Part shown: positions 1-64,000 of the stretch, piece after piece
How the letters are laid out: every line of letters starts with the position of its first letter
How positions within the stretch are numbered: position 1 is the first letter of the stretch
Origin: Pannonibacter phragmitetus DSM 14782
GTDB taxonomy: Bacteria > Pseudomonadota > Alphaproteobacteria > Rhizobiales > Stappiaceae
Length of the DNA stretch: 64,000 nucleotides
NCBI RefSeq assembly: GCF_000382365.1
Contig: NZ_KB908215.1
Span: 558,001-622,000, forward strand
Direction: 5' to 3'
The notes under the pieces: generated by a model
Database searches by the model: none
The model's input: the letters and a program-made list of their open reading frames with translations, nothing else
What the model was told of the DNA's origin: nothing
Program-made: the position numbers and the translations under genes

Positions 1-122
1 CTCATCCCCCTCCAAGCCCGCCCTGTCACAAATAACAATTCCAAGAAATCACCCCGGCAATCATCCCGCGCCTCTGGCTCGAACGCCGGTGCTGGCATGC
101 CAAAGCCGGAGGCACATGTAGA

Positions 123-154
123 AAGGACGCCGGCGGGTTTCCTCCGGCGTCCTT
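123..154 (-). terminator. Hairpin downstream of the chemoreceptor gene
   Basis: An 11-bp perfect stem (AAGGACGCCGG pairing with CCGGCGTCCTT) lies 25 nt beyond the stop codon of the minus-strand chemoreceptor gene. The T-run after it on the minus strand is short (CTTTC), so it is a plausible but not ideal intrinsic terminator. The remaining bases 1-122 show nothing I can support as a gene. Confidence 0.5.
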
Positions 155-179
155 CATGTTCAAGATCCTGCGGTGAGAG

Positions 180-2270
180 TTATCCGGCCATCTGGCGGCG
201 CAATGCGGCGCGTCGGGCCTCCACATCCTGAACCATATCCGCAAGGAAGGCATCGACCGCCCTGGACAGGTTCTCGGAGACGGACTTCACATCACGGGAC
301 AGGCTGTCGACCATCTCCGCCTCGATGCGGGTGTCATGTGCGGTCTGGGTCACATTGGCGACGCTGGCCGCAACCTGATCCGATCCGTCAGCGGCAATGG
401 TGATGCTCTGGGTGATCTCGCGCGTCGCAGCGCTCTGTTCACCAACCGCGTTCTTGATGGCCATCGTCATTTCCATCACGGATGCGATGGAACCCGTGAT
501 GCGCTGGATCGAAGTCACCGCCTTGCCGGTCATGCCTTGCACCGAGGTGATCTGGGCGGCGATTTCCTCCGTCGCCCGGGCCGTCTGGTTGGACAGTTCC
601 TTTACCTCGGCAGCCACAACGGCAAAGCCCTTGCCCGCTTCTCCGGCACGCGCCGCCTCGATGGTGGCATTGAGGGCGAGAAGGTTCGTCTGCTCGGCGA
701 TGGCACGGATCATCTCGACGACAACGCCGATCTTGTCGGTTGCTTCCGCAAGGCTCGACACATGCACATCGGTCTCGCGGGCCACCTCGGTGGCTGCGGT
801 AATGGCTACAGACGACCGGTCGGACTGGTTGAGGATCTCCGAGATGGCGCTTGAGAGTTCTTCAGCCGCAGCGGCCACGGTCTGGACACTGCGTGAGGAC
901 GTGGCAGAGGCAGCCCGCGCCTGATCGGCGGCAGCAAAGGCCTGACCGGACACTTCCGTCACCCTCTGGGCACTGCCGGCCATCGCTTCCGTCTTTTCGG
1001 CCACGGCCTGCATGCTGGCATCGATCATGCTGCGGAAACGGTCGATGATGGCCTCGACCTGCGACTGGCGGCCGCCTTCGAGCGAACGCTCCTGCTCCAT
1101 TTCCTTTTCCAGCGCCTGACGGCGGCGGGCATTGTCCTGGAACACGGTGCCTGCACGGGCAAGATCGCCGATTTCGTCGCCCCGCTCCAGCAGCGGCATG
1201 GTGAAGTCGGTCTCGTCCTTCGCCACCCGGCCCAGAGCCGCACGGATCTGGCGCAGGTTGGCAAGGATCGCACGCAGATTGAACAGGCTGATGATCACCG
1301 TCACCGCGATGGCCGCAGCGGACATGACCCCGGCAACCAGCGCACGGGAATAGGCTTCGCTTTCCATCACCGCCACAGTCTCGCCAGCCGCCTTCAGCAG
1401 GTCCAGCGTCTCGGTGCGGATGATGTCCAGCCGGGCCGTCGCCGCATCAAACCACTGCTGTCCCGTCACGCCCTGGCCATTGTCGGTCTGCGGCAGGGTG
1501 AAAAGCACCTTGCGCCAGTCCTTGACCTGCTGGATGGAGCTGCCAGCCATCATCCGGTCGAGTGCTGCGGCTTGTGCTGGCGTTGCCAGCATGTGAAAGC
1601 TCTGAAGATAGGCCTCGCCGGCAGCCACCCGGTCGACAAAGGACAGGAACACGGCATAGTCCGTCACCTCGCCCTTGCCGGCTGCCGTGAACAGGCGCGC
1701 ACCGATCGCGCGCTCCAGCCCGCCAGCTTCCTTTGCCTGAATAAGCGACGTGAACGGCAGAAGCTCCGCTGCAAGACGCGGCTCGCCCGTATCGAGCGCA
1801 ATGGCAGAAATCGTGCCCATCAGCCCGGAGATCAGGCCCGTATAGGCCTTGAGGTTGTCGGCACCATTGACCGAACGGGCATCAACTGCAGACCGGTGGC
1901 TGGCAACGCTGCGCGGCAGATCTGCCAATGCGCCGAGCCCGGCAGAGGCATCCACGCCGGAACCGGCAGAGCCGGTCAGGAAAGCTTGCAGCGCCTGCAG
2001 GTCCGTGTCCGTCGCGCTTCTCTGCTTGCTGACAGCCGCTGCCGCTGCCTGGTCATAGCCGGAGGCAATCATCACCGCCGTCTGGCCACGCTCCTTCTGC
2101 AACTCGTCCACCACGGCTTCGATGAGACCGGACACCTCAACGAGAGGTTTCATCTGCTGCATCTTTCGCAGGTAGATAAATTCACCCCAAAGATAATTTC
2201 CTGCATAGAGGACAACGGCCAGCAACGGCACAACAGCCATCATGGCGATTTGCAGGCGTATATTACGCAT
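180..2270 (-). CDS. Methyl-accepting chemotaxis protein with NIT sensor domain
   Basis: This 696-residue inner-membrane chemoreceptor would sense a ligand outside the cytoplasm and signal through CheW/CheA. A first membrane segment is at about residues 7-27. It is followed by a long region starting around residue 50 with [10 protein letters not shown], typical of nitrate/nitrite-sensing NIT domains. A second membrane segment lies near 310-335, then a HAMP domain. The cytoplasmic signalling domain contains the conserved hairpin tip ([16 protein letters not shown]) near residue 545. The ATG follows a GGGGAA ribosome site. The gene stands alone, with no che genes beside it. The ligand is inferred from the domain family; many NIT receptors are uncharacterised. 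Confidence 0.9.
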
Positions 2271-2556
2271 CGAAATTCCCCGTCCTTAATTTCGAACTAC
2301 GAGACATAGAAAATGTGGGTAGACAGGGGGGGTTAACGGCGCACTAACCTCACGTATTCTAACACTGATTTAGCGCTATCTAGGTGTTTTGGCTTACTCT
2401 GCAGCCGGCACTGCGAGCGTTGCCGCGCAGCCCGTGTGCGAGAGGTTTTCCGCAGCCAGTGGACGGCAGGCCACTTTTGCCGTATAGGGGGTTCCAACAT
2501 GACGGGCACGCCGGACACATGAAGGCTGCTCCGCCCCCTTTTCACGAAAGACACAC

Positions 2557-4593
2557 ATGATCGAGACGCACGCCGTTGCACCGGCGCTGGCCGCCGCTTT
2601 GGCAAAACGGGGCTATTCCAGCCTCACCCCGGTTCAGGAAACCATCCTGACCGATGCTCCCGCCGACGCAGACCTTCTGGTTTCCGCCCAGACAGGCTCC
2701 GGCAAGACTGTTGCCTTCGGCCTCGCCCTTGCTCCGACGCTGCTTGGAGACGATGAACACCTCGGCCCCGCCGGTGCGCCGGTGGCCCTTGCCATCGCCC
2801 CGACCCGCGAGCTGGCACTGCAGGTCAAGGCTGAACTGACCTGGCTTTATGAACAGGCCGGCGCCCAGACCGCGTCCTGCGTTGGCGGCATGGACCCGCG
2901 CGCCGAGCGCCGGGCTCTCGAACGCGGCGCCCATATCGTCGTCGGCACGCCTGGACGCCTGCGCGACCACATCGAGCGCGGCGCCCTCGACCTTTCCGGC
3001 ATCCGCGCCGTGGTTCTGGACGAAGCGGACGAAATGCTGGACCTCGGCTTCCGCGAGGATCTGGAGTTCATTCTGGACGCCGCTCCGGAAGACCGCCGCA
3101 CGCTGATGTTCTCGGCCACCGTGCCGAAACCGATTGCCGATCTCGCCCAGCGCTTCCAGCGCAATGCCGTGCGCCTGACCACGATCAGCGGCCGCGAGCA
3201 GCATGTCGACATCGACTATATCGCCATGCCGGTCGTGCCGAACGAGCGCGAGAACGCCATCATCAACATCCTGCGCTTCCACGAGGCCCAGAAGGCCATC
3301 GTGTTCTGCGCCACCCGCGAGGCGGTGAACCGGCTGACGTCGCGCCTTGCCAACCGGGGCTTCTCGGTTGTAGCGCTGTCGGGCGAGCTAAGCCAGGCCG
3401 AGCGCAGCCACGCGCTGCAGGCCATGCGCGATGGCCGCGCCCGCGTCTGCGTCGCCACCGACGTGGCCGCACGCGGCATCGACCTGCCCAACCTTGATCT
3501 CGTCATTCACGCCGACCTGCCGACCGGCAAGGCCGCCCTGCTGCACCGCTCTGGCCGTACGGGCCGCGCCGGCCGCAAGGGATCGAGCGTTGTGGTCGTG
3601 CCCTTCCCGCGCCGCCGCGCAGCAGAGCGCCTGCTGCAGCTGGCCGGTGTGAAGGCCGAATGGCGTGAAGCCCCCTCTGCCAATGCCATCCGTGCCCAGG
3701 ACAAGGCCCGTCTTCTTGCCGATCCGGTTCTGAACGAGCCGGCTGAAGAAGAAGATCTGGAGACGGCCCGCGAGCTTCTGGCCGTGCATGATGCCGAGCG
3801 CATCGCGGCGGCCTTCGTGCGCCTGTACCAGCTGCGCCTGCCGCCGCCGGAAGAGCTGACGGAAGACAGCTTTGAAGCCCGCGGCCCGCGCGAGCGTGGT
3901 GACAGGGGCGACCGTGGCCCGCGTGATGACTTCGGTGGCGGCAAGAGCTTCGAAGTCCGCAACAAGTTTGAAGATGGCGTCTGGTTCCGCCTGTCCCTCG
4001 GCCACAAGCACCGCGCCGACCCGCGCTGGCTGCTGCCGATGATCTGCCGCGCCGGCCATGTGACGAAGAAGGAAGTGGGTGCCATCAAGATCGGCAACAC
4101 CGAAACCCTCTTCGAGATCATGGGCGGCCATGCGGAGAAATATGCCGATGTGATCCGCCGCGATGGCTCCGGCGAGCGCGGTGTGGTGATCGAACCCGCC
4201 GACGTGCGCGGCGGCTTTGCCCCGTCCTCCCGTGGCAATGACGAGGACGGCCCGAGCCGTTACGAGCGCGCCCGTGAACGCAACACCGGCCGTGGCTTCG
4301 GTGGCGGTGCCCCCGCTGGCCGTGGCGGCCCGGCTCCGCGCCGCAAGCGTTTCGAGGACGATGAACCGCGCCCGACGCATCCGGCCTTTGCCCCGATGGA
4401 CGAGGCCCCGCTCGACCGTGGCCCGAAGCGCGGCAAGCGCGGCCCTGACGGCGGCGGCTTCGGCGGCGCACCAGCCGGTGAAGGCTTCGCCCCGCGCAAG
4501 GGCAAGCCGGCCTTCAAGGATGGCGGCCCGAAAAAGGCTGCCCACCGCAAGGGCGACGGCGTGAAGAAGAAGTCGAAGAAGCAGGACGGCTGA
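2557..4593 (+). CDS. DEAD-box ATP-dependent RNA helicase with DbpA-type RNA-binding domain
   Basis: This 678-residue helicase should unwind RNA duplexes using ATP, probably in ribosome assembly or mRNA turnover. All the core motifs are visible: a Q motif (GYSSLTPVQ), Walker A AQTGSGKT, PTRELALQ, GTPGR, VLDEADEMLDLGF, SAT, ATDVAARGID and HRSGRTGRAG. After the helicase core, about residues 465-540 (WFRLSLGHKHRADPRWLLP onward) match the DbpA RNA-binding fold that in E. coli DbpA recognises 23S rRNA. The last 130 residues are a low-complexity Arg/Gly/Lys-rich tail, which is common in alphaproteobacterial members. It is monocistronic, with a strong terminator 20 nt after the stop. Family assignment is firm; the rRNA target is inferred. 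Confidence 0.93.
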   Translation: MIETHAVAPALAAALAKRGYSSLTPVQETILTDAPADADLLVSAQTGSGKTVAFGLALAPTLLGDDEHLGPAGAPVALAIAPTRELALQVKAELTWLYEQAGAQTASCVGGMDPRAERRALERGAHIVVGTPGRLRDHIERGALDLSGIRAVVLDEADEMLDLGFREDLEFILDAAPEDRRTLMFSATVPKPIADLAQRFQRNAVRLTTISGREQHVDIDYIAMPVVPNERENAIINILRFHEAQKAIVFCATREAVNRLTSRLANRGFSVVALSGELSQAERSHALQAMRDGRARVCVATDVAARGIDLPNLDLVIHADLPTGKAALLHRSGRTGRAGRKGSSVVVVPFPRRRAAERLLQLAGVKAEWREAPSANAIRAQDKARLLADPVLNEPAEEEDLETARELLAVHDAERIAAAFVRLYQLRLPPPEELTEDSFEARGPRERGDRGDRGPRDDFGGGKSFEVRNKFEDGVWFRLSLGHKHRADPRWLLPMICRAGHVTKKEVGAIKIGNTETLFEIMGGHAEKYADVIRRDGSGERGVVIEPADVRGGFAPSSRGNDEDGPSRYERARERNTGRGFGGGAPAGRGGPAPRRKRFEDDEPRPTHPAFAPMDEAPLDRGPKRGKRGPDGGGFGGAPAGEGFAPRKGKPAFKDGGPKKAAHRKGDGVKKKSKKQDG

Positions 4594-4612
4594 GGCAGGC
4601 CATCCGTTAATC

Positions 4613-4649
4613 AAAAGGCCCGCGTCTTTCCCGGACGCGGGCCTTTTTT
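4613..4649 (+). terminator. Intrinsic terminator after the RNA helicase
   Basis: A 12-bp GC-rich stem (AAAGGCCCGCGT pairing with ACGCGGGCCTTT) around a short loop is followed by a T6 run. The A-run on the left side means it could also act for the minus-strand gene ending at 4681. Confidence 0.9.
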
Positions 4650-4680
4650 CTATCTGCTTCAGGCAAAACCCGCCGCAGGC

Positions 4681-5103
4681 TTATTGCTCGTTGACGATCA
4701 TCGCAATGCGCCAGACCTCGCCATCGGAGACGAGGTGATAGTGGCAGGTGAATTCGAAGACGCTCTCGCCATCAGCGCTTTCCTGACGCCAGTCGAGGGT
4801 GACCAGCGCCGTGGGGCCGGAGATGTGGGCAGAAACCACGTCGAACTCGGAATAGGAGATATTCTCCTTGTCGAGCGCATCCAGCAGGGCGTCGATATTC
4901 TCCGCCAGCTCCTCCTCGTCATCAAAGACATAGCCCTTTTCCATCTGCCAGATGGTCGCCGGCAGGGAGAAGCAGTCGATGAGCGCCTCTGCATCGGCAT
5001 CGTTGAAACCGGCGAGATAATCCTCGAAAAGTTCCGCAATGGCTGCTTCCAGCTCCTGCTCGGCAGGTTCTGCGGTGTCTTCGATCTCGTTCTTGTCCGC
5101 CAT
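4681..5103 (-). CDS. SnoaL-like / NTF2-fold protein of unknown function
   Basis: This is a 140-residue acidic protein. A helical N-terminus rich in Glu is followed by an alpha+beta segment (AIAELFEDYLAGFNDADAEA, then DWRQES and HYHLVSDGEVWRIAMIVNE) typical of NTF2/SnoaL-like folds that form a small cone-shaped cavity. I cannot assign a reaction. I chose the ATG at 5103 (MADKNEIED) over an upstream ATG at 5148 because GGGAAG lies 6 nt before it; the 15-residue extension looks like non-coding leader. It is followed on the same strand, upstream, by the exonuclease gene, with about 50 nt between them. Confidence 0.7.
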   Translation of the reverse strand: MADKNEIEDTAEPAEQELEAAIAELFEDYLAGFNDADAEALIDCFSLPATIWQMEKGYVFDDEEELAENIDALLDALDKENISYSEFDVVSAHISGPTALVTLDWRQESADGESVFEFTCHYHLVSDGEVWRIAMIVNEQ

Positions 5104-5150
5104 GGCCGTCTTCCCGGAAGGGCGCGGCAGATCTGCGGCGCGCCTCAAGC

Positions 5151-6191
5151 TTAAGTGTCAGTGTCAGCCGGGGCAGAATCGGTTTCGGTTTCATCTTCCC
5201 CGTAGCCGATCATATGAAGAGGCCGGGCCTTGCGTCCAACGGTTTCACACCAGTGCACCAGAGCCTCTTCGGCGCCATGCGTGACCCAGGTTTCCGCCGC
5301 CCCGGTTTCCAGCACCGTGCGGGTGAGATCGGGCCAATCCACGTGATCGGAAATGACCAGCGGCAGTTCGGCCCCGCGCTGGCGGGCTCTGGCACGCACG
5401 CGCATCCAGCCGGAGGCCACCGCCGTCACCGGATCGCCGAAGCGCCGCGCCCAGCGCCCGGCAAGCTCGCCGGGCGGGCACAGCACGATTTCCCCGGTAA
5501 GCTCCTTGCCAAGCCGCCCGACCGGCTCAACCGGCCCCAGCGCAATGCCCCGGCTTTGATAATAGGCCGTGATCTTTTCCAGCGCGCCGTGGAGATAGAT
5601 GGTCCGGTCATATCCGGCGCGGCGCAGTTCCGCGATGACGTGCTGCGCCTTGCCCAGTGCGTAGGCCCCAACAAGATGCGTGCGCTCCGGAAACAACGCC
5701 AGCGAGGCCAGCAGCTTGGCCATTTCCACGCCGGCATCGGGATGACGGAAGACCGGCAGGCCGAAGGTTGCCTCCGTCACGAAGACATCGCAGGGCACCA
5801 GCTCGAAAGGTGCGCAGGTGGGATCAGCCTGCCGCTTGTAGTCGCCGGAAATGACGGCCCGCGCTCCCCCCGCCTCCAGCACCACCTGCGCCGATCCGAG
5901 AACGTGCCCGGCAGGCTTCAGCGTCAAAGTCACGCCGCCCAGATCAAGCCTCTGACCATAGGCCAATGTCTGCCGCTGGCCGCAAAAGCCCTCGCCATAA
6001 CGCAGGGCCATGATGTCGAGCGTTTCCTGTGTCGCCAGCACTGCCCCGTGTCCGGCCCGGGCATGGTCGGCATGAGCATGGGTGATGATGGCCCGCGCCA
6101 CCGGGCGCACCGGATCGACATGGGCGTCCGCCAGCGGGCAGAAGAGCCCTTCCGGCGTCAGATGCAGAAGGCTGGATGCGGCAATGGACAT
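5151..6191 (-). CDS. Ligase-associated DNA exonuclease (metallo-beta-lactamase / beta-CASP-like)
   Basis: This 346-residue protein belongs to the metallo-beta-lactamase nucleases related to the mRNA 3'-processing and SNM1 families, in the branch found beside bacterial ATP-dependent DNA ligases. The N-terminal ITHAHADHARAG gives the HxHxDH metal motif. AGHVLGSAQV and ISGDYKRQ carry further metal ligands, and SDHVDWPDL sits near the C-terminus. I placed the start at 6191 (MSIAASSLLHLTPEG) because the family begins just before the LTPEGLFCP strand; a longer reading to 6329 would overlap the divergent helicase gene. It probably processes DNA ends in damage repair. It diverges from the helicase gene, with a shared 167-nt promoter region. 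Confidence 0.87.
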   Translation of the reverse strand: MSIAASSLLHLTPEGLFCPLADAHVDPVRPVARAIITHAHADHARAGHGAVLATQETLDIMALRYGEGFCGQRQTLAYGQRLDLGGVTLTLKPAGHVLGSAQVVLEAGGARAVISGDYKRQADPTCAPFELVPCDVFVTEATFGLPVFRHPDAGVEMAKLLASLALFPERTHLVGAYALGKAQHVIAELRRAGYDRTIYLHGALEKITAYYQSRGIALGPVEPVGRLGKELTGEIVLCPPGELAGRWARRFGDPVTAVASGWMRVRARARQRGAELPLVISDHVDWPDLTRTVLETGAAETWVTHGAEEALVHWCETVGRKARPLHMIGYGEDETETDSAPADTDT

Positions 6192-6358
6192 GGGGCAGAA
6201 GCATAGGGCCTTCGCGGCCATTTGCCAGAGGCGGTGAACATGCGGATTATTCCTGTCTCGAAAGAGCTTGGAGCAGCAACCGTCTGACCTATAATCAGAA
6301 GCCATGGCCCCAGGCCTTTCCTCTCTCACAGCCTCAGGCCCCGGCGCAGCCCTTGCAA

Positions 6359-8884
6359 ATGACCGCCTCCCCTCAGGATCAGCTTCTGCCCGAACGGTTC
6401 CGCGCCTGGTTTGCCGCGCGCGGCTGGAGCCCGCGCGAGCATCAGCTTGCCTTGCTGGATGTGCTGGGCCGCAGGCAGTCCGCGCTGCTCATTGCCCCGA
6501 CTGGCGCAGGCAAGACGCTGGCCGGCTTCCTGCCGAGCCTCGTCGAGCTGACGGAAAGGGGCCGGCCGAAGCCGGGCACGGTTCAGGCGATGCGGCGGGG
6601 CGTGCATACGCTCTACATTTCCCCACTCAAGGCGCTGGCCGTCGATATCGCCCGCAATCTGGAAACGCCGGTGGCGGAGATGGACCTGCCGGTGCGGATC
6701 GAGACGCGCACCGGCGACACCCCCACCCACAAGCGCCAGCGGCAGAAGCAGGCGCCGCCCGATATCCTGCTGACAACGCCGGAACAGATCGCCCTGCTGC
6801 TGTCCGACCCTGCAGCATCCGGCATGTTCAAGGGCCTGAAGACCATCGTTCTGGATGAACTCCATGCGCTGGTCACCTCCAAGCGCGGCGACCTGCTGGC
6901 GCTTGGGCTTGCCCGCCTGCGCCGTATTGCCCCGGATGTGCGGCTCGTCGGCCTGTCGGCAACGGTGGCTGAGCCGGATGACCTGCGCGCCTATCTTGTG
7001 GCCCAGACGGATCCGGATGGCCGCCGCCTGAGCGAGCTTGTCACCGTCACCGGCGGGGCAGCGCCGGATATCACCATTCTCGATACGTCCGAGCGCGTGC
7101 CCTGGGCCGGGCATTCGGCGCGCTATGCGCTGGATGACATCTACCGGCTTCTCAAGGCGCACCGGGTGACGCTGCTGTTCGTCAACACCCGCTCGCAGGC
7201 CGAAAGCCTGTTTCAGGGCCTCTGGAAGATCAACGAGGACACCCTGCCCATCGCCCTGCACCATGGCTCGCTGGATGTGGGCCAGCGGCGCAAGGTGGAA
7301 GCGGCAATGGCCTCGGGTCAGCTCCGCGCCGTGGTTGCCACGTCCTCCCTCGACATGGGCATCGACTGGGGCGACATCGATCTCGTCATCAACGTGGGCG
7401 CGCCGAAGGGGGCGAGCCGCCTTGCCCAACGCATCGGCCGCGCCAATCATCGCATGGACGAGCCCTCGCGTGCCGTTCTCGTCCCCGCCAACCGTTTCGA
7501 GGTGCTGGAATGCCGGGCAGCGCTTGAGGCCTCCACCAGCGGCGGGCAGGACACCCCGCCCCTGCGGCGCGGCGCGCTGGATGTGCTGGCCCAGCATATT
7601 CTCGGCATGGGCTGCGCCGGACCTTTTGATGCCGATGAGCTCTACGCCGAAATCCGCGAGACGCAGACCTACCGCCATCTTGACCGGGAAACCTTCGCCC
7701 GCGTGCTCGATTTCGTGGCCACCGGCGGCTATGCGCTGAAAAGCTATGACCGTTACGCCAAACTGAAACAGGGCCCGGACGGGCTGTGGCGCATCACCCA
7801 CCCTCGCATTGCCCAGCAGTACCGGCTGAATGTGGGCACCATTGTCGAAGCGCCGATGCTGAAGGTGCGGCTGGTGCGCGGCAAGGAGCAGGGCCGCCGC
7901 ACGCCGCTGGGGCGCGGCGGCAGGGTGCTGGGCGAGATCGAGGAATGGTTTCTGGAGCAGCTTGCCCCCGGCGATACCTTTCTCTTTGCAGGCGAGATCC
8001 TGCGGTTTGAAAGCATCATCGAAAGCGAGGCCTATGTCTCGCGGGCCAAGGCCGAAAAGCCGATGGTGCCTTCCTATCAGGGCGGCAAGTTTCCGCTCTC
8101 CACCTATCTGGCCGATGGCGTGCGGCGGCTTTTGTCCGAACCGGACCACTGGCCGGCCTTGCCGGATCAGGTGCGCGACTGGCTGGAACTGCAGCGGGCC
8201 AAGTCCCTCCTGCCCAGCCGCAGCGGCCTGCTGGTGGAAACCTTCCCGCGTGCCGGCAAGCACTACCTCGTCTGCTATCCCTTCGAGGGTCGCCTCGCCC
8301 ATCAGACACTCGGCATGCTGCTGACCCGGCGGCTGGAGCGGCTGGGCGCCAAGCCGCTGGGCTTTGTCGCCAATGACTATGCGCTGGCGATCTGGGGGCT
8401 GGGGGATCCGGATCTTCTCATCCGCACCGGCCGTCTATCCCTCGATGCCCTGTTCGAGGAGGATCTTCTGGGCGATGATCTGGATGCCTGGCTGGCGGAC
8501 TCCAGCCTTCTGAAGCGCACCTTCCGCTACTGCGCCGTCATTTCCGGGTTGATCGAGCGGCGCCATCCGGGACTGGAGAAATCCGGCCGTCAGGTGACGG
8601 TTTCGTCGGACCTCATTTACGACGTGCTGCGCCAGCACGAGCCGGACCACATCCTTCTGCGTGCAACATGGAACGATGCAGCAGAAGGACTTCTGGATAT
8701 CTCCCGGCTTGGTGAACTTCTTTTAAGGATCAAGGGTCGAATCACGCATACTCATCTCGCAAGAGTTTCGCCCCTCGCCGTTCCCGTTTTGCTGGAAATC
8801 GGCAGGGAACCCATTTATGGCGAGGCTCAGGAAAGCATCCTTGCAGAAGCGGCGGATGATTTGATCGGGGAGGCCATGGCATGA
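6359..8884 (+). CDS. Ligase-associated DEXH-box DNA helicase (Lhr-like)
   Basis: This 841-residue superfamily 2 helicase of the Lhr type is predicted to translocate on single-stranded DNA during repair. Visible motifs are APTGAGKTLAG (Walker A), SPLKALAVD, TTPEQIALLL, VLDELHAL (the DEXH box), GLSATV, FVNTRSQAE, SSLDMGIDWG and QRIGRANHR. A winged-helix and DEAD/H-associated C-terminal half follows from about residue 400. I prefer the ATG at 6359 (MTASPQDQLLPERF) to the upstream in-frame ATG at 6176, since the family starts just before LPERFRAWF. Its stop overlaps the pdeM start by 4 nt, so the two are translationally coupled. Confidence 0.9.
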   Translation: MTASPQDQLLPERFRAWFAARGWSPREHQLALLDVLGRRQSALLIAPTGAGKTLAGFLPSLVELTERGRPKPGTVQAMRRGVHTLYISPLKALAVDIARNLETPVAEMDLPVRIETRTGDTPTHKRQRQKQAPPDILLTTPEQIALLLSDPAASGMFKGLKTIVLDELHALVTSKRGDLLALGLARLRRIAPDVRLVGLSATVAEPDDLRAYLVAQTDPDGRRLSELVTVTGGAAPDITILDTSERVPWAGHSARYALDDIYRLLKAHRVTLLFVNTRSQAESLFQGLWKINEDTLPIALHHGSLDVGQRRKVEAAMASGQLRAVVATSSLDMGIDWGDIDLVINVGAPKGASRLAQRIGRANHRMDEPSRAVLVPANRFEVLECRAALEASTSGGQDTPPLRRGALDVLAQHILGMGCAGPFDADELYAEIRETQTYRHLDRETFARVLDFVATGGYALKSYDRYAKLKQGPDGLWRITHPRIAQQYRLNVGTIVEAPMLKVRLVRGKEQGRRTPLGRGGRVLGEIEEWFLEQLAPGDTFLFAGEILRFESIIESEAYVSRAKAEKPMVPSYQGGKFPLSTYLADGVRRLLSEPDHWPALPDQVRDWLELQRAKSLLPSRSGLLVETFPRAGKHYLVCYPFEGRLAHQTLGMLLTRRLERLGAKPLGFVANDYALAIWGLGDPDLLIRTGRLSLDALFEEDLLGDDLDAWLADSSLLKRTFRYCAVISGLIERRHPGLEKSGRQVTVSSDLIYDVLRQHEPDHILLRATWNDAAEGLLDISRLGELLLRIKGRITHTHLARVSPLAVPVLLEIGREPIYGEAQESILAEAADDLIGEAMA

Positions 8885-9612
8885 CGGCGCTGAGACAGCC
8901 GGGACTAATGCGGCGCACCACGCCCGTGTGTCACGATATTGCCGTTGCCGGAACCCAGCTCGGTCTGCATGACAGCGGCGTCGCCTGGTGGGCAGACGAA
9001 GCCACCCTCATCGTCGCTGATCTGCATCTGGAAAAAGCCTCCTCCCTCGCCCGCCGGGGCGTGCTGCTGCCGCCCTATGACACGGCGGCCACGCTGGAAC
9101 GCCTGGCACTCGTGATCGAGGCTTTCGACCCGGCCCGCATCATCGCGCTGGGGGACAGTTTCCATGATGCAGAGGGTTCTGACCGGCTCCCGCCATCGTA
9201 CCGCGCCTTTCTCGCCACGCTGCAGCTCAACCGCGAATGGATCTGGGTGACCGGCAACCATGATCCTGTGGCACCCGTCCGGCTGTGCGGGGAATGCGTC
9301 GATGAACTGACGCTGGGCGGCCTCACCTTCCGGCATGAGCCCTCAGAAGGCAACGGCGCTGCAAAGGGTGAGGTCTGCGGTCATCTGCATCCGGCGGCCA
9401 AGGTGCGCCGCTATGGCCGCTCGATCCGCCGCCCCTGCTTTGCGACAGACGGCACACGGCTCGTGCTGCCGGCCTTCGGCGCGCTGACGGGCGGTCTGAA
9501 TGTGATGGATCCGGCTTTTGCCGCCGTTTTCCCGCCCCGCCGTTTCTCGGCCTTCCTGCTTGGCGCAGACAGGCTCTACCCCTTCACCGCCGCCAAGCTG
9601 ATCGCAGACTGA
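8881..9612 (+). CDS. pdeM: Ligase-associated metallophosphoesterase PdeM
   Basis: This 243-residue calcineurin-like phosphoesterase belongs to the set of repair enzymes that travel with bacterial ATP-dependent ligases. The five metal-binding blocks are present: DLHLEK, GDSFHD, GNHDP, the lone H of FRHEPS, and CGHLHP. It starts within the helicase gene's last codons (ATGA overlap). It probably trims or dephosphorylates DNA ends or a nucleotide product; the exact substrate is not deducible. It converges with the TIGR02186 gene, only 19 nt away. Confidence 0.88.
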   Translation: MTALRQPGLMRRTTPVCHDIAVAGTQLGLHDSGVAWWADEATLIVADLHLEKASSLARRGVLLPPYDTAATLERLALVIEAFDPARIIALGDSFHDAEGSDRLPPSYRAFLATLQLNREWIWVTGNHDPVAPVRLCGECVDELTLGGLTFRHEPSEGNGAAKGEVCGHLHPAAKVRRYGRSIRRPCFATDGTRLVLPAFGALTGGLNVMDPAFAAVFPPRRFSAFLLGADRLYPFTAAKLIAD

Positions 9613-9631
9613 TCCCGCCAGCGGCTTACGC

Positions 9632-10417
9632 TCAATCCCTGCGGAAGACGACGCCGGCAAGCCAGCCGGTAAAGACCGCCAGCGCAATTGCCGCAAGCCC
9701 GTAAAGCGCAGGCTGCTGATGTGCCATATCGAAGGTCATCTGCTCGAAGCCGGTCTTGGCCACCGTCAGCCCCTTCTGGTCCTGCGCCAGCAGTTCTCCA
9801 CCCTTCAGTAGAAACGTATCCACCGTATAGACGCCGACGGGCGTCGTCGCGGGCAGTGAAATGGTCGTGCGGAACATGGTCGGGGTCAGAAATTCCACCT
9901 TGCCCGGCTGGTCCACATATGTGCCATGCTCCTTGCGCAGCCGCAAAAAAGCGTGGCGGAAATGGGCTCTCTCGGCCAGCGGCATCTCGGAATCGGCCCT
10001 CAAGGGCAGATTGACGTAGCTTGCCCCGATGCTGTTTTCCTCCAGCATCGGCCGTGGCCCCAGCTCACTCGCCGGGCCGGTCGAGGACATGACATAGAAC
10101 GACGGCACGCCATAGAACGTTTCCGAGTCACGGTTGACCCAGAGCACACCGAGGAAGCGGCCCTTGCGGCGCGTTGTGACGTTTTCGGGCGGACCTTTCA
10201 GCACCACCGCGAGGTCGTAACCGGCATCCGGCGCAGAAACGCCGGGCGGCAGTTCCACCTGGCCAAAGACGACAATCTTTGCACCGGTGAAATTCGAGGC
10301 GATGCTGACCGTGTCTGCGGACAGGGCCGTCACCAGCCCTTCAGCCCGCGCTGCAGACGGCAGCAAGGCCCCTGCCAGCAGAAACACAGCCGCAAGATGA
10401 CGGGGCAGCGAATGCAT
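9632..10417 (-). CDS. TIGR02186-type membrane-anchored periplasmic protein
   Basis: This 261-residue protein starts with a signal peptide (LAAVFLLAGALLPSAARAEG). It continues with a beta-rich periplasmic domain (FGQVELPPGV, YDLAVVLKGP, MFRTTISLPA) and ends in a single membrane helix near residues 235-257 with a positively charged FRRD tail. Proteins of this family occur next to TauE/SafE exporters, and here the start codon overlaps the exporter stop (TGATG). It is probably an accessory subunit in export of a sulfur-containing anion or another organic acid. The reading frame stays open far upstream, but that part is the exporter in another frame. Confidence 0.82.
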   Translation of the reverse strand: MHSLPRHLAAVFLLAGALLPSAARAEGLVTALSADTVSIASNFTGAKIVVFGQVELPPGVSAPDAGYDLAVVLKGPPENVTTRRKGRFLGVLWVNRDSETFYGVPSFYVMSSTGPASELGPRPMLEENSIGASYVNLPLRADSEMPLAERAHFRHAFLRLRKEHGTYVDQPGKVEFLTPTMFRTTISLPATTPVGVYTVDTFLLKGGELLAQDQKGLTVAKTGFEQMTFDMAHQQPALYGLAAIALAVFTGWLAGVVFRRD

Positions 10418-11346
10418 CACAGGCCCTCCCCCTTGCGCACGGCGACCGAGTAGAACTCGTCCGGCACGACGACAAGATCCACGGCGAAGCGCACGCCGAC
10501 CGCCAGCACCAGCAGTGCCAGGAGAAGGCGCAACTGGTCGCCACGCAGCTTCTGGCCCATGCGGGCGCCGAACTGCGCCCCGATGACGCCGCCGATCATC
10601 AGCGTCAAGGCCAGCACGATGTCGATCGTCTGAGTGCTGATGGACAGGAACAGCGTGGCAAAAGCCATGGTGAACAGGATCTGCATCAGCGAGGTGCCGA
10701 TGACGATGCTGGTCGGCATGCGCAGCAGATAGATCATGGCCGGAACCATGAGGAAGCCGCCGCCGATGCCCAGCACCGTGCCGATGAAGCCGATGCCGGA
10801 ACCAAGCACGATGATCGGGATGACGCTGAGATAAAGCTTCGACTTGCGGAAGCGCACCTTCAGCGGCAGACCGTGGATCCAGTTGTGCTGGCCGGGCTTG
10901 CGGGCCGCGCGGGGCGTGCCCGCCCGGCGCTGGCGGATCGCCCGCAGCGATTCCACCAGCATCAGGCCGCCAACGGTGCTGAGGAAGGTCACGTAGGACA
11001 GGGCAATGACCACATCGAGCTGGCCGATGGCCTGCAGCTTGCCGAAGAGCCAGGCGCCCACAGCCGAACCGGCGATACCCGCCGTGAGCAGGATGCCGGC
11101 CATCTTCATGTCGATGGCCCCGCGCCGCCAATAGGTCAGCACGCCGGAGGCCGACGAGGCCACGGTTTGCGTGGTGACGGTGGCCACGGCCACGGCGGGG
11201 GGAATGCCCGAGAAAATGAGAAGCGGCGTCAGCAGAAAGCCGCCGCCAATGCCGAAGAGCCCGGACAGAAAGCCCACGGCGCCACCCATACCGAAGATCA
11301 TGAACATGTTCACCGAAATCTCGGCGATGGGCAGATACAGTTGCAC
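10417..11346 (-). CDS. TauE/SafE family sulfite/organosulfonate exporter
   Basis: This 309-residue polytopic inner-membrane protein has about eight hydrophobic helices in two related halves. Each half carries the family's glycine-rich block: GFLSGLFGIGGGFLLTPLL near residue 25 and FIGTVLGIGGGFLMVPAM near residue 190. A charged cytoplasmic loop (residues 125-165) separates the halves. Family members export sulfite, sulfoacetate or related anions; the substrate here is not evident. It is upstream of and overlapping the TIGR02186 gene, forming a two-gene operon on the minus strand. Confidence 0.9.
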   Translation of the reverse strand: MQLYLPIAEISVNMFMIFGMGGAVGFLSGLFGIGGGFLLTPLLIFSGIPPAVAVATVTTQTVASSASGVLTYWRRGAIDMKMAGILLTAGIAGSAVGAWLFGKLQAIGQLDVVIALSYVTFLSTVGGLMLVESLRAIRQRRAGTPRAARKPGQHNWIHGLPLKVRFRKSKLYLSVIPIIVLGSGIGFIGTVLGIGGGFLMVPAMIYLLRMPTSIVIGTSLMQILFTMAFATLFLSISTQTIDIVLALTLMIGGVIGAQFGARMGQKLRGDQLRLLLALLVLAVGVRFAVDLVVVPDEFYSVAVRKGEGL

Positions 11347-11409
11347 GGGCTCAATACCGGCTTGCGGAAGCCGCGCGGGGCGCGGCGCCTGAACGGAAAG
11401 ACACGTGTT

Positions 11410-11432
11410 AAAAGGGCTGCTTTTGCAGCCCT
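11410..11432 (-). terminator. Intrinsic terminator after the podJ-like gene
   Basis: A perfect 8-bp stem (AGGGCTGC / GCAGCCCT) with a 4-nt loop is followed on the minus strand by TTTTAAC. It lies 33 nt after the stop at 11466, and separates the podJ-like gene from the exporter operon downstream. Confidence 0.85.
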
Positions 11433-11465
11433 GTCAACCTTGGAATTTCAGCAGCCTGCTCACAT

Positions 11466-14400
11466 TCAGATTGAACGTCCGAGCAGAGCCCTGATCAGAC
11501 CAGCATCCACGGTTCCGGTTACCGGAAGGTTGGCATTGCGCTGGAAAGCTTCAATCGCCGAACGGGTCTTCGGGCCCATGGAGCCATCAGCCACGCCAGG
11601 ATCAAAACCGAGCTTCTGCAGCAGAGCCTGAACCTGGATGACTTCGTTCACTTCTCCGCCAGCAGCTGCATTGACCGGCATGGCCAGCGCCGCTTCATCC
11701 CACGCCGGATCCAGCAGAACCGTGTTGGCTGCCGGGTTGAGATCCTTGAGCTTGAACGTGTCAACGGCAAGGCGGGCAGCAGCAAGGCCGCTAGCGTCGA
11801 GCATGTTGGCCACATCATCACGCTTGCGGGCAGCTTCGGCGTCGCCGCCACGCGCGGCAATGGCAAACCACTTGTAGCTTTCGACCAGATCCTTATCGAC
11901 GCCAATGCCCCGGGCATAGAGGATGCCCAGATTATAGAGGCTGTCGGCAACACCGTGTTCAGCGGCCGACTTGAACCACTTGGCGGCCGCTGCCATGTCC
12001 GGCTGGGCTTCGGCGCCCTCGGCATAGATGACGGCGAGATTGTGCATGGCCTTGGCGTTACCGGCTTCCGCAGCCTTCAGATAGAGGTCGCGCGCCTTGG
12101 TGATGTCGCGCGGCACACCACGGCCCTTTTCATAAAGGCTGGCAAGGCGGTACTGCGCCGGAGCAAGCCCCTTGGCAGCTGCGCGCTCATACCAGCGGGC
12201 GGCTTCCGCCAGATCCGGCGTGACGCCCTTGCCTTCGGTGTAATGAACCCCGATCTGGAACTCCGCTGCGGCGTTGCCAGCGGCAGCGGCGCTGCGCAGG
12301 GCCATCGGACCGGTTGTTTCCGGCGGCAGGGCACCGGCGCCAGCACCGGACTGCGGATCGGCGGCGGCGAGGCTGGCGGACGGCTGCTGCGGTCCGGTGA
12401 CAAAAGGTGTATCGCCGAACTTGCCGCTGATCGCTGGCGGCGCAAAGGCGAGATCAGGTGCCATTTCCGGAGCCTGAGCAGAAGGCTGTGCGGAGACTGC
12501 CGGCGGCACCTGGGCGGCAGGCACCTGCTCCAGCGGCATGGCCCCGCTGGATGGCGGGGTCACATTGCGCGCTGGCGCTTCGGCCATCTGTGTCTGTCCA
12601 GCCGTTGAACCGGGCTGTGCCGTGGCCGCGTCCAGAGCCTTGGCAATGTCCTGCTCGGTCAGCTCCAGAACGGGCTGCGTGCCGGTGCCATCGGAAGCTT
12701 CCGCCAGCTGCTTGCCTTCGTCCTGAGCATCCGGAGCCGAAGCCGTATCGCCGCCTCCGGTCGACATGCGGAAGACCTGCAGCGTGCCGATTGCCAGAAC
12801 GACCGCAGCCGCCGCCAGCAGGATCGCACGCTTGCGGCCGGTGCCGAACAGGCTGCTGCCGCTGCCCGCTGCTGCTTCATCGCGGATATCGGCAGCAAGG
12901 CCAGCCAGATCGAGATCACCTGCAGCCTTGCCCTCATCTGCGGAGGCCTTCTGCGGCTTGCCGACCATAGGCTCGATCTTGGCGCGGCCTGAGCCCTCCG
13001 CAGCCGCTTTCTCCGGCTTGCGGGCATCATCCTTCGCGGCAGCCCTTGCCACAGTCTTTGCCGTATCCCGGCGCAGGGCGCGGCGGAACCAGCTGGCGCG
13101 GCTATCGCCGGCAGCGTCCTCACCTTCATCCTGCTCAAGCTTGGCCTGCTGCTGAACTTCGGCGGATGCTGCATGGGCTGCGCGGCGGGCGGCTGCAATG
13201 AAATCGGCTTTGCGGTCGCGGGTGCGATCGCGCGGGCGCTCTTGTTCGCCTGCGGCTGCGGCACTCAGCGGCAAGCCGGGCAGCGGAGCACGGCGGGCGC
13301 TGCTGCTCTCACCGGCGGGGCGGGAGGCCGTACCACGGTCCAGCGTGCTGCGTTCCAGCGAGTCGAGCCGGTCGGTGATGCCGGTCAAAATGGACTGGAC
13401 GCCATCAAATGTGTTGCGCGTGCGCGTCTCGGAGCCCTGTGCAGCATCCATGAGACGGCGCAGATCGTCGCGCAGCGCACCGATGGCGCCGTCATATTCG
13501 TCCGTGGCCGGGGCCTTTTCGATCACGGCGCGGCGTGCGGCCTTTTCGGCCACCTCAATCACTTCCTCGCGGGTGGCGCGCAGATTGCTCTCGATGCGCG
13601 ACAGCACCTTCTCAATGCCGGCAACGCTGGACAGGCGCCCTTCCGTTGCCTGCAACTGATCCGCCAGTGCGCTGATCTTGCCGGTGATCTGGTCAAGGCG
13701 CCGGTCATCGAAACTGTCGCCGCCCCGGGAGACGGCGTCCGCCAGTTCGCTGATGCGTGCCTCAAGCGCAGCTACAGAGGGCGCGGGCTGCTCGACCGAA
13801 CGGCGGATGCCGGCGATCTCGCTGCGCAGCGCGGCCATGTCCTCCGCCGAGACACTGTCACGTGGCGCGGACAGGCGGCCGGACAAATCCGAAATCTGCC
13901 GCTCAAGCTGGGCCAGCATCTGCGCTTCAAACGCGCTGCCTTCGCCGAAGGACGGCAGGTTCACCGGCTGGCTGGAGCGTTCCTCGATCCGGGCAATCTG
14001 GCTGTGGATGCCGTCGAGACGGTTTTCCAGCTCGGCAAAGGCACGGTCATAGGCAGGCTGCGCCGTGCCGCCCTGCTCGATGCCGGAGAGCCGGTCCATG
14101 ATTTCGTCGAGACGGTCGTCCACCTGGCCGAAGCGGGCATCGTCTCGCCCTGCGCGGCCGTTCTCGCGCGACAGCATGCCGAAGATCTCCTCCAGCCGCC
14201 CGTTGAGGCGGTCAAGAGCTTCGGCATCCGGCATGCGGTCTTCCATCGCGGACAGCCGGTCATCGAGGCCGCGCTGTTCGCGCGCCAGGATTTCCAGCTC
14301 GTCCAGACGGCTGGCGACAAAGCGGATGCGGTCGTCCACCGATCCGATGAGACCGGTAAAATCAACCTGCTCCACCAGCTTGCGCATGTCGCGCAGTTCC

Positions 14401-15797
14401 TGCCGCAGCGGCTCGATGTCGGGCCGTGCATGGGAGCGCAGCAGGCTTTCCACCCGGTCGGAGATATCGCCCACCCGGCCTTCCAGCACCATCAGATGCT
14501 CGGCACGCGGCAGCGAGGCAAGGCCATCCTCGATCTCGACCAGACGGGCGCTGAGATTGCGCACGACACGCGGATCAACGGCAGAACGGGTCAGCTCGTC
14601 CAGCCGCTGCACCACATGGGCATAGCCCATTTCCAGCGACTTCAGCGTGCCATCCACATTGGTCTGGCCGATCAGCGTCTTCAGACTGGAAATTTCGCCG
14701 CGCAGTTCCTTCGCCAGACGGTCGTTGCCACCTCCGGCACGCAGGCCCTCGACCATTTCCGCAAGGCGCCGCATCTCGCGCCGGTCGCTGTCATCGCGCC
14801 GGGCTGCGGGCATGTTGCCGATGGCTTCGCGCAGGGAGCCGATTTCCTGCCGCACCACATCCAGCGCCTCTTCCTGCGGATGGCGCAGGGCGTCGATGCG
14901 GCGGGCCAGATCCTGATAGAGATGACGGGACTGCTCTTCCCCCTCACGGGCGGCCTGCTCGGCCGCAGCGCGGCGCGGGACGGGGCGGGAGCGGGTGTCC
15001 TGCGCCTCGAAGTCGTCCTCGATCAGCCGCTCCAGCGGGCTGCCGCGGCGGCGCGGCTGTGCCGGGGCATGGCGCGGGGTGCGGGCGGCAAAGTCTTCTT
15101 CGTCATCCAGTTCCGCACCGGCTGCCAGTTCGTCGAAGTCATAACCGGGCACACCACGGCCCTTCTTCGGTGCCGGGGCACGCTGGGGCTGGGGGCGGCG
15201 GGCCGGAGCACGTGCAGAAGCACGGGCGGGCGCCTCGTCCTCGTAGTCCTCATCCTCGAAATGAGATCCGTAAACGCTGCTGCCGAAGTCTGCCTCATCG
15301 TCCGCCGCTTCATGGGGCCGGACGGGCGAGGACAGGGTTTCCACGCGCCGGTCCAGACGCTCCAGCGCCTCGAGAACGGCGTCGATCCGGCCGGACGCAG
15401 CCGGGCGGGCGGGAGCAGCCTCACGGCGCGCGCGGGGGGAGCGCTCGGCATGCTCAGCGCTGTCATGGGCCGGGCGGCGGCGGCTTTCTTCGGGCTTGCG
15501 GCGGGCGCGCTGGCGGCTGTTCATCAGGCGGTCGAGCTCGCTCGCCACCTCTTCCAGTTCCTGCGCGGTTTCAGAGGCATGGCTTGCCCGGCCAAAGTTG
15601 CCGGCAGCGGTGGATGTGCGCGTCAGACGCTCGACGCGCTCCTGCGGACGCTCTGTGCGCAAGCCATAGCCCTCATCAAAGCCGTCATCCTCTTCGTCAT
15701 ATCCCGGACCATCCCAGCCGTCATGGCTACGCCGGGCATATCCCGCGTCATGACGTACGCTGCCGCTTTCAGGCTTGCGGGTTTTCCAAGAGGACAT
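11466..15797 (-). CDS. podJ: PodJ-like polar organizer / localization factor
   Basis: This very long (1443 residues) single-span membrane protein has the PodJ architecture. About 980 cytoplasmic residues are acidic, low-complexity and then coiled-coil (repeated heptads such as RLDELTRS, RVESLLRS, RLDEIMDRL). One membrane helix (AILLAAAAVVLAIGTLQVF) lies near 988-1008. A Pro/Ala-rich periplasmic linker follows, then four Sel1-type repeats (about 1166-1300; for example YTEGKGVTPDLAEAARWYERA). A C-terminal peptidoglycan-binding domain (VQALLQKLGFDPG to the end) completes it. In Caulobacter and Agrobacterium, PodJ organises a cell pole. I chose the ATG at 15797 (MSSWKTRKPESG), since the 28 residues before it look non-coding. 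A single GANTC site (GAATC, 15895-15899) lies about 100 nt upstream. Confidence 0.85.
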   Translation of the reverse strand: MSSWKTRKPESGSVRHDAGYARRSHDGWDGPGYDEEDDGFDEGYGLRTERPQERVERLTRTSTAAGNFGRASHASETAQELEEVASELDRLMNSRQRARRKPEESRRRPAHDSAEHAERSPRARREAAPARPAASGRIDAVLEALERLDRRVETLSSPVRPHEAADDEADFGSSVYGSHFEDEDYEDEAPARASARAPARRPQPQRAPAPKKGRGVPGYDFDELAAGAELDDEEDFAARTPRHAPAQPRRRGSPLERLIEDDFEAQDTRSRPVPRRAAAEQAAREGEEQSRHLYQDLARRIDALRHPQEEALDVVRQEIGSLREAIGNMPAARRDDSDRREMRRLAEMVEGLRAGGGNDRLAKELRGEISSLKTLIGQTNVDGTLKSLEMGYAHVVQRLDELTRSAVDPRVVRNLSARLVEIEDGLASLPRAEHLMVLEGRVGDISDRVESLLRSHARPDIEPLRQELRDMRKLVEQVDFTGLIGSVDDRIRFVASRLDELEILAREQRGLDDRLSAMEDRMPDAEALDRLNGRLEEIFGMLSRENGRAGRDDARFGQVDDRLDEIMDRLSGIEQGGTAQPAYDRAFAELENRLDGIHSQIARIEERSSQPVNLPSFGEGSAFEAQMLAQLERQISDLSGRLSAPRDSVSAEDMAALRSEIAGIRRSVEQPAPSVAALEARISELADAVSRGGDSFDDRRLDQITGKISALADQLQATEGRLSSVAGIEKVLSRIESNLRATREEVIEVAEKAARRAVIEKAPATDEYDGAIGALRDDLRRLMDAAQGSETRTRNTFDGVQSILTGITDRLDSLERSTLDRGTASRPAGESSSARRAPLPGLPLSAAAAGEQERPRDRTRDRKADFIAAARRAAHAASAEVQQQAKLEQDEGEDAAGDSRASWFRRALRRDTAKTVARAAAKDDARKPEKAAAEGSGRAKIEPMVGKPQKASADEGKAAGDLDLAGLAADIRDEAAAGSGSSLFGTGRKRAILLAAAAVVLAIGTLQVFRMSTGGGDTASAPDAQDEGKQLAEASDGTGTQPVLELTEQDIAKALDAATAQPGSTAGQTQMAEAPARNVTPPSSGAMPLEQVPAAQVPPAVSAQPSAQAPEMAPDLAFAPPAISGKFGDTPFVTGPQQPSASLAAADPQSGAGAGALPPETTGPMALRSAAAAGNAAAEFQIGVHYTEGKGVTPDLAEAARWYERAAAKGLAPAQYRLASLYEKGRGVPRDITKARDLYLKAAEAGNAKAMHNLAVIYAEGAEAQPDMAAAAKWFKSAAEHGVADSLYNLGILYARGIGVDKDLVESYKWFAIAARGGDAEAARKRDDVANMLDASGLAAARLAVDTFKLKDLNPAANTVLLDPAWDEAALAMPVNAAAGGEVNEVIQVQALLQKLGFDPGVADGSMGPKTRSAIEAFQRNANLPVTGTVDAGLIRALLGRSI

Positions 15798-16167
15798 TGA
15801 CTGGACCTGGCCTTGCGGTCGTGCTGACCATTGAACACAAGAGATGCTGCAGAAGCCCGGAACGCGATACTGACTTGGCAACGAAGCAATTGATGAATCT
15901 TTGTCGTGTTAGGGTAAACACCGCGTTAACTGGCACTGCATGTTGCAACAGCAGGCCACCGGAAACGCGCTCTGGCGGGGCTGTCTGTCAAAAAATCGCG
16001 CAAGGTCACTGGACCATTCCGTATGCGTAAGGTAAGGCAGAGACAAGCAGGCAGTCCCGGGCCCTCCCTCCTCAAGGGCCGTGACGCCGGGGGCAACCGC
16101 CCGCATGCACGTCAAATTTTCCGCAGTACAGCAGGTTCGGCCACATGCGGACGGACAGGACAAGGCA
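15798..16167. other. Divergent intergenic region, podJ-like / merR
   Basis: These 370 nt hold the two divergent promoters. Visible items are one GAATC (GANTC, possible CcrM methylation site) at 15895-15899 and isolated TTAA motifs, without a full CtrA-type pair. No reading frame in it resembles a gene. Confidence 0.5.
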
Positions 16168-16632
16168 ATGAGCGAAGCACTTTCCATCCATGACGGCAAT
16201 GAAATTGCCGATGTCGTTGCCGCAGCGGACGACAGCACCAAGAAGATCCAGTTCACCATCGGCGATCTTGCCAAGGAATTCGGCGTCACCCTTCGCACCC
16301 TGCGCTTCTATGAAGACAGGGGCCTGCTGAACCCCAAGCGTGATGGCCTCAACCGCGTCTACACCCGCCGCGACCGCGCCCGCCTGAAGCTCGTCGTCAT
16401 GGGCAAGCGCGTCGGCTTCTCCCTGTCCGAGATCCGCGACATGCTGGATCTCTATGATCTGCGCGACGGCCAGGTGACCCAGTTGCGCGTCGCCCTCTCC
16501 CGCTTCAACGAGCAGATTGCCGTGCTGGAAACCCAGCGCAAGGACATTGATCAGGCGATTGAGGAACTGTCACGCACCGTCGCCATAGTCTCCGGCATGC
16601 TGAAGCACAAGGAAAACGAAGGCGGGGAGTGA
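16168..16632 (+). CDS. MerR family regulator of the adjacent fatty-acid oxidation operon
   Basis: This 154-residue regulator has the MerR winged helix-turn-helix (IGDLAKEFGVTLRTLRFYED, then RGLLNPKRDGLNRVYTRRD) at residues 32-75. A coiled-coil dimerisation helix (FNEQIAVLETQRKDIDQAI) follows. No cysteine cluster or large effector domain is visible, so it is not a metal-sensing member. The ATG at 16168 is preceded by GGACAAGG; an upstream in-frame ATG at 16081 is less likely. MerR proteins of this size often sit next to acyl-CoA degradation genes (compare LiuR), and here the operon begins 239 nt downstream with a palindrome in its leader. Control of that operon is inferred. Confidence 0.85.
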   Translation: MSEALSIHDGNEIADVVAAADDSTKKIQFTIGDLAKEFGVTLRTLRFYEDRGLLNPKRDGLNRVYTRRDRARLKLVVMGKRVGFSLSEIRDMLDLYDLRDGQVTQLRVALSRFNEQIAVLETQRKDIDQAIEELSRTVAIVSGMLKHKENEGGE

Positions 16633-16781
16633 TCCCGGCCCGGCCGCCATTTTCTCCTGGCGGCCGCTAAACAGCACGCCAGACCATCAAAACCGGGGCC
16701 TACGCTCCGGTTTTCGCGTTTGATGACACGGTTTTCATTCATTTCACGCAAAAACAGGCGTACCTTCCCCAAGGACATGGC

Positions 16782-16840
16782 TTGCCCGCCCGAAAATTGA
16801 GACGTATATATCGGGGAAGGTGACGTTTACGGAAACGTCA
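16782..16840 (+). promoter_or_regulatory. Candidate promoter and operator of the beta-oxidation operon
   Basis: TTGCCC (16782-16787), a 17-nt spacer and TATATA (16805-16810) form a sigma70-like promoter. Just downstream, 16821-16840 is an inverted repeat with 8-nt arms TGACGTTT and AAACGTCA around ACGG. It resembles the palindromes bound by MerR-type regulators of acyl-CoA catabolism. Its position after the -10 suits repression rather than the promoter untwisting of classical MerR activators. Confidence 0.55.
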
Positions 16841-16871
16841 ACTGCCAGCGGTTACGTTCTGGGAGGAATTG

Positions 16872-18662
16872 ATGCCGGCTTACCGTGCTCCCGTCGAGGA
16901 CACCCTCTTCCTGCTCAATGATGTGTTCGGCTACGAACGCTACAGCAATCTGCCGGGCTTCGCTGATGCAGCGCCCGATCTGGTGGAAGCCATCCTGCGC
17001 GAAGGCGCCAGGTTCTGCGAAGAAGTCATCCAGCCCCTGAACCAGACCGGAGACCGGGAAGGCTGCATCCGCCATGAGGATGGCCGGGTGACCACCCCCA
17101 AGGGCTTCAAGGCTGCCTATGACGCCTATTGCGAAGGCGGCTGGGGCGGACTGTCCGTCAGCCCGGACTTTGGCGGTCAGGGCCTGCCGCACACGCTGGC
17201 CATGATCATGGCCGAGTACATGTCCTCCGCCAACATGGCCTTCGCCATGTATCCGGGCCTGACGGCTGGCGCCATCGCCGCCCTCACCCTGCATGGCACG
17301 GATGCGCAGAAGGAAATCTATCTGCCGAAGATGGTGGCGGGCACCTGGACCGGCACCATGAACCTGACCGAGCCCCATTGCGGCACGGATCTGGGCCTCA
17401 TCCGCACCAAGGCAGTACCGCAGGGCGATGGCAGCTATGCCATCTCCGGCACCAAGATCTTCATTTCCGCCGGCGAACACGACATGGCGGAGAACATCAT
17501 CCATCTGGTGCTGGCCCGCATCGAGGGCGCGCCGGAAGGTGTGAAGGGTATCTCGCTCTTCGTAGTGCCGAAGTTCGTGCCTGACGCAGGCGGCGCGCCG
17601 GGTGAGCACAACGGCGTCTCCTGCGGCTCCATCGAGCACAAGATGGGCATCCATGGCAACGCCACCTGCGTCATGAACTATGACGGGGCACGCGGCTGGC
17701 TGGTCGGCGAGGAGCACAAGGGCCTGCGCGCCATGTTCACCATGATGAACGAGGCCCGCCTCGGCGTCGCGGTGCAGGGTCTGGCCCAGTCCGAAGCCGC
17801 CTATCAGAACGCCGTCATCTACGCCAAGGACCGCATCCAGGGCCGCGCCCTGACCGGGCCGAAGGCTACCGACAAGGCAGCGGATCCGATCATCGTGCAT
17901 CCGGACGTGCGCCGCGTGCTGATGTCGATCCGCTCCTTCAACGAGGCGGCCCGTGCCCTCGTGCTGTGGACCGCGCTGAAGGGCGACGTGTCGCACCGCT
18001 CCGAAGACGAGGCCGAGCGCGTCAAGGCCGACGACATGATGGGGCTCATGACCCCGGTTCTGAAGGGCGTGCTCACCGACACCGGCTTTGCCAATGCGGT
18101 GAATGCGCAGCAGATGTTCGGCGGCCACGGCTACATCGCCGAATGGGGCATGGAGCAGTTCGTCCGCGATGCCCGCATTGCCATGATCTACGAAGGTGCC
18201 AACGGCATTCAGGCGCTGGATCTCGTCGGCCGCAAGCTGCCGGCCAATGGCGGGCGTGCCGTCATGGCCTTCTTCGAGGAGGTTGGCGCCTTCCTGAAGG
18301 CCCACAAGGAAGACGAGGCTCTGGCGCCCTACACCAAGCCGCTGAAGCAGGGGCTCGATCATCTGCAGGCCGCGACCATGTGGTTCATGCAGAACGCCAT
18401 GAGCAACCCGGACAACGCGGGCGCAGGCTCGACTGACTACATGCACCTCTTCGGGCTGGTCGCCCTTGGCTACATGTGGGCGCAGATGGCCAAGGCTGCG
18501 CAGGCAAAGATCGCCAGTGGCGAGGAGACGGAACGCTTCGAAGCCAAGCTGACCTTCGGGCGCTACTTCATGGAACGGACCATGCCGGAAACGGGCGCGC
18601 ATCTGGCCCGCATCACCAGCGGTTCCGCCACCATGATGAGCCTTGCAGCGGACGCATTCTAA
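16872..18662 (+). CDS. Acyl-CoA dehydrogenase (long form, DmdC-like)
   Basis: This 596-residue FAD-dependent acyl-CoA dehydrogenase would catalyse the first, alpha-beta dehydrogenation step of beta-oxidation. The core domains run from about residue 40 to 460, with the substrate/FAD region MNLTEPHCGTDLG, the beta-domain ISGTKIFISAGEHD and the C-terminal signature MFGGHGYIAEWGMEQF. IYEGANGIQALDL carries the likely catalytic Glu. An extra C-terminal domain of about 120 residues is typical of the 590-600-residue subgroup that includes 3-methylmercaptopropionyl-CoA dehydrogenases, so chain-length specificity is open. A GGGAGG site 5 nt before the ATG fixes the start. It is the first gene of a four-gene operon. 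Confidence 0.9.
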   Translation: MPAYRAPVEDTLFLLNDVFGYERYSNLPGFADAAPDLVEAILREGARFCEEVIQPLNQTGDREGCIRHEDGRVTTPKGFKAAYDAYCEGGWGGLSVSPDFGGQGLPHTLAMIMAEYMSSANMAFAMYPGLTAGAIAALTLHGTDAQKEIYLPKMVAGTWTGTMNLTEPHCGTDLGLIRTKAVPQGDGSYAISGTKIFISAGEHDMAENIIHLVLARIEGAPEGVKGISLFVVPKFVPDAGGAPGEHNGVSCGSIEHKMGIHGNATCVMNYDGARGWLVGEEHKGLRAMFTMMNEARLGVAVQGLAQSEAAYQNAVIYAKDRIQGRALTGPKATDKAADPIIVHPDVRRVLMSIRSFNEAARALVLWTALKGDVSHRSEDEAERVKADDMMGLMTPVLKGVLTDTGFANAVNAQQMFGGHGYIAEWGMEQFVRDARIAMIYEGANGIQALDLVGRKLPANGGRAVMAFFEEVGAFLKAHKEDEALAPYTKPLKQGLDHLQAATMWFMQNAMSNPDNAGAGSTDYMHLFGLVALGYMWAQMAKAAQAKIASGEETERFEAKLTFGRYFMERTMPETGAHLARITSGSATMMSLAADAF

Positions 18663-18745
18663 GTCTCTGATACGCCATAGCCCCGGGCGCCATGCCCGGG
18701 GCAGCCCCGCAAGAGAAAAGCCCGCCGCTGCGGGCTGGAGGTTTC

Positions 18746-19384
18746 ATGGCCGAGTATGTCCTGCATTGTTTCGCCCAGTCCGGCAACGCCTACAAGGTTG
18801 CCCTCATGCTCCAGCTTGCCGGAGCGGACTGTGAAGCCCGTTTCTGCGACTTCTTCAACGGCGCCACCCGCACGCCGGAGTTCCGCGCTGACGTGAACGA
18901 AATGGGCGAGATTCCAGTGCTGGAGCACAAGGGCCTGAAGCTCAGCCAGTCTGGCGTCATCCTTGATTATCTCGCCGAGGAACTGGGCGAATTCGGCGCC
19001 CACACGGAAGATGAAGCCCGCGAAATCCTGCGCTGGGTGCTGTTCGACAACCACAAGCTCACCAGCTACACCGCAACGCTCCGCTTCCTGCGCCAGTTTG
19101 CCGGCACCGGCGAAACGCCGGTCACAGCCTTCTTCGAGGCGCGGGCCAAGTCGGCCTATGCCATTCTTGACAAGCATCTGGAGGGGCGCCGTTTCGTGGC
19201 GGCGGACCGGCCGACCACGGCGGATCTGTCCCTGTGCGGCTATCTCTTCTGGCCCGAAGAGATCGGCATCGACTTCACCCCCTATTCCAACATCGCCCGC
19301 TGGCTGGATGCAATCCGCGCCCTGCCCGGCTGGGTGCACCCTTATGAACTCATGCCGGGGCACCCGCTGCCCGCCAAGGCCTGA
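18746..19384 (+). CDS. Glutathione S-transferase family protein
   Basis: This 212-residue cytosolic protein has a thioredoxin-like N-terminal domain (YVLHCFAQSGNAYKVALML, then MGEIPVLEHKGLKLSQSGVI with the cis-Pro of IPVLE). An all-helical C-terminal domain contains RFVAADRPTTADLSLCGYLF. The start at 18746 follows GGAG. It lies inside the beta-oxidation operon, 83 nt after the dehydrogenase and 24 nt before the thiolase, so it may protect against or conjugate reactive enoyl intermediates. That role is inference from position; no substrate can be read from the sequence. Confidence 0.87.
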   Translation: MAEYVLHCFAQSGNAYKVALMLQLAGADCEARFCDFFNGATRTPEFRADVNEMGEIPVLEHKGLKLSQSGVILDYLAEELGEFGAHTEDEAREILRWVLFDNHKLTSYTATLRFLRQFAGTGETPVTAFFEARAKSAYAILDKHLEGRRFVAADRPTTADLSLCGYLFWPEEIGIDFTPYSNIARWLDAIRALPGWVHPYELMPGHPLPAKA

Positions 19385-19408
19385 CAAGAAACACATCAGG
19401 AGGAAACC

Positions 19409-20617
19409 ATGCCCGAGGCCTATGTATTCGACCATGTGCGCACCCCGCGCGGGCGCGGCAAGAAGGACGGCAGCCTGCACGAGGTGACCGCCGTCCGCCT
19501 TGCCGCCACCGCACTGGAGGCGCTGCGCGACCGCAACAAGCTGGACACCCGTCAGGTGGACGATCTGGTGCTGGGCTGCGTCGATCCCATCGGCGAGGCT
19601 GGCGGCGACATCGCCCGTGCGGCGGTGTTTGCGGCCGGATATGACAACTCGGTCCCGGGCATGCAGATCAACCGCTTCTGCGCCTCAGGCCTTGATGCGG
19701 TGAACATGGCTGCCGCGCAGGTCATGTCCGGCCAGCATCAGCTGGTCGTGGCGGGCGGCGTGGAAAGCATGAGCCGCATCGGCATCGGCGCCTCAGGCGG
19801 TGCCTGGCCGGTCGATCCGCAGGTGGCCCTGCCCTCCTATTTCATGCCGCAGGGCGTCTCGGCGGATCTCATCGCCACCAAATACGGCTTCACCCGGGAC
19901 GACTGCGACGCCTATGCGGTGGAAAGCCAGAAGCGGGCGGCGAACGCCTGGGACAAGGGCTATTTCAACAAATCGGTGGTGCCGGTGAAGGATGTCAACG
20001 GCATCACCATCCTTGCCCGTGACGAACACATGCGCCCCGGCACGGACATGCAGTCGCTCGCCTCGCTCAACGCCTCCTTCGAGATGATGGGCGCCATGGG
20101 CGGCTTCAATGCGGTGGCCATTGCCGCCCATCCGGAGCTGGAGAAGCTGCGCCACGTGCATCACGCGGGCAATTCCTCCGGCATCGTCGATGGCGCGGCT
20201 GCCGTGCTCATCGGCTCGCGCAAGGCCGGCAAGTCGGCTGGCCTCAAGCCCCGCGCCCGTATCCGCGCCTTCGCCAACATCGGCTCGGAGCCTGCGCTGA
20301 TGCTGACCGGCCCGGTGGACGTGACGGAAAAGCTGCTCGCCAATTCCGGCATGAGATTGAAGGACATCGACCTGTTCGAGATCAACGAGGCCTTCGCTTC
20401 CGTGGTGCTGCGCTTCCAGCAGGCCTTCGACCTTGACCCGTCCGTGGTCAACGTCAATGGCGGGGCCATCGCTCTGGGCCATCCGCTGGGGGCAACCGGC
20501 GCCATGATCCTCGGCACGGTTCTCGATGAACTGGAACGCCGCGACCTGAACACTGCCCTTGTCACCCTCTGCATCGGCGCCGGCATGGGCACGGCGACGA
20601 TCATCGAGCGCGTGTGA
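19409..20617 (+). CDS. Acetyl-CoA acyltransferase (thiolase, FadA-like)
   Basis: This 402-residue thiolase would cleave 3-ketoacyl-CoA with CoA to release acetyl-CoA, the last step of beta-oxidation. The acyl-accepting Cys is in INRFCASGLDAVNM, the catalytic His in GGAIALGHPLGATGA, and the second Cys in LCIGAGMGTA near the C-terminus. An AGGAGGA ribosome site precedes the ATG. Only 23 nt separate it from the next gene, so it would supply the FadA half of a FadAB-like pair. Confidence 0.93.
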   Translation: MPEAYVFDHVRTPRGRGKKDGSLHEVTAVRLAATALEALRDRNKLDTRQVDDLVLGCVDPIGEAGGDIARAAVFAAGYDNSVPGMQINRFCASGLDAVNMAAAQVMSGQHQLVVAGGVESMSRIGIGASGGAWPVDPQVALPSYFMPQGVSADLIATKYGFTRDDCDAYAVESQKRAANAWDKGYFNKSVVPVKDVNGITILARDEHMRPGTDMQSLASLNASFEMMGAMGGFNAVAIAAHPELEKLRHVHHAGNSSGIVDGAAAVLIGSRKAGKSAGLKPRARIRAFANIGSEPALMLTGPVDVTEKLLANSGMRLKDIDLFEINEAFASVVLRFQQAFDLDPSVVNVNGGAIALGHPLGATGAMILGTVLDELERRDLNTALVTLCIGAGMGTATIIERV

Positions 20618-20640
20618 CAAGAGACCGGAGGAGACAAGCC

Positions 20641-22860
20641 ATGACCTACAAGAACTTCACTCTTGAAACCGGCGCAGACGGCATCGCCCTGATCACCTGG
20701 GACATGAAGGACAAGTCGATGAACGTCATCGACATCTCCGTAATGGACGATCTGGAAGCGATCGTTGCCCATGTGGCCACGACGGATGCCATCAAGGGCG
20801 CCATCATCACATCCGGCAAGGCCGCCTTCTCGGGTGGTGCGGACCTGACCATGCTGGAAGGCCTGCTCAAGGGCTTCCATGCGGAGCGCGCGAAGGACCA
20901 GGAAGCTGCCGCAAAGGCGCTGTTCGAGGGCTCCCGCCGCCTGTCGCTGATCTACCGGAAGCTGGAGACCTGCGGCAAACCCTTCGTGGCCGCCATCAAC
21001 GGCACCTGCATGGGCGGCGGCACCGAGCTCGCGCTCGCCTGTCATGCCCGGGTTGCGGCGGAGGATGACAGCTTCAAAATGGGCCTGCCGGAAGTGAAAG
21101 TCGGCCTTTTCCCCGGCGCTGGCGGCACACAGCGCGTCATGCGCATGACCGATGCGCAGGCTGGCCTTCAGTTCCTGCTTCAGGGCCAGACCCTGCGCGC
21201 CGCAAAGGCCAAGCAGATGAAGCTGGTGGACGAGACGGCAGCACCGAAGAAGCTGATCGAGACCGCCCGCAAGATGCTGCAGGCAGGCGTAAAGCCGGTG
21301 AAGCCGTGGGACGAGAAGGGCTTCAAGCTGCCGGGCGGCCCGGTCTATTCCCCCGCCGGTTTCCAGTTCTGGCCTGCCGCCAACGCCATCTACCGGCGTG
21401 AGACCCACGACAACTACCCCGGCGCCCGCGCCCTGCTGAAGTCCGTCTTCGAGGGGCTGCAGCTGCCGATGGATCTCGCCCTGCAGGTGGAAAGCCGCTA
21501 CTTCGCCCATGTGCTGCAGAGCCCTGAAGCGGCGAACATGATCCGCTCGCTCTTCGTCTCCATGCAGGAGCTGAACAAGGGCGCCCGCCGCCCGCAGGAT
21601 GTGAAGCCGAACAAGATCAAGAAGATCGGCGTTCTTGGCGCCGGCTTCATGGGCGCAGGCATTGCCTATGTCACCGCCAAGGCCGGGATCGACGTGGTGC
21701 TGATCGACCGGGATCAGGCCGCCGCAGACAAGGGCAAGGCCCATTCGGACGAGCTGATGAGCAAGGCCGTCTCACGCGGCCATGCCACGGCAGACGAAAA
21801 GGAGAAGCTGCTCGCCCGCATCACCCCGACGGACAACTATGACCGTCTTACCGACTGCGATCTGGTGATCGAGGCCGTGTTCGAGGACCGTGAAGTGAAG
21901 CGTGTGGTGACGGAAAAGGCTGAGGCGGCGATGAAGGCTCGCGCCATCTACGCCTCCAACACCTCCACCCTGCCGATCAGCTCGCTGGCGGAAGCCTCGT
22001 CCCGCCCGAAGAACTTCATTGGCATCCACTTCTTCTCGCCCGTCGACAAGATGATGCTGGTGGAAGTGATCCTGGGCAAGAAGACCTCGGACAAGGCACT
22101 GGCCATGGCGCTGGACTACATCAAGGCCATCAAGAAGACGCCGATCGTCGTCAACGACAGCCGCGGCTTCTACACCTCGCGTGTGGTGATGACCTATGTC
22201 CGCGAAGGCCTGATGATGCTGGCCGATGGCGTTCCGGCAGCCATGATCGAGAATGCGGGCAAGATGGCCGGCATGCCGGTCGGCCCTCTGTCGCTGGGCG
22301 ATGAAGTGGCGCTGGACCTTGCCTGGAAGATCGTCTCGGCCACCCGCAAGGACCTTGGCGTCAACTATGTGGAAGGCCCGCTCGACAACATCCTTGAAGA
22401 GATGGTGGTCAAGCGCGAGCGTTTCGGCCGCAAGAACGGCAAGGGCTTCTACGACTACGCAGGCAAGGAAAAGAGCCTCTGGCCCGGCATTCCGGAAGTC
22501 GTGGGCAAGCCCAAGGCAGCCGAAGCCTTAAACATCGAGGAGCTGAAGCAGCGGCTTCTGGTGATGCAGGCGCTGGAAACGGCACGCATTTTCGAGGAAC
22601 AGTGCCTGACGGACGTGCGCGAGGCCGACGTCGGCTCGATCCTGGGCTTCGGCTTTGCCCCCTACACAGGCGGAACGCTGAGCTACATCGACATGATGGG
22701 CACCCACGCCTTCGTGGAGCTGTGCAAGAAGTTCACCAAGAAGTGGGGCCCGCGCTTCAAGCCCAACCGCCTGCTGCGCGAAATGGCCAAGACCAACGAG
22801 AGCTTCTACAGCAAGTTCCCGCCCAAGGCTGAAGCCGCCGTCACGGCGGATGCAGCCTGA
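20641..22860 (+). CDS. Bifunctional enoyl-CoA hydratase / 3-hydroxyacyl-CoA dehydrogenase (FadJ/FadB-like)
   Basis: This 739-residue fusion enzyme carries out steps two and three of beta-oxidation. The N-terminal crotonase domain (residues 1-200) shows the oxyanion-hole block GKAAFSGGADLTML and the catalytic-Glu region GGGTELALACH...LPEVKVGLFPGAGG. The NAD-binding dehydrogenase domain starts near residue 325 with the Rossmann motif GVLGAGFMGAGIA, and has HFFSPVDKMMLVEV and VNDSRGFYTSRV. Two C-terminal helical domains follow. GGAGGAG lies just before the chosen ATG at 20641. It is the last gene of the operon, with a terminator 22 nt downstream. Confidence 0.93.
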   Translation: MTYKNFTLETGADGIALITWDMKDKSMNVIDISVMDDLEAIVAHVATTDAIKGAIITSGKAAFSGGADLTMLEGLLKGFHAERAKDQEAAAKALFEGSRRLSLIYRKLETCGKPFVAAINGTCMGGGTELALACHARVAAEDDSFKMGLPEVKVGLFPGAGGTQRVMRMTDAQAGLQFLLQGQTLRAAKAKQMKLVDETAAPKKLIETARKMLQAGVKPVKPWDEKGFKLPGGPVYSPAGFQFWPAANAIYRRETHDNYPGARALLKSVFEGLQLPMDLALQVESRYFAHVLQSPEAANMIRSLFVSMQELNKGARRPQDVKPNKIKKIGVLGAGFMGAGIAYVTAKAGIDVVLIDRDQAAADKGKAHSDELMSKAVSRGHATADEKEKLLARITPTDNYDRLTDCDLVIEAVFEDREVKRVVTEKAEAAMKARAIYASNTSTLPISSLAEASSRPKNFIGIHFFSPVDKMMLVEVILGKKTSDKALAMALDYIKAIKKTPIVVNDSRGFYTSRVVMTYVREGLMMLADGVPAAMIENAGKMAGMPVGPLSLGDEVALDLAWKIVSATRKDLGVNYVEGPLDNILEEMVVKRERFGRKNGKGFYDYAGKEKSLWPGIPEVVGKPKAAEALNIEELKQRLLVMQALETARIFEEQCLTDVREADVGSILGFGFAPYTGGTLSYIDMMGTHAFVELCKKFTKKWGPRFKPNRLLREMAKTNESFYSKFPPKAEAAVTADAA

Positions 22861-22882
22861 CAGGTTCAGCACGTTAGCCTCG

Positions 22883-22918
22883 ACGCCCGGCCATGTGCCG
22901 GGCGTTTTGCTTTTTTTA
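22883..22918 (+). terminator. Terminator of the beta-oxidation operon
   Basis: A 9-bp stem (ACGCCCGGC / GCCGGGCGT) with a 5-nt loop is followed by TTTTGCTTTTTTT. Confidence 0.92.
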
Positions 22919-22985
22919 GCCGCTCATCGATGCGAAGCGGTGATGGAACGGGCATGTCGCGGGGCTGCCCGTCTGGAGAGATCAC

Positions 22986-23140
22986 GGCATGGATGCCATG
23001 GTCGAGCCATGGCATGACGGAGCGAGTGGTTCAGGCTTCGAGACAGCTCTTCTGCGGGTACGGCCCCACATGCTAGGCGAGATTTCCGCACAAACCTCCC
23101 CATTTTCGTCATGCCATGGCTCGACCATGGCATCCATGCC
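22986..23140. repeat. Perfect 34-nt inverted repeat pair, REP-like
   Basis: Bases 22986-23019 and 23107-23140 are exact reverse complements over 34 nt and flank an 87-nt spacer. Each arm itself contains the smaller palindrome GCCATGG-TCGAG-CCATGGC, with a CGTCAT head on its outer or inner side. The layout (CGTCAT, stem, short loop, stem, CATC) matches the singlet at 33096-33124, which suggests REP-like elements arranged as a head-to-head pair. No gene is present between the operon terminator and the lysK terminator. Confidence 0.8.
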
Positions 23141-23176
23141 CTTGCCCCTCACCACGAAAAACAATGCGCTAGTCCC

Positions 23177-23216
23177 AAAAAACAAAGCCGCCGCAGCCCT
23201 TACAGGCTGCGGCGGT
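23177..23216 (-). terminator. Terminator of lysK
   Basis: A strong minus-strand hairpin (CCGCCGCAGCC pairing with GGCTGCGGCGG) is followed by TTTGTTTTTTGGG, 24 nt beyond the lysK stop. Confidence 0.9.
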
Positions 23217-23240
23217 TGAGAATGTCAGAACGGCAAGGTA

Positions 23241-24899
23241 TCAGGCAGCCAGTTCGCCGCTGAGGGCCTTGGCGATGAGCGCGCGGGTCTCGGCGATGCC
23301 GTAGAGCGCCACGAAGGAGCCGAAGCGCGGGCCCTGTTCGAGGCCCAGCAGCACCTTGTAGAGCGCCTGGAACCAGGCCACCGACACACCGGGACCGCCG
23401 TCCGGGCTCTTCTTCGTCTGGTCTTGATAGCGCTCGATCTTGCGCGCCACATCCAGCACGGCATCCTGAATGGTGTTGCCATCGGCACCGGCCGGCAGGG
23501 CGGCGAGCGATGCATCGAGCGCTTCGAGAGCGGCCCGCTCCACATCGTCCGGCGCACGGAACTGCTTGGACGGCTTCACGAAGTCATCGAAGTAGCGGAT
23601 CGCATAGGTGACCAGTTCATCCAGATTCGGATGGGTGTCCTTGGTCACGCCCGGCGCATAGCGGGTGATGAAGGCCCACAGCACGTCCTTGTTTTCGGCG
23701 TTGGAGGCCGAGACGAGGTTCAGCAGCATGGCAAAAGGCACCGGCGAGCTAGTCGCAGGCACGTTGCCGGAATGGATGTGCCAGGCCGGGTTCATCAGCT
23801 TCTGTTCCGGCGTCATCTCCGCGAACTTGCCCGCAAAGGCGAGATATTCGTCCACGGCACGCGGGATCACGTCGAAGTACAGCTTCTTCGCGGTCTTCGG
23901 CTTCTGGAACATATAGAGCGCAAGGCTCTCCGGGGAGGCATAGGTCAGCCATTCGTCGATGGTCAGGCCGTTGCCCTTGGACTTGGAGATCTTGGAGCCG
24001 TCATCGGCCAGGAACAGTTCGTAGACGAAATGCTCCGGCGGCGTGCCGCCCAGCACTTCGCAGATGCGGTCATAGACCGGCATATTCGGGCCATGGTCCT
24101 TGCCGAACATCTCGAAATCGACGTTGAGCGCGGCCCAGCGGGCGCCGAAGTCCGGCTTCCACTGCAGCTTCACCTTGCCGCCGGTGACCGGCAGGGTCAC
24201 GTCCGTGCCGTCCTCATCCTCAAACGTGATGGTGCCTTCGCGGGCATTCACGTCCTTCATCGGCACGTAGAGCACGCGGCCGGAGATGGGCGAGATCGGC
24301 AGGAACGGGCTGTAGGTGGCTCGGCGCTCTTCGCCGAGCGTCGGCAGCATCACATCCATCAGCTCCTGATACTTCTCGACCGCCTTCAAGAGGATGCCGT
24401 CCAGCTTGCCGGACTTGTAATACTCGGTCGCGCTGGCGAATTCGTACTCGAAGCCAAAGGTGTCGAGGAAGCGGCGCAGCATGGCGTTGTTGTGGTCGCC
24501 AAAGCTCTTGTAGTCCCCGCCGAAGGGGTTCGGCACCACCGTCAGCGGCATCTGCAGATAAGGCTTCAGCGCTTCCTGATCCGGCACGTTTTCCGGAATC
24601 TTGCGCATGCCGTCCATATCGTCGGAGAAGCACAGCAGACGGGTCGGGATCTTGTCTTCGGTGAGGATGCGGAAGGCCGTGCGCACCATGGTCGTGCGCG
24701 CCACCTCGCCGAAGGTGCCGATGTGGGGCAGGCCCGAGGGGCCGTAGCCCGTCTCGAACAGGACCGGGATCGAGGGATCACGTTTCTCGATGCGCTTCAC
24801 CAGTTTGCGGGCTTCCTCGAACGGCCAGGCCTTGGAGGTCCGGGCCGCCTCAACAAAAGCGGGCGACAGGTCAAGCGAAGGGAGGGAACGTTCACTCAT
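23241..24899 (-). CDS. lysK: Lysyl-tRNA synthetase, class I
   Basis: This 552-residue enzyme charges tRNA-Lys. It is the class I (archaeal-like) form typical of alphaproteobacteria rather than the class II LysS. The HIGH-type signature is in [13 protein letters not shown] (about residues 54-66) and the KMSKS-type loop is [11 protein letters not shown] near residue 280. The C-terminal helical anticodon-binding region runs from about 350 onward. The ATG at 24899 ([12 protein letters not shown]) gives the family's normal N-terminus; an upstream in-frame start at 25004 is less likely. It is a single gene, divergent from the TerB-like gene. Confidence 0.95.
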
Positions 24900-25124
24900 A
24901 ATCTCAGATGGTCCGTGATGTTTTCGGGAATCCGGTTCCGTTGCCCGCGTGATCCTGCAGGCGGCCGGAGCGCGGACACTAGAAAAGCCGCGGGCTTGCG
25001 TCAATCAAACTCTGCCTGCGGGACGGCCGCGCAGGCACAAATATTTGCGGCCCTTCTTGAAGGCCGCCTGCCGAAGCATTACCCATTGAGCCTTGAAACT
25101 GTTCAACAGGACCGTGCAGCCACA

Positions 25125-25538
25125 ATGAGCAAGCCGTTCAGCATCCAGGAAGCCCTGATCTATGTCATGGTCATAACATCGGCCTCTGACGGGCTGATGA
25201 CCGACAATGAGCTTGCCACCATCGGCGACGTGACCCGCATGCTGCCGGTGTTTGATGATTTCGACCCGGCCAATGTGCTGCCGGCGGCCCAGCGCTGCAC
25301 CCAGCTGCTGCAGGCCGAGGACGGCATGAACGACGTGCTGACGATCATCGCCGAGACCCTGCCGCACCTGCTCTATGACACGGCCTATGCGCTGGCTGTG
25401 GAGGTGGCAGCTTCCGACATTGCGGTCTCGAAGGAGGAAATGCGCATCCTGCAGATCCTGCGCGACCGGTTCCGCCTCGACAAGCTGACCTGCGCGGCCA
25501 TCGAGCGCGGTGCCATCGCCCGCTACCGCCTCGCCTGA
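25125..25538 (+). CDS. TerB-like (tellurite resistance TerB family) protein
   Basis: This 137-residue all-helical acidic protein has two repeats of an acidic EF-hand-like pattern typical of the TerB fold: TSASDGLMTDNELATIGDV near residue 18 and VAASDIAVSKEEMRILQIL near residue 97. TerB domains bind calcium or other metals and occur in stress systems. No other ter gene is nearby, so a housekeeping function is more likely than tellurite resistance. The start was placed at MSKPFSIQEALIYVM; the frame is open far upstream only because it runs antisense through lysK. Confidence 0.8.
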   Translation: MSKPFSIQEALIYVMVITSASDGLMTDNELATIGDVTRMLPVFDDFDPANVLPAAQRCTQLLQAEDGMNDVLTIIAETLPHLLYDTAYALAVEVAASDIAVSKEEMRILQILRDRFRLDKLTCAAIERGAIARYRLA

Positions 25539-25575
25539 GAGGCCTCCGGCGGAGCGGGTTTGAGCGGAGTGGGTT

Positions 25576-25968
25576 TCAGTTCAGAAACCCGCGCCGGTTC
25601 GGGGTGTCCAGCGAGAAGGGCGGGATGGAGACATTCATCATGCGCCCGTCAGGCAGTTCCATCAGATAGGCGCCTTCCATGATGCCGGAGGGCGTGGTCA
25701 GCGGGCAGCCGGAGGAATATTCAAAGGCCTCGCCCGGCTTGATGACCGGCTCTTCCCCGACTACACCCGGCCCTTCCACTTCCTGCATCTGGCCGTTGCC
25801 GTCCGTAATCAGCCAGTGGCGGCGGCGCAACTGGACCGGCACATCCCCGAGATTGACGATCTCGACGGTATAGCCCCAGACATAGCTTCCTTCTTCCGGC
25901 GAGGACTGGTCCGCCAGATAGAAAGGTTCGACTGTGACCTGTATCCCGTTGGTAACGGCCCGGTACAT
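25576..25968 (-). CDS. apaG: ApaG protein
   Basis: This 130-residue protein has the ApaG fibronectin-III-like beta sandwich. It begins [18 protein letters not shown], with [20 protein letters not shown] and the conserved [19 protein letters not shown]. Length matches the family (about 125-130). ApaG was linked to cobalt/magnesium efflux phenotypes in Salmonella, and its biochemical role is unsettled. The start at 25968 is supported by GGAAGG; an earlier in-frame ATG would add 47 atypical residues. It converges with the TerB-like gene and lies upstream of the metZ 3' end. Confidence 0.93.
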
Positions 25969-26138
25969 AGCCTTCCGGCTCCTCAACAATTCGTGAAGCG
26001 GATCAGGCTGTTGCCGGCTCCGCGTGTCATTTTCAAGATATATAGCGCAGCAACGCACACGAAAAGTGCAAGCGTGAAAATGACTGACAGGATGGGACGC
26101 AAGCAGCACCCCACCCTGTCTTGAAAACCGGCCTGCCT

Positions 26139-27341
26139 TCAGTTCACCGCCGCCAGCGCCCGCTCGATGTCCTCGAGAAGGTCCAGCGGGTCTTCAAGGC
26201 CCACGGACAGGCGCAGCATGCCTTCGGTGATGCCCAGCTCCAGCCGCGCCTCTTCGGCCACGTTCTTGTGCGTGGTCGTGGACGGGTGGGTGATCAGGCT
26301 CTTGGCATCGCCCAGATTGTTGGACAGCTTGATCACTTCCAGCGCATTGGTGAAGGCGAAGGCTGCTGCCTTGCCGCCCTTCAGCTCGAAGGCCAGCATG
26401 GTGGAGCCGCCGCGCATCTGCTTGCGAGCGACAGCGGCCTGCGGATGGTCGTCACGGCCCGGATAGATCAGACGGGCAATGGCAGGGTCACCCGCCATGC
26501 GGTCGGCAATGCGGGCCGCGCTGGAAGACTGCTGGGCAACGCGCAGCGGCAGCGTCTCCAGCCCCTTCAGCAGCACCCAGGCATTGAACGGGCTCATGGC
26601 CGGGCCGGTGTGCTTGACCAGCGGCAGCACCTCTTCCTCGATCCACTTGGCATCGGACAGGACGACACCGCCCAGGCAGCGGCCCTGTCCGTCGATGTGC
26701 TTGGTGGCCGAATAGACCACAACATCGGCGCCCAGCTTCAGCGGCGACTGGAAGATCGGCGTGGCAAAGACGTTGTCGATGATGACGCGGGCGCCAACGG
26801 CATGAGCGATCTCCGCAACGGCGGCGATATCGATCACATCCAGCGTCGGATTGGTCGGGCTCTCAAGGAACACGGCCTTGGTGTTCGCCGTCACTGCAGC
26901 GCGCCACTGATCCAGGTCCGTACCGTCCACCAGCGTGCTGGTCACGCCAAAGCGCGGCAGCAGGGTTTCGACGATATAGCGGCAGGAGCCGAAGAGCGCC
27001 TTTGCGGCAACCACATGATCACCGGCCTTGACGGAAGCCATCAGCGCCAGATTGACGGCGGCCATGCCGCTGGCGGTGCCGATGGCCGCTTCCGCCTCTT
27101 CCAGCTCGCACATGCGCTGCTCGAACATGGCAACGGTGGGGTTGGAATAGCGCGAATAGACATAGCCCGGGTCCTCGCCGTTGAAGCGCGCCTCGGCGGC
27201 TTCTGCGGTGGCGTAGACGAAGCCCTGCGTCAGGAAGATGGCTTCGGATGTCTCGCCATGCTGGGAGCGGATCGTTCCGCCATGAACAAGGCGGGTAGCC
27301 GGACGCAGGGGGCGGGAGGACGGGGTATCGGATGCGCTCAT
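26139..27341 (-). CDS. metZ: O-succinylhomoserine sulfhydrylase
   Basis: This 400-residue PLP enzyme of the Cys/Met metabolism family would make homocysteine from O-succinylhomoserine and sulfide. The PLP lysine is in [13 protein letters not shown], the cofactor phosphate region in [13 protein letters not shown], and an aspartate that pairs with the PLP ring nitrogen lies near [16 protein letters not shown]. The ATG at 27341 has GGAGCGAAG upstream; sequence beyond it is a SAM-II riboswitch leader, not coding. That riboswitch strongly supports a methionine-pathway role. O-acetylhomoserine as the substrate cannot be excluded by sequence alone. Confidence 0.92.
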
Positions 27342-27360
27342 CGGTCTTCGCTCCAGAAAC

Positions 27361-27400
27361 AAAAAACCGGCCATAAAGGCCGGGTGTTTCTCCCCGGCCT
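27361..27400 (-). terminator. Leader terminator with an overlapping alternative hairpin
   Basis: On the minus strand, a hairpin CCGGCC-TTTAT-GGCCGG (27383-27367) is followed directly by TTTTTT (27366-27361), an intrinsic terminator before the metZ start. Its 5' arm also belongs to an 8-bp hairpin with upstream sequence (27400-27393 AGGCCGGG with 27384-27377 CCCGGCCT). The two structures cannot form together. This suggests transcription attenuation controlled by the aptamer just upstream. Confidence 0.7.
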
Positions 27401-27449
27401 CTTTAGCAACTTCTTTAACGTGGCTGCAAGCCGGCCGGCTCAAATCACC
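27401..27449 (-). promoter_or_regulatory. SAM-II riboswitch (metA motif) upstream of metZ
   Basis: The minus strand from 27449 to 27401 contains the invariant SAM-II features. It opens with GGTGATTTGA, has the core CGGCTTGCAGCCACGTTAAA, and ends with GTTGCTAAAG, which forms the pseudoknot with the 5' loop. This class binds S-adenosylmethionine and is found in front of alphaproteobacterial metA, metX and metZ genes. It lies about 60 nt upstream of the metZ ATG. I recognised it by consensus, not by a covariance search. Confidence 0.93.
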
Positions 27450-27614
27450 ACGGATCCTGTCCCGCCAAATACGCCATTCAGGGCCGGTGGTCAATCTTTG
27501 CCAGCCATGGCCCCTCCATGAAAGGGTTGGCCAAGACCCTGCCATCGGCTAATGACAGCGCAGAGGAAGACAACGCCCCTCCCCGGCTCCCCCCGGCTCC
27601 ATGAAAGGCTTGCC

Positions 27615-28709
27615 ATGCGCCCAGACGGCATTCTGCCCGCCCACATGATCGAGGACATGTTCCGCGCCGGAACGATCCGCAGCGAGCTGGCGCCTGTCGA
27701 CGGCCAGATTCAGCCGGCCAGCCTTGACCTGCGCCTCGGGGGGCTGGCCTACCGGGTGCGCGCCAGCTTCCTGCCGGGCAATGGCGTCGCCGTCGCCGAC
27801 AAGCTGGATGCCTTCGCGCTGCATACCATCGACCTGACGCGTGGCGCGGTGCTGGAAACGGGCTGCGTTTATATCGTGCCCTTGCAGGAAAGCCTGACGC
27901 TGCCCGATGCCATCTCGGCAACCGCCAACCCGAAAAGCTCCACCGGGCGGCTTGATGTCTTCACCCGCGTCATCACCGATGGCGGGCGCGCCTTTGACAC
28001 GGTGCCGGCCGGCTACAACGGGCCGCTCTATGCGGAAATCTCGCCGCTCACGTTCCCCATTCTGCTGCGCAGCGGCTCGCGCCTGTCACAGATCCGCTTC
28101 CGTGCCGGTGAGCCGCTGATCCCGGACAGCGAGCTGGAAGGCGTGCATGCGCGCCTGCGCCTTGTCTCCGGCGGCATGGAGCGCATCGGCGGCGGCGTGC
28201 AGCTGTCCATCGATCTGGAAGGCTCCGGCGATGGCAGCCTCGTCGGCTACCGCGCCAAGCACCACACGGGCGTCATCGACGTGGACCTGAAGGATGCGCA
28301 TCACCCGCTCGACTTCTGGGACCCGATCTACCGGCGCGGGGCGGCCGAACTGGTGCTCGACCCGAATGAGTTCTACATCCTCGTCAGCCAGGAGGCGGTG
28401 CATGTGCCGCCGGATTTCGCTGCCGAGATGGTGCCCTTCGATCCGCTGGTGGGAGAATTCCGCGTGCATTACGCCGGTTTCTTCGACCCCGGCTTTGGCC
28501 ACAGCACCGCTGGCGGCACAGGCTCACGCGCCGTGCTGGAGGTGCGCTCGCACGACGTTCCCTTCATTCTGGAGCATGGCCAGACGGTTGGGCGGCTTGT
28601 CTATGAGCACATGGCCGAACGCCCGCACCGGCTCTATGGCGAAGGCATCGGTTCCAACTATCAGGGGCAGGAGCTGAAGCTCTCCAAGCACTTCCGCGCG
28701 CTCAGCTGA
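27615..28709 (+). CDS. dcd: 2'-deoxycytidine 5'-triphosphate deaminase (two-domain type)
   Basis: This 364-residue protein has two dUTPase-like jelly-roll halves, the duplicated form found in many alphaproteobacteria rather than the roughly 190-residue E. coli Dcd. It would convert dCTP to dUTP for dTTP synthesis. The first half contains GQIQPASLDLRLG and the trimer-site block TANPKSSTGRLDVFTRVI. The second half contains GEFRVHYAGFFDPGFG and GRLVYEHMAERP. I chose the ATG at 27615 because GAAAGG lies 6 nt before it; an in-frame start at 27552 is possible. It diverges from metZ, and its end converges with the alpha/beta hydrolase gene. Confidence 0.85.
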   Translation: MRPDGILPAHMIEDMFRAGTIRSELAPVDGQIQPASLDLRLGGLAYRVRASFLPGNGVAVADKLDAFALHTIDLTRGAVLETGCVYIVPLQESLTLPDAISATANPKSSTGRLDVFTRVITDGGRAFDTVPAGYNGPLYAEISPLTFPILLRSGSRLSQIRFRAGEPLIPDSELEGVHARLRLVSGGMERIGGGVQLSIDLEGSGDGSLVGYRAKHHTGVIDVDLKDAHHPLDFWDPIYRRGAAELVLDPNEFYILVSQEAVHVPPDFAAEMVPFDPLVGEFRVHYAGFFDPGFGHSTAGGTGSRAVLEVRSHDVPFILEHGQTVGRLVYEHMAERPHRLYGEGIGSNYQGQELKLSKHFRALS

Positions 28710-28711
28710 TA

Positions 28712-28806
28712 CGGACTCTCACTGAGCCTTACTCATCGAGAGTTGGTCAAGCCCGCGCGGCGCTTGAGCAAATTCAAGGCGTGATGCGTCAGCATCGAAA
28801 GCCTTG
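28712..28806 (-). repeat. Dispersed two-hairpin element, copy A
   Basis: Copy A lies between convergent genes and reads on the minus strand. Hairpin 1 (28804-28775) is AAGGC, then inner GATGC-TGAC-GCATC, then GCCTT. A linker with the family's TTGCTCAAGCGCCGC follows. Hairpin 2 has stem ACTCTC / GAGAGT (28742-28737 with 28719-28714) around the loop GATGAGTAAGGCTC. Confidence 0.85.
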
Positions 28807-28816
28807 GTATGAGACA

Positions 28817-28841
28817 GGCCCGGTGCGGCTGGCGCACCGGG
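28817..28841 (-). terminator. Hairpin after the alpha/beta hydrolase gene
   Basis: A perfect 10-bp stem (GCCCGGTGCG / CGCACCGGGC) with a 5-nt loop lies 10 nt beyond the stop of the minus-strand gene. It lacks a T-run, so it may stabilise the 3' end rather than terminate alone. Confidence 0.45.
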
Positions 28842-28850
28842 CTTGCAACG

Positions 28851-29498
28851 TCAGGCGGCAATCAGCTTCCGGGCAAACTCTGCAACGGCCTTGGCCGTAG
28901 CGGTGATGTTGCTGTCCCAGGTGGCAGGAGACTGGCCGCGAGGCCCAAGGTCATGGTTGCCGTCTTCGAGGAACAGGATTTCGCAGTTGCCCGGCAGGGC
29001 CACGTCTTCCAGCTCGGCCTGACTGCCGAAGGGGTCACGCTCGCCCTGCGCAATGAAGATGGGCCGGCGGGACTGTTCCAGCGGCTCAAGGCGCCAGACA
29101 TCGGACTTGCCCTGCGGGTGGAACGGATAGCCGATGCAGACAACGCCCTTCACACGGCCCGGCAGCGAAGCGCCGGCCGTCAACATGGCGGCAACGCGCC
29201 CGCCCATGGACTTGCCACCGATCAGGAACGGGCCTTCCACTTCGCTCATCAGGGCCTGCATCGCTTTCTGATAGGCACCGACCAGCAGCTCGGCCTTCGG
29301 CGGCGGAGCCTTCTTGGCTGTGGTGCGGCGGGCGGCCATATAGGGAAACTCGAACCGCGCCACCGCGATACCTTCAGTTGCAAGGGCTGCGGCAAGCCGG
29401 TTCATGATGGCGGAGTCCATCGGCGCACCGGCGCCATGGGCCAGAAGCAGGGTTGCATCCGGCGTGCCTTCCGGGCGGGTCCAGAGAAATTCGGTCAT
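28851..29498 (-). CDS. Alpha/beta hydrolase (KANL3/Tex30-like)
   Basis: This 215-residue cytoplasmic hydrolase begins with LLLAHGAGAPMDSA, which holds the oxyanion-hole region. The nucleophile elbow GGKSMGGRVA is near residue 95, the acid region FIAQGERDPFG near 150, and the catalytic His in LEDGNHDLGP near 180. This small, cap-less type resembles dienelactone-hydrolase-like proteins of the KANL3/Tex30 family, for which substrates are mostly unknown. It is a single gene. Confidence 0.8.
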   Translation of the reverse strand: MTEFLWTRPEGTPDATLLLAHGAGAPMDSAIMNRLAAALATEGIAVARFEFPYMAARRTTAKKAPPPKAELLVGAYQKAMQALMSEVEGPFLIGGKSMGGRVAAMLTAGASLPGRVKGVVCIGYPFHPQGKSDVWRLEPLEQSRRPIFIAQGERDPFGSQAELEDVALPGNCEILFLEDGNHDLGPRGQSPATWDSNITATAKAVAEFARKLIAA

Positions 29499-29602
29499 CA
29501 GGCTGTCCTGTTGTGGCGGCGGATGGGCTCCGCGCGCAAAGAGTGACCCGGCTTAGCCAGAACGGGCCGGTCTGGCAATGGCTTTGCTGGCGGACCAAGG
29601 CC

Positions 29603-30475
29603 TCAGTAGAACCCTACCGGGAAGTAGCGCAGGTAAAGCTCCCCATAGATGCCCTTGTCCTGCACCTGCCGCAGGGCATAATTCAGCGCCTCCAGCAGTG
29701 CCTGCTCATCACGGCGCAAGGCAATGGAAAGCCCGTCGCCAAAGTAGCGCGGCTCCAGCCAGGGGCCGGGCGCAAACCGGCAGCAGCCGTCCGCCTCCTT
29801 GCCGGCCAGCCAGAAGGACAGCGCCATGCCATCGCCGAAATGCACATCGGCCTTTCCCTCCTTCAGCGCAGCCCTTGCCTCACCGGCTGTGGAGAACGGC
29901 TCGATGGCAAGGCCCGGGAAGGCAGCCTTCAGGAAGGCCTCGTGGCGGCTGCCGGCTTCCACGCTGATGCGCTTTGCGGATGGCATGCCGGGATCAAAGC
30001 TGTCCGTGCCCTGCCCCAGCACGAACCGGGCGGGCAGGCGCATGTAGGTGTCGGAGAAGGCCATCTCCCGCCGCAGAGCCTCCGTCTTGGCAAGGCCGGA
30101 GAGAATGGCGTCACCCTCCCCCGCCATCAGCGCTTCCGGCAGAGCCTCGAAGGCCTTCACCCTCAGGCTGCAGGACGCCCCAAGCTCCTCACAGACCGCC
30201 CGCGCCAGATCCACGTTGAAGCCAGTCAGGCGGCCTTGCGGATCACGGAAAGAGAAAGGCGGAAAATCATCCGAGGCGAGGAATTCAATCTTCTCCGGCG
30301 GCTGCGCGGGGCGTTCGGCCAGCGCGCGCGGATCACGGAAGTTGGGAATGACAACGGCCATGCCCGCTCCGTTCAACGGCAAGGGAGCTGCCGTTTCCTG
30401 AGCGGGAGCCTGGGCCGGTATAAAACCAACCGCAATTGAGAATAAAAAGTATAAAACTGTTGATTGTGGGAATAT
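29603..30475 (-). CDS. Periplasmic amino-acid-type substrate-binding protein, start unclear
   Basis: The mature part is a family 3 solute-binding domain. EFLASDDFPPFSF, GRLTGFNVDLARAVCEELG, DAILSGLAKTEALRREMAFS and GKADVHFGDGMALSFW mark it, which suggests binding of a polar amino acid or similar small ligand. A clear signal peptide (FLFSIAVGFIPAQAPAQE) starts the protein. No ATG, GTG or TTG lies in frame just before that signal: the codons after AAGGAG read GTA CGT CAG AAG ATA. The next in-frame ATG is at 30799, deep inside the opposite gene. I give the ATA at 30475 as a nominal 5' boundary. No permease or ATPase gene is adjacent. Confidence 0.6.
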   Translation of the reverse strand: MFPQSTVLYFLFSIAVGFIPAQAPAQETAAPLPLNGAGMAVVIPNFRDPRALAERPAQPPEKIEFLASDDFPPFSFRDPQGRLTGFNVDLARAVCEELGASCSLRVKAFEALPEALMAGEGDAILSGLAKTEALRREMAFSDTYMRLPARFVLGQGTDSFDPGMPSAKRISVEAGSRHEAFLKAAFPGLAIEPFSTAGEARAALKEGKADVHFGDGMALSFWLAGKEADGCCRFAPGPWLEPRYFGDGLSIALRRDEQALLEALNYALRQVQDKGIYGELYLRYFPVGFY

Positions 30476-30540
30476 CTTCTGACGTACTCCTTGCAGCGGC
30501 CGGGCGAGTGTGTGTCCGGCGGCCTCGGAAGGGGCGGGCG

Positions 30541-32601
30541 ATGTCTGTGGTGGCAGAGGAGACTGCGTCAGACACTGTGAAGCTGCCAGGGCTGGCAGCG
30601 GAGCCCGGCGACGCTTTCCTGCAATGTGAAACTCCGTTTCCCCGGTGGCAGACCGCAGCCTGTCCGGCCCCTTCAGAAGACGGGCCAGTCCCGAAAACTG
30701 AACGAGGCGCGCCGCAGCAATTGCTGCAAGAGGAGATGCATGTCCTTGTGTCACGGGGTCTTTCTGCCTCTGCGCTGCGGTCTGCCTGTCAGCTGGCATC
30801 CTATCACGGTGTCCATCCCGCGCACTACATGATGCGCAACTCCATCCTCACGGAAGAGGCCTATTACAGCGCTGTGGCGGAAGTCTGCGGCGCCCCCTTT
30901 CTGCCAGCCGGCAGCTTCCGCCCGCTGCTGGTCAACGGTCACGTGCTGCAATGCGGACCGGGTGAGGCCGGGCCGATGATGATCGGTCTCGGCCGGGGCG
31001 GGCCGGTCTATGTGGTTGCGCCGGAACCTGAGCACGTCGCCGAACTGCGCGCCTTCTTTCTGCGCCATCCGGACTGGAGTGCCGCCGTGCGCATTGCCAC
31101 GCCCTCTGCCCTGCGCCACGCCCTGACGGTGCTGAATGCGCCCGCCGGCGAGCTGGAAGCGCGCTTTCCCCACATGTCGGCCCGCACCCGCGTGACGCCG
31201 CGCCAGCAAATCGGCGCGGGCGCCATGGCCGCCAGCTTTTTCGCCGGCATGGTTCTGCCCTTCGATGTGCAGATGCTGCTGCTGAGCCTTGTTGTGGGCC
31301 TCACCTGCATTCTCACCGCAATCGCCCGGCTTTCGAGCGCAAGGCAGGCACAGGATCGGGCCCGTCTTGCCGCCGAGGAAGCGTTTTTTCAGACCCGGCA
31401 GACGGCACCAGAGCGCCATGCCCGGCAACACCCGGAAGACTGGCCGCTCTATACGGTGCTGGTCCCGCTCTACAAGGAAGCGGGGGTCGTGCCCTCGCTG
31501 GTGGAAGGCCTTGCCAGGCTCGACTATCCGGCGGACCGGCTCGACATCCGCTTTCTGGTGGAGCAGGACGACCGGGAAACCCGCGTGGCCTTCAGGGGCC
31601 TGCTGCGCGAGGGCATGGAAGTGGTGGTGGTGCCCCCGGGCCATCCGCGCACCAAACCAAGGGCACTGGCCTATGGGCTGGAATCCTCCATGGGCGAGTT
31701 CGTCACCATCTATGACGCGGAAGACCGGCCCGAACCCGGCCAGCTGAAAAAGGCGGTGCGCAAGTTCCGGGAAAGCCCGGAAAGCCTTGCCTGCCTGCAG
31801 GCCAGCCTTGTCATCGACAATGCGGAGGAGAGCTTTTTCACCCGCCAGTTTGCGATGGAATATGCGAGCCTGTTCGATCAGGTCATTCCGTGGTTTTCCG
31901 GCGAGGAATGGCCCTTTCCGCTGGGCGGCACCTCAAACCATTTCCGCCGCGCGGCCCTCGTCACCGCAGGCGGGTGGGACCCCTACAATGTGACGGAAGA
32001 TGCCGACCTTGGCCTGCGCCTTGCCCGCTTCGGCTTTTCCAGTGCCGCCCTCGACAGTGCCACCTATGAAGAAGCGCCGGTGACGTGGAAGGTCTGGTAT
32101 GCGCAGCGGGCGCGCTGGTACAAGGGCTGGCTGCAGACAGTGCTCGTCCACCTGCGCGATCCGTCCATGCTGTGGCATGACATGAGCCCGCGCCGCGCGG
32201 TGCCCATCGCCTTCCTCATCGGCGGCAGCCTGCTGACGCTCGCCCTTCATCCCATTTTCTGCATGATCCTGATGGGTTACCTGATCGGCCTTTGGAACAT
32301 GCCCGTGCCCGATGGGCTTATGTCCGACATCACCGTCTGCCTCAGCGCGCTGGCCGCCATTTCCGGCTATGGCGCCGCCGTCATTGCAGGGCGCAGCGCC
32401 GCCCGCGCCCGCGGCTTCGACCCGCGTTTCAGCGATCTCGCCCTCATCCCCGCCTATTGGCTCTGCGCCAGCTTCGCCTTCTACCGCGCCGTCTGGGACT
32501 TCTTCATCCGCCCCCACCACTGGCACAAGACCACCCACGGCGCCGCCCGCAAGCGCAAGACACCGGACTTCGGAAACAAAGGGGAGGACGGGAGCGGATA
32601 G
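30541..32601 (+). CDS. Family 2 glycosyltransferase with N-terminal GspE/MshEN-like domain
   Basis: This 686-residue inner-membrane processive-type glycosyltransferase resembles the cellulose-synthase group. Residues 60-200 (LVSRGLSASALRSACQLA, TEEAYYSAVAEVCGAPFLP) look like the N-terminal domain of GspE/MshE ATPases, which in some proteins binds c-di-GMP. Two helices follow (about 230-275). The GT2 core has YTVLVPLYKEAGV, the acidic DAEDRPEPGQL, NVTEDADLGLRLARFG and QRARWYKGWLQT (Q..RW). Several C-terminal helices probably form the export channel. The GGAAGGGG site supports the start at 30541. The product polymer is unknown. Confidence 0.83.
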   Translation: MSVVAEETASDTVKLPGLAAEPGDAFLQCETPFPRWQTAACPAPSEDGPVPKTERGAPQQLLQEEMHVLVSRGLSASALRSACQLASYHGVHPAHYMMRNSILTEEAYYSAVAEVCGAPFLPAGSFRPLLVNGHVLQCGPGEAGPMMIGLGRGGPVYVVAPEPEHVAELRAFFLRHPDWSAAVRIATPSALRHALTVLNAPAGELEARFPHMSARTRVTPRQQIGAGAMAASFFAGMVLPFDVQMLLLSLVVGLTCILTAIARLSSARQAQDRARLAAEEAFFQTRQTAPERHARQHPEDWPLYTVLVPLYKEAGVVPSLVEGLARLDYPADRLDIRFLVEQDDRETRVAFRGLLREGMEVVVVPPGHPRTKPRALAYGLESSMGEFVTIYDAEDRPEPGQLKKAVRKFRESPESLACLQASLVIDNAEESFFTRQFAMEYASLFDQVIPWFSGEEWPFPLGGTSNHFRRAALVTAGGWDPYNVTEDADLGLRLARFGFSSAALDSATYEEAPVTWKVWYAQRARWYKGWLQTVLVHLRDPSMLWHDMSPRRAVPIAFLIGGSLLTLALHPIFCMILMGYLIGLWNMPVPDGLMSDITVCLSALAAISGYGAAVIAGRSAARARGFDPRFSDLALIPAYWLCASFAFYRAVWDFFIRPHHWHKTTHGAARKRKTPDFGNKGEDGSG

Positions 32602-32678
32602 AGGGCTATCGAACCTCAAACGCTGAAGCTGGGCCGTTATTTCTCATGATATGCTTCTGACGCGTCCTGCCATTGAAC

Positions 32679-32971
32679 TCACTTCTTGAGGGCAAGAATC
32701 GCTTCGATCTGAAGGTCAGCATCGCTCCCTGAAACGGAGGGACGGCGATCGGCCAATGCCATTTCAATCCGTTCCTCGATCCGGCGCTCATAGGTATCGG
32801 AAACAGTCTCAGCATCCGGCATTGTGCCACCCAGCGCTATCAGGCGCCTGCCCGTCTCGACCCGCACCAGCGTCTCCAGCGCCTGATGCACATGGCAGCG
32901 GTTTCCATTGTGCCAGTCAGGTCTCGGGCGGCCTCAAGAAGCTCGTCATCAATATTGATTGTCAGTTTCAT
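32679..32971 (-). pseudogene. Frameshifted VapB-type (DUF2191-like) antitoxin
   Basis: A GGAGG-preceded ATG at 32971 starts MKLTINIDDELLEAARDLTG, the ribbon-helix-helix start of VapB antitoxins. The frame then runs off the family pattern. The next frame continues it exactly (VHQALETLVRVETGRRLIAL then GGTMPDAE) from about 32892 to the stop at 32679. One base missing near 32890-32894 (GCCATGTGCAT where GCCATGGTGCAT would keep frame) explains the break. The last 40 residues (ERRIEERIEMALADRRPS and beyond) extend past a normal VapB. No VapC toxin gene is adjacent, so this looks like a decayed orphan, unless the break is a sequencing error. Confidence 0.65.
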
Positions 32972-33095
32972 GATCCGGCCTCCGTTTTCAGGCACGAGAA
33001 TAGCACCAGTGACGCCAGACTGCTGAGAAACCAGAAACTCCTCCATCGTCATCCTCGGCCCTGTGCAGAGGATCTATACAAATCAATGACTTGCA

Positions 33096-33124
33096 GATGG
33101 CCGGGACAAGCCCGGCCATGACGA
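33096..33124. repeat. REP-like palindrome
   Basis: GATGGCCGGG-ACAAG-CCCGGCCATGACGA forms a near-perfect palindrome with a CGTCAT head on the minus strand. Very similar sequences are scattered between genes in many Hyphomicrobiales genomes. It lies between the antitoxin remnant and the tRNA gene. Confidence 0.75.
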
Positions 33125-33140
33125 AAGAAAGGAAAGGATC

Positions 33141-33214
33141 TGGAGCGGGTAGCGGGAATCGAACCCGCGCGTTCAGCTTGGGAAGCTGACAGGCTACCAT
33201 TACATCATACCCGC
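33141..33214 (-). tRNA. tRNA-Gly (anticodon CCC)
   Basis: Read on the minus strand, the acceptor arms GCGGGTA and TACCCGC pair perfectly. The T arm contains GGTTCGATTCC. The anticodon arm is TCAGC-TTCCCAA-GCTGA, whose loop places CCC after T33. The 3' CCA is encoded (33143-33141). The 74 nt fold as a normal cloverleaf with a short D loop. Confidence 0.95.
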
Positions 33215-33492
33215 AGGAGCATGACGGCATCAGAAGGGGCAAAGGGTGCCCGCATGCCGTGGCCTTGGCGCATTAGATCGCCTGCGGCGGCGGATCTGTC
33301 AAGCGGGGCTGGCAGGCTTTTCAACCGCACCTGACCGGCGCCACGTGCCCGGCGGCGGGAAACGTGGATGGCTGCGGGCAAAGCCGGAAGATTTTCGGTT
33401 CCGGTCCCATGCGGCCTATTGCGTATCAAGAGCGGAATTGCCAGTTTGCGCGGGCGGCGCCCTGCCGTGTTTCCAGACGGATATTTCTCAAC

Positions 33493-34287
33493 ATGCGCCA
33501 GACTTTAAAGGCACTCCTCACCTCAAGCCGCTGGGAAGCGGCCATCATTGCGATCATTGTTGTCAATGCCATCACGCTCGGTCTCGAGACCAGCCCGAGC
33601 GTTGTTGCCGCCATCGGCCCGCTGCTGCACACGCTCGACAAGATCATCCTCGGCATTTTCGTGATCGAGCTTGCGTTGCGCCTTTATGTGCACCGGCTGT
33701 CCTTCTTCCGCGATCCCTGGAGCATCTTCGATTTCCTGATCGTGGCGATTGCCCTTGTGCCCGCAAGCGGCCCCTTCGCCGTGCTGCGTGCACTGCGCAT
33801 CCTGCGCGTGCTGCGCCTCATCTCGGTGGTGCCGTCGCTGCGGCGGGTTATCGGCGGGCTGATCACCGCCCTGCCCGGCATGGGCTCCATCATGGTGCTG
33901 ATGAGCCTTGTCTTCTTCGTCTTCGCCGTCATGGCAACAAAGCTCTATGGCGAGACATTCCCCGAGTGGTTCGGAGACATGGGCCGCTCGCTCTACACCC
34001 TGTTCCAGGTGATGACGCTGGAAAGCTGGTCCATGGGCATCGTGCGGCCGGTGATGGAAGTTCACCCCTATGCCTGGGCCTTCTTCCTGCCCTTCCTCGT
34101 CTGCACCGCCTTCACCGTGCTCAACCTCTTCATCGGTATCATCGTTTCGGCCATGCAGTCCGAAACGGAGACGATTGCCGAAGCTGACCGGCAGGCGATC
34201 CATGACGAAACGGGCGTCATCCTCGAAGAAATCCGTGCCCTGCGCCGGGAAGTCGAGGCGCTGCGGCAGCAGGCGGCAGGCCGCTGA
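33493..34287 (+). CDS. BacNav-type voltage-gated sodium channel
   Basis: This 264-residue protein is one subunit of a predicted tetrameric channel. Six membrane helices are visible. S4 has positively charged residues every third position (RALRILRVLRLISVVPSLRR). The pore loop carries the sodium selectivity filter TLESWSM, the sequence of characterised bacterial Nav channels such as NaChBac and NavMs. The C-terminus ends in a heptad-like coiled coil (EEIRALRREVEALRQQ) that would hold the tetramer together. The start at 33493 gives the normal short N-terminus; an in-frame extension to 33364 is unlikely. Confidence 0.92.
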   Translation: MRQTLKALLTSSRWEAAIIAIIVVNAITLGLETSPSVVAAIGPLLHTLDKIILGIFVIELALRLYVHRLSFFRDPWSIFDFLIVAIALVPASGPFAVLRALRILRVLRLISVVPSLRRVIGGLITALPGMGSIMVLMSLVFFVFAVMATKLYGETFPEWFGDMGRSLYTLFQVMTLESWSMGIVRPVMEVHPYAWAFFLPFLVCTAFTVLNLFIGIIVSAMQSETETIAEADRQAIHDETGVILEEIRALRREVEALRQQAAGR

Positions 34288-34315
34288 CGGGGACTTTCTC
34301 GAAGTACAAATGAGA

Positions 34316-34343
34316 GAGGCCGGAGTTCAACAACTCCGGCCTC
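34316..34343 (+). terminator. Hairpin after the sodium channel gene
   Basis: A 12-bp perfect stem (GAGGCCGGAGTT / AACTCCGGCCTC) with a 4-nt loop lies 28 nt after the stop. Only TTCGCAGTTT follows, so the T-run is weak. Confidence 0.65.
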
Positions 34344-34357
34344 TTCGCAGTTTCCAT

Positions 34358-34454
34358 ACCAAGGCTTTCGATGCTGACGCATCACGCCTTGAAATTGCTC
34401 AAGCGCCGCGCGGGCTTGACCAAATCCCGATGAGTCAAGCTCGTCGGGATTTGG
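34358..34454 (+). repeat. Dispersed two-hairpin element, copy B
   Basis: Hairpin 1 is AAGGC (34361-34365), inner GATGC-TGAC-GCATC (34370-34383) and GCCTT (34386-34390). The linker GAAATTGCTCAAGCGCCGC follows. Hairpin 2 has an 11-bp stem (CCAAATCCCGA, 34420-34430, with TCGGGATTTGG, 34444-34454) around TGAGTCAAGCTC. It lies between the convergent sodium-channel and pyrD genes and ends 2 nt before the pyrD stop codon. Confidence 0.88.
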
Positions 34455-34456
34455 TC

Positions 34457-35557
34457 TCAGTCGAGGTTTTCGCTCGCCCAGGCATCCACATTGACCGAGC
34501 GCAGCGCGGCGAGACTGGAGAAGCCACCGCGTTTCAGTTCGCCATCCAGATGCTTGAGGATGGCGGGAACCAGTCCCGGCCCCTTGTAGACCAGTGATGA
34601 ATAGATCTGCAGCAGCGTTGCCCCGGCGGTGATCTTGACCAGAGCCGTCTGCGGACTGTCGATGCCGCCAACTCCGACAATCGGAAGATCCGGCCCCACC
34701 AGCTTGCGCGCGCGGGCCAGGATGATCGTGGCCCGCCGGAACAGAGGACGCCCGGAAAGCCCGCCCGCTTCCTGCGCTGTCTGCGTGTCCTGCAGTCCTG
34801 CGCGCGACAGCGTGGTGTTGGAGACGATCAGCCCGTCGACCTTGTGGGTCAGCACCGCTTCGGCAATGTCTTCCAGCCCTTCGGCGGAGACATCCGGCGC
34901 GATCTTCAGGAGCACCGGCACCTTCCTGCGTCCCGCCAGCAAGCTCTGCGCATCGCGCTCGGCCATCACGGCCGACAGCAGCTCATCCAGCGCCGCCTTG
35001 GCCTGAAGATCACGCAGGCCGGGCGTGTTGGGCGAGGAAATGTTGACGGTGAAATAGGACGCAAGATGCGCGAAGGTGCGGATGCCGGCCACATAGTCGG
35101 CCACCCGGTCCGCCGCATCCTTGTTGGCCCCCACGTTGACGCCAAGGATGCCGTCCCTGCCCTTGCGCGCTTCCAGCCGGGCCAGCAGCGCCGCATGCCC
35201 CTCGTTGTTGAAGCCGAAGCGGTTGATCACCCCCTGATCGGCCGGCAGGCGGAACAGGCGCGGGCGCGGATTGCCCTCCTGCGGGCGCGGCGTCACGGTT
35301 CCGGCCTCGGCAAAGCCAAATCCCATTCCGAGGATCGCATCCGGCACTTCGCCGTTCTTGTCAAAGCCGGCAGCCATGCCAAGCGGGTTCGGGAAGCTCA
35401 AACCCAGCACGTCCTGCCGCAGGGAGGGCAGGCTGGTGTTGGAAAAGCGCGGATAAACCCCGCTGGCGAGCGCGCGGATCGTCACGCCATGGGCCGTTTC
35501 GGCGTCGACACAATGGAGAGCCCGGAGGGTCAGGCGATTGGCAAGGGACTGGAACAT
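34457..35557 (-). CDS. pyrD: Dihydroorotate dehydrogenase (quinone), class 2
   Basis: This 366-residue FMN enzyme oxidises dihydroorotate to orotate in pyrimidine synthesis and passes electrons to quinone. The N-terminal membrane-associating helices (MFQSLANRLTLRALHCVD) are typical of class 2. The core shows NPLGMAAGFDKNGE, NRFGFNNEGH, YFTVNISSPNTPGLRDLQ with the catalytic Ser region, and IVGVGGIDSPQTAL for FMN phosphate. The start at 35557 was chosen because the upstream frame overlaps the DUF952 gene. It forms an operon with that gene, 10 nt apart, an arrangement common in Hyphomicrobiales. Confidence 0.95.
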   Translation of the reverse strand: MFQSLANRLTLRALHCVDAETAHGVTIRALASGVYPRFSNTSLPSLRQDVLGLSFPNPLGMAAGFDKNGEVPDAILGMGFGFAEAGTVTPRPQEGNPRPRLFRLPADQGVINRFGFNNEGHAALLARLEARKGRDGILGVNVGANKDAADRVADYVAGIRTFAHLASYFTVNISSPNTPGLRDLQAKAALDELLSAVMAERDAQSLLAGRRKVPVLLKIAPDVSAEGLEDIAEAVLTHKVDGLIVSNTTLSRAGLQDTQTAQEAGGLSGRPLFRRATIILARARKLVGPDLPIVGVGGIDSPQTALVKITAGATLLQIYSSLVYKGPGLVPAILKHLDGELKRGGFSSLAALRSVNVDAWASENLD

Positions 35558-35567
35558 GGGCGTGAGA

Positions 35568-35912
35568 TCACTTCGTAAGGTCAGGAAACACATGCTGCCC
35601 ATCCGGGCCGAGCGGCAGCGCCTCGACCCACAGGGCACAGGCCGGATCGAAGCTGGCGTAAAGATGCGGGAACAGCGCGCCGCCGCGCGAGGGCTCCCAC
35701 TTGACCGGCTGCCCGAAAGCCTCGCTGTCGAAGGCTGCCAGCAAGAGGTCCTCCTGTCCGGCAAAATGTTTGGCTGCCGTTTCGCGCACCTGCTCCGCCG
35801 TCGAGAAGTGGATGTAGCCATCGGCAAGGTCGACCGGCGCGCCATCGAACCTGCCCCGGCTCACGGCATCATCCCAGAGGTTGCGCGTCAGTATCTTGAA
35901 AATCACCGTCAT
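35568..35912 (-). CDS. DUF952 domain protein
   Basis: This 114-residue protein matches DUF952 from end to end. It begins IFKILTRNLWDDA, contains the hallmark DGYIHFSTAEQVRETAAKHF, and has a second conserved block PHLYASFDPACALWVEALPL. The fold is related to ADP-ribosyltransferase-like and Tpt1-like small domains, but no activity is established. It is the first gene of the pair with pyrD. Confidence 0.88.
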   Translation of the reverse strand: MTVIFKILTRNLWDDAVSRGRFDGAPVDLADGYIHFSTAEQVRETAAKHFAGQEDLLLAAFDSEAFGQPVKWEPSRGGALFPHLYASFDPACALWVEALPLGPDGQHVFPDLTK

Positions 35913-36118
35913 GCCGGTCCGCCCATGTGCTTTGAAGGAGCCTCTGAACTGGCCCCTGTGCGTTGGTTGAGGCGGACCCTAGTCCGGGATTTTGCATTGG
36001 ACAACCAGCACGCACCACAGGATCAACCGCCTATTCATTTGCATCAGGAATATTTGCCAATATCAATGGCATTCAAAGGGATTTATTCCTGATGAGGCAG
36101 CACGTGGAGGAAAGAACC

Positions 36119-36769
36119 ATGCTCTCGCACGAGCGCGTCTGGGCAGCGATCGACGCCCTGGCCACACGCAAGCGTCTTTCGCCCTCGGCCCTCGCGCGCC
36201 GTGCCGGGCTGGATCCGACCACCTTCAATCCGTCAAAGCGGGTCGCCGGCGATGGCCGCCCCCGCTGGCCCTCGACAGAGTCTCTTGCCAAGATACTTGA
36301 GGCAACAGGTGCGCAGCTGTCCGACTTTGCACAACTTGTGGAGGGTGACGCAATCCTCACACCCGTGAAAACAGCAAACGGCATAACCATGCCCTTCGCC
36401 CGCCTCTGCGAGGCTGGAGACGGCGCAGGCCTTTTCGACGCAACAGGCCACCCGGCAGGCGCCGGCTGGGACGAGATTTCCTTTCCGGATGATCTGGGCA
36501 GTAAGGTTTATGCGCTGGGTGTGGGCGGCGATGACTATCTGCCGCTTTACCGGGACGGGGACATTATCGTCATCGCACCGGGCATTCCCATCCGCCGGGG
36601 CGACCGGGTTGTGCTGCGCTTGTTGAGCGGTGAAATGATGGTCGGCAGCTTCGTGATGCGCACGGCACGGCGGCTGGAGTTGCATACGCTGGGCGCGTCG
36701 GGCACCATTACCGCAATGGACCTCGACAGCATCGCCTGGATGGCGCGGATCGTCTGGGCCAGTCAGTAG
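36119..36769 (+). CDS. S24/LexA-like HTH regulator with degenerate catalytic site
   Basis: This 216-residue protein joins an N-terminal helix-turn-helix (KRLSPSALARRAGLDPTTFN, residues 18-37) to a C-terminal S24 peptidase-like domain (YALGVGGDDYLPLYRDGDII, then GDRVVLRLLSGEMMVGSF). Phage-repressor-type members have a Ser in the SMxP position and a Lys further on. Here the residues are Asp-Tyr before LP, and no Lys is seen at the expected place, so self-cleavage looks impossible. GGAGG precedes the ATG at 36119. It is probably a sensor-repressor controlled by ligand or dimerisation. The next gene starts 26 nt downstream. Confidence 0.8.
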   Translation: MLSHERVWAAIDALATRKRLSPSALARRAGLDPTTFNPSKRVAGDGRPRWPSTESLAKILEATGAQLSDFAQLVEGDAILTPVKTANGITMPFARLCEAGDGAGLFDATGHPAGAGWDEISFPDDLGSKVYALGVGGDDYLPLYRDGDIIVIAPGIPIRRGDRVVLRLLSGEMMVGSFVMRTARRLELHTLGASGTITAMDLDSIAWMARIVWASQ

Positions 36770-36795
36770 ATCAGGATGGCAAGAAACGGAACTGC

Positions 36796-37635
36796 ATGAC
36801 CGGAAGGGAAATCGGACGGGTGCTCCCGTGGCATCAGGTGCTGTACGGTGCACTGGTTTGCATGCTGGCGGCGGCAGCCACACCTGTCTTCGGCCAATCA
36901 GCCGTGCGCAATGTTTCACCGCCCGGGGTTGCTATTCCTCAGGTGACGGCCCCGCTGCAGCGGATCGAGCATCCCCGCCCTCAGGCCGCCCGTCATACCG
37001 AAGCTGCGGCCCTGCCTGAGCGCAATTTTTACCTCGCCCGGCCTCTGGTGCTGGAAAAGGCAACACTCACCTCCGGCAAGCTGACCGTCGAACTCGCCCA
37101 TATTGCCGGACTGGCTGCTTCAGAGACTTGTCAGAGCGACAGCGGCCAGTCATGGCCCTGCGGCGCAAGGGCTCTGACGGCTCTGCGCGCATTGCTGCGC
37201 AGTCACAGGGTAGACTGTGAGCCGGTGGCGCCGCTGGGACCCGGACAGATCTCCGCAACCTGCAGCAGAGGTTCAGTGGATCTTGGGTTCTGGATGCTGC
37301 AACAGGGCTGGGCACAGGCCACTGCCGGTGCGCCCGAAGGTTACGCAGCAGCTGAAGCTGCGGCCCGCAGCGCAGGGCTGGGCCAATGGCAGCGCATGGA
37401 TTTTGAGCCACTTCCTCAGACCATCCTGCCCCCTCAGTCAGTAATGAGGGGCCTTCCGGATGAAGCGGCACCACCGCAGCTGCCGGCCAGCGCCGGGGCA
37501 AACGGGACCGGGGAGCCCGCCGGAGCCGCTCAGATCCCTGCGTGGGAAAATCCGTTCGATGTGCCGGAGGCGGGTTCCGCGGAAGGACCGGAGATACCAT
37601 CTGCCGATGCCCGCCGCCTTCTGCCTTCCCCTTAA
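36796..37635 (+). CDS. Exported SNase-like (thermonuclease-fold) protein
   Basis: This 279-residue protein has a signal peptide (VLYGALVCMLAAAATPVFGQ). A central region of about 110 residues (KLTVELAHIAGLAASETCQS, CGARALTALRALL, DLGFWMLQQGWAQ, YAAAEAAARSAGLGQW) matches the staphylococcal-nuclease-like fold in order and spacing. The catalytic Arg/Asp/Glu set of true thermonucleases is not obvious, and two Cys pairs suggest disulfides. A Pro-rich tail follows. It may share a transcript with the regulator 26 nt upstream. Function is unknown; nuclease activity is doubtful. Confidence 0.7.
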   Translation: MTGREIGRVLPWHQVLYGALVCMLAAAATPVFGQSAVRNVSPPGVAIPQVTAPLQRIEHPRPQAARHTEAAALPERNFYLARPLVLEKATLTSGKLTVELAHIAGLAASETCQSDSGQSWPCGARALTALRALLRSHRVDCEPVAPLGPGQISATCSRGSVDLGFWMLQQGWAQATAGAPEGYAAAEAAARSAGLGQWQRMDFEPLPQTILPPQSVMRGLPDEAAPPQLPASAGANGTGEPAGAAQIPAWENPFDVPEAGSAEGPEIPSADARRLLPSP

Positions 37636-37856
37636 TGGCCGAGGCAGAATCCACTAGGCAATCTTCCCTTCTTTCCTGATGCAACAGCTCAGGCATGATG
37701 AGCGGTCACTGTGGGAGCGGCGGCTGACCGGCGATGAAGCGTGAGCGCCCAGCATGCCGGGATTGTTGATTGAAGCTGACGGAAAATTGACATGTTGCGC
37801 CAGCGCGGGAGTTGTATCATCCTATGCAATCACAGGATGAAGACGGGGGAGCACCA

Positions 37857-38918
37857 ATGGATAAGTCGATGCCTCGCCGCATGGTAGAGGACTGGTGCCG
37901 CGCAGACACGCTGCAGTCACTGGAACTCATCTGCGAGGAAAAAGGCCTCGATTGGCCCCGCATTGCCCGGCGTTTTGGCATTGCTCCGGAGACGGTTCAT
38001 CAGACCGGTGCGACCGTTCCCTACCGGATCGCTCTTTCCATTTGCGAATTCGTGGCGGCTGAAACACGGGACGACGCCATCATTCTGGATGTGGCCTCGA
38101 GCATGCCCACAGGCGTGTTTTCAACCTTCGACTACGTGGGCCTGTGCGCCCCCAACCTGCGTGCGGGCATACGCAACTGGGTCCGCTTCCTGCCATTGCG
38201 CTCCAACAGCTACGGCCTCAGTTTCCGTGAGGACGAGGATTGGGGCATCATCGAGTGGATTGTGCCGGACCGCAACATGCCCCGCACCCAGCACACATTT
38301 GAACGGATAGCCTGGGCGGCCAGCCGGGTCGAATATGCAACGCAGGACCCGCAGGTGCAGCTGCGCATCGACATCAGCCAGCCAGCGCCGCGATGCCGGT
38401 CCGCCTTTCAGGAGCGCTACGGCAGCCGGCTGCGCTTCGGACAGCCTGTCGACCGGATCCTCATCCCCGCGAAATATCTCGACCGGCCAACACCGAACAG
38501 CGAGCAGAACCTCTACAGCATCGTGGAGCAGGCTGCGATCCGGGAGATGGAAGAGTTCCGCGTTCAGAGCGATCCCCTCGTGCGCGTGGCCGATGCCATC
38601 AACGAAAGCCTCAAGGCAGGCGCGGTCAGCCTCGAGCATGTGGCCAGCGAACTGGGCATGTCGCAGCGCTCGCTGCAGCGCCTGCTGGAGGCGGAGGGAA
38701 CTTCGTTCCGCAAGCTGACGGAAACGATCCGGCGCAACATGGCCGCCCGCTATCTGCGCGACACGTCACTGCCGCTGAAGGAAATCGCCTTCCTTCTGGG
38801 CTTCTCGGAGCTCTCGGCCTTTTCCCGCGCGGTGAAGACCTGGTACGGCGTGCCGCCCAAGGCTGTGCGGCTGCATGGGGCAACTCCGGCGCCGCTCAGC
38901 TGGCAAGCTGCCGACTGA
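37857..38918 (+). CDS. AraC family transcriptional regulator
   Basis: This 353-residue regulator has a roughly 200-residue N-terminal ligand domain of the arabinose-binding-like type seen in OruR/ArgR-like AraC proteins. The two helix-turn-helix motifs follow at about residues 255-340: SLEHVASELGMSQRSLQRLL and LKEIAFLLGFSELSAFSRAV. GGGGGAG lies 5-6 nt before the ATG at 37857. Its targets are not obvious: the downstream gene is a small membrane protein on the same strand 75 nt away. The effector is unknown. Confidence 0.88.
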   Translation: MDKSMPRRMVEDWCRADTLQSLELICEEKGLDWPRIARRFGIAPETVHQTGATVPYRIALSICEFVAAETRDDAIILDVASSMPTGVFSTFDYVGLCAPNLRAGIRNWVRFLPLRSNSYGLSFREDEDWGIIEWIVPDRNMPRTQHTFERIAWAASRVEYATQDPQVQLRIDISQPAPRCRSAFQERYGSRLRFGQPVDRILIPAKYLDRPTPNSEQNLYSIVEQAAIREMEEFRVQSDPLVRVADAINESLKAGAVSLEHVASELGMSQRSLQRLLEAEGTSFRKLTETIRRNMAARYLRDTSLPLKEIAFLLGFSELSAFSRAVKTWYGVPPKAVRLHGATPAPLSWQAAD

Positions 38919-38993
38919 AACTCACTTGGGGGATGCGGAACGGCTGGCGAATCCCTATGTTGAGGCGCAGACGCTGCTTCAAGGGAGTTCGGC

Positions 38994-39263
38994 ATGTCCG
39001 GTGGCCTCAACAAGTTTCTGGGTGACAGTCCGGCGCGGGTGCTCCTGCGCCTCGTGTTCCTGTCGCTTGTGGTCGGCGTCATCCTGTCGGCGCTGAACCT
39101 TGACCCGCTGGGTCTCTTCGATCTGCTGATCTCCTTCGTCCAGCGCCTCTGGAACATGGGCTTTTCCGCCATCGAGCAGGTCTGGCGCTATCTGGTGCTT
39201 GGCGCCGTCGTGGTGGTGCCGGTGTGGCTGGTCATGCGGCTGATGGCCAGCCGCTCAAGCTGA
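38994..39263 (+). CDS. Small membrane protein, DUF6460-like
   Basis: This 89-residue protein has two hydrophobic helices (LRLVFLSLVVGVILSAL near 18-36 and YLVLGAVVVVPVWLVMRLM near 66-84) separated by an amphipathic stretch (LFDLLISFVQRLWNMGF). It resembles the conserved Hyphomicrobiales integrated membrane proteins called DUF6460. Its last 9 nt overlap the end of the convergent histone-deacetylase-like gene. No function is known. Confidence 0.75.
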   Translation: MSGGLNKFLGDSPARVLLRLVFLSLVVGVILSALNLDPLGLFDLLISFVQRLWNMGFSAIEQVWRYLVLGAVVVVPVWLVMRLMASRSS

Positions 39264-40217
39264 CAGAACGGATGTTTCGCGGGCGACCGTGGCTGCCGTC
39301 CGCAACAAGGTGAGATGCCGGCACACCAGTTCGTCAATATCCGTGGAATAGCCGCCGCCCAGCACCCCGGCCAGTGGCAGGCCGAGACGGCGCACGGTGC
39401 GGATGACATGCTCGTCTCTCAGCCGCAGCCCTTCATGGCTCAGCGCCAGCCGCCCGAGCTTGTCGCCCGCAAAGGGATCAACTCCGGCATTGTAGAACAC
39501 GATGTCCGGCTCGGCCCGGTCTATCACCTGCGGCAGATGCTCCGCCAAAAGGTCCAGATAAGGGGCGTCCGTCAGCCCGTCTTCCAGCCCCAAATCCAGA
39601 TCCGATGGCACCTTGCGCACCGGATAGTTCTTCTGCGCATGCATGGAGAAGGTGAAGACGGAGGGATCGTCTGCGAAGATATCCGCCGTGCCATCACCCT
39701 GATGCACGTCCAGATCCACCACCAGAGCGCGGCGGATGACGCCATCGGCCTGCATCACCCGGATGGCGACGGCTACATCGTTGAAGACGCAGAATCCTGC
39801 GCCATGCGCCTTGCGGGCATGATGGCTGCCGCCTGCCGTGTTGCAGGCAAGGCCGTGTTCCAGCGCCAGATAGCCGGTCAGCACCGAGCCGCCGGTGGCG
39901 CAGCGCCCGCGCAGAGCAATGCTCTGCGTCATCGGAAAGCCGATCTCGCGGGCAATGGCAGGCGGCACTGCCGTGCTGAACACCTGCTCCACATAGGCCG
40001 GATCATGGGCCAGCGCCACCCACTCGGCAGGAGCAGCCCGTGGCTTCAAGAACTTGCCGGCGGGCACCAGCCCTTCGGCCAGCGCCAGCTCCGCCACACG
40101 GCGGAACTTGTTCATGGGAAAGCGGTGCTCTTCCGGCAGCTCGGCACAATAAGCCGGATGATGGACAACAGGAGGAAGCGGCGGGGCGGCGGGCAAGATG
40201 AGATTCATGCCAGCCAT
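39255..40217 (-). CDS. Histone deacetylase-like amidohydrolase
   Basis: This 320-residue zinc hydrolase belongs to the HDAC/acetylpolyamine amidohydrolase superfamily. The active-site His pair is in AGGSHHARKAHG, the zinc ligands are in VDLDVHQGDGT (Asp and His) and NAGVDPFAGD (Asp), and the Gly-rich GVLGGGYSTDIDEL follows. In bacteria these enzymes deacetylate polyamines, acetoin-related or other small acetylated molecules, or proteins; the substrate cannot be read here. ATGs at 40217 and 40208 are both possible starts. Single gene. Confidence 0.88.
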   Translation of the reverse strand: MAGMNLILPAAPPLPPVVHHPAYCAELPEEHRFPMNKFRRVAELALAEGLVPAGKFLKPRAAPAEWVALAHDPAYVEQVFSTAVPPAIAREIGFPMTQSIALRGRCATGGSVLTGYLALEHGLACNTAGGSHHARKAHGAGFCVFNDVAVAIRVMQADGVIRRALVVDLDVHQGDGTADIFADDPSVFTFSMHAQKNYPVRKVPSDLDLGLEDGLTDAPYLDLLAEHLPQVIDRAEPDIVFYNAGVDPFAGDKLGRLALSHEGLRLRDEHVIRTVRRLGLPLAGVLGGGYSTDIDELVCRHLTLLRTAATVARETSVLSA

Positions 40218-40261
40218 TATAGATCTGCCTCAGCCTGTTTCCAGAGCAGGCCCACCGTCTT

Positions 40262-41224
40262 TCAGGAACGCTCCGGGCCGTCCGGCGGCACAATGAAGCC
40301 AAGCGCCGACAGGCTGTCACGCACCTGGCGGAGATGGCTCTCCATCTCCTGTGCCGCGCCCTCGCAATCGCCCGTCTCAAGCAGTTCCAGAATGCGCAAG
40401 TGCTGCCGGGCCTGCCGGTAATAGCGCTCCCGGTCCTCCATCGCCTGATAGGTCAGCAGCCGGCGCAGCCGGTTCACGCGCACGAGGGTCTGCAGCATGA
40501 AGGGGTTTCCCGCACCCGTCATCAGTGTCTCGTGAAACTGTGCGCCCCGCAGATAGAGCGTGTCGGGCGGAACACGGTCGATGCCGCCCTCCAGCAGATC
40601 GTGCTCCACGCGGCGCAACCGGGCAATGTCCTCCAGGGGCAAACGGTAGCCCGGCAGCCGCAGGGCACCCGGCTCAAGGATCAGCCGCAACTGTGTCGTA
40701 TGGGCAAGAGCATCCGGCGCCGTCAGTTCGGTGTTGATGTCCCAGCCATAGCCGGCGCGCTTTTCGGCAATGCCTTCGCGGATCATGCGGCCCATCAGAT
40801 CCGCCGTCTGCCTCTTTGTCAGTGCAAACCGGTCGCGCAGTTCCTGCTCCGTCACCCTCGGCCCGATGGTCCGGCTGGCCAGCAGTCCTGCCAGTTTCAG
40901 ATAGGCGGCGTGGATCGGATCCTGCGCCGCAGGGGGCGCGGCGGCATGGGTGCCGTGAACGAAGAAGCCGCGATTGGGCTCGTGCCTGACACGTCCTGCC
41001 TCAGCCAGCTGTTTCAGCGCCTGCTCAACCGGCCAGCGGGACACCGCGAAACGGCGCGCCAGCTCACCGGTGCGCAGATGCGCTCCTGCAGGCAGCGACT
41101 CGGCTTCGATGAAGGCCGCGATATCGGCCGCCAGATGGGAACTTATGCTGCTGCGCGAGGTGGACGAAGCGGTCAATGGCAGTGCTTTGGCTATGCATGG
41201 GAAGACAGGCTTGCACCCTATCAC
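40262..41224 (-). CDS. GntR family transcriptional regulator
   Basis: This regulator of about 320 residues has an N-terminal winged helix (LRTGELARRFAVSRWPVEQALKQL) and a second segment of helix-turn-helix type near residue 120 (RVTEQELRDRFALTKRQTAD). An all-helical FCD-like effector domain follows (LRLILEPGALRLPGYRLP, RGAQFHETLMTGAGNPFMLQ). No ATG fits. I use the GTG at 41224, with AGGG upstream; a TTG further in is an alternative. It diverges from the dehydrogenase gene across 80 nt that hold an AT-rich palindrome, so it probably controls that operon. Confidence 0.83.
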   Translation of the reverse strand: MIGCKPVFPCIAKALPLTASSTSRSSISSHLAADIAAFIEAESLPAGAHLRTGELARRFAVSRWPVEQALKQLAEAGRVRHEPNRGFFVHGTHAAAPPAAQDPIHAAYLKLAGLLASRTIGPRVTEQELRDRFALTKRQTADLMGRMIREGIAEKRAGYGWDINTELTAPDALAHTTQLRLILEPGALRLPGYRLPLEDIARLRRVEHDLLEGGIDRVPPDTLYLRGAQFHETLMTGAGNPFMLQTLVRVNRLRRLLTYQAMEDRERYYRQARQHLRILELLETGDCEGAAQEMESHLRQVRDSLSALGFIVPPDGPERS

Positions 41225-41248
41225 GGCGGCACCCTGTTTTGATATTGC

Positions 41249-41266
41249 ATTTTTAAATCTAAAAAT
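41249..41266. promoter_or_regulatory. Candidate GntR operator
   Basis: The perfect inverted repeat ATTTTTA-AATC-TAAAAAT sits in the only strongly AT-rich stretch between the divergent regulator and dehydrogenase genes. GATATTGC and GGATATATGC flank it. It would cover promoter elements of either gene. Confidence 0.5.
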
Positions 41267-41304
41267 GGATATATGCAGGATCGAACGCAACACTGGAGCC
41301 ACGC

Positions 41305-42402
41305 ATGACTGCCCAGCCATCCGCCCCTGTTTCCCTGCTGGTCCTCAATGGCGATGGCATCAGCCCCGAGATCACCACGGCCACGCTGAAGGTGCTGGAT
41401 GCGGTGCAGCGCCGGCTTGGCCTGCGGTTTCAGGTAAACCGTGCCGAGGTCGGGCTGCGCCCGCTCGCCGCACAAGGCACCACCTTTCCCGCTGGCCTGC
41501 TGGAGCTGGCCCGGGCGGCCGATGGCGTGATCCTGGGCCCGGTGTCCCACAACGACTATCCCCCCGCCTCGGAAGGCGGCATCAATCCGTCTGGGCATCT
41601 GCGCAAGCATCTGGATTTGTTTGCCAATATCCGCCCCGCGAAATCTCATCCCGACTTCCCTGCCCGCTGCGGCGTGCCGGTGGATCTGGTCATCGTTCGG
41701 GAAAACACCGAAGGCTTTTACGCCGACCGCACCATGTTCGCCGGGACCGGAGAGTTCATGCCCACCGAGGATGTGGCCATCGCCATGCGCAAGGTCACGC
41801 GGCAAGGCTCCCTGCGCATTGCCGAGGCCGGCTTCCGCATGGCCCGTCAGCGCGGCGGCAAGCTGACCGTGGTGCACAAGGCAAATGTCCTGCGTCTCAG
41901 CGATGGGCTGTTCCTGTCCTGCACACGCGAGACTGCCAAGGCATATCCCGATGTTCAGGTGGAGGAAGTGCTCGTCGACGCGATGGCGGCATTGCTGGTG
42001 CGGGATGCCTCCGCCTTTGACACGATCGTGACGACGAACATGTTCGGCGACATTCTTTCGGATCAGGCAACCGAAATCGCGGGGAGCATCGGCCTGGCAG
42101 CCTCGCTGAATGCGGGGACGAACCATGCAATGGCACAGGCCCAGCACGGCTCTGCCCCTTCGATCGCGGGACAGGACCGGGCCAATCCTGCGTCTCTGAT
42201 CAATTCTGCAGCCATGCTTCTGCGGTGGCTGGCGGAACGGCGGCAGGACGCGCGGCTGGATGAAGCAGCCGGATTGATCGAAGCTGCGGTCACCCGCGTC
42301 ATCGCCGTGCCGGAATGGAGAACCGGCGACATGGGAGGTCCGCTCGGAACTGCAGCCTTCACTGCGCGTATTGTTGAGGCTATTGAGAGCAGCAGCATCT
42401 GA
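41305..42402 (+). CDS. Isocitrate/isopropylmalate dehydrogenase family protein
   Basis: This 365-residue NAD(P)-dependent beta-decarboxylating dehydrogenase has the nucleotide/start block NGDGISPEI. The substrate-binding region is VIVRENTEGFYADRTM, with the Arg/Tyr set, and KLTVVHKANVLRLSDGLFL carries the catalytic Lys. The metal-binding Asp cluster is in TTNMFGDILSDQATEIAGS. HGSAPSIAGQDRANPASLI is the family's C-terminal block. The combination fits tartrate-, isopropylmalate- or homoisocitrate-type enzymes, and the gene is not in a leu operon. With a GntR regulator in front, a catabolic 2-hydroxy-3-carboxy acid is the likely substrate (inference). Confidence 0.85.
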   Translation: MTAQPSAPVSLLVLNGDGISPEITTATLKVLDAVQRRLGLRFQVNRAEVGLRPLAAQGTTFPAGLLELARAADGVILGPVSHNDYPPASEGGINPSGHLRKHLDLFANIRPAKSHPDFPARCGVPVDLVIVRENTEGFYADRTMFAGTGEFMPTEDVAIAMRKVTRQGSLRIAEAGFRMARQRGGKLTVVHKANVLRLSDGLFLSCTRETAKAYPDVQVEEVLVDAMAALLVRDASAFDTIVTTNMFGDILSDQATEIAGSIGLAASLNAGTNHAMAQAQHGSAPSIAGQDRANPASLINSAAMLLRWLAERRQDARLDEAAGLIEAAVTRVIAVPEWRTGDMGGPLGTAAFTARIVEAIESSSI

Positions 42403-42413
42403 GGAGACGCCGA

Positions 42414-43148
42414 ATGACAAATGACGGACTGAACGCGCTTTTCGCTCCAACAGGGGTGCTGCGGGTGGTGATCAACACCGGGAACGCAATCCTGACAAGG
42501 CCAGGCGAAGGGCAGCTTCCCGCCGGTGTTTCGGTTGACCTTGCCCGGGCCTTTGCCGCCGAACGCGGGCTGGAGCTGGAGCTTCTGCCGGTCACGAATG
42601 CCGCAGCCTCCGTGGCTCTGGTGGCTGAGGAGCGCGCCGACATCGGCTTCTTCGCGGTCGATCCCACACGGGCAGAGGTGGTTGCCTTCACCAACCCCTG
42701 GCTCCTGATCGAGGGCTGGTATCTGGTGCGGGAGAACTCACCCATCACGGCGCTGGAGCAGGTGGACCGTCCGGGCATCCGGATCGCCGTGGGCCGTGGC
42801 AGCGCCTATGACCTTTATCTCAGCCGCGCCATCCAATCAGCCACTTTGGAAAAGGTGACCACGTCACAAGAGGTCGTGGACTTCTTCATGCGTGAGAACC
42901 TGGAAGTCGCGGCAGGTGTCCGCCAGCAGCTGGAAGCAGATCAGCGGCGCGTGCCGGGATTGCGGCTGCTGCCCGAGCGTTTCATGGTGATCAAGCAGGC
43001 CCTCGGCGTGCCCGCAGGCCGGGATCCCCGCCTGACCGGGGTGCTCAACGCCTTTCTTGCCCGCTCCCGCAGTTCCGGCCTGATCGCGGAGCTTCTGGAG
43101 AGCAACAGGACGGAAGGCGCCGTCATTGCCGGGCCGGAGGCAGCCTGA
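42414..43148 (+). CDS. Family 3 solute-binding-fold protein without signal peptide
   Basis: This 244-residue protein spans a full SBP family 3 fold: LRVVINTGNAILTRPGEGQL, LPAGVSVDLARAFAAERGLE, ADIGFFAVDPTRAEVVAFT and IRIAVGRGSAYDLYLSR. It starts MTNDGLNALFAPTG with no hydrophobic segment, so it should stay in the cytoplasm. It lies 11 nt after the dehydrogenase stop with GGAG upstream, so the two are co-expressed. Cytoplasmic proteins of this fold can be enzymes (the cyclohexadienyl dehydratase group has this fold) or sensors. No transporter genes are nearby. Confidence 0.8.
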   Translation: MTNDGLNALFAPTGVLRVVINTGNAILTRPGEGQLPAGVSVDLARAFAAERGLELELLPVTNAAASVALVAEERADIGFFAVDPTRAEVVAFTNPWLLIEGWYLVRENSPITALEQVDRPGIRIAVGRGSAYDLYLSRAIQSATLEKVTTSQEVVDFFMRENLEVAAGVRQQLEADQRRVPGLRLLPERFMVIKQALGVPAGRDPRLTGVLNAFLARSRSSGLIAELLESNRTEGAVIAGPEAA

Positions 43149-43177
43149 AAAAGCGCCCGCCCTTCCACAGGGCGGGC
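43148..43177 (-). terminator. Terminator of hslO
   Basis: On the minus strand, GCCCGCCCT-GTGGA-AGGGCGGGC is followed by GCTTTTT, 15 nt beyond the stop codon. It also ends the convergent operon to its left if the hairpin works without a T-run there. Confidence 0.85.
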
Positions 43178-43191
43178 AGCCTCCATGACTT

Positions 43192-44175
43192 TCAGACGGC
43201 CTCGGCCTTGAACTCGTAGACGGCGCTGCAGAATTCGCAGGTCACCACCACCTTGCCGTCCACAACCATCTCCGCCTTCTCCTCTTCGGAGAAGCTCTGG
43301 AAGATGCCTTCGATCTTCTCGCGCGAGCAGCGGCAGCGGTCGGCGATGGGCTGGGCGTCATAGAGGCGCACGCCGCGCTCATGGAACAGGCGGAACAGCA
43401 GCTCCTCGACCGGGATGTCCGGATCGGTCAGCTCGTCATCGCGCACGGTGCCGGTGAGGCTGCGAGCCTCGGTCCAGGCATCATCCTCATCAATGCTGTG
43501 CTCTTCCACGCCTTCCGGCATGTCTCCGGGGTGGAGATCGGCCTGACGCATGCGCTCCGGCGCTTCCGGCAGAAACTGCACGAGAATGCCGCCGGCAGTC
43601 CACTGCTGGCTCGGGGCCTCGCCCTCACGGCGTGTGAAGAGACGGCCAACAGCAAGGCGAACTTCGGTCGGGATCTGCTCGGAGCGGGCGAAGTAGCGGC
43701 GGGCCACCTCTTCCAGCGAAATGCCATCCAGCTCCACCAGCCCCTGATAGCGCTGCATGTGCTTGCCCTGGTCGATGGTCATCGCCAGATGGCCACGGCC
43801 CAGAAGCGCTGCCGCATCGCCATGTTCCCCTGCCGCGCCCGGCGCAAAGGCTTCCGGCTCGAAGCGGGCATAGGCGCGGATGGCATCGGGTGAGGAGAAA
43901 TCCACCACCAGCATGTTCACCGGACCGTCGGTCTGGGTCTGCAGCGTGAAGCGGCCCTCAAACTTCAGCGAGGTGCCGAGCAGCGCCGTCAGCGCAATCG
44001 CCTCACCCAGCAGGCGGGCCACCGGCGCAGGATAGTCATGCCGGTCAAGGATCTGGTTCAGGATGGGGCCAAGCGCCACGGCGCGGCCGCGCACATCCAG
44101 CCCTTCCACGGAGAAGGGCCGGACGGCATCGGTGCCCGCAGGCGTCACGCCATAGGATGCAAGATCAAGTGCCAC
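43192..44175 (-). CDS. hslO: Hsp33 redox-regulated chaperone
   Basis: This 327-residue cytosolic holdase is activated when oxidation releases zinc from its C-terminal Cys cluster. The four cysteines are seen as RCRCSR (CxC) and VTCEFCSAVYEF (CxxC) in the last 45 residues. The N-terminal domain contains NILVVDFSSPD-like sequence (NMLVVDFSSPD). The start is a GTG at 44175 (VALDLASYG) with GAGG 8 nt upstream. It follows argF by 10 nt, the usual argD-argF-hslO order of Hyphomicrobiales. Confidence 0.92.
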   Translation of the reverse strand: MALDLASYGVTPAGTDAVRPFSVEGLDVRGRAVALGPILNQILDRHDYPAPVARLLGEAIALTALLGTSLKFEGRFTLQTQTDGPVNMLVVDFSSPDAIRAYARFEPEAFAPGAAGEHGDAAALLGRGHLAMTIDQGKHMQRYQGLVELDGISLEEVARRYFARSEQIPTEVRLAVGRLFTRREGEAPSQQWTAGGILVQFLPEAPERMRQADLHPGDMPEGVEEHSIDEDDAWTEARSLTGTVRDDELTDPDIPVEELLFRLFHERGVRLYDAQPIADRCRCSREKIEGIFQSFSEEEKAEMVVDGKVVVTCEFCSAVYEFKAEAV

Positions 44176-44185
44176 GTTTACGTCC

Positions 44186-45109
44186 TCAAAGGCCGTTGAA
44201 ACACCAGGCCAGAATGCCCTTCTGGGCATGCAGCCGGTTCTCGGCCTCGTCAAAGACCACAGAATTGGGTCCGTCCATCACGTCCGAAGTCACTTCCTCG
44301 CCGCGATGGGCTGGCAGGCAGTGCATGAACAGGGCATCCGCATGGGCTTCCGCCATCAGCCGCTTGTTCACCTGATAGGAGCTCAGCAGGTTGTGACGGG
44401 TTGCCTCGTCGTCGTCGCCCATGGAAACCCAGCAGTCGGTGATGACGCAATCGGTGCCCTTCACGGCGGCGAAGGGATCATCCGTCACGACGATGGAAGC
44501 ACCTTCCGCACGCGCGGCTTCAATGAGCGCAGACGGCGGCGCCAGTTCCGGCGGAGTGGCGATGCGCAGCTCGAAATCCATGCGCGAAGCCGCGTGGACC
44601 CATGAAGCCAGCACATTGTTGCTGTCGCCGGTCCAGGCCACGGACTTGCCCTTGATGGAGCCGCGATGCTCTTCAAAGGTCATCAGATCGGCCATGATCT
44701 GGCATGGATGCGAGCGCTTCGTCAGGCCATTGATGACCGGAACGGTGGCGTTCTCCGCCAGTTCGGTCAGATCATCATGGTTGAGGATGCGGATCATGAT
44801 GGCATCAACGAAGCGGGACAGCACCCGGGCCGTATCGGCGATGGTCTCGCCCCGGCCCAGCTGCATTTCCGCGCCGGTCAGCATCAGCGTTTCACCGCCA
44901 AGTTCACGCATGCCCACGTCGAAGGAAATGCGGGTGCGGGTGGAGGGCTGCTCGAAGATCATCGCCAGCACCTTGCCGGCCAGCGGGCCTTCACCGCGGC
45001 GGACACCGTTGCGCTCAGTCTTCAGCTTGCGCCCGAGGGCCAGAATTCCGCGCAGTTCCTCACCGTCAAACTGCGTCAGATCGAGGAAATGACGCCCATT
45101 CGCAGACAT
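44186..45109 (-). CDS. argF: Ornithine carbamoyltransferase
   Basis: This 307-residue enzyme makes citrulline from ornithine and carbamoyl phosphate in arginine synthesis. The carbamoyl-phosphate motif is [14 protein letters not shown] (STRT) near residue 55, [12 protein letters not shown] follows near 130, the ornithine loop is [11 protein letters not shown] near 230, and [11 protein letters not shown] near 265 carries the catalytic Cys. The ATG at 45109 is 2 nt after the argD stop, so the two are probably coupled. A GTG two codons earlier overlaps argD. Confidence 0.95.
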
Positions 45110-45111
45110 GT

Positions 45112-46314
45112 TCACACCCCATCCCCTTCCTTGGCCAGATCGGCCTCCACGGCCGCTGCGGCCGCCTCGATGCGGGCCACAGCCTCGCCGATTTCCTCAT
45201 CCGTGATCGTCAGCGGCGGCAGGATACGCAGCACGTTGTCACCGGCGGGAACCACCAGCAGACCATTGGCGCGCACCTTGGCCAGGACTTCCGTATTCGG
45301 GCGGACACATTTGATGCCGAGCATCAGCCCGCGCCCGCGCACATCCGCAAAGACGTTCGGATGGGCGTCGATCACGGCCGCCAGCCGCTGTTTCAGCAGC
45401 AGGCCCTTGCGCTGCACTTCTTCCAGGAAGCCCGGCTCCAGAATGACGTCCAGCACCGCATTGCCCACGGCCATGGCCAGCGGATTGCCGCCGAAGGTGG
45501 TGCCATGCGTGCCAGGCACCATGCCGGCGGCAGCGGCTTCCGTCGCAAGGCAGGCACCCATCGGGAAACCGCCGCCGATGCCCTTGGCAACGGCCATCAG
45601 GTCCGGCGTCACGCCCGCCCATTCATGAGCAAAGAGCTTGCCCGTGCGGCCCACACCGGTCTGGATCTCGTCGAAGATCAGCAGCAGGCCTTCGGCATCG
45701 CAGATCCCGCGCAGCTTGCGCAGGAACTCTGCATCCACCTCACGCACGCCGCCCTCGCCCTGAATGGGCTCGATGCAGAGCGCTGCAGTGGTGGGGCCGA
45801 TGGCCGCCTTCAGCGCATCAAGGTCACCGGTCTTCACCTGATCAAAGCCCGGCGCCTTCGGGCCGAAGCCTTCCATATACTTGGCCTGACCGCCCGCCGC
45901 GATGGTGGCAATGGTCCGGCCGTGGAAGGCGCCTTCAAAGGTGATGATGCCGATCCGCTCGGGGCGGCCATTGACATAGTGATAGCGCCGCGCCGTCTTG
46001 ATGCAGGCTTCCATTGCCTCCGCGCCGGAGTTGGAAAAGAACACCCGGTCCGCAAAGGTGGCATCCGCCAGCCGCTGACCGAGCTCTTCCTGCCCCGAAA
46101 CCTTGTAGAGATTGGAGATGTGCCACAGCTTCTCGGCCTGCGCCTTCAGCGCATTGACGAGATGGGGATGGGAATGACCCAGCGAATTCACCGCGATTCC
46201 CGACCCGCAGTCGAGAAAGCGTCGCCCGTCAGCGGTCTCCAGCCAGACGCCTTCTCCGCGGACGAAATCCAGGTCCGCCCGTGCGTATGTGCCGAAAAGT
46301 GCCGACGCAGTCAT
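45112..46314 (-). CDS. argD: Acetylornithine aminotransferase
   Basis: This 400-residue class III PLP aminotransferase gives N-acetylornithine in arginine synthesis, and may also act on succinyl-diaminopimelate. The PLP-contacting Asp is in [20 protein letters not shown] and the Schiff-base Lys in [34 protein letters not shown] supplies the phosphate-binding region, and [15 protein letters not shown] is the C-terminal family signature. It heads the argD-argF-hslO operon. Confidence 0.94.
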
Positions 46315-46682
46315 TTCCCTTGCTCCTTCAGGTAGTTAAGCGCGCCTTCCGCATGGGGTTCATGCCAGGGCGTCTACCATCAACGGGTTCTCAAAACGAA
46401 CTGTGCCGCCCTCGCAGGCGGCACACCGAACAAGGACCGTTTATACAACGCTCTTGCCTATGGGTGTCAATGCAAATGGCGCATTTCCGCCATTGCCGCA
46501 GAAGGTAAAAGTCAACCCCGGTTATCTGGGGAAAAGTCGTTTCGTCCCCGGTTCATGTTTGCCCTCAACTTGCCTCGCCTTCGCCGCCCATTGTAGTGTC
46601 CAACCAGTCGGATACGACATGTCGTGCTGTAGTTCACCAAATCATACTGGATATGGCCACTAAGGCGCGGACCACGCGTGCC
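46315..46682. other. Leader region of argD; no gene seen
   Basis: Between argD and the gcrA promoter I see no coding frame. Two palindromes are visible: an 8-bp stem GTGCCGCC-CTCGCA-GGCGGCAC (46403-46424), which could act as a leader hairpin of argD, and the 12-nt palindrome ACGACATGTCGT (46614-46625). Neither can be tied to a known regulator. Confidence 0.5.
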
Positions 46683-46697
46683 TTAATTCATGGTTAA
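46683..46697 (+). promoter_or_regulatory. CtrA-type binding site before gcrA
   Basis: TTAA-TTCATGG-TTAA is an exact TTAA-N7-TTAA full CtrA box, ending 40 nt before the gcrA ATG. In Caulobacter, CtrA represses gcrA, so position and gene agree. It is a sequence match only. Confidence 0.75.
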
Positions 46698-46737
46698 TGC
46701 GTAAAATTCTACAGCCGCAAACGACGGGGTGCGACAG

Positions 46738-47310
46738 ATGAGCTGGACTGACGAACGCGTAGATCTCTTGAAGAAGCTTTGGACGGACGGTCTGAGCGCG
46801 AGCCAGATTGCTGCCGAGCTTGGCGGCATCACGCGCAACGCTGTCATCGGCAAGGTTCACCGCCTTGGCCTGTCGGGCCGTGCCAAGACGGCGGCCCCGG
46901 TCACCAAGCAGCGCCGCCCGCGCAGCGCAACGGCGCCGGTGACGGCAGCCGCCGTGCCGCAGCAGACCACGGTGCAGGCCACCTCCACCATCCGCACGCC
47001 TTCGGCAGGAACGCCCCAGCTGCGCGGCGCCACGGCGCTGAAGATGGCACCGCAGGAAGATGTGGCCATTGACGTGGAAGCTGCACCGCTCGCCGAGCTG
47101 GTGCCCTTCACCGAGCGCGCCACGATCCTCACCCTCACCGAGCGCACCTGCAAATGGCCGATCGGTGACCCGTCCTCTTCAGATTTCTATTTCTGCGGCC
47201 GCCATTCGGAACCCGGCGTTCCCTATTGCCCGCAGCACTGCCGGATCGCCTACCAGCCGGTCAACGACCGCCGCCGCGCCGCCCCGGACAAGAAGGCCCT
47301 TCGCGGCTGA
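46738..47310 (+). CDS. gcrA: GcrA cell cycle regulator
   Basis: This 190-residue regulator is a sigma70-associated cell-cycle factor that acts at CcrM-methylated promoters. The N-terminal DNA-binding part MSWTDERVDLLKKLWTDGLS, then AAELGGITRNAVIGKVHRLG, is near-identical to the family consensus. A Pro/Ala/Thr-rich linker follows (residues 55-110). The C-terminal part has RTCKWPIGDPSSSDFYFCG and YCPQHCRIAY, with the conserved Cys residues. The ATG is fixed by the MSW start. Confidence 0.96.
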   Translation: MSWTDERVDLLKKLWTDGLSASQIAAELGGITRNAVIGKVHRLGLSGRAKTAAPVTKQRRPRSATAPVTAAAVPQQTTVQATSTIRTPSAGTPQLRGATALKMAPQEDVAIDVEAAPLAELVPFTERATILTLTERTCKWPIGDPSSSDFYFCGRHSEPGVPYCPQHCRIAYQPVNDRRRAAPDKKALRG

Positions 47311-47360
47311 TGCTTCAGAGGGGGCCAACCAGCACCCCAAACGGCTCCCTCACCCAATCA

Positions 47361-47388
47361 AGCCTGCCCGCTGCGGCAGGCTTTTTTG
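47361..47388 (+). terminator. Terminator of gcrA
   Basis: An 8-bp stem (AGCCTGCC / GGCAGGCT) with a 6-nt loop is followed by TTTTTT, 50 nt after the stop. Confidence 0.93.
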
Positions 47389-47473
47389 TTGGCTGAAGGT
47401 GGGGACGGTATTGAGTACCGGCGCAAAAGGCTCCGTCAGAAGGGACGAGAGCCACCGCCGAAACCTCTCCGCT

Positions 47474-47654
47474 GTCATCCCCGCGCATGCGGGGAACCAG
47501 TACCCCCCGTCTTCAAATTTCAAACTCAGACCAACTCACAACGAACCTGGCTCACCGTGTGCTGCTCAAGCCCTTGTGGCGATTGAGCATGATGGGCAGC
47601 ATCTCAGAGCCTTGGCTTCAGAGCGCACTGGATCCCCACCTTCGTGGGGATGAC
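47474..47654. repeat. Head-to-head pair of GTCAT-type REP-like palindromes
   Basis: Bases 47474-47500 (GTCATCCCCGC-GCAT-GCGGGG-AACCAG) and 47628-47654 (CTGGAT, then CCCCACCTTCGTGGGGATGAC) are an imperfect inverted pair about 127 nt apart. Both have GTCAT heads, a short palindrome and a CTGGNT tail. The space between the gcrA and phoB terminators holds nothing else I can support. Confidence 0.75.
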
Positions 47655-47685
47655 ACGGAGAATAACGGCGGCACAGAGAGCCTCC

Positions 47686-47720
47686 AAAAACTAAAAGGCC
47701 CGCACGGATGGCGGGCCTTT
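47686..47720 (-). terminator. Terminator of the pho operon (after phoB)
   Basis: A 10-bp stem (AAAGGCCCGC / GCGGGCCTTT) with a 7-nt loop is followed on the minus strand by TTTTAGTTTTTGG, 24 nt after the phoB stop. Confidence 0.9.
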
Positions 47721-47744
47721 CAATGATTGAGACTGCGAAGTGGA

Positions 47745-48443
47745 TCAGCTGGCGACGGCGAACTGATCGTTGAAGGCATAACCAGCGCCACGGACCGTAC
47801 GGATCGGGTCCTTCACCTTGCCCTTGTTGATGGCCTTGCGCAGGCGGCCGACGTGAACGTCGACGGTGCGCTCATCCACATAGACATCATGACCCCACAC
47901 GCCATCGAGCAGTTGCTCGCGGGAGAAGACGCGGCCTGGCGAGGTCATCAGGAATTCCAGCAGGCGGAACTCGGTGGGCCCCAGGTGGATTTCCTTGCCG
48001 TTGCGGCGGACGCGATGGGTTTCCTTGTCCAGCTCCAGATCGCCGGACCTGAGCATGGTGGACACCACTTCCGGACGGGCCCGGCGCAGGATGGCGCGCA
48101 CGCGGGCCATCAACTCCGGGATCGAGAAGGGTTTCACCACATAGTCATCGGCGCCGGTGGCCAGACCCCGGATGCGCTCGGCCTCCTCGCCGCGTGCCGT
48201 CAGCATGATGATCGGCAGGCGTTCGGTTTCGGACCGGGCCCGGACGCGGCGGCACAGTTCGATGCCGGAAAGCCCCGGCAGCATCCAGTCCAGCAGCAGC
48301 AGGTCCGGCTGCGTTTCCCGCAGCCGGATTTCGGCGTCATCTCCCCGGTCACAGGAGTCCACGTCGTAGCCTTCCGCTTCCAGATTGTAGCGCAGCAGAA
48401 GGCTCAGGGGCTCTTCGTCTTCAACGATCAGAACCTTGGGCAT
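47745..48443 (-). CDS. phoB: Phosphate regulon response regulator PhoB
   Basis: This 232-residue OmpR-type regulator has the receiver domain with acidic pocket VEDEE. The phosphoacceptor Asp is in PDLLLLDWMLPG, and the conserved Thr and Lys are in MLTARGE and VVKPFS. The winged-helix domain (LGPTEFRLLEFLMTSPGRVF, then ERTVDVHVGRLRKAIN) binds Pho boxes. It is the last gene of a continuous minus-strand pho/pst group, 37 nt after phoU, and is probably activated by PhoR. Confidence 0.96.
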   Translation of the reverse strand: MPKVLIVEDEEPLSLLLRYNLEAEGYDVDSCDRGDDAEIRLRETQPDLLLLDWMLPGLSGIELCRRVRARSETERLPIIMLTARGEEAERIRGLATGADDYVVKPFSIPELMARVRAILRRARPEVVSTMLRSGDLELDKETHRVRRNGKEIHLGPTEFRLLEFLMTSPGRVFSREQLLDGVWGHDVYVDERTVDVHVGRLRKAINKGKVKDPIRTVRGAGYAFNDQFAVAS

Positions 48444-48480
48444 GGCAAAATGCTCCGGACGTCACTTGCAGGCAGGCAGA

Positions 48481-49191
48481 TCAGGCGCCTTCGTTCTCGG
48501 CAATGCCCATCTCGTCGATCTTCCGGCGGGCTTCCAGCAACTGGTCACCGGTCACCATGAAGTAGACGTTCTCGGCGATGTTGGTGGCATGGTCACCAAT
48601 GCGCTCGATGTTCTTGGCGCAGAACAGCAGGTGGGCACACTGGGTGATCTTGCGCGGGTCTTCCATCATGTAGGTCAGCAGCTCGCGGAACAGCGAGGTG
48701 TAGATGGCGTCCACTTCGTCATCGCGCTCGCGCACGGCCTTGGCGGCTTCCGCATCGCGGCCCGTATAGGCGTCCAGCACCGACTTGAGCTGGTTCAGCG
48801 CCAGGTCGGACATGTGCTCGACGCCGAAAGCGGCCTTCTTGGAATTGAAAATGCCGTCGATGGCGATCACTCGCTTGGCGATGTTCTTGGCAAGATCGCC
48901 GACGCGCTCAAGGTCGTTGGCAATACGGCCGGCAGCCATGATCTCGCGCAGATCCTGGCCCATCGGCTGGCGCAGGGCGACGATGCGGATGAACTTCGCC
49001 TCGATTTCCTGCTGCATCTCGTCCAGCTTGGCATCGGCCTGAACCGTGGCCTGCGCCTTGGCCAGATCATGCGTCAGCAGAGCGCTGACAGCATCATTCA
49101 CCAGCTTCTCCGCCAGACCGCCCATCTCGGCGACCCTGCCAGCCAGGGCGCGCAGTTCCTCGTCATACGAGCTTACGGTATGCTCGGACAT
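48481..49191 (-). CDS. phoU: PhoU phosphate-signalling regulator
   Basis: This 236-residue all-helical protein has two PhoU three-helix repeats. Metal-binding motifs are visible in each half: RIANDLERVGDLAKNIAKRV near residue 95 and KNIERIGDHATNIAENVYFM near residue 195 (E..GDHA). PhoU mediates the inhibitory signal from the Pst transporter to PhoR and protects against excess phosphate uptake. It lies between pstB and phoB in the usual order. Confidence 0.95.
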   Translation of the reverse strand: MSEHTVSSYDEELRALAGRVAEMGGLAEKLVNDAVSALLTHDLAKAQATVQADAKLDEMQQEIEAKFIRIVALRQPMGQDLREIMAAGRIANDLERVGDLAKNIAKRVIAIDGIFNSKKAAFGVEHMSDLALNQLKSVLDAYTGRDAEAAKAVRERDDEVDAIYTSLFRELLTYMMEDPRKITQCAHLLFCAKNIERIGDHATNIAENVYFMVTGDQLLEARRKIDEMGIAENEGA

Positions 49192-49230
49192 GTCGTGTTC
49201 CTCTCAAATTCTCGAGCGCAAGATCCAGTA

Positions 49231-50028
49231 TCAGCCGAAACGGCCGGTGATGTAATCCTGCGTGCGCTTGTCCTGCGGATTGGTGAAGATGTCCTGCGTC
49301 GCGCCTTCCTCAACCAGATTGCCTAGATGGAAGAAGGCAGTGCGCTGGGACACGCGGGCAGCCTGCTGCATCGAGTGCGTCACGATCACGATCGTGAAGT
49401 TGGTGCGCAGTTCGTCGATCAGTTCCTCGACCTTGGCGGTCGCGATCGGATCAAGGGCCGAGCACGGTTCGTCCATGAGGATCACTTCCGGGCTGACGGC
49501 GATGGCGCGGGCGATACAGAGACGCTGCTGTTGCCCACCGGACAGGCCCGTGCCGGGACCATCAAGACGGTCCTTCACTTCGTTCCACAGACCGGCCTTC
49601 TGCAGCGAGGCAGAGACCACTTCATCCATTTCTGCCTTGTTGCGGGTCAGGCCATGGATACGCGGGCCATAGGCCACGTTCTCGTAGATCGACTTCGGGA
49701 ACGGGTTCGGCTTCTGGAACACCATGCCGACCTTGGCGCGCAGCTGCACCGGATCAACCTTCGGGTCGTAGATGTTCTCGCCGTCAATCAGGATGTCACC
49801 CTCGACGCGGCAGATGTCGATGGTGTCGTTCATCCGGTTGAGGGTGCGCAGGAAGGTGGACTTGCCGCAGCCCGACGGACCGATGAAGGCGGTCACGGAA
49901 CGGGGCTGAATCTTGATGTCCACGTCCTTGATGGCGTGCTTGTCGCCGTAATAGACCTGAACCTTGCGGGCGACGATCTTGGGTTCTGCGTGGGTCACGC
50001 CGTTCTCCACTTTTGCGCTGACATTCAT
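49231..50028 (-). CDS. pstB: Phosphate ABC transporter ATP-binding protein
   Basis: This 265-residue ABC ATPase energises phosphate import. It has Walker [10 protein letters not shown], signature [17 protein letters not shown], Walker [14 protein letters not shown] and the switch His in [14 protein letters not shown]. The N-terminal [17 protein letters not shown] is typical of PstB. It is 14 nt downstream of pstA. Confidence 0.97.
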
Positions 50029-50042
50029 CGGTAATCCCTTTC

Positions 50043-51377
50043 TTACCAGCGGCGCTCGAAGCGGCGGCGCAGGATGATGGCAACCAGGTTCATTACGATC
50101 AGGAACACCAGCAGCACGATAATGGCTCCGGATGCGCGCTCGACGAAAGCCGGGTCACCGCGCTGTGTCCAGTTGAAGACCTGAACGGGCAGGGCAGCTG
50201 CCGGCTCGAAGAAGCCTTCCGGCGGAGCAGACGGGAAACTGCGAACAAATGAAACCATGCCGATCAGCAGCAGGGGCGCGGTTTCACCAAGGGCCTGAGC
50301 CAAGCCAATGATCGTTCCAGTCAGGATGCCGGGCGCGGCAAGCGGCAGCACGTGATGGAAGATCGACTGCATCTTCGACGCGCCGACCCCCAGCGCCGCA
50401 TCCCGGATGCTCGGCGGCACAGCACGCAGCGCAGCACGGGTGGCAATGATGATCGTCGGGATCGTCATCAGCGTCAGGACAAGACCGCCAACCAGCGAGG
50501 CCGACTGAGGAAGACCGGCAAAATTGATGAAAACCGCAAGGCCAAGGATACCGAACACGATTGAAGGAACGGCTGCCAGGTTCGAGATGTTGACTTCAAT
50601 CAGGTCAGTGAACCAGTTCCTGGGGGCAAATTCCTCAAGGTAGATGGACGCTGCCACGCCAATCGGAACTGCCAGGACAAGAACGATCATCATCATGTAC
50701 ATGGAGCCGAGGAAGGCGATACCCAGACCTGCCGCTTCAGGACGCAAGTCGGAGGCATCCGGCCCGAAGAAGAAGCCCCAGTTGAAGCCTTCATACATCA
50801 TGCCGGCTGCGCGCATTCTGTCGGCGAGTTCCAGCTGCTCAGGCGAGATATTGCTATCCAGCTTCGCGCTGTCCATCGTGACGCGGCCCTTGAAGTAGCC
50901 ATCGACACGGCCATTGGCGTAGGTCTTGAACTTGATTGTCTGGCCAACAAGGCTCGGATCCGCCAGCACCATGTTGCGCAGTGTCGCCGGTGCTTCCTTG
51001 GAGACGAGATCAAAAATCTCCTTGCCGGACAAACCGCCGGTCTCAACGCCCGCACGGTTCAGAGCCTCCAGAAGCCCCTTCTGGATGACATTCCCGTAGC
51101 CGACCGTGCTGACCTTCTTCATCTCCTCAAGATCCCGCTGGCCCGACTTGTCGAGGGCGGATTCCGTCAGCTGCACATCGAACTCAACAAAGGCCTGATT
51201 GAATGCAGCAAGGCCAGTTGAAAGGACAGAAGACAAGAGGATGACGAGGGACAACAAGCCAATGCAAATGGCTGTCATTCCATAGAAGCGGAACCGGCGC
51301 TCTGCCGCGTTTCTCCGCTTTGTCCGTGCATCCGGGTTATAGATAGACTTGAATGGAACAGTATCGACGCTGGTCAT
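50043..51377 (-). CDS. pstA: Phosphate ABC transporter permease PstA (long form)
   Basis: This 444-residue permease has the long N-terminal extension (about 180 residues, DUF3333-like) found in alphaproteobacteria. It comprises one membrane helix ([17 protein letters not shown]) and a periplasmic domain. The conserved ABC permease core follows, with [20 protein letters not shown] and the EAA-type cytoplasmic loop [20 protein letters not shown]. It overlaps pstC by 4 nt (ATGA), so translation is coupled. Confidence 0.95.
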
Positions 51378-52834
51378 TCATATTGCTCCCGGTATTTACG
51401 GACGATGTAAAGAGCGGCGACATTCAGTCCCAGAGTAAAGACAAAGAGCGTCATGCCAAGCGCGAAGGCAACCAGTGTCTCCGGTGAGGCAAACTCCGTG
51501 TCACCTGTCAGCTGACTGACGATCTTCACAGTGACGGTGGTCATGGCCTCAAAGGGGTTGAGCCCCAGCTTGGCTGCAGCCCCGGCGCCCATCACCACAA
51601 TCATGGTCTCGCCAATGGCGCGGCTTGCTGCCAGAAGGATGGCGCCGACAATGCCCGGCAAGGCGGCAGGAAAGACAACTTGCCGGATCGCCTCGGATCT
51701 GGTGGCCCCAAGGCCATAGGCGCCGTCACGCAGAGACTGGGGTACCGCATTGATGATGTCATCCGAAAGAGATGACACGAAGGGGATGAGCATGATGCCC
51801 ATCACGAGACCGGCAGTCAGCACCGAAGACGATGAATTGCCAAGGCCCATGGGCTGTGCAAAGTAGTCGCGCAGGAAAGGGCCAACCGTGATCAGGGCGA
51901 AAAGGCCGTAGACGATGGTCGGGATACCCGCAAGCAGCTCAAGCAGCGGCTTGGCGACGCTTCTCACCGGCTTGGACGCATATTCCGACATGTAGATTGC
52001 CGCATAAAGGCCAACCGGCACGGCAAACAGGAGGGCTACAGCCGAGACATACAAGGTACCCCAGAGCAGCGGCAGAATGCCCAGTTCGGAGCCGCCGCGG
52101 AACTGCGGATTCCAGACTGTACCGAAGAAGAACTCGGTCGCAGGGTACATGTTGAAGAAATTATAGGTCTCAAACAGCAAGGACGACACAATGCCGAAAG
52201 TCGTCAGCACGGCGACGAGCGATGCAGCAAGAAGCATTGAACGCGTGAACTGCTCGGAGACATTTCTGGCGCGGAAAGCCGGATTAATCCGGAAAAACGA
52301 CCATACAAACCCTGCGGCAGCAACTGCAATCACCGCAATGGCCATCATGAGCCGGGAGGAATTGGTCATCGCCCGGTATGACTTGGCAGCCTCAAAGACT
52401 TCGCTGCGCACATCGGCCCCCAAGGCAACACCCGCTTCCGCCATCCGGCCGCGAATGAGGCTGAGGTCACCGCGCATTTCCGCGATGCTTTCGTCAGACA
52501 GATCGCCACGGCTGGCGAGAACCTGCAGCCCGCCGGCAATGCGGCGGACGTCGGTCATCACAAGCGTCATGGCAGTCGAGCTTTCGGATGACGCTTCCGG
52601 AAGGCTCCGGGACGCCGCTCCTTCAATAATCACCGGCGACAAAAACAGCCAGGCAGCCATCAGCACGAGCGCAGGAACGGCCGTGAACAGAAACACAACC
52701 GTAGCATAGTGGCCCGGCAGCGAATGCAGTTTCCGTCTATCTCCGCCAGCAAGAGCCACCGCCCGGCTTCTGCCAGCGATCGCCCCAACAAAGGCAAGAG
52801 CAACAATTATAAGGAGAAGGGCACCGAGGCTCAT
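51374..52834 (-). CDS. pstC: Phosphate ABC transporter permease PstC (long form)
   Basis: This 486-residue permease also carries an N-terminal extension (DUF3708-like), with helices at about 1-20 and 45-65 and a periplasmic region to residue 150. The transport core contains YAAIYMSEYASKPVRSVAKP, LAGIPTIVYGLFALITV and the EAA loop PQSLRDGAYGLGATRSEAI. It pairs with PstA to form the membrane channel. A 10-bp stem-loop separates it from pstS upstream. Confidence 0.95.
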   Translation of the reverse strand: MSLGALLLIIVALAFVGAIAGRSRAVALAGGDRRKLHSLPGHYATVVFLFTAVPALVLMAAWLFLSPVIIEGAASRSLPEASSESSTAMTLVMTDVRRIAGGLQVLASRGDLSDESIAEMRGDLSLIRGRMAEAGVALGADVRSEVFEAAKSYRAMTNSSRLMMAIAVIAVAAAGFVWSFFRINPAFRARNVSEQFTRSMLLAASLVAVLTTFGIVSSLLFETYNFFNMYPATEFFFGTVWNPQFRGGSELGILPLLWGTLYVSAVALLFAVPVGLYAAIYMSEYASKPVRSVAKPLLELLAGIPTIVYGLFALITVGPFLRDYFAQPMGLGNSSSSVLTAGLVMGIMLIPFVSSLSDDIINAVPQSLRDGAYGLGATRSEAIRQVVFPAALPGIVGAILLAASRAIGETMIVVMGAGAAAKLGLNPFEAMTTVTVKIVSQLTGDTEFASPETLVAFALGMTLFVFTLGLNVAALYIVRKYREQYE

Positions 52835-52857
52835 GAGCTATCCAATCCACAGAGCAA

Positions 52858-52881
52858 AGGGTGGCGCTATCGCGCCACCCT
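52858..52881 (-). terminator. Stem-loop between pstS and pstC
   Basis: A perfect 10-bp stem (AGGGTGGCGC / GCGCCACCCT) with a 4-nt loop is followed on the minus strand by TTTGCTCTG. The weak T-run suggests partial termination or 3' end protection. Either would keep the binding protein more abundant than the permease, as is common in ABC operons. Confidence 0.6.
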
Positions 52882-52904
52882 GGTCTTCCATAGGCTCGAA
52901 CCGC

Positions 52905-53951
52905 TTACTTGAGCGGACCCATCACGACTTCGTCAGCAACGGCCTTCTGGGTCGCAGCCAGTTCCGGATCGGAAACGAGGCCGTACTGAGCGAGCGGGCC
53001 ATTCGGGCCTGCGATATCGTCGGAGACGAAGAACTCGACGTATTCCTTCAGGCCCGGGATCACGCCGATGTGTGCCTTCTTGACGTAGAAGTACAGCGGA
53101 CGGGAAACCGGATACTCACCCTTGGCAATGCTCTCGACCGACGGAACAACACCGCCCATGGTCGCAACCTGGAGCTTGTCGGTGTTGTTCTGGTAGAAGG
53201 ACAGACCGAACACGCCGATACCATGCGGGTTGGCAGCAACGCGAGCCAGGGTCTCGGTGTAGTCGCCGTCGATGTCGATGGACACGCCATCGGTGCGCAG
53301 CGCCATGCAAGCCTTGGCAGCAGCCTTGGCGTCACCACCGTTGGCAGCCTTCAGAGCTTCTTCGATGCCATTGGCCTTGCAGCCAGCATGCAGAACCTTC
53401 TCGTCGAACACTTCGCGGGTGCCATGCTTGGTGCCCGGAATGAAGGCAAGGATGTCCTGCTCCGGCAGGTCAGCGCGCACATCGCTCCACTTCTTGTTCG
53501 GGTTGGCAACGAGCTTGCCGTCCTTCACGATCTGGGCGGCCAGAGCGGAGTGCCAGTCAGCCGGGGTGAACTCGAACTTGTTTCCGTTGATGTCGGAAGC
53601 AAACACGATGCCATCGTAACCGATGCGCACTTCCATGAGCTCGGTAACACCGTTGCCGTTGCAGGTATCGATGTCCGACTGCGTGATGCGGCTGGAGGAG
53701 TTCGCGATGTCGATGGTGTTCACACCAACGCCTTCGCAGAGCTTCTTGCGGCCAGCGCCCGAACCGCCGGATTCCACGACCGGGGTCGGGAAGTCGGTGT
53801 TTTCGCCGAAAGCTTCAGCAACGATGGAAGCATAGGGCAGAACCGTCGACGAGCCGGCGATCTGGATCTGGTCACGAGCCTGAGCGGCGCCGGCGACGGC
53901 GGTGGCGGCAGCCGCGAGGGCAACCATGCTTACGAGGGTTTTGAACTTCAC
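52905..53951 (-). CDS. pstS: Phosphate-binding periplasmic protein PstS (first paralogue)
   Basis: This 348-residue exported protein binds phosphate and delivers it to PstCA. The signal peptide is VSMVALAAAATAVAGAAQA. The start is a GTG at 53951 with GGGAG 7 nt upstream. Phosphate-contact regions are IAGSSTVLPYASIVAEAFGE, VVESGGSGAGRKKLCEGV, IANSSSRITQSDID and PGTKHGTREVFDEKVL (the T.GTR-like loop). It is directly upstream of pstC, and downstream of an array of Pho-box heptamers. Confidence 0.94.
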   Translation of the reverse strand: MKFKTLVSMVALAAAATAVAGAAQARDQIQIAGSSTVLPYASIVAEAFGENTDFPTPVVESGGSGAGRKKLCEGVGVNTIDIANSSSRITQSDIDTCNGNGVTELMEVRIGYDGIVFASDINGNKFEFTPADWHSALAAQIVKDGKLVANPNKKWSDVRADLPEQDILAFIPGTKHGTREVFDEKVLHAGCKANGIEEALKAANGGDAKAAAKACMALRTDGVSIDIDGDYTETLARVAANPHGIGVFGLSFYQNNTDKLQVATMGGVVPSVESIAKGEYPVSRPLYFYVKKAHIGVIPGLKEYVEFFVSDDIAGPNGPLAQYGLVSDPELAATQKAVADEVVMGPLK

Positions 53952-54041
53952 TTGACCACTCCCTTTGAATGTCAAGGTTTTTGGGCGCGCCACCCAGCCT
54001 CCCCTGAGGCCCTGGCGACGAGCGGAACCTAACGGCCACAG
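53952..54041 (-). other. 5' leader of pstS
   Basis: This is the sequence between the Pho boxes and the pstS GTG. It should hold the -10 and transcription start; no clear -10 hexamer stands out. Confidence 0.4.
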
Positions 54042-54081
54042 ATGAGACTTCTATGTCAGTTCCATATCACTTTTGTGACAA
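54042..54081 (-). promoter_or_regulatory. Tandem Pho boxes before pstS
   Basis: On the minus strand four heptamers follow at exact 11-nt steps: TTGTCAC (54081-54075), GTGATAT (54070-54064), CTGACAT (54059-54053) and GTCTCAT (54048-54042), separated by 4-nt spacers. The consensus PhoB half-site is CTGTCAT with a 4-nt spacer. The pairs fit two adjacent PhoB dimer sites, one helical turn apart. Confidence 0.75.
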
Positions 54082-54138
54082 TTTAAGCCGTTGTAAAATA
54101 ATGATAATTTCCAAACCCCTACTCGAAAGACCGCAGTT

Positions 54139-54159
54139 TTGTGACACGCGCGGTCACAA
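54139..54159. promoter_or_regulatory. Palindrome between the two pstS genes
   Basis: TTGTGAC-ACGCGCG-GTCACAA is a perfect inverted repeat with 7-nt arms, about 60 nt from the Pho boxes. It may be a regulator site or a hairpin at the 3' end of the upstream transcript. No protein can be named. Confidence 0.4.
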
Positions 54160-54295
54160 GGCTGCGCCCGGGCTGGCGCCAGCCCTGCAGGTCTGGGTCA
54201 TTTTCTTTGCCGGCTGTATGGCAAGAGCCCTTCCGGGGCCACTCGCTGCAGCGGAGAACTGCAGTGTTGCGCCAGGCACTCCCGGCAAGGCAGCA

Positions 54296-55309
54296 TCAAT
54301 GGGCGGCCGCAAGCTCCCCGGCCAGCTTCTCGTTCTCAAGCCGCTGGTGCTTCGGCAGCGGAATGAGGCCGATCATAGCCAGATATCCGTCGGGCCCCAG
54401 AGCTTTTTCAGATGCAAACTCAAGGAGATATTCCTCAAGCCCCGGAACCTTTCCCAGATGCTCCTTCTTGACGTAGAAATAGAGCGGCCGGGACAGAGGA
54501 TAGGTTCCAGCCGCAATATTTCCTGCAGACGGCTCTACTCCTGAGATGCTGACAGGTTTCAGGTCGCCACGGTTCCGTTCGAGGAACGAGTAGCCGAAGA
54601 TGCCGAGCGCCTTGGGGTTCTGCTCGAGCATTGTCACGACGAGGTCATCGTTCTCGCCCGTCTCCAGAAACGATCCGTCCTGCCGCAACTCATGACAGGC
54701 GGCCCCCTTCAGGCCAAGGCTGCCTGCGTCCGCAAGTGCGGCGCAGCCTTGCTCCATGGCAATTTCGACAAATGTATCACGGGTGCCGGAAGTCGGCGGC
54801 GGGCCGAGGATCTCAATACGCTTGTCCGGTAGCGTGCTGCCGATCTGACGCCAGGATTGAAAGGGGTTATCCTGCAGTTTACCTTCAACCGGAACCTTGC
54901 GGGCCAGACCCAGAAAGACCTGATCCAGGGAAAGATTCATGTCAGCGCCGCTGGCTGCACCCGCTAGCACGATGCCATCGAAGCCGAAGCGGATTTCAAC
55001 CGGTGTCACGCCATTTGCGCGGCATTCCTCCAGTTCGGCCGGTTTCATCGGTCTGGACGCATTTGTCACATCAGGTGTGGCATCTCCGGATCCAGCACAG
55101 AACAGCTTGATACCGCCTCCGGTGCCAGTGGACTCAATGACCGGGAACTTTCCGCCGTTTTTCAGGGAAACCTGTTCAGCAACCGCGGCAGCGAAGGGAT
55201 AGACAGTAGAAGACCCGACAATCTGTACCTTGTCACGCGCCAGCGCCAGCTCGCCTGCGCCCAGGAAGACCGTCAGAAGCAGTGCAACTCCAAGACCAAC
55301 TCTTGTCAT
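54296..55309 (-). CDS. PstS-like phosphate-binding protein (second paralogue)
   Basis: This 337-residue exported protein has a signal peptide (VALLLTVFLGAGELALA) and the same blocks as its neighbour: IVGSSTVYPFAAAVAEQVSL, VIESTGTGGGIKLFCAGSG, VTNASRPMKPAELEEC and PPPTSGTRDTFVEIAM. It is clearly homologous to the downstream PstS but diverged through most of its length (for example a Glu/Asn/Asp-containing GENDDLVVTML segment). A tandem copy may differ in affinity, or bind phosphonate or phosphite instead. It has its own Pho-box promoter. Confidence 0.9.
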   Translation of the reverse strand: MTRVGLGVALLLTVFLGAGELALARDKVQIVGSSTVYPFAAAVAEQVSLKNGGKFPVIESTGTGGGIKLFCAGSGDATPDVTNASRPMKPAELEECRANGVTPVEIRFGFDGIVLAGAASGADMNLSLDQVFLGLARKVPVEGKLQDNPFQSWRQIGSTLPDKRIEILGPPPTSGTRDTFVEIAMEQGCAALADAGSLGLKGAACHELRQDGSFLETGENDDLVVTMLEQNPKALGIFGYSFLERNRGDLKPVSISGVEPSAGNIAAGTYPLSRPLYFYVKKEHLGKVPGLEEYLLEFASEKALGPDGYLAMIGLIPLPKHQRLENEKLAGELAAAH

Positions 55310-55407
55310 GCTGAAGATCTCCGGCGTGCGGCTCTGTCTGGCGTGACCTTGTTCGTGTGATGGCCACTCGGCAGGACTGCCTATAGCACATGTCCTAATG
55401 AGACGAT

Positions 55408-55425
55408 GTGAGAGTTATGTGACGT
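55408..55425 (-). promoter_or_regulatory. Pho box before the second pstS paralogue
   Basis: ACGTCAC-ATAA-CTCTCAC on the minus strand matches the core TCA of both CTGTCAT half-sites with the correct 4-nt spacer. It sits 98 nt upstream of the ATG, between phoR and the gene. Confidence 0.6.
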
Positions 55426-55443
55426 CCTGCAGATATAAAGGCG

Positions 55444-56784
55444 TCAACGTGCAGTTGCCACTCCCGTTTGCCCGTCAGCGGGGAAGGTGATCGAGAATGC
55501 GGCCCCCTGCCCCGGCTGGCTTTCGATATCCAGCCGGGCCCTGTGCCGGGTCAGGATGTGCTTGACAATGGCGAGCCCGAGCCCCGTGCCCTTCATGGCG
55601 CGGCTGGAGGCAACATCGACGCGGTAGAAGCGTTCCGTCAGCCGCGGCAGGTGTTCAGACGAAATGCCCTCGCCATAGTCCCGTACGGTCAGCACCCAGC
55701 CCTGCCCGCTTGCCTGCGGGCGGACCGAGACATCCACACGCTTGCCAGTGCTCCCGTATTTCAACGCATTTTCCACGAGGTTCTCGGTCACCTGGATCAG
55801 CTCATCGCGGTCACCGCGGACGACCGCCTCCTGCTCGGGCACTTCCACGTGCACCTCCATGCCAAGTTCACGGGCCAGCGGAGACAGGGCGTCATTGGTG
55901 TGGTGTACAGCCTCGCGCAGATCCACCAGCTTGTCCGGACGCACATGGGCTTTCAGCTCGATGCGGGACAGGGACAGGATGTCATCGATCAGTCGGCGCA
56001 TCCTGTTCGCCTGTTCCAGCATGATGCCAAGGAACCGCTCCCGTGCCCGCGCATCGTCCTTGGCTGGCCCTTGCAGGGTTTCGATGAAGCCCGTGAGCGA
56101 CGCCAGAGGTGTGCGCAGCTCATGGCTGGCGTTGGCGACGAAATCGGTGCGCATGCGCTCCAGCCGGCGCTGCTCGGTCAGGTCCCGCAGGGCCACCAGC
56201 AGAAAATCGGGCGTGGCAGGCTCAGGCTGCCCCGGCTTCAGCGAGGGCAGGTAGATCGGCGCGATACTGGCTTCGAACCAGGATTCGGTCGGCACTTTTT
56301 CCGCCCATTCGATCCGCTCCACCGTGCCTTGCGAGCGGGCGCGGTCGAAGGCTTCCAGCAGGGATGGCGTGCGCAGGCCGAAGGAGATCGGGTCTCCCGG
56401 ACGGACAGCCGGATATTGATCCCGGGCCAGCGTGTTCACATAGCGGGTGATGCCACGCCCGTCGGCAATGAAACAGGGCATGGGCAGCGCGTCGGCCGTC
56501 ACCTTGATGCCGGTTCCGGGCCACATGCGGCGAAGATCGCGCTTGTTCTCAAGCTGCAGGGCCCGCACGGAATCGCTGCGGCGGGGGCCAAGGGCTGCAG
56601 CCAGGAATATGGCGAAGAACCCGCACAGCACGGCAACAAGCGGAATGCGGAAGACGGCCCAAAGCAGAATCAGAACGGCACCTGCCGTGAACAGAACCCA
56701 GCGCGCATCCTTCAGGCGTTGCGACGGCCTTGCCTGCAGCTCGCGCGGAGGCAGCTTTTCGTCTTCAGTCTGTGTATCGGTCAT
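55444..56784 (-). CDS. phoR: Phosphate regulon sensor kinase PhoR
   Basis: This 446-residue histidine kinase has two N-terminal membrane helices (WVLFTAGAVLILLWAVF and LVAVLCGFFAIFLAAAL), a PAS-like domain (residues 110-215), and the phospho-accepting H-box FVANASHELRTPLASL. The ATPase domain shows N-box NLVENALKYGS, G1 DYGEGIS, F-box LTERFYRVD and G2 GTGLGLAIVKH. It should sense phosphate status through PstSCAB/PhoU and phosphorylate PhoB. The ATG at 56784 (MTDTQTEDE) is preferred to one 12 codons earlier. It heads the pho/pst group. Confidence 0.96.
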   Translation of the reverse strand: MTDTQTEDEKLPPRELQARPSQRLKDARWVLFTAGAVLILLWAVFRIPLVAVLCGFFAIFLAAALGPRRSDSVRALQLENKRDLRRMWPGTGIKVTADALPMPCFIADGRGITRYVNTLARDQYPAVRPGDPISFGLRTPSLLEAFDRARSQGTVERIEWAEKVPTESWFEASIAPIYLPSLKPGQPEPATPDFLLVALRDLTEQRRLERMRTDFVANASHELRTPLASLTGFIETLQGPAKDDARARERFLGIMLEQANRMRRLIDDILSLSRIELKAHVRPDKLVDLREAVHHTNDALSPLARELGMEVHVEVPEQEAVVRGDRDELIQVTENLVENALKYGSTGKRVDVSVRPQASGQGWVLTVRDYGEGISSEHLPRLTERFYRVDVASSRAMKGTGLGLAIVKHILTRHRARLDIESQPGQGAAFSITFPADGQTGVATAR

Positions 56785-56855
56785 CGCGAACCTGTGCCTG
56801 CTTCCGCCCCGCCGCCTCAAGGGAATATCATGAGCCGGTGAAATAACCCGGCTCT

Positions 56856-56873
56856 ATGTCACTCACACGACAA
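56856..56873 (-). promoter_or_regulatory. Pho box before phoR
   Basis: TTGTCGT-GTGA-GTGACAT on the minus strand matches the CTGTCAT-N4-CTGTCAT pattern at five of seven positions in each half. It lies 72 nt upstream of the phoR ATG, consistent with autoregulation of the two-component pair. Confidence 0.6.
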
Positions 56874-57014
56874 AAACCAGATTAGCGTATCGAACCAACG
56901 CCCAGATGAATGTCCCGTGTCATTTTAACGGCATTTCCCAGGTTCTGCCGCTCTGCGAAATGACACGCGCGCAAGCCTCTCGGGGCCAGGCTGCAACGGC
57001 CGGACAGGCAGAAC

Positions 57015-57497
57015 TCAGCCGGAGGTGATGTAGCGTGACGAGGCTGCCTTCGTCAGGGCTTCCAGCAAACGCGGCCAACCAGCTCCGGAGGCCATGAACG
57101 CCCGGTAATCCTCGCCTGCCGCGCCGTGGCGGATGAAATCCCCGTGAGCGACTTCGAGGCGCGTCGTCTCTCCGGCATCGCGGAAGGACAGCACCACCCG
57201 GCTCGCTGCCGAAGGATCGGCAACAGGCTTCCCGTCCGGGCCGATTTGCCAGGCAAGCCGCAGATAGAGCGGCGCTTCAATGGACAGGACCGTGCCCCAG
57301 ATGACGCGGCGGCCATCCTCACCCACCCGCGAGCAGGCCCCGCCCAGATGCGGATCAATGATGACGTCCTGAGCGGACTGGCCGAAGAAGGGGTCGTGCC
57401 TTGGCCACCAGGAGGCAATCCTGTCCACAGTCAGGGCAAAGGCCGCTTCGCGCTTGAGGGGAAGAACGGCTTCCAGGGAAAGAGCATGTTCGGGCAT
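57015..57497 (-). CDS. SRPBCC (AHSA1-like) domain protein
   Basis: This 160-residue single-domain protein has the START-like fold. It begins HALSLEAVLPLKREAAFALT, followed by WWPRHDPF (a Trp pair typical of the AHSA1/START superfamily), and RVIWGTVLSIEAPLYLRLAW, VLSFRDAGETTRLEVAHGDF, and a C-terminal helix that closes the hydrophobic cavity (WPRLLEALTKAA). The ligand is unknown. The start at 57497 gives the family N-terminus; an earlier in-frame ATG looks non-coding. Confidence 0.82.
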   Translation of the reverse strand: MPEHALSLEAVLPLKREAAFALTVDRIASWWPRHDPFFGQSAQDVIIDPHLGGACSRVGEDGRRVIWGTVLSIEAPLYLRLAWQIGPDGKPVADPSAASRVVLSFRDAGETTRLEVAHGDFIRHGAAGEDYRAFMASGAGWPRLLEALTKAASSRYITSG

Positions 57498-57726
57498 GGG
57501 GCCTTGCCTGTCCTCATCTGGCTGGTCGTGTGAGCGGCCGCGCACACCTCTCCTTCGGGGAAAGACAGCGCCGCCCATCGCTTTCTAACCCGTCCACATT
57601 ACCGCTTCATGCCAGTGGCGCCAATGCGACCGGTCAATCAAAACGGGAAACGGTTGTGTGCCGGAGCTGACAATTGCTTGACTTGACTTGTCCCGCGCTG
57701 AACAGATGGGCCGGAACAGGCGATAG

Positions 57727-57790
57727 CAAGGCTATGAGATGCTGACGCATCGCGCCTTGAAATTGCTCAGGCGCCGCAAGGGCTTTCCCG
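57727..57790 (+). repeat. Dispersed two-hairpin element, copy C (partial)
   Basis: This copy keeps hairpin 1: CAAGGC (57727-57732), GATGC-TGAC-GCATC (57738-57751), GCCTTG (57754-57759), and the linker with AAATTGCTCAGGCGCCGC. Sequence after the linker shows no clear hairpin 2. It lies in a divergent region, and its ATG at 57739 is in frame with the following gene. Confidence 0.78.
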
Positions 57791-57807
57791 CTCCAAAGAT
57801 ACCGGTG

Positions 57808-58722
57808 ATGACGAAACTGCAGCACGATCTTTCCTTCGATCCGCGCCATGGCGAGCCGGTGGAGGTGGCCCCCGGCATCCGGCGGCTGACGGTGAACAAT
57901 CCCGGCCCTTTCACGTTTCATGGCACCAACACCTATCTGATCGGCGAGGGCGAGGTGGCCGTGCTGGACCCGGGCCCGGAGGATGAAGCGCATCTGCAGG
58001 CCATTCTGGCCGCAACCCGCGGCCAGAGCGTCACCGCCATTCTCGTCAGCCACACTCACAAGGATCACTCCCCCGCCGCTGCACGGCTTGCCGCGCTCAC
58101 CGGTGCTCCGGTACTCGGCTGCGCGCCCCACCGGGCTGCACGTGCCCTGCATGGCAACGAGGTCAATCCGCTGGATGCCAGCGCCGACATGGACTACCGG
58201 CCGGACCGGCAGCTGGCGGATGCAGAGCGCTTCACCGCCGGCGGGCGCCTGTTCGAGGCGGTGGAAACACCTGGCCACACGGCCAATCACCTCGCCTTCG
58301 CCCTGCCGGATGACGGGGTGATATTCTCCGCCGATCATGTCATGGCATGGTCCACCTCCATCGTCGCTCCCCCGGACGGATCGATGCAGGCCTATCTTCA
58401 GTCCCTCGACAGGATGATGGAGCGCAGCGAAAGCCTCTATCTGCCCGGTCACGGCGGCCTGCTGCAGGGGGCGCAGGACTACATGGCCGCCCTGAAGGCA
58501 CACCGGATGCAGCGCGAGGCAGCCATCCTCGGCGTGCTGCATCGTCTTGGCCAGTCGGACATTCCGCAGATCGTCGAGGCCGTTTACACCGGTCTGGACC
58601 CGCGCCTGAAGGGCGCCGCAGCTCTTTCCGTCTTCGCACAGCTGGAGCGGCTGGTGGAGACAGGGGCGGTGCAGTGCGATGGAGAGGCGCGGCTCGAAGG
58701 GCTCTACAGGGCGGCGCCCTGA
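57808..58722 (+). CDS. MBL-fold metallo-hydrolase with C-terminal winged helix (LACTB2-like)
   Basis: This 304-residue metal-dependent hydrolase has the metal motif VSHTHKDHSPAA (HxHxDH), then VETPGHTANHLAF (His), IFSADHVMAW (Asp) and LYLPGHGGLLQG (His). A helical C-terminal domain (GVLHRLGQSDIPQIVEAV) resembles the winged helix of LACTB2-like enzymes. Substrate unknown; relatives act on thioesters, glyoxal adducts or RNA. I prefer the ATG at 57808, where the fold begins. The repeat just upstream supplies an in-frame ATG at 57739 that would add 23 residues, 15 of them repeat-encoded. Confidence 0.85.
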   Translation: MTKLQHDLSFDPRHGEPVEVAPGIRRLTVNNPGPFTFHGTNTYLIGEGEVAVLDPGPEDEAHLQAILAATRGQSVTAILVSHTHKDHSPAAARLAALTGAPVLGCAPHRAARALHGNEVNPLDASADMDYRPDRQLADAERFTAGGRLFEAVETPGHTANHLAFALPDDGVIFSADHVMAWSTSIVAPPDGSMQAYLQSLDRMMERSESLYLPGHGGLLQGAQDYMAALKAHRMQREAAILGVLHRLGQSDIPQIVEAVYTGLDPRLKGAAALSVFAQLERLVETGAVQCDGEARLEGLYRAAP

Positions 58723-58753
58723 AACCTCGCGCCTGAAATCTCACGCCTGATAT

Positions 58754-58850
58754 CAAGGCTCCCGGATGCTGGCGCATCAGGCCCTGACGTTGCTCACACG
58801 CCGCACCGGGTTGCCCCCTGCTCAACAGGTACCAAACTCATTGAGGGGCC
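58754..58850 (+). repeat. Dispersed two-hairpin element, copy D (diverged)
   Basis: Hairpin 1 survives as CAAGGC ... GATGC-TGGC-GCATC ... GCCCTG (58754-58786), with the linker TTGCTCACACGCCGC. The second hairpin is unclear; CCCCTG and AGGGG might still pair. It lies between the convergent MBL-fold and DUF1499 genes. Confidence 0.7.
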
Positions 58851-59821
58851 GTATTACCCTGCGTGCCATCCCCTTGATAAATCTCGTCAAACTCCGGCTC
58901 GGCGGCGGCAGGCTCCGGCGCCTGATAGGGCTTGAAGCCGGGCAAGGGAACCGGACGGCCAGCATCTTCCTGCGGCTGTTCGGTGAGGAGCGGCAGTTCT
59001 TCGGCCTGAGCACGGGCCTCCTCCGCTTCCTCTTCAGTGACGTTGAGGCGGCCGATGTTGCCATAGGCTTCGGTCAAGGCCGCATCGAGATCCCGGTAGA
59101 ACCCACGGATCTGCTGGGCATTGAACCCCAGATCATGCGCGGCGAAACGCGAACTGGCCCGCACATCGAGGATGGAGCCGGTCACGTCCGGCTCCACACG
59201 CACGGAAATGCCGGCCGGAAGGCCGATGAACGGCACCCGGGCGATCGCCTGCAGCAGGCTGGGAGAATCGCGCATGTCGGGCGGCAGTTCGGTGACAATC
59301 TCCCAGCCGTTCTTTTCCATCACCTTGCGCACCGCCGCATGCAGATCAACCGGCTCCAGCCGGAAACGGCGCGAGACGATTTCCGGATAGGCCAGCGTCT
59401 GCAGGGTTGCATCGAAGCGCGGCGGCGCGAGAGCATCACGGGCGGAAAGCGCCTCAACTGCCGGAGGCGGATCGGACGGGTCCGTGCTGATATCATTGAG
59501 CTGGGGAAACATGTTCCAGCCGGCAGCCAGAAGCGTCAGCGGCACCAGCAGAACAAGGCCGTAAAACACCGCGCGCACGGCATCGCCGACGCCGGTCCCG
59601 CCACGCTGCCACCACAGCACGATGGCCGCAATGGCCAGACAAAGACCGGAAAGCCCGAGCGCGGCGCCGAGCAGCAGGCTGAGTTCAAGCTGGTTGGCTG
59701 CAATGATCCCGCTTCGATAGGCCACGGCGGCGGCAAGCAGGGTCGGAACGCCCATCGCCGCCATGAAGCGCGAGGTGCGTCCAAGCCCGGATCGCGGAAC
59801 GGGATACCGCTTTCTCACCAC
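58838..59821 (-). CDS. DUF1499 membrane protein
   Basis: This 327-residue protein has three hydrophobic helices (about residues 18-35, 45-68, 82-103) and then a soluble domain matching DUF1499. That domain includes TDPSDPPPAVE, YPEIVSRRFRLEPVDLHAA, GISVRVEPDVTGSILDVRAS and GFNAQQIRGFYRDLDAALTE. A Glu/Pro-rich tail follows. The start is a GTG at 59821 (GTG GTG AGA AAG), with GGGAG nearby. The family has no known function. The gene is separated from the HAD gene upstream on the same strand by 128 nt. Confidence 0.8.
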   Translation of the reverse strand: MVRKRYPVPRSGLGRTSRFMAAMGVPTLLAAAVAYRSGIIAANQLELSLLLGAALGLSGLCLAIAAIVLWWQRGGTGVGDAVRAVFYGLVLLVPLTLLAAGWNMFPQLNDISTDPSDPPPAVEALSARDALAPPRFDATLQTLAYPEIVSRRFRLEPVDLHAAVRKVMEKNGWEIVTELPPDMRDSPSLLQAIARVPFIGLPAGISVRVEPDVTGSILDVRASSRFAAHDLGFNAQQIRGFYRDLDAALTEAYGNIGRLNVTEEEAEEARAQAEELPLLTEQPQEDAGRPVPLPGFKPYQAPEPAAAEPEFDEIYQGDGTQGNTAPQ

Positions 59822-59949
59822 CTGCTCCCCTGCCCGGCCCGACTGGGCCCGTTGCCGGAATGGCCGCCGGACGGCAGCATCCCTATCTGGGTGCCGTCTG
59901 TCACCGGCAAAAGCAAGAGAAGAAACGCAGCTCCCGGACCGGGATGCAT

Positions 59950-60681
59950 TCAGTGCACCGGCATCATCGCATCAAGCCAGTCCAGAAGATCATCAAGACC
60001 GGTGAGAACATGATCTGCATGCGGCGCCAGAACATCTGCACCGATGGTGCCCGTGGCGACGGCCACCGCAACGGCACCCGCCTGACGGCCCGCATGCATG
60101 TCATGCAGGCTGTCCCCCACCATGGCGACCTCGTGCGGGTGCAGGCCGTTCTGCTCCTGGAAGGCCATGACCATGCCGGGTGCAGGCTTTGCCCCGAAGC
60201 CGCTGTCATAGCCGTAGATCTGGGCAAAGCACTGCTCGATGCCCAATGCGCGCATCTGGGCTCGGGCGGAGCTTTCCGTGTCGTTGGTGGCAATGCCGAG
60301 GATGTAGCCGGCGTCATGCAGCGTGCGGATCGTCGGCTCCAGCGCCGGGAACGGCGCAAGGCTTTCAAGGCCATAGGCCTTCAGATGCGCTTCGATCTCG
60401 CGCAGCAGCGCCGTGGTGTCGGCAATGCCCATCACCTGCGCCCATTCACCGATGACCGCATCATTCGCACCCGCCACGAAGGGAGAATGCGGCTCGAACA
60501 GGCCAGCTTCCAGATTGAAGGCTGTGATCCGCGCCAATTCGGTCTTCACCACCGCATTTCCGGCCGCCATCGTGTCGAGCAGCCGGGCAAAGGCGGGCGA
60601 CCAGGTCTGCTGGAAGTCGATCAGCGTGCCGTCCTTGTCGAACAGGATTGCCTTGACCGGGGTTTGCGGCCGTGTGCTCAT
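59950..60681 (-). CDS. HAD family phosphatase (phosphoglycolate phosphatase-like)
   Basis: This 243-residue Mg-dependent phosphatase has motif I AILFDKDGTLIDF (nucleophile Asp), motif II IATNDTES, the Lys in GFGAKPAPGM, and motif IV MVGDSLHDMHAGRQAG. An alpha-helical cap domain occupies residues 25-90. It is similar to Gph-type enzymes that remove 2-phosphoglycolate after DNA repair, but small HAD enzymes vary in substrate. The ATG at 60681 (MSTRPQTPVK) is preferred to one further upstream. Confidence 0.85.
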   Translation of the reverse strand: MSTRPQTPVKAILFDKDGTLIDFQQTWSPAFARLLDTMAAGNAVVKTELARITAFNLEAGLFEPHSPFVAGANDAVIGEWAQVMGIADTTALLREIEAHLKAYGLESLAPFPALEPTIRTLHDAGYILGIATNDTESSARAQMRALGIEQCFAQIYGYDSGFGAKPAPGMVMAFQEQNGLHPHEVAMVGDSLHDMHAGRQAGAVAVAVATGTIGADVLAPHADHVLTGLDDLLDWLDAMMPVH

Positions 60682-60834
60682 GCCTTGCGTCTCCGATGCC
60701 CGGAGCCGGACACGAAAGGCCGGAAACGGGACCAAACTTCTGTTGCGGGCTGATTCCACCCTTTTGCGCAGACAGACATGACTTTCCCGCCCATGCAAGA
60801 CCCGACTGAACGGAGAAGACGGTTTCCTTGGATT

Positions 60835-61020
60835 TTATCCCGGTGCAACCATCCATTTGCCTTTTGCCGCCTTCAGAACGGCGAACCTCGCTTGCCCTTT
60901 TTCAAGGCGTGAGCGGATTGTAACAAGACGACACTTTATTTGACCGGCTTTAGCCTTCAACTCGCCCTGCCGAGTGATTAAGTCTTTACCAGACGTAAAC
61001 TGTCGAAGTTTACGTTTCAT
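60835..61020 (-). CDS. Possible small basic protein, 61 residues
   Basis: An open frame MKRKLRQFTSGKDLITRQGE continues with many Lys/Arg residues (RSRLEKGQARFAVLKAAKGK) to a stop at 60835. A GAGGAAAG site lies 7 nt before an ATG at 61024 and 11 nt before this one. The region is clearly less GC-rich than its neighbours. No homologue is recognised, and its start region overlaps a palindrome, so coding is uncertain. Confidence 0.3.
   Translation of the reverse strand: MKRKLRQFTSGKDLITRQGELKAKAGQIKCRLVTIRSRLEKGQARFAVLKAAKGKWMVAPG
60994..61014. promoter_or_regulatory. Perfect 8-bp palindrome
   Basis: CGTAAACT-GTCGA-AGTTTACG forms a perfect inverted repeat in an AT-richer intergenic stretch. It could be an operator for the small genes on either side or a hairpin. 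The rest of 60682-61140 contains no other supported feature. Confidence 0.4.
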
Positions 61021-61140
61021 TCATTGTCTTTCCTCTGTGTTTTTCCGGGAAAGACAAGAAAAAGCCCGCGCGAAAGCCACACAGATGCCGCAATCGGGCA
61101 TCACTGAGCGCGCCATTCAACGCCCAACGGACCAGAAACA

Positions 61141-61290
61141 ATGTCGACCCTTGCAAAGCAGACCCCGAAAGCCGCCGCTGCCCCGAACCTTGCGGATCTC
61201 TACAAGCCGCTCGGTATTCAGGCCGTGACCGCTGCTGCCATGTGCTTCAAGCAGAGCAAGGCCGCCAAGGCCGGCTCAACCGCCAAGTAA
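61141..61290 (+). CDS. Small protein, 49 residues
   Basis: The frame encodes MSTLAKQTPKAAAAPNLADL, then YKPLGIQAVTAAAMCFKQSK and a Lys/Ala-rich end. The composition is coherent (a helix with YKPLGIQAVTAAA and basic ends), and third codon positions are strongly GC-biased as in nearby genes. It resembles short conserved proteins of Hyphomicrobiales ending a helix of the IKAVAAA type, from memory only. No good ribosome site is visible before the ATG. Confidence 0.5.
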   Translation: MSTLAKQTPKAAAAPNLADLYKPLGIQAVTAAAMCFKQSKAAKAGSTAK

Positions 61291-61469
61291 CGCGCATGAC
61301 CGCTGATTTCTGAGCCGGGCATCTGAGGAGGGTGCCCGGCTCTTGCATTTTCCGCCCCCTCCCCGCAGAACGCGCTTTCACATCAGCCGCCATCCGTCGT
61401 CTTTCTGTCATGGTGGAATCGTATGCGGCGTGGCATCGTCACCCCGGCGCATCGGGCGGGAGTTCCTTC

Positions 61470-62444
61470 ATGATCATTGCATACACGCCTACCGCTGCCG
61501 CAATGGCCCGGGTGGAGGTCACCGGCAGCGCACAGATCCCGCCATCGGCCGTGTGGATTGACCTGTTCAATCCGACTTTCGAGGAACAGCGGCTGGCGGA
61601 AAAGCTCATGGGGGCCGAGATCCCGACGCGGGAGGAAATCTCCTCTATCGAGACCTCCGAACGCCTCTATGAAGAGCCTGGCGCCATCGTCATGACCGCG
61701 GTTCTGCCTCTGGCTGCGCGGATGCCGGATCCGCGCACGGCATCCGTGACCTTTGTGCTCAGTGCCCGCCGCCTAGTGACCGTCCGCTATGGCGAACCCC
61801 AGTCGATCCAGACATGCGCCCGGCGCGTGCAGCAGGATGGAACCATCCCGCGCAACGGCCCCGGCGTGCTGTTCGTGCTGCTGGACATCATCTGCGACCG
61901 CTGCGCCGATGTGATGGAGGAGGCCTCCGATGCCTTTGACCGCATGTCGATGCATGTGTTCGAGGAGGGCTTGAGCTCCCGCAAGGCGGAGACCTACCGC
62001 TCGGCCATCCGCACGCAGGGCCGCATCGGCCTGCAGGTCGCGCGCATGCATGATGTCTGCGCCAGCCTGACGCGGCTGTTCCTGTTCCTTGCGGCACGCT
62101 CCTCGCGCGTAAACCTGACGGACGAGCAGGTGGCCGCCTGCAAGATGCTGGGCCGGGACATCAATTCGATCAAGGAGCATGCCGACGCGCTTGATGCCAA
62201 GCTGAGCTTCCTGCTGGACGCCACCGTCGGCCTCGTCAATCTGGAGCAGAACCAGATCATCAAGATCTTCTCGGTTCTGGCCGTCGTGTTCCTGCCGCCG
62301 ACGCTGATCGCCTCGATCTACGGCATGAACTTTGCGAAGATGCCCGAGCTGGAATGGGCCTGGGGCTACCCCTATTCGATCGGCCTGATGGTTCTCTCCA
62401 TCCTGCTGACCTTCCTCTATTTCCGCTGGAAGAAGCTGCTCTGA
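61470..62444 (+). CDS. corA: CorA family magnesium transporter
   Basis: This 324-residue protein has a long cytoplasmic alpha/beta domain (WIDLFNPTFEEQRLAEKL, SVTFVLSARRLVTVRYGEP) and a stalk helix (ADALDAKLSFLLDATVGLVN). Two C-terminal membrane helices have the signature YGMNF between them, the GMN filter of CorA pentamers. It should transport Mg2+ (possibly Co2+/Ni2+). The ATG at 61470 has GGGAG 7 nt upstream; in-frame starts at 61332 and 61410 are less likely. Confidence 0.93.
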   Translation: MIIAYTPTAAAMARVEVTGSAQIPPSAVWIDLFNPTFEEQRLAEKLMGAEIPTREEISSIETSERLYEEPGAIVMTAVLPLAARMPDPRTASVTFVLSARRLVTVRYGEPQSIQTCARRVQQDGTIPRNGPGVLFVLLDIICDRCADVMEEASDAFDRMSMHVFEEGLSSRKAETYRSAIRTQGRIGLQVARMHDVCASLTRLFLFLAARSSRVNLTDEQVAACKMLGRDINSIKEHADALDAKLSFLLDATVGLVNLEQNQIIKIFSVLAVVFLPPTLIASIYGMNFAKMPELEWAWGYPYSIGLMVLSILLTFLYFRWKKLL

Positions 62445-62445
62445 T

Positions 62446-62546
62446 CCCAAGGCTTTCGATGCTGACGCATCACGCCTTGAAATGGCTCATGCGCCGCAAG
62501 GTCTTATACCGGCTCCCGATGAGAAAAGCTCACCGGGAGCCGGTAT
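62446..62546 (+). repeat. Dispersed two-hairpin element, copy E
   Basis: Hairpin 1 is CAAGGC (62448-62453), GATGC-TGAC-GCATC (62458-62471), GCCTTG (62474-62479). The linker is AAATGGCTCATGCGCCGC. Hairpin 2 has a 13-bp stem ATACCGGCTCCCG (62506-62518) with CGGGAGCCGGTAT (62534-62546) around ATGAGAAAAGCTCAC. It begins right after the corA stop and lies between convergent genes. Confidence 0.9.
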
Positions 62547-62573
62547 GACGCGGTCAGGCCAGCTTCCAGTCTC

Positions 62574-63212
62574 TCACGGATAGAGCCGGGCCTTCGTCCA
62601 GGCGTCTGCTTCCGATGCACGGGTGAACTTCACCCGGTCGTGCAGGCGGAACGGGCGGTCGTGCCAGAACTCGATTTCCACCGGCACAATACGCAGGCCT
62701 GACCAGTGGTCCGGGCGGGGAATGTCGCCGATGCCGAATTTGGCCGTGAAACGCGCGACTTCCTTTTCCAGCGCAAATCGGCTTTCCAGCGGGCGGGACT
62801 GTTTCGAGGCCCAGGCGCCGATGCGGCTGCCGCGCGGGCGGGACTTGTAATACTCGTCCGCCTCTTCCGCGCTGACCTGCGTCACCAGCCCGCGCACCCG
62901 CACCTGACGGCGCAGAGACTTCCAGTGGAAGCACATGGCGGCCTTGCCGGCCGACAGAAGCTCCCGCCCCTTGGCGCTTTCCAGATTCGTATAGAACACG
63001 AAGCCGCGCTCATCGAAATCCTTCAGCAGCACCATGCGCACATTCGGCAATCCGCTGTCATCGACGGTTGCCACCGCTACGGCGTTGGGATCATTGATCT
63101 CTTTCTCCGTGGCGTCCGCAAGCCATTCAGCAAAAAGCTGAAATGGTTCCGCTACTTCCGTGAAGTCACCTTTTGTTAACGCTTCCGGGGGAGTGTTTAC
63201 TGTATGGGTCAT
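62574..63212 (-). CDS. pdxH: Pyridoxamine 5'-phosphate oxidase
   Basis: This 212-residue FMN enzyme makes pyridoxal phosphate. FMN contacts are in [20 protein letters not shown] and in [18 protein letters not shown]. The substrate-site [19 protein letters not shown] follows, and the family C-terminus [20 protein letters not shown] ends near RLYP. It diverges from the lipoprotein gene with 78 nt between, a junction common in Hyphomicrobiales. Confidence 0.96.
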
Positions 63213-63290
63213 CGGCTTTCACGACTGCTTCTGATGGGCGCTTTGCCTCCGGGCGGGAAAGTCCGACCCGGGGAAAGAAGGGCTTTTGTG

Positions 63291-63749
63291 ATGCGTAACC
63301 TTTCATATCCCCGGCCGCTTTCCAAGCGGCTGGTTCCGCTTGGTGTGATTTTGTCGCTGGGCTGGTTTGCCGCTGGCTGTGCGCAGACCTCCGCGCCCAT
63401 TGCCACGAACGACATGGTCACGCCGCTGGATCTGACCAATTCCATCAACGGCATGCCCGCAGATGCGAATGCAGGCGTAGACCCGACGGACCGTCAGGTC
63501 ATCGCTCTTGCCCTTGCCGGGACCGCGCCTGCCGGGGGCGGCGAGGTTGAGATTCCCTGGCTCAACCCCGAGAGCGGCAACTCCGGCACCATCACCAAGG
63601 TGACGGGAGAAGGCGCGCAGGTGCCCGGCTGCATGAGTTTCCGCACCACGGCCAACACCTTTCAGGGGGTAAAAGCCTATGAGGGAAGTGCCTGCCGCGA
63701 TCTGCGCCAGAACCTTGCCGTCATCAGCCTTGCCGCACTTGGGGTTTGA
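63291..63749 (+). CDS. RT0821-like surface lipoprotein
   Basis: This 152-residue protein has a lipoprotein signal peptide with lipobox LGWFAAGC (Cys near residue 27). A mature beta-rich domain follows: EVEIPWLNPESGNSGTITKV and PGCMSFRTTANTFQGVKAYE, ending SACRDLRQNLAVIS. The two Cys in the C-terminal domain probably form a disulfide. It matches the RT0821/Lpp0805 surface protein family. The start at 63291 fits the signal length; earlier in-frame starts overlap the pdxH promoter. Confidence 0.85.
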   Translation: MRNLSYPRPLSKRLVPLGVILSLGWFAAGCAQTSAPIATNDMVTPLDLTNSINGMPADANAGVDPTDRQVIALALAGTAPAGGGEVEIPWLNPESGNSGTITKVTGEGAQVPGCMSFRTTANTFQGVKAYEGSACRDLRQNLAVISLAALGV

Positions 63750-63893
63750 AAGAAGATATTCCCGCTGCCGCGTTGCATGAGCTACGTGCAAGCTTGTACT
63801 GGCATCATTTCCTGTCGCTTCCCATATGAGACGTGACTAGACTTATCAGGCGTCCGGATGCTCCGGGCGCCTTCACCACATAGCGGACTGACA

Positions 63894-64000
63894 ATGAAAG
63901 ACCCTTACTCCGTTCTTGGCGTAACCAAAACGGCAAGCGAAGCGGACATCAAACGGGCCTTCCGCAAGCTTGCAAAGCAGTACCATCCGGATCAGAACGC
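63894..64000 (+). CDS. J-domain protein, partial (cut by window end)
   Basis: The first 35 codons, [20 protein letters not shown] then [15 protein letters not shown], form a J domain with the HPD motif that stimulates Hsp70 ATPase. The rest lies outside the window, so it may be a CbpA/DnaJ-class cochaperone. In related genomes a J-domain gene follows this lipoprotein and pdxH. Confidence 0.9.

Follow-up and report, generated by a model that had tools for sequence, protein, structure and literature searches.

Overall, we believe that the leader of metZ in this Pannonibacter genome carries a SAM-II riboswitch acting as a transcriptional OFF switch for metZ by way of four short strands, A, B, C and D, a reading to which we give a probability of roughly 0.92. 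The layout amounts to one six-base word and its complement, paired as A:B (helix P2 of the aptamer), B:C (an antiterminator) or C:D (a terminator), and strand B (27399-27394), common to P2 and the antiterminator, is the switch. The aptamer match, the strands, their mutually exclusive pairing and the conservation of the layout were all obtained here, and transcription attenuation, which the layout had suggested to an earlier note on this DNA, is the best-supported reading. Throughout, the window is the whole 64-kb stretch of DNA that was analysed. The features of the aptamer and its expression platform are as follows.

27382..27461, minus strand: SAM-II (SAM_alpha, RF00521), a full-length Rfam match whose 3' end extends into the expression platform
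27447..27452, minus strand: P1 5' strand CGUGGU, from the Rfam structure line
27433..27438, minus strand: strand A, CCGGCC, the 5' strand of the P2 pseudoknot inside the P1 loop, complementary to strand B
27419..27424, minus strand: P1 3' strand GCCACG, from the Rfam structure line
27402..27407, minus strand: core GCTAAA, invariant in 13/13 aligned family leaders, where it was also the anchor for parsing, so that its invariance is no independent test
27394..27399, minus strand: strand B, GGCCGG, both P2 3' strand and antiterminator 5' strand, from complementarity and folding
27377..27400, minus strand: antiterminator hairpin B:C (AGGCCGGG / GAGAAACA / CCCGGCCU), predicted at minimum energy both for the 120-nt leader and for a 41-nt segment
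27378..27383, minus strand: strand C, CCGGCC, both antiterminator 3' strand and terminator 5' strand, from folding and a terminator scan
27361..27383, minus strand: predicted intrinsic terminator C:D with its U tract (CCGGCC-UUUAU-GGCCGG-U6), from a terminator scan and folding
27367..27372, minus strand: strand D, GGCCGG, the terminator 3' strand, letters checked
27351..27354, minus strand: Shine-Dalgarno sequence GGAG of metZ, downstream of the terminator, read from the sequence (TGGAG in 12/13 aligned family leaders, TGGGG in L092)

The Rfam model is matched from 27461 to 27382 over positions 1-79 of 79, with 87.2 bits against a cut-off of 36 (E 2.4e-18), and the gene downstream, metZ, is a methionine gene, the context expected of SAM-II; we infer that the site binds SAM. 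The earlier note was right about the identity of the aptamer but not about its limits, both of which cut into it. The 5' limit, 27449, falls inside P1, which is present as six pairs between 27452-27447 and 27424-27419, one of them U-G, with no non-standard pair marked in the Rfam structure line. The 3' limit, 27401, which left the aptamer one nucleotide short of the hairpin, omits the P2 3' strand (27399-27394); aptamer and hairpin in fact share a strand. Since the Rfam structure line omits pseudoknots, P2 has to be recognised in another way: A and B form 6/6 pairs at the metZ leader, and we take A:B to be P2 of the published SAM-II model, an assignment supported here by complementarity and covariation. 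The same note's suggestion that the aptamer's own CCGGCCGGC could compete for pairing caught an element that is indeed involved, but one that is itself the P2 5' strand.

At E <= 0.001 the metZ-leader site is the sole SAM_alpha match in the genome, and at Rfam cut-offs the window holds no other riboswitch, SAM-V included, its only matches being SAM-II and one tRNA. That tRNA gene (33144-33214, minus strand, 62.6 bits) shows what appears to be CCC in the anticodon loop of the Rfam alignment and is perhaps a tRNA-Gly. The window also encodes a lysine--tRNA ligase (23241-25004, minus strand) that matches NF001968 and TIGR00467 (lysS_arch, 155.8 bits against a cut-off of 147.55), and which, from the latter match, we take to be probably of class I. 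A tandem SAM riboswitch was considered and rejected, a second riboswitch being absent from the window at these cut-offs and the SAM-II being single in the genome; in the SAM-II/SAM-V tandems of marine bacteria described in a review (PMC9481103) the SAM-II half likewise precedes an intrinsic terminator, but no SAM-V is found here.

The expression platform proved to be as the earlier note had drawn it. The 8-bp hairpin beside the aptamer is there (27400-27393 / 27384-27377; 9 bp if the G-U pair 27401/27376 is counted), and its 3' arm is common to the terminator CCGGCC-TTTAT-GGCCGG-T6 (27383-27367, with the T tract at 27366-27361). The antiterminator thus excludes both the bound aptamer, with which it shares B, and the terminator, with which it shares C. 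Folded within the 41-nt segment it comes to -19.0 kcal/mol, and its 24-nt core by itself to -16.2; the terminator, with six pairs, all G-C, closing a TTTAT loop, reaches -13.1 kcal/mol, and the short A:B duplex about -11.8 kcal/mol with the loop cost excluded. The 120-nt leader is more stable than 199/200 shuffles (z -3.54) and its best fold contains the antiterminator, which, together with the greater stability of B:C over C:D, makes read-through the ligand-free default. Reserving A and B for P2 turns the best fold into one that contains the terminator. Of 11 lengths of transcript that were folded, the four shortest (ending at 27393, 27388, 27384 and 27380) place B against A, and the other seven, from 27376 on, place it against C. 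Only nested, ligand-free structures were modelled, in which P1 and P2 do not appear together, so that the folds establish that the states are mutually exclusive and not how SAM tips them.

A general course for the switch can be proposed. Consider a nascent leader in a cell with ample SAM. Bound SAM would hold A:B as the P2 pseudoknot and so keep C from pairing with B; C, left free, would form the terminator with D, and RNA polymerase would halt in the U tract near 27361, releasing a leader RNA of about 100 nt, the length that a start near 27460 implies. In a cell short of SAM, the more stable B:C antiterminator would form once C has been transcribed, C:D would be blocked and metZ would be read. 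The steps we infer, from the binding of SAM through the kinetics to an altered termination, draw support from relatives, namely the probing of Agrobacterium tumefaciens metA RNA, whose structure changes with SAM by in-line probing (Corbino 2005, PMC1273637), and the data on Sinorhizobium meliloti metZ. For the latter, Scheuer 2022 (PMC9373788) predicts SAM-dependent termination and reports an RNA of the expected size, about 100 nt, in vivo, where high SAM accompanies more of this RZ RNA and less metZ mRNA; its authors grade the termination step 'most probably'.

Conservation among relatives is a better test of the layout than any count of patterns in the window. Each of 5 genus genomes and of 87 family genomes, the window's own counted, yielded a single SAM-II, with stricter filters, which lose weak matches, applied to searches across more than 40 genomes. 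From 32 of the 87 family sites that were fetched, 27 distinct leaders were obtained, and in 27/27 of them a terminator lies behind the core and B pairs with C over 6 bp or more (shuffled C arms: 0.214 of draws). In the class sample, 190/385 genomes have a SAM-II match. The class leaders are the best-scoring 89 sites listed after the window's own, a choice that may favour well-kept switches, and the parser, a pattern around the core, handled 84 of the 89; the 5 it missed, like 21/80 named metZ loci, were dropped before counting and are not evidence of absence. By a narrowed rule 66 of the 84 parsed class leaders have a terminator and 18 lack one (the rule as first written left 16/84 without one), and in 50/66 the terminator is accompanied by B pairing with C over 6 bp or more (shuffled: 0.218). 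Shuffles of single leaders are weak, giving p < 0.05 for B:C in 18/68 class leaders under the first version of the rule. Some class leaders without a terminator by rule may truly act on translation; in at least one, L142, a terminator escaped the rule, its loop exceeding the permitted length. L142 and L113 are two SAM-II switches in one genome of the same order (G447), and both have GGCCGG behind the core, followed by CCCGGCC. Three further leaders of the class (L165, L177 and L178) have CCCGGCC-TTTT close behind the core and GGCCGGG-TTTT some 30-40 nt later, as if a long insert lay in the terminator loop.

The pairing of A with B was followed across 156 distinct leaders, pooled from the family, the class and the named loci; the rule assigned no terminator strand to 33 of them. 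With G-U allowed and the best register taken for each leader, A and B form 6/6 pairs in 118/156, where 300 random deals of B to other leaders gave 91.3 on average and never more than 102; fully Watson-Crick pairing is seen in 83/156, where the 300 deals averaged 45.8 and peaked at 59. Choosing the register favours pairing, and it was done for the real and the dealt pairs alike; kinship among the leaders means that neither shuffles nor deals yield true probabilities. The A/B words themselves co-vary: in the window the pair is GGCC/GGCC, in many other leaders it is GACC/GGTC, in L157 GGTC/GACC and in L173 AGTC/GACT.

It might still be argued that terminator and antiterminator compete without any coupling to SAM, which would mainly stabilise the RNA while the promoter does the regulating. 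S. meliloti lends this some colour, in that at high SAM its metZ promoter is weaker and its metZ RNAs stabler, so that termination is not the sole possible cause of the changes seen there, and in that PMC9373788 does not predict its metA terminator to be SAM-dependent. In the same report, however, lower metK expression brings RZ RNA down and metZ mRNA up, a response in which termination and stability are not separated. Further, the P2 strand is the antiterminator strand in 27/27 distinct family leaders, and strand B changes in step with strand A across the wider set of leaders; an uncoupled platform is, in our judgement, very improbable.

A second alternative turns on where metZ and its signals lie, which are these.

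27489..27494, minus strand: putative -35 TTGACC (TTGAC invariant in 13/13 aligned family leaders), with a spacer of 17 nt to the putative -10
27466..27471, minus strand: putative -10 TATTTG, weak (TA, 18 nt behind TTGAC, invariant in 13/13 aligned family leaders)
26139..27341, minus strand: metZ, O-succinylhomoserine sulfhydrylase, 400 aa, ATG at 27341, with NF005696 (E 7.3e-214) and TIGR01325 (E 1.4e-166) both above cut-off

The SAM-II lies between metZ and a divergent dCTP deaminase gene (27552-28709, plus strand). By metZ the nearest named relative is Pannonibacter indicus (97% protein identity), whose leader, L006, is identical from P1 through the start codon. The promoter is assigned on conservation in 13 leaders picked from 32; TATTTG agrees at 3/6 bases with what we take to be the -10 consensus, and a generic promoter scan detected none at the putative -35 and -10. 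Corbino 2005 (PMC1273637) places the likely promoter of SAM-II leaders usually a few nucleotides upstream of P1. The metZ frame itself is open upstream across the whole riboswitch to 27545 (26139-27545, minus strand), so that an automatic caller could place the metZ start 68 codons too early. A coding reading of the leader was rejected, as the length differences between the hairpin loops of relatives are not multiples of three (8 and 10 nt, for instance), which argues against coding; NF005696 is matched from model position 4 within the 400-aa form of MetZ, the only form run.

Given this arrangement, it is less probable again that the switch works at the level of translation, with the aptamer masking the Shine-Dalgarno sequence, as in the metX-type SAM-II, where that sequence lies inside P2 (review, PMC10907184), or as predicted for S. 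meliloti metA (PMC9373788). An AGG within strand B (27400-27398) does resemble a Shine-Dalgarno core, the terminator loop contains an AUG (27374) in the metZ frame, and the S. meliloti metA riboswitch offers a precedent in a Shine-Dalgarno sequence serving an AUG 74 nt away (PMC9373788). Against this, that AUG is 23 nt behind the AGG, sits within the terminator and is unconserved (it is absent from L086 and L090, for example), whereas the usual metZ Shine-Dalgarno sequence (27354-27351) is some 40 nt past P2 and downstream of the terminator, as is TGGAG in 12/13 aligned family leaders. Translational control at the metZ site was accordingly rejected, its Shine-Dalgarno sequence lying behind the terminator and not inside P2. 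As an observation in its own right, the in-frame AUG (27374-27372, minus strand), 33 nt upstream of the metZ ATG, brings to mind the pair of AUGs in S. meliloti metA. The earlier note had set this platform against the many SAM-II switches thought to act on translation; this holds for others, metX and by prediction S. meliloti metA, but attenuation is no surprise, terminators having been reported in 2005.

Pattern counts bear on the last alternative. The hairpin pattern, expected 0.01 times in the window, was found at one place (two rows, for the two strands), and the terminator pattern, expected 0.00 times, was found once; both were derived from the site itself, so that the counts speak to rarity and not to function. 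A generic terminator scan of 26100-28800, with 3 found against 1.7 expected, is not selective. We therefore give next to no credence to chance G+C-rich palindromes beside a real aptamer, with a terminator that is constitutive or none at all, for although the strands are near-palindromic and have many alternative pairs, individual shuffles are often non-significant and the generic scan is barely above shuffles, the specific patterns are expected about 0 times in shuffles and, what speaks strongly against chance, the layout recurs among relatives, both in the family and widely in the class.

The transcriptional OFF switch favoured here has close counterparts. Corbino 2005 (PMC1273637) describes putative intrinsic terminators in many SAM-II representatives, and Barrick and Breaker 2007 give the terminator as the commonest SAM-II platform in alpha- and beta-proteobacteria; the metZ leader resembles these in its P1, in a P2 at the expression platform, in a terminator between P2 and the open reading frame, and in its methionine gene, and no difference from them was seen. 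The closest is the S. meliloti metZ SAM-II with its RZ RNA (PMC9373788), alike in gene, aptamer class, predicted SAM-dependent Rho-independent terminator and expected RNA of about 100 nt, a likeness at the level of gene, aptamer and predicted mechanism and not strand by strand, the Pannonibacter switch being known from sequence. In S. meliloti a further SAM-II precedes metA, whereas one was found in the Pannonibacter genome. With the metX SAM-II of the crystal structure the aptamer class is shared, but the Shine-Dalgarno sequence in P2 there (PMC10907184) is replaced here by terminator and antiterminator. A comparative study (PMC4239095), which names metY and metZ apart, finds SAM_alpha before metY in 26/30 genomes of two alpha-proteobacterial lineages, and a literature search on Pannonibacter and riboswitch listed one paper, on chromium in farmland. 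By analogy, the SAM-bound, terminated leader of about 100 nt might accumulate as a long-lived small RNA acting in trans; we think this unlikely, and PMC9373788, where it treats a trans role of RZ RNA, poses it as a question only.

Terminator-type SAM-II switches are common in related bacteria, which makes the find in the metZ leader an ordinary one: the site is an ordinary, well-kept representative of a known kind. In this context, the gain beyond annotation is little, one more clear case of a terminator-type SAM-II; its plain four-strand layout, however small that gain, offers a tidy model for the competition between a pseudoknot aptamer and an antiterminator during transcription.
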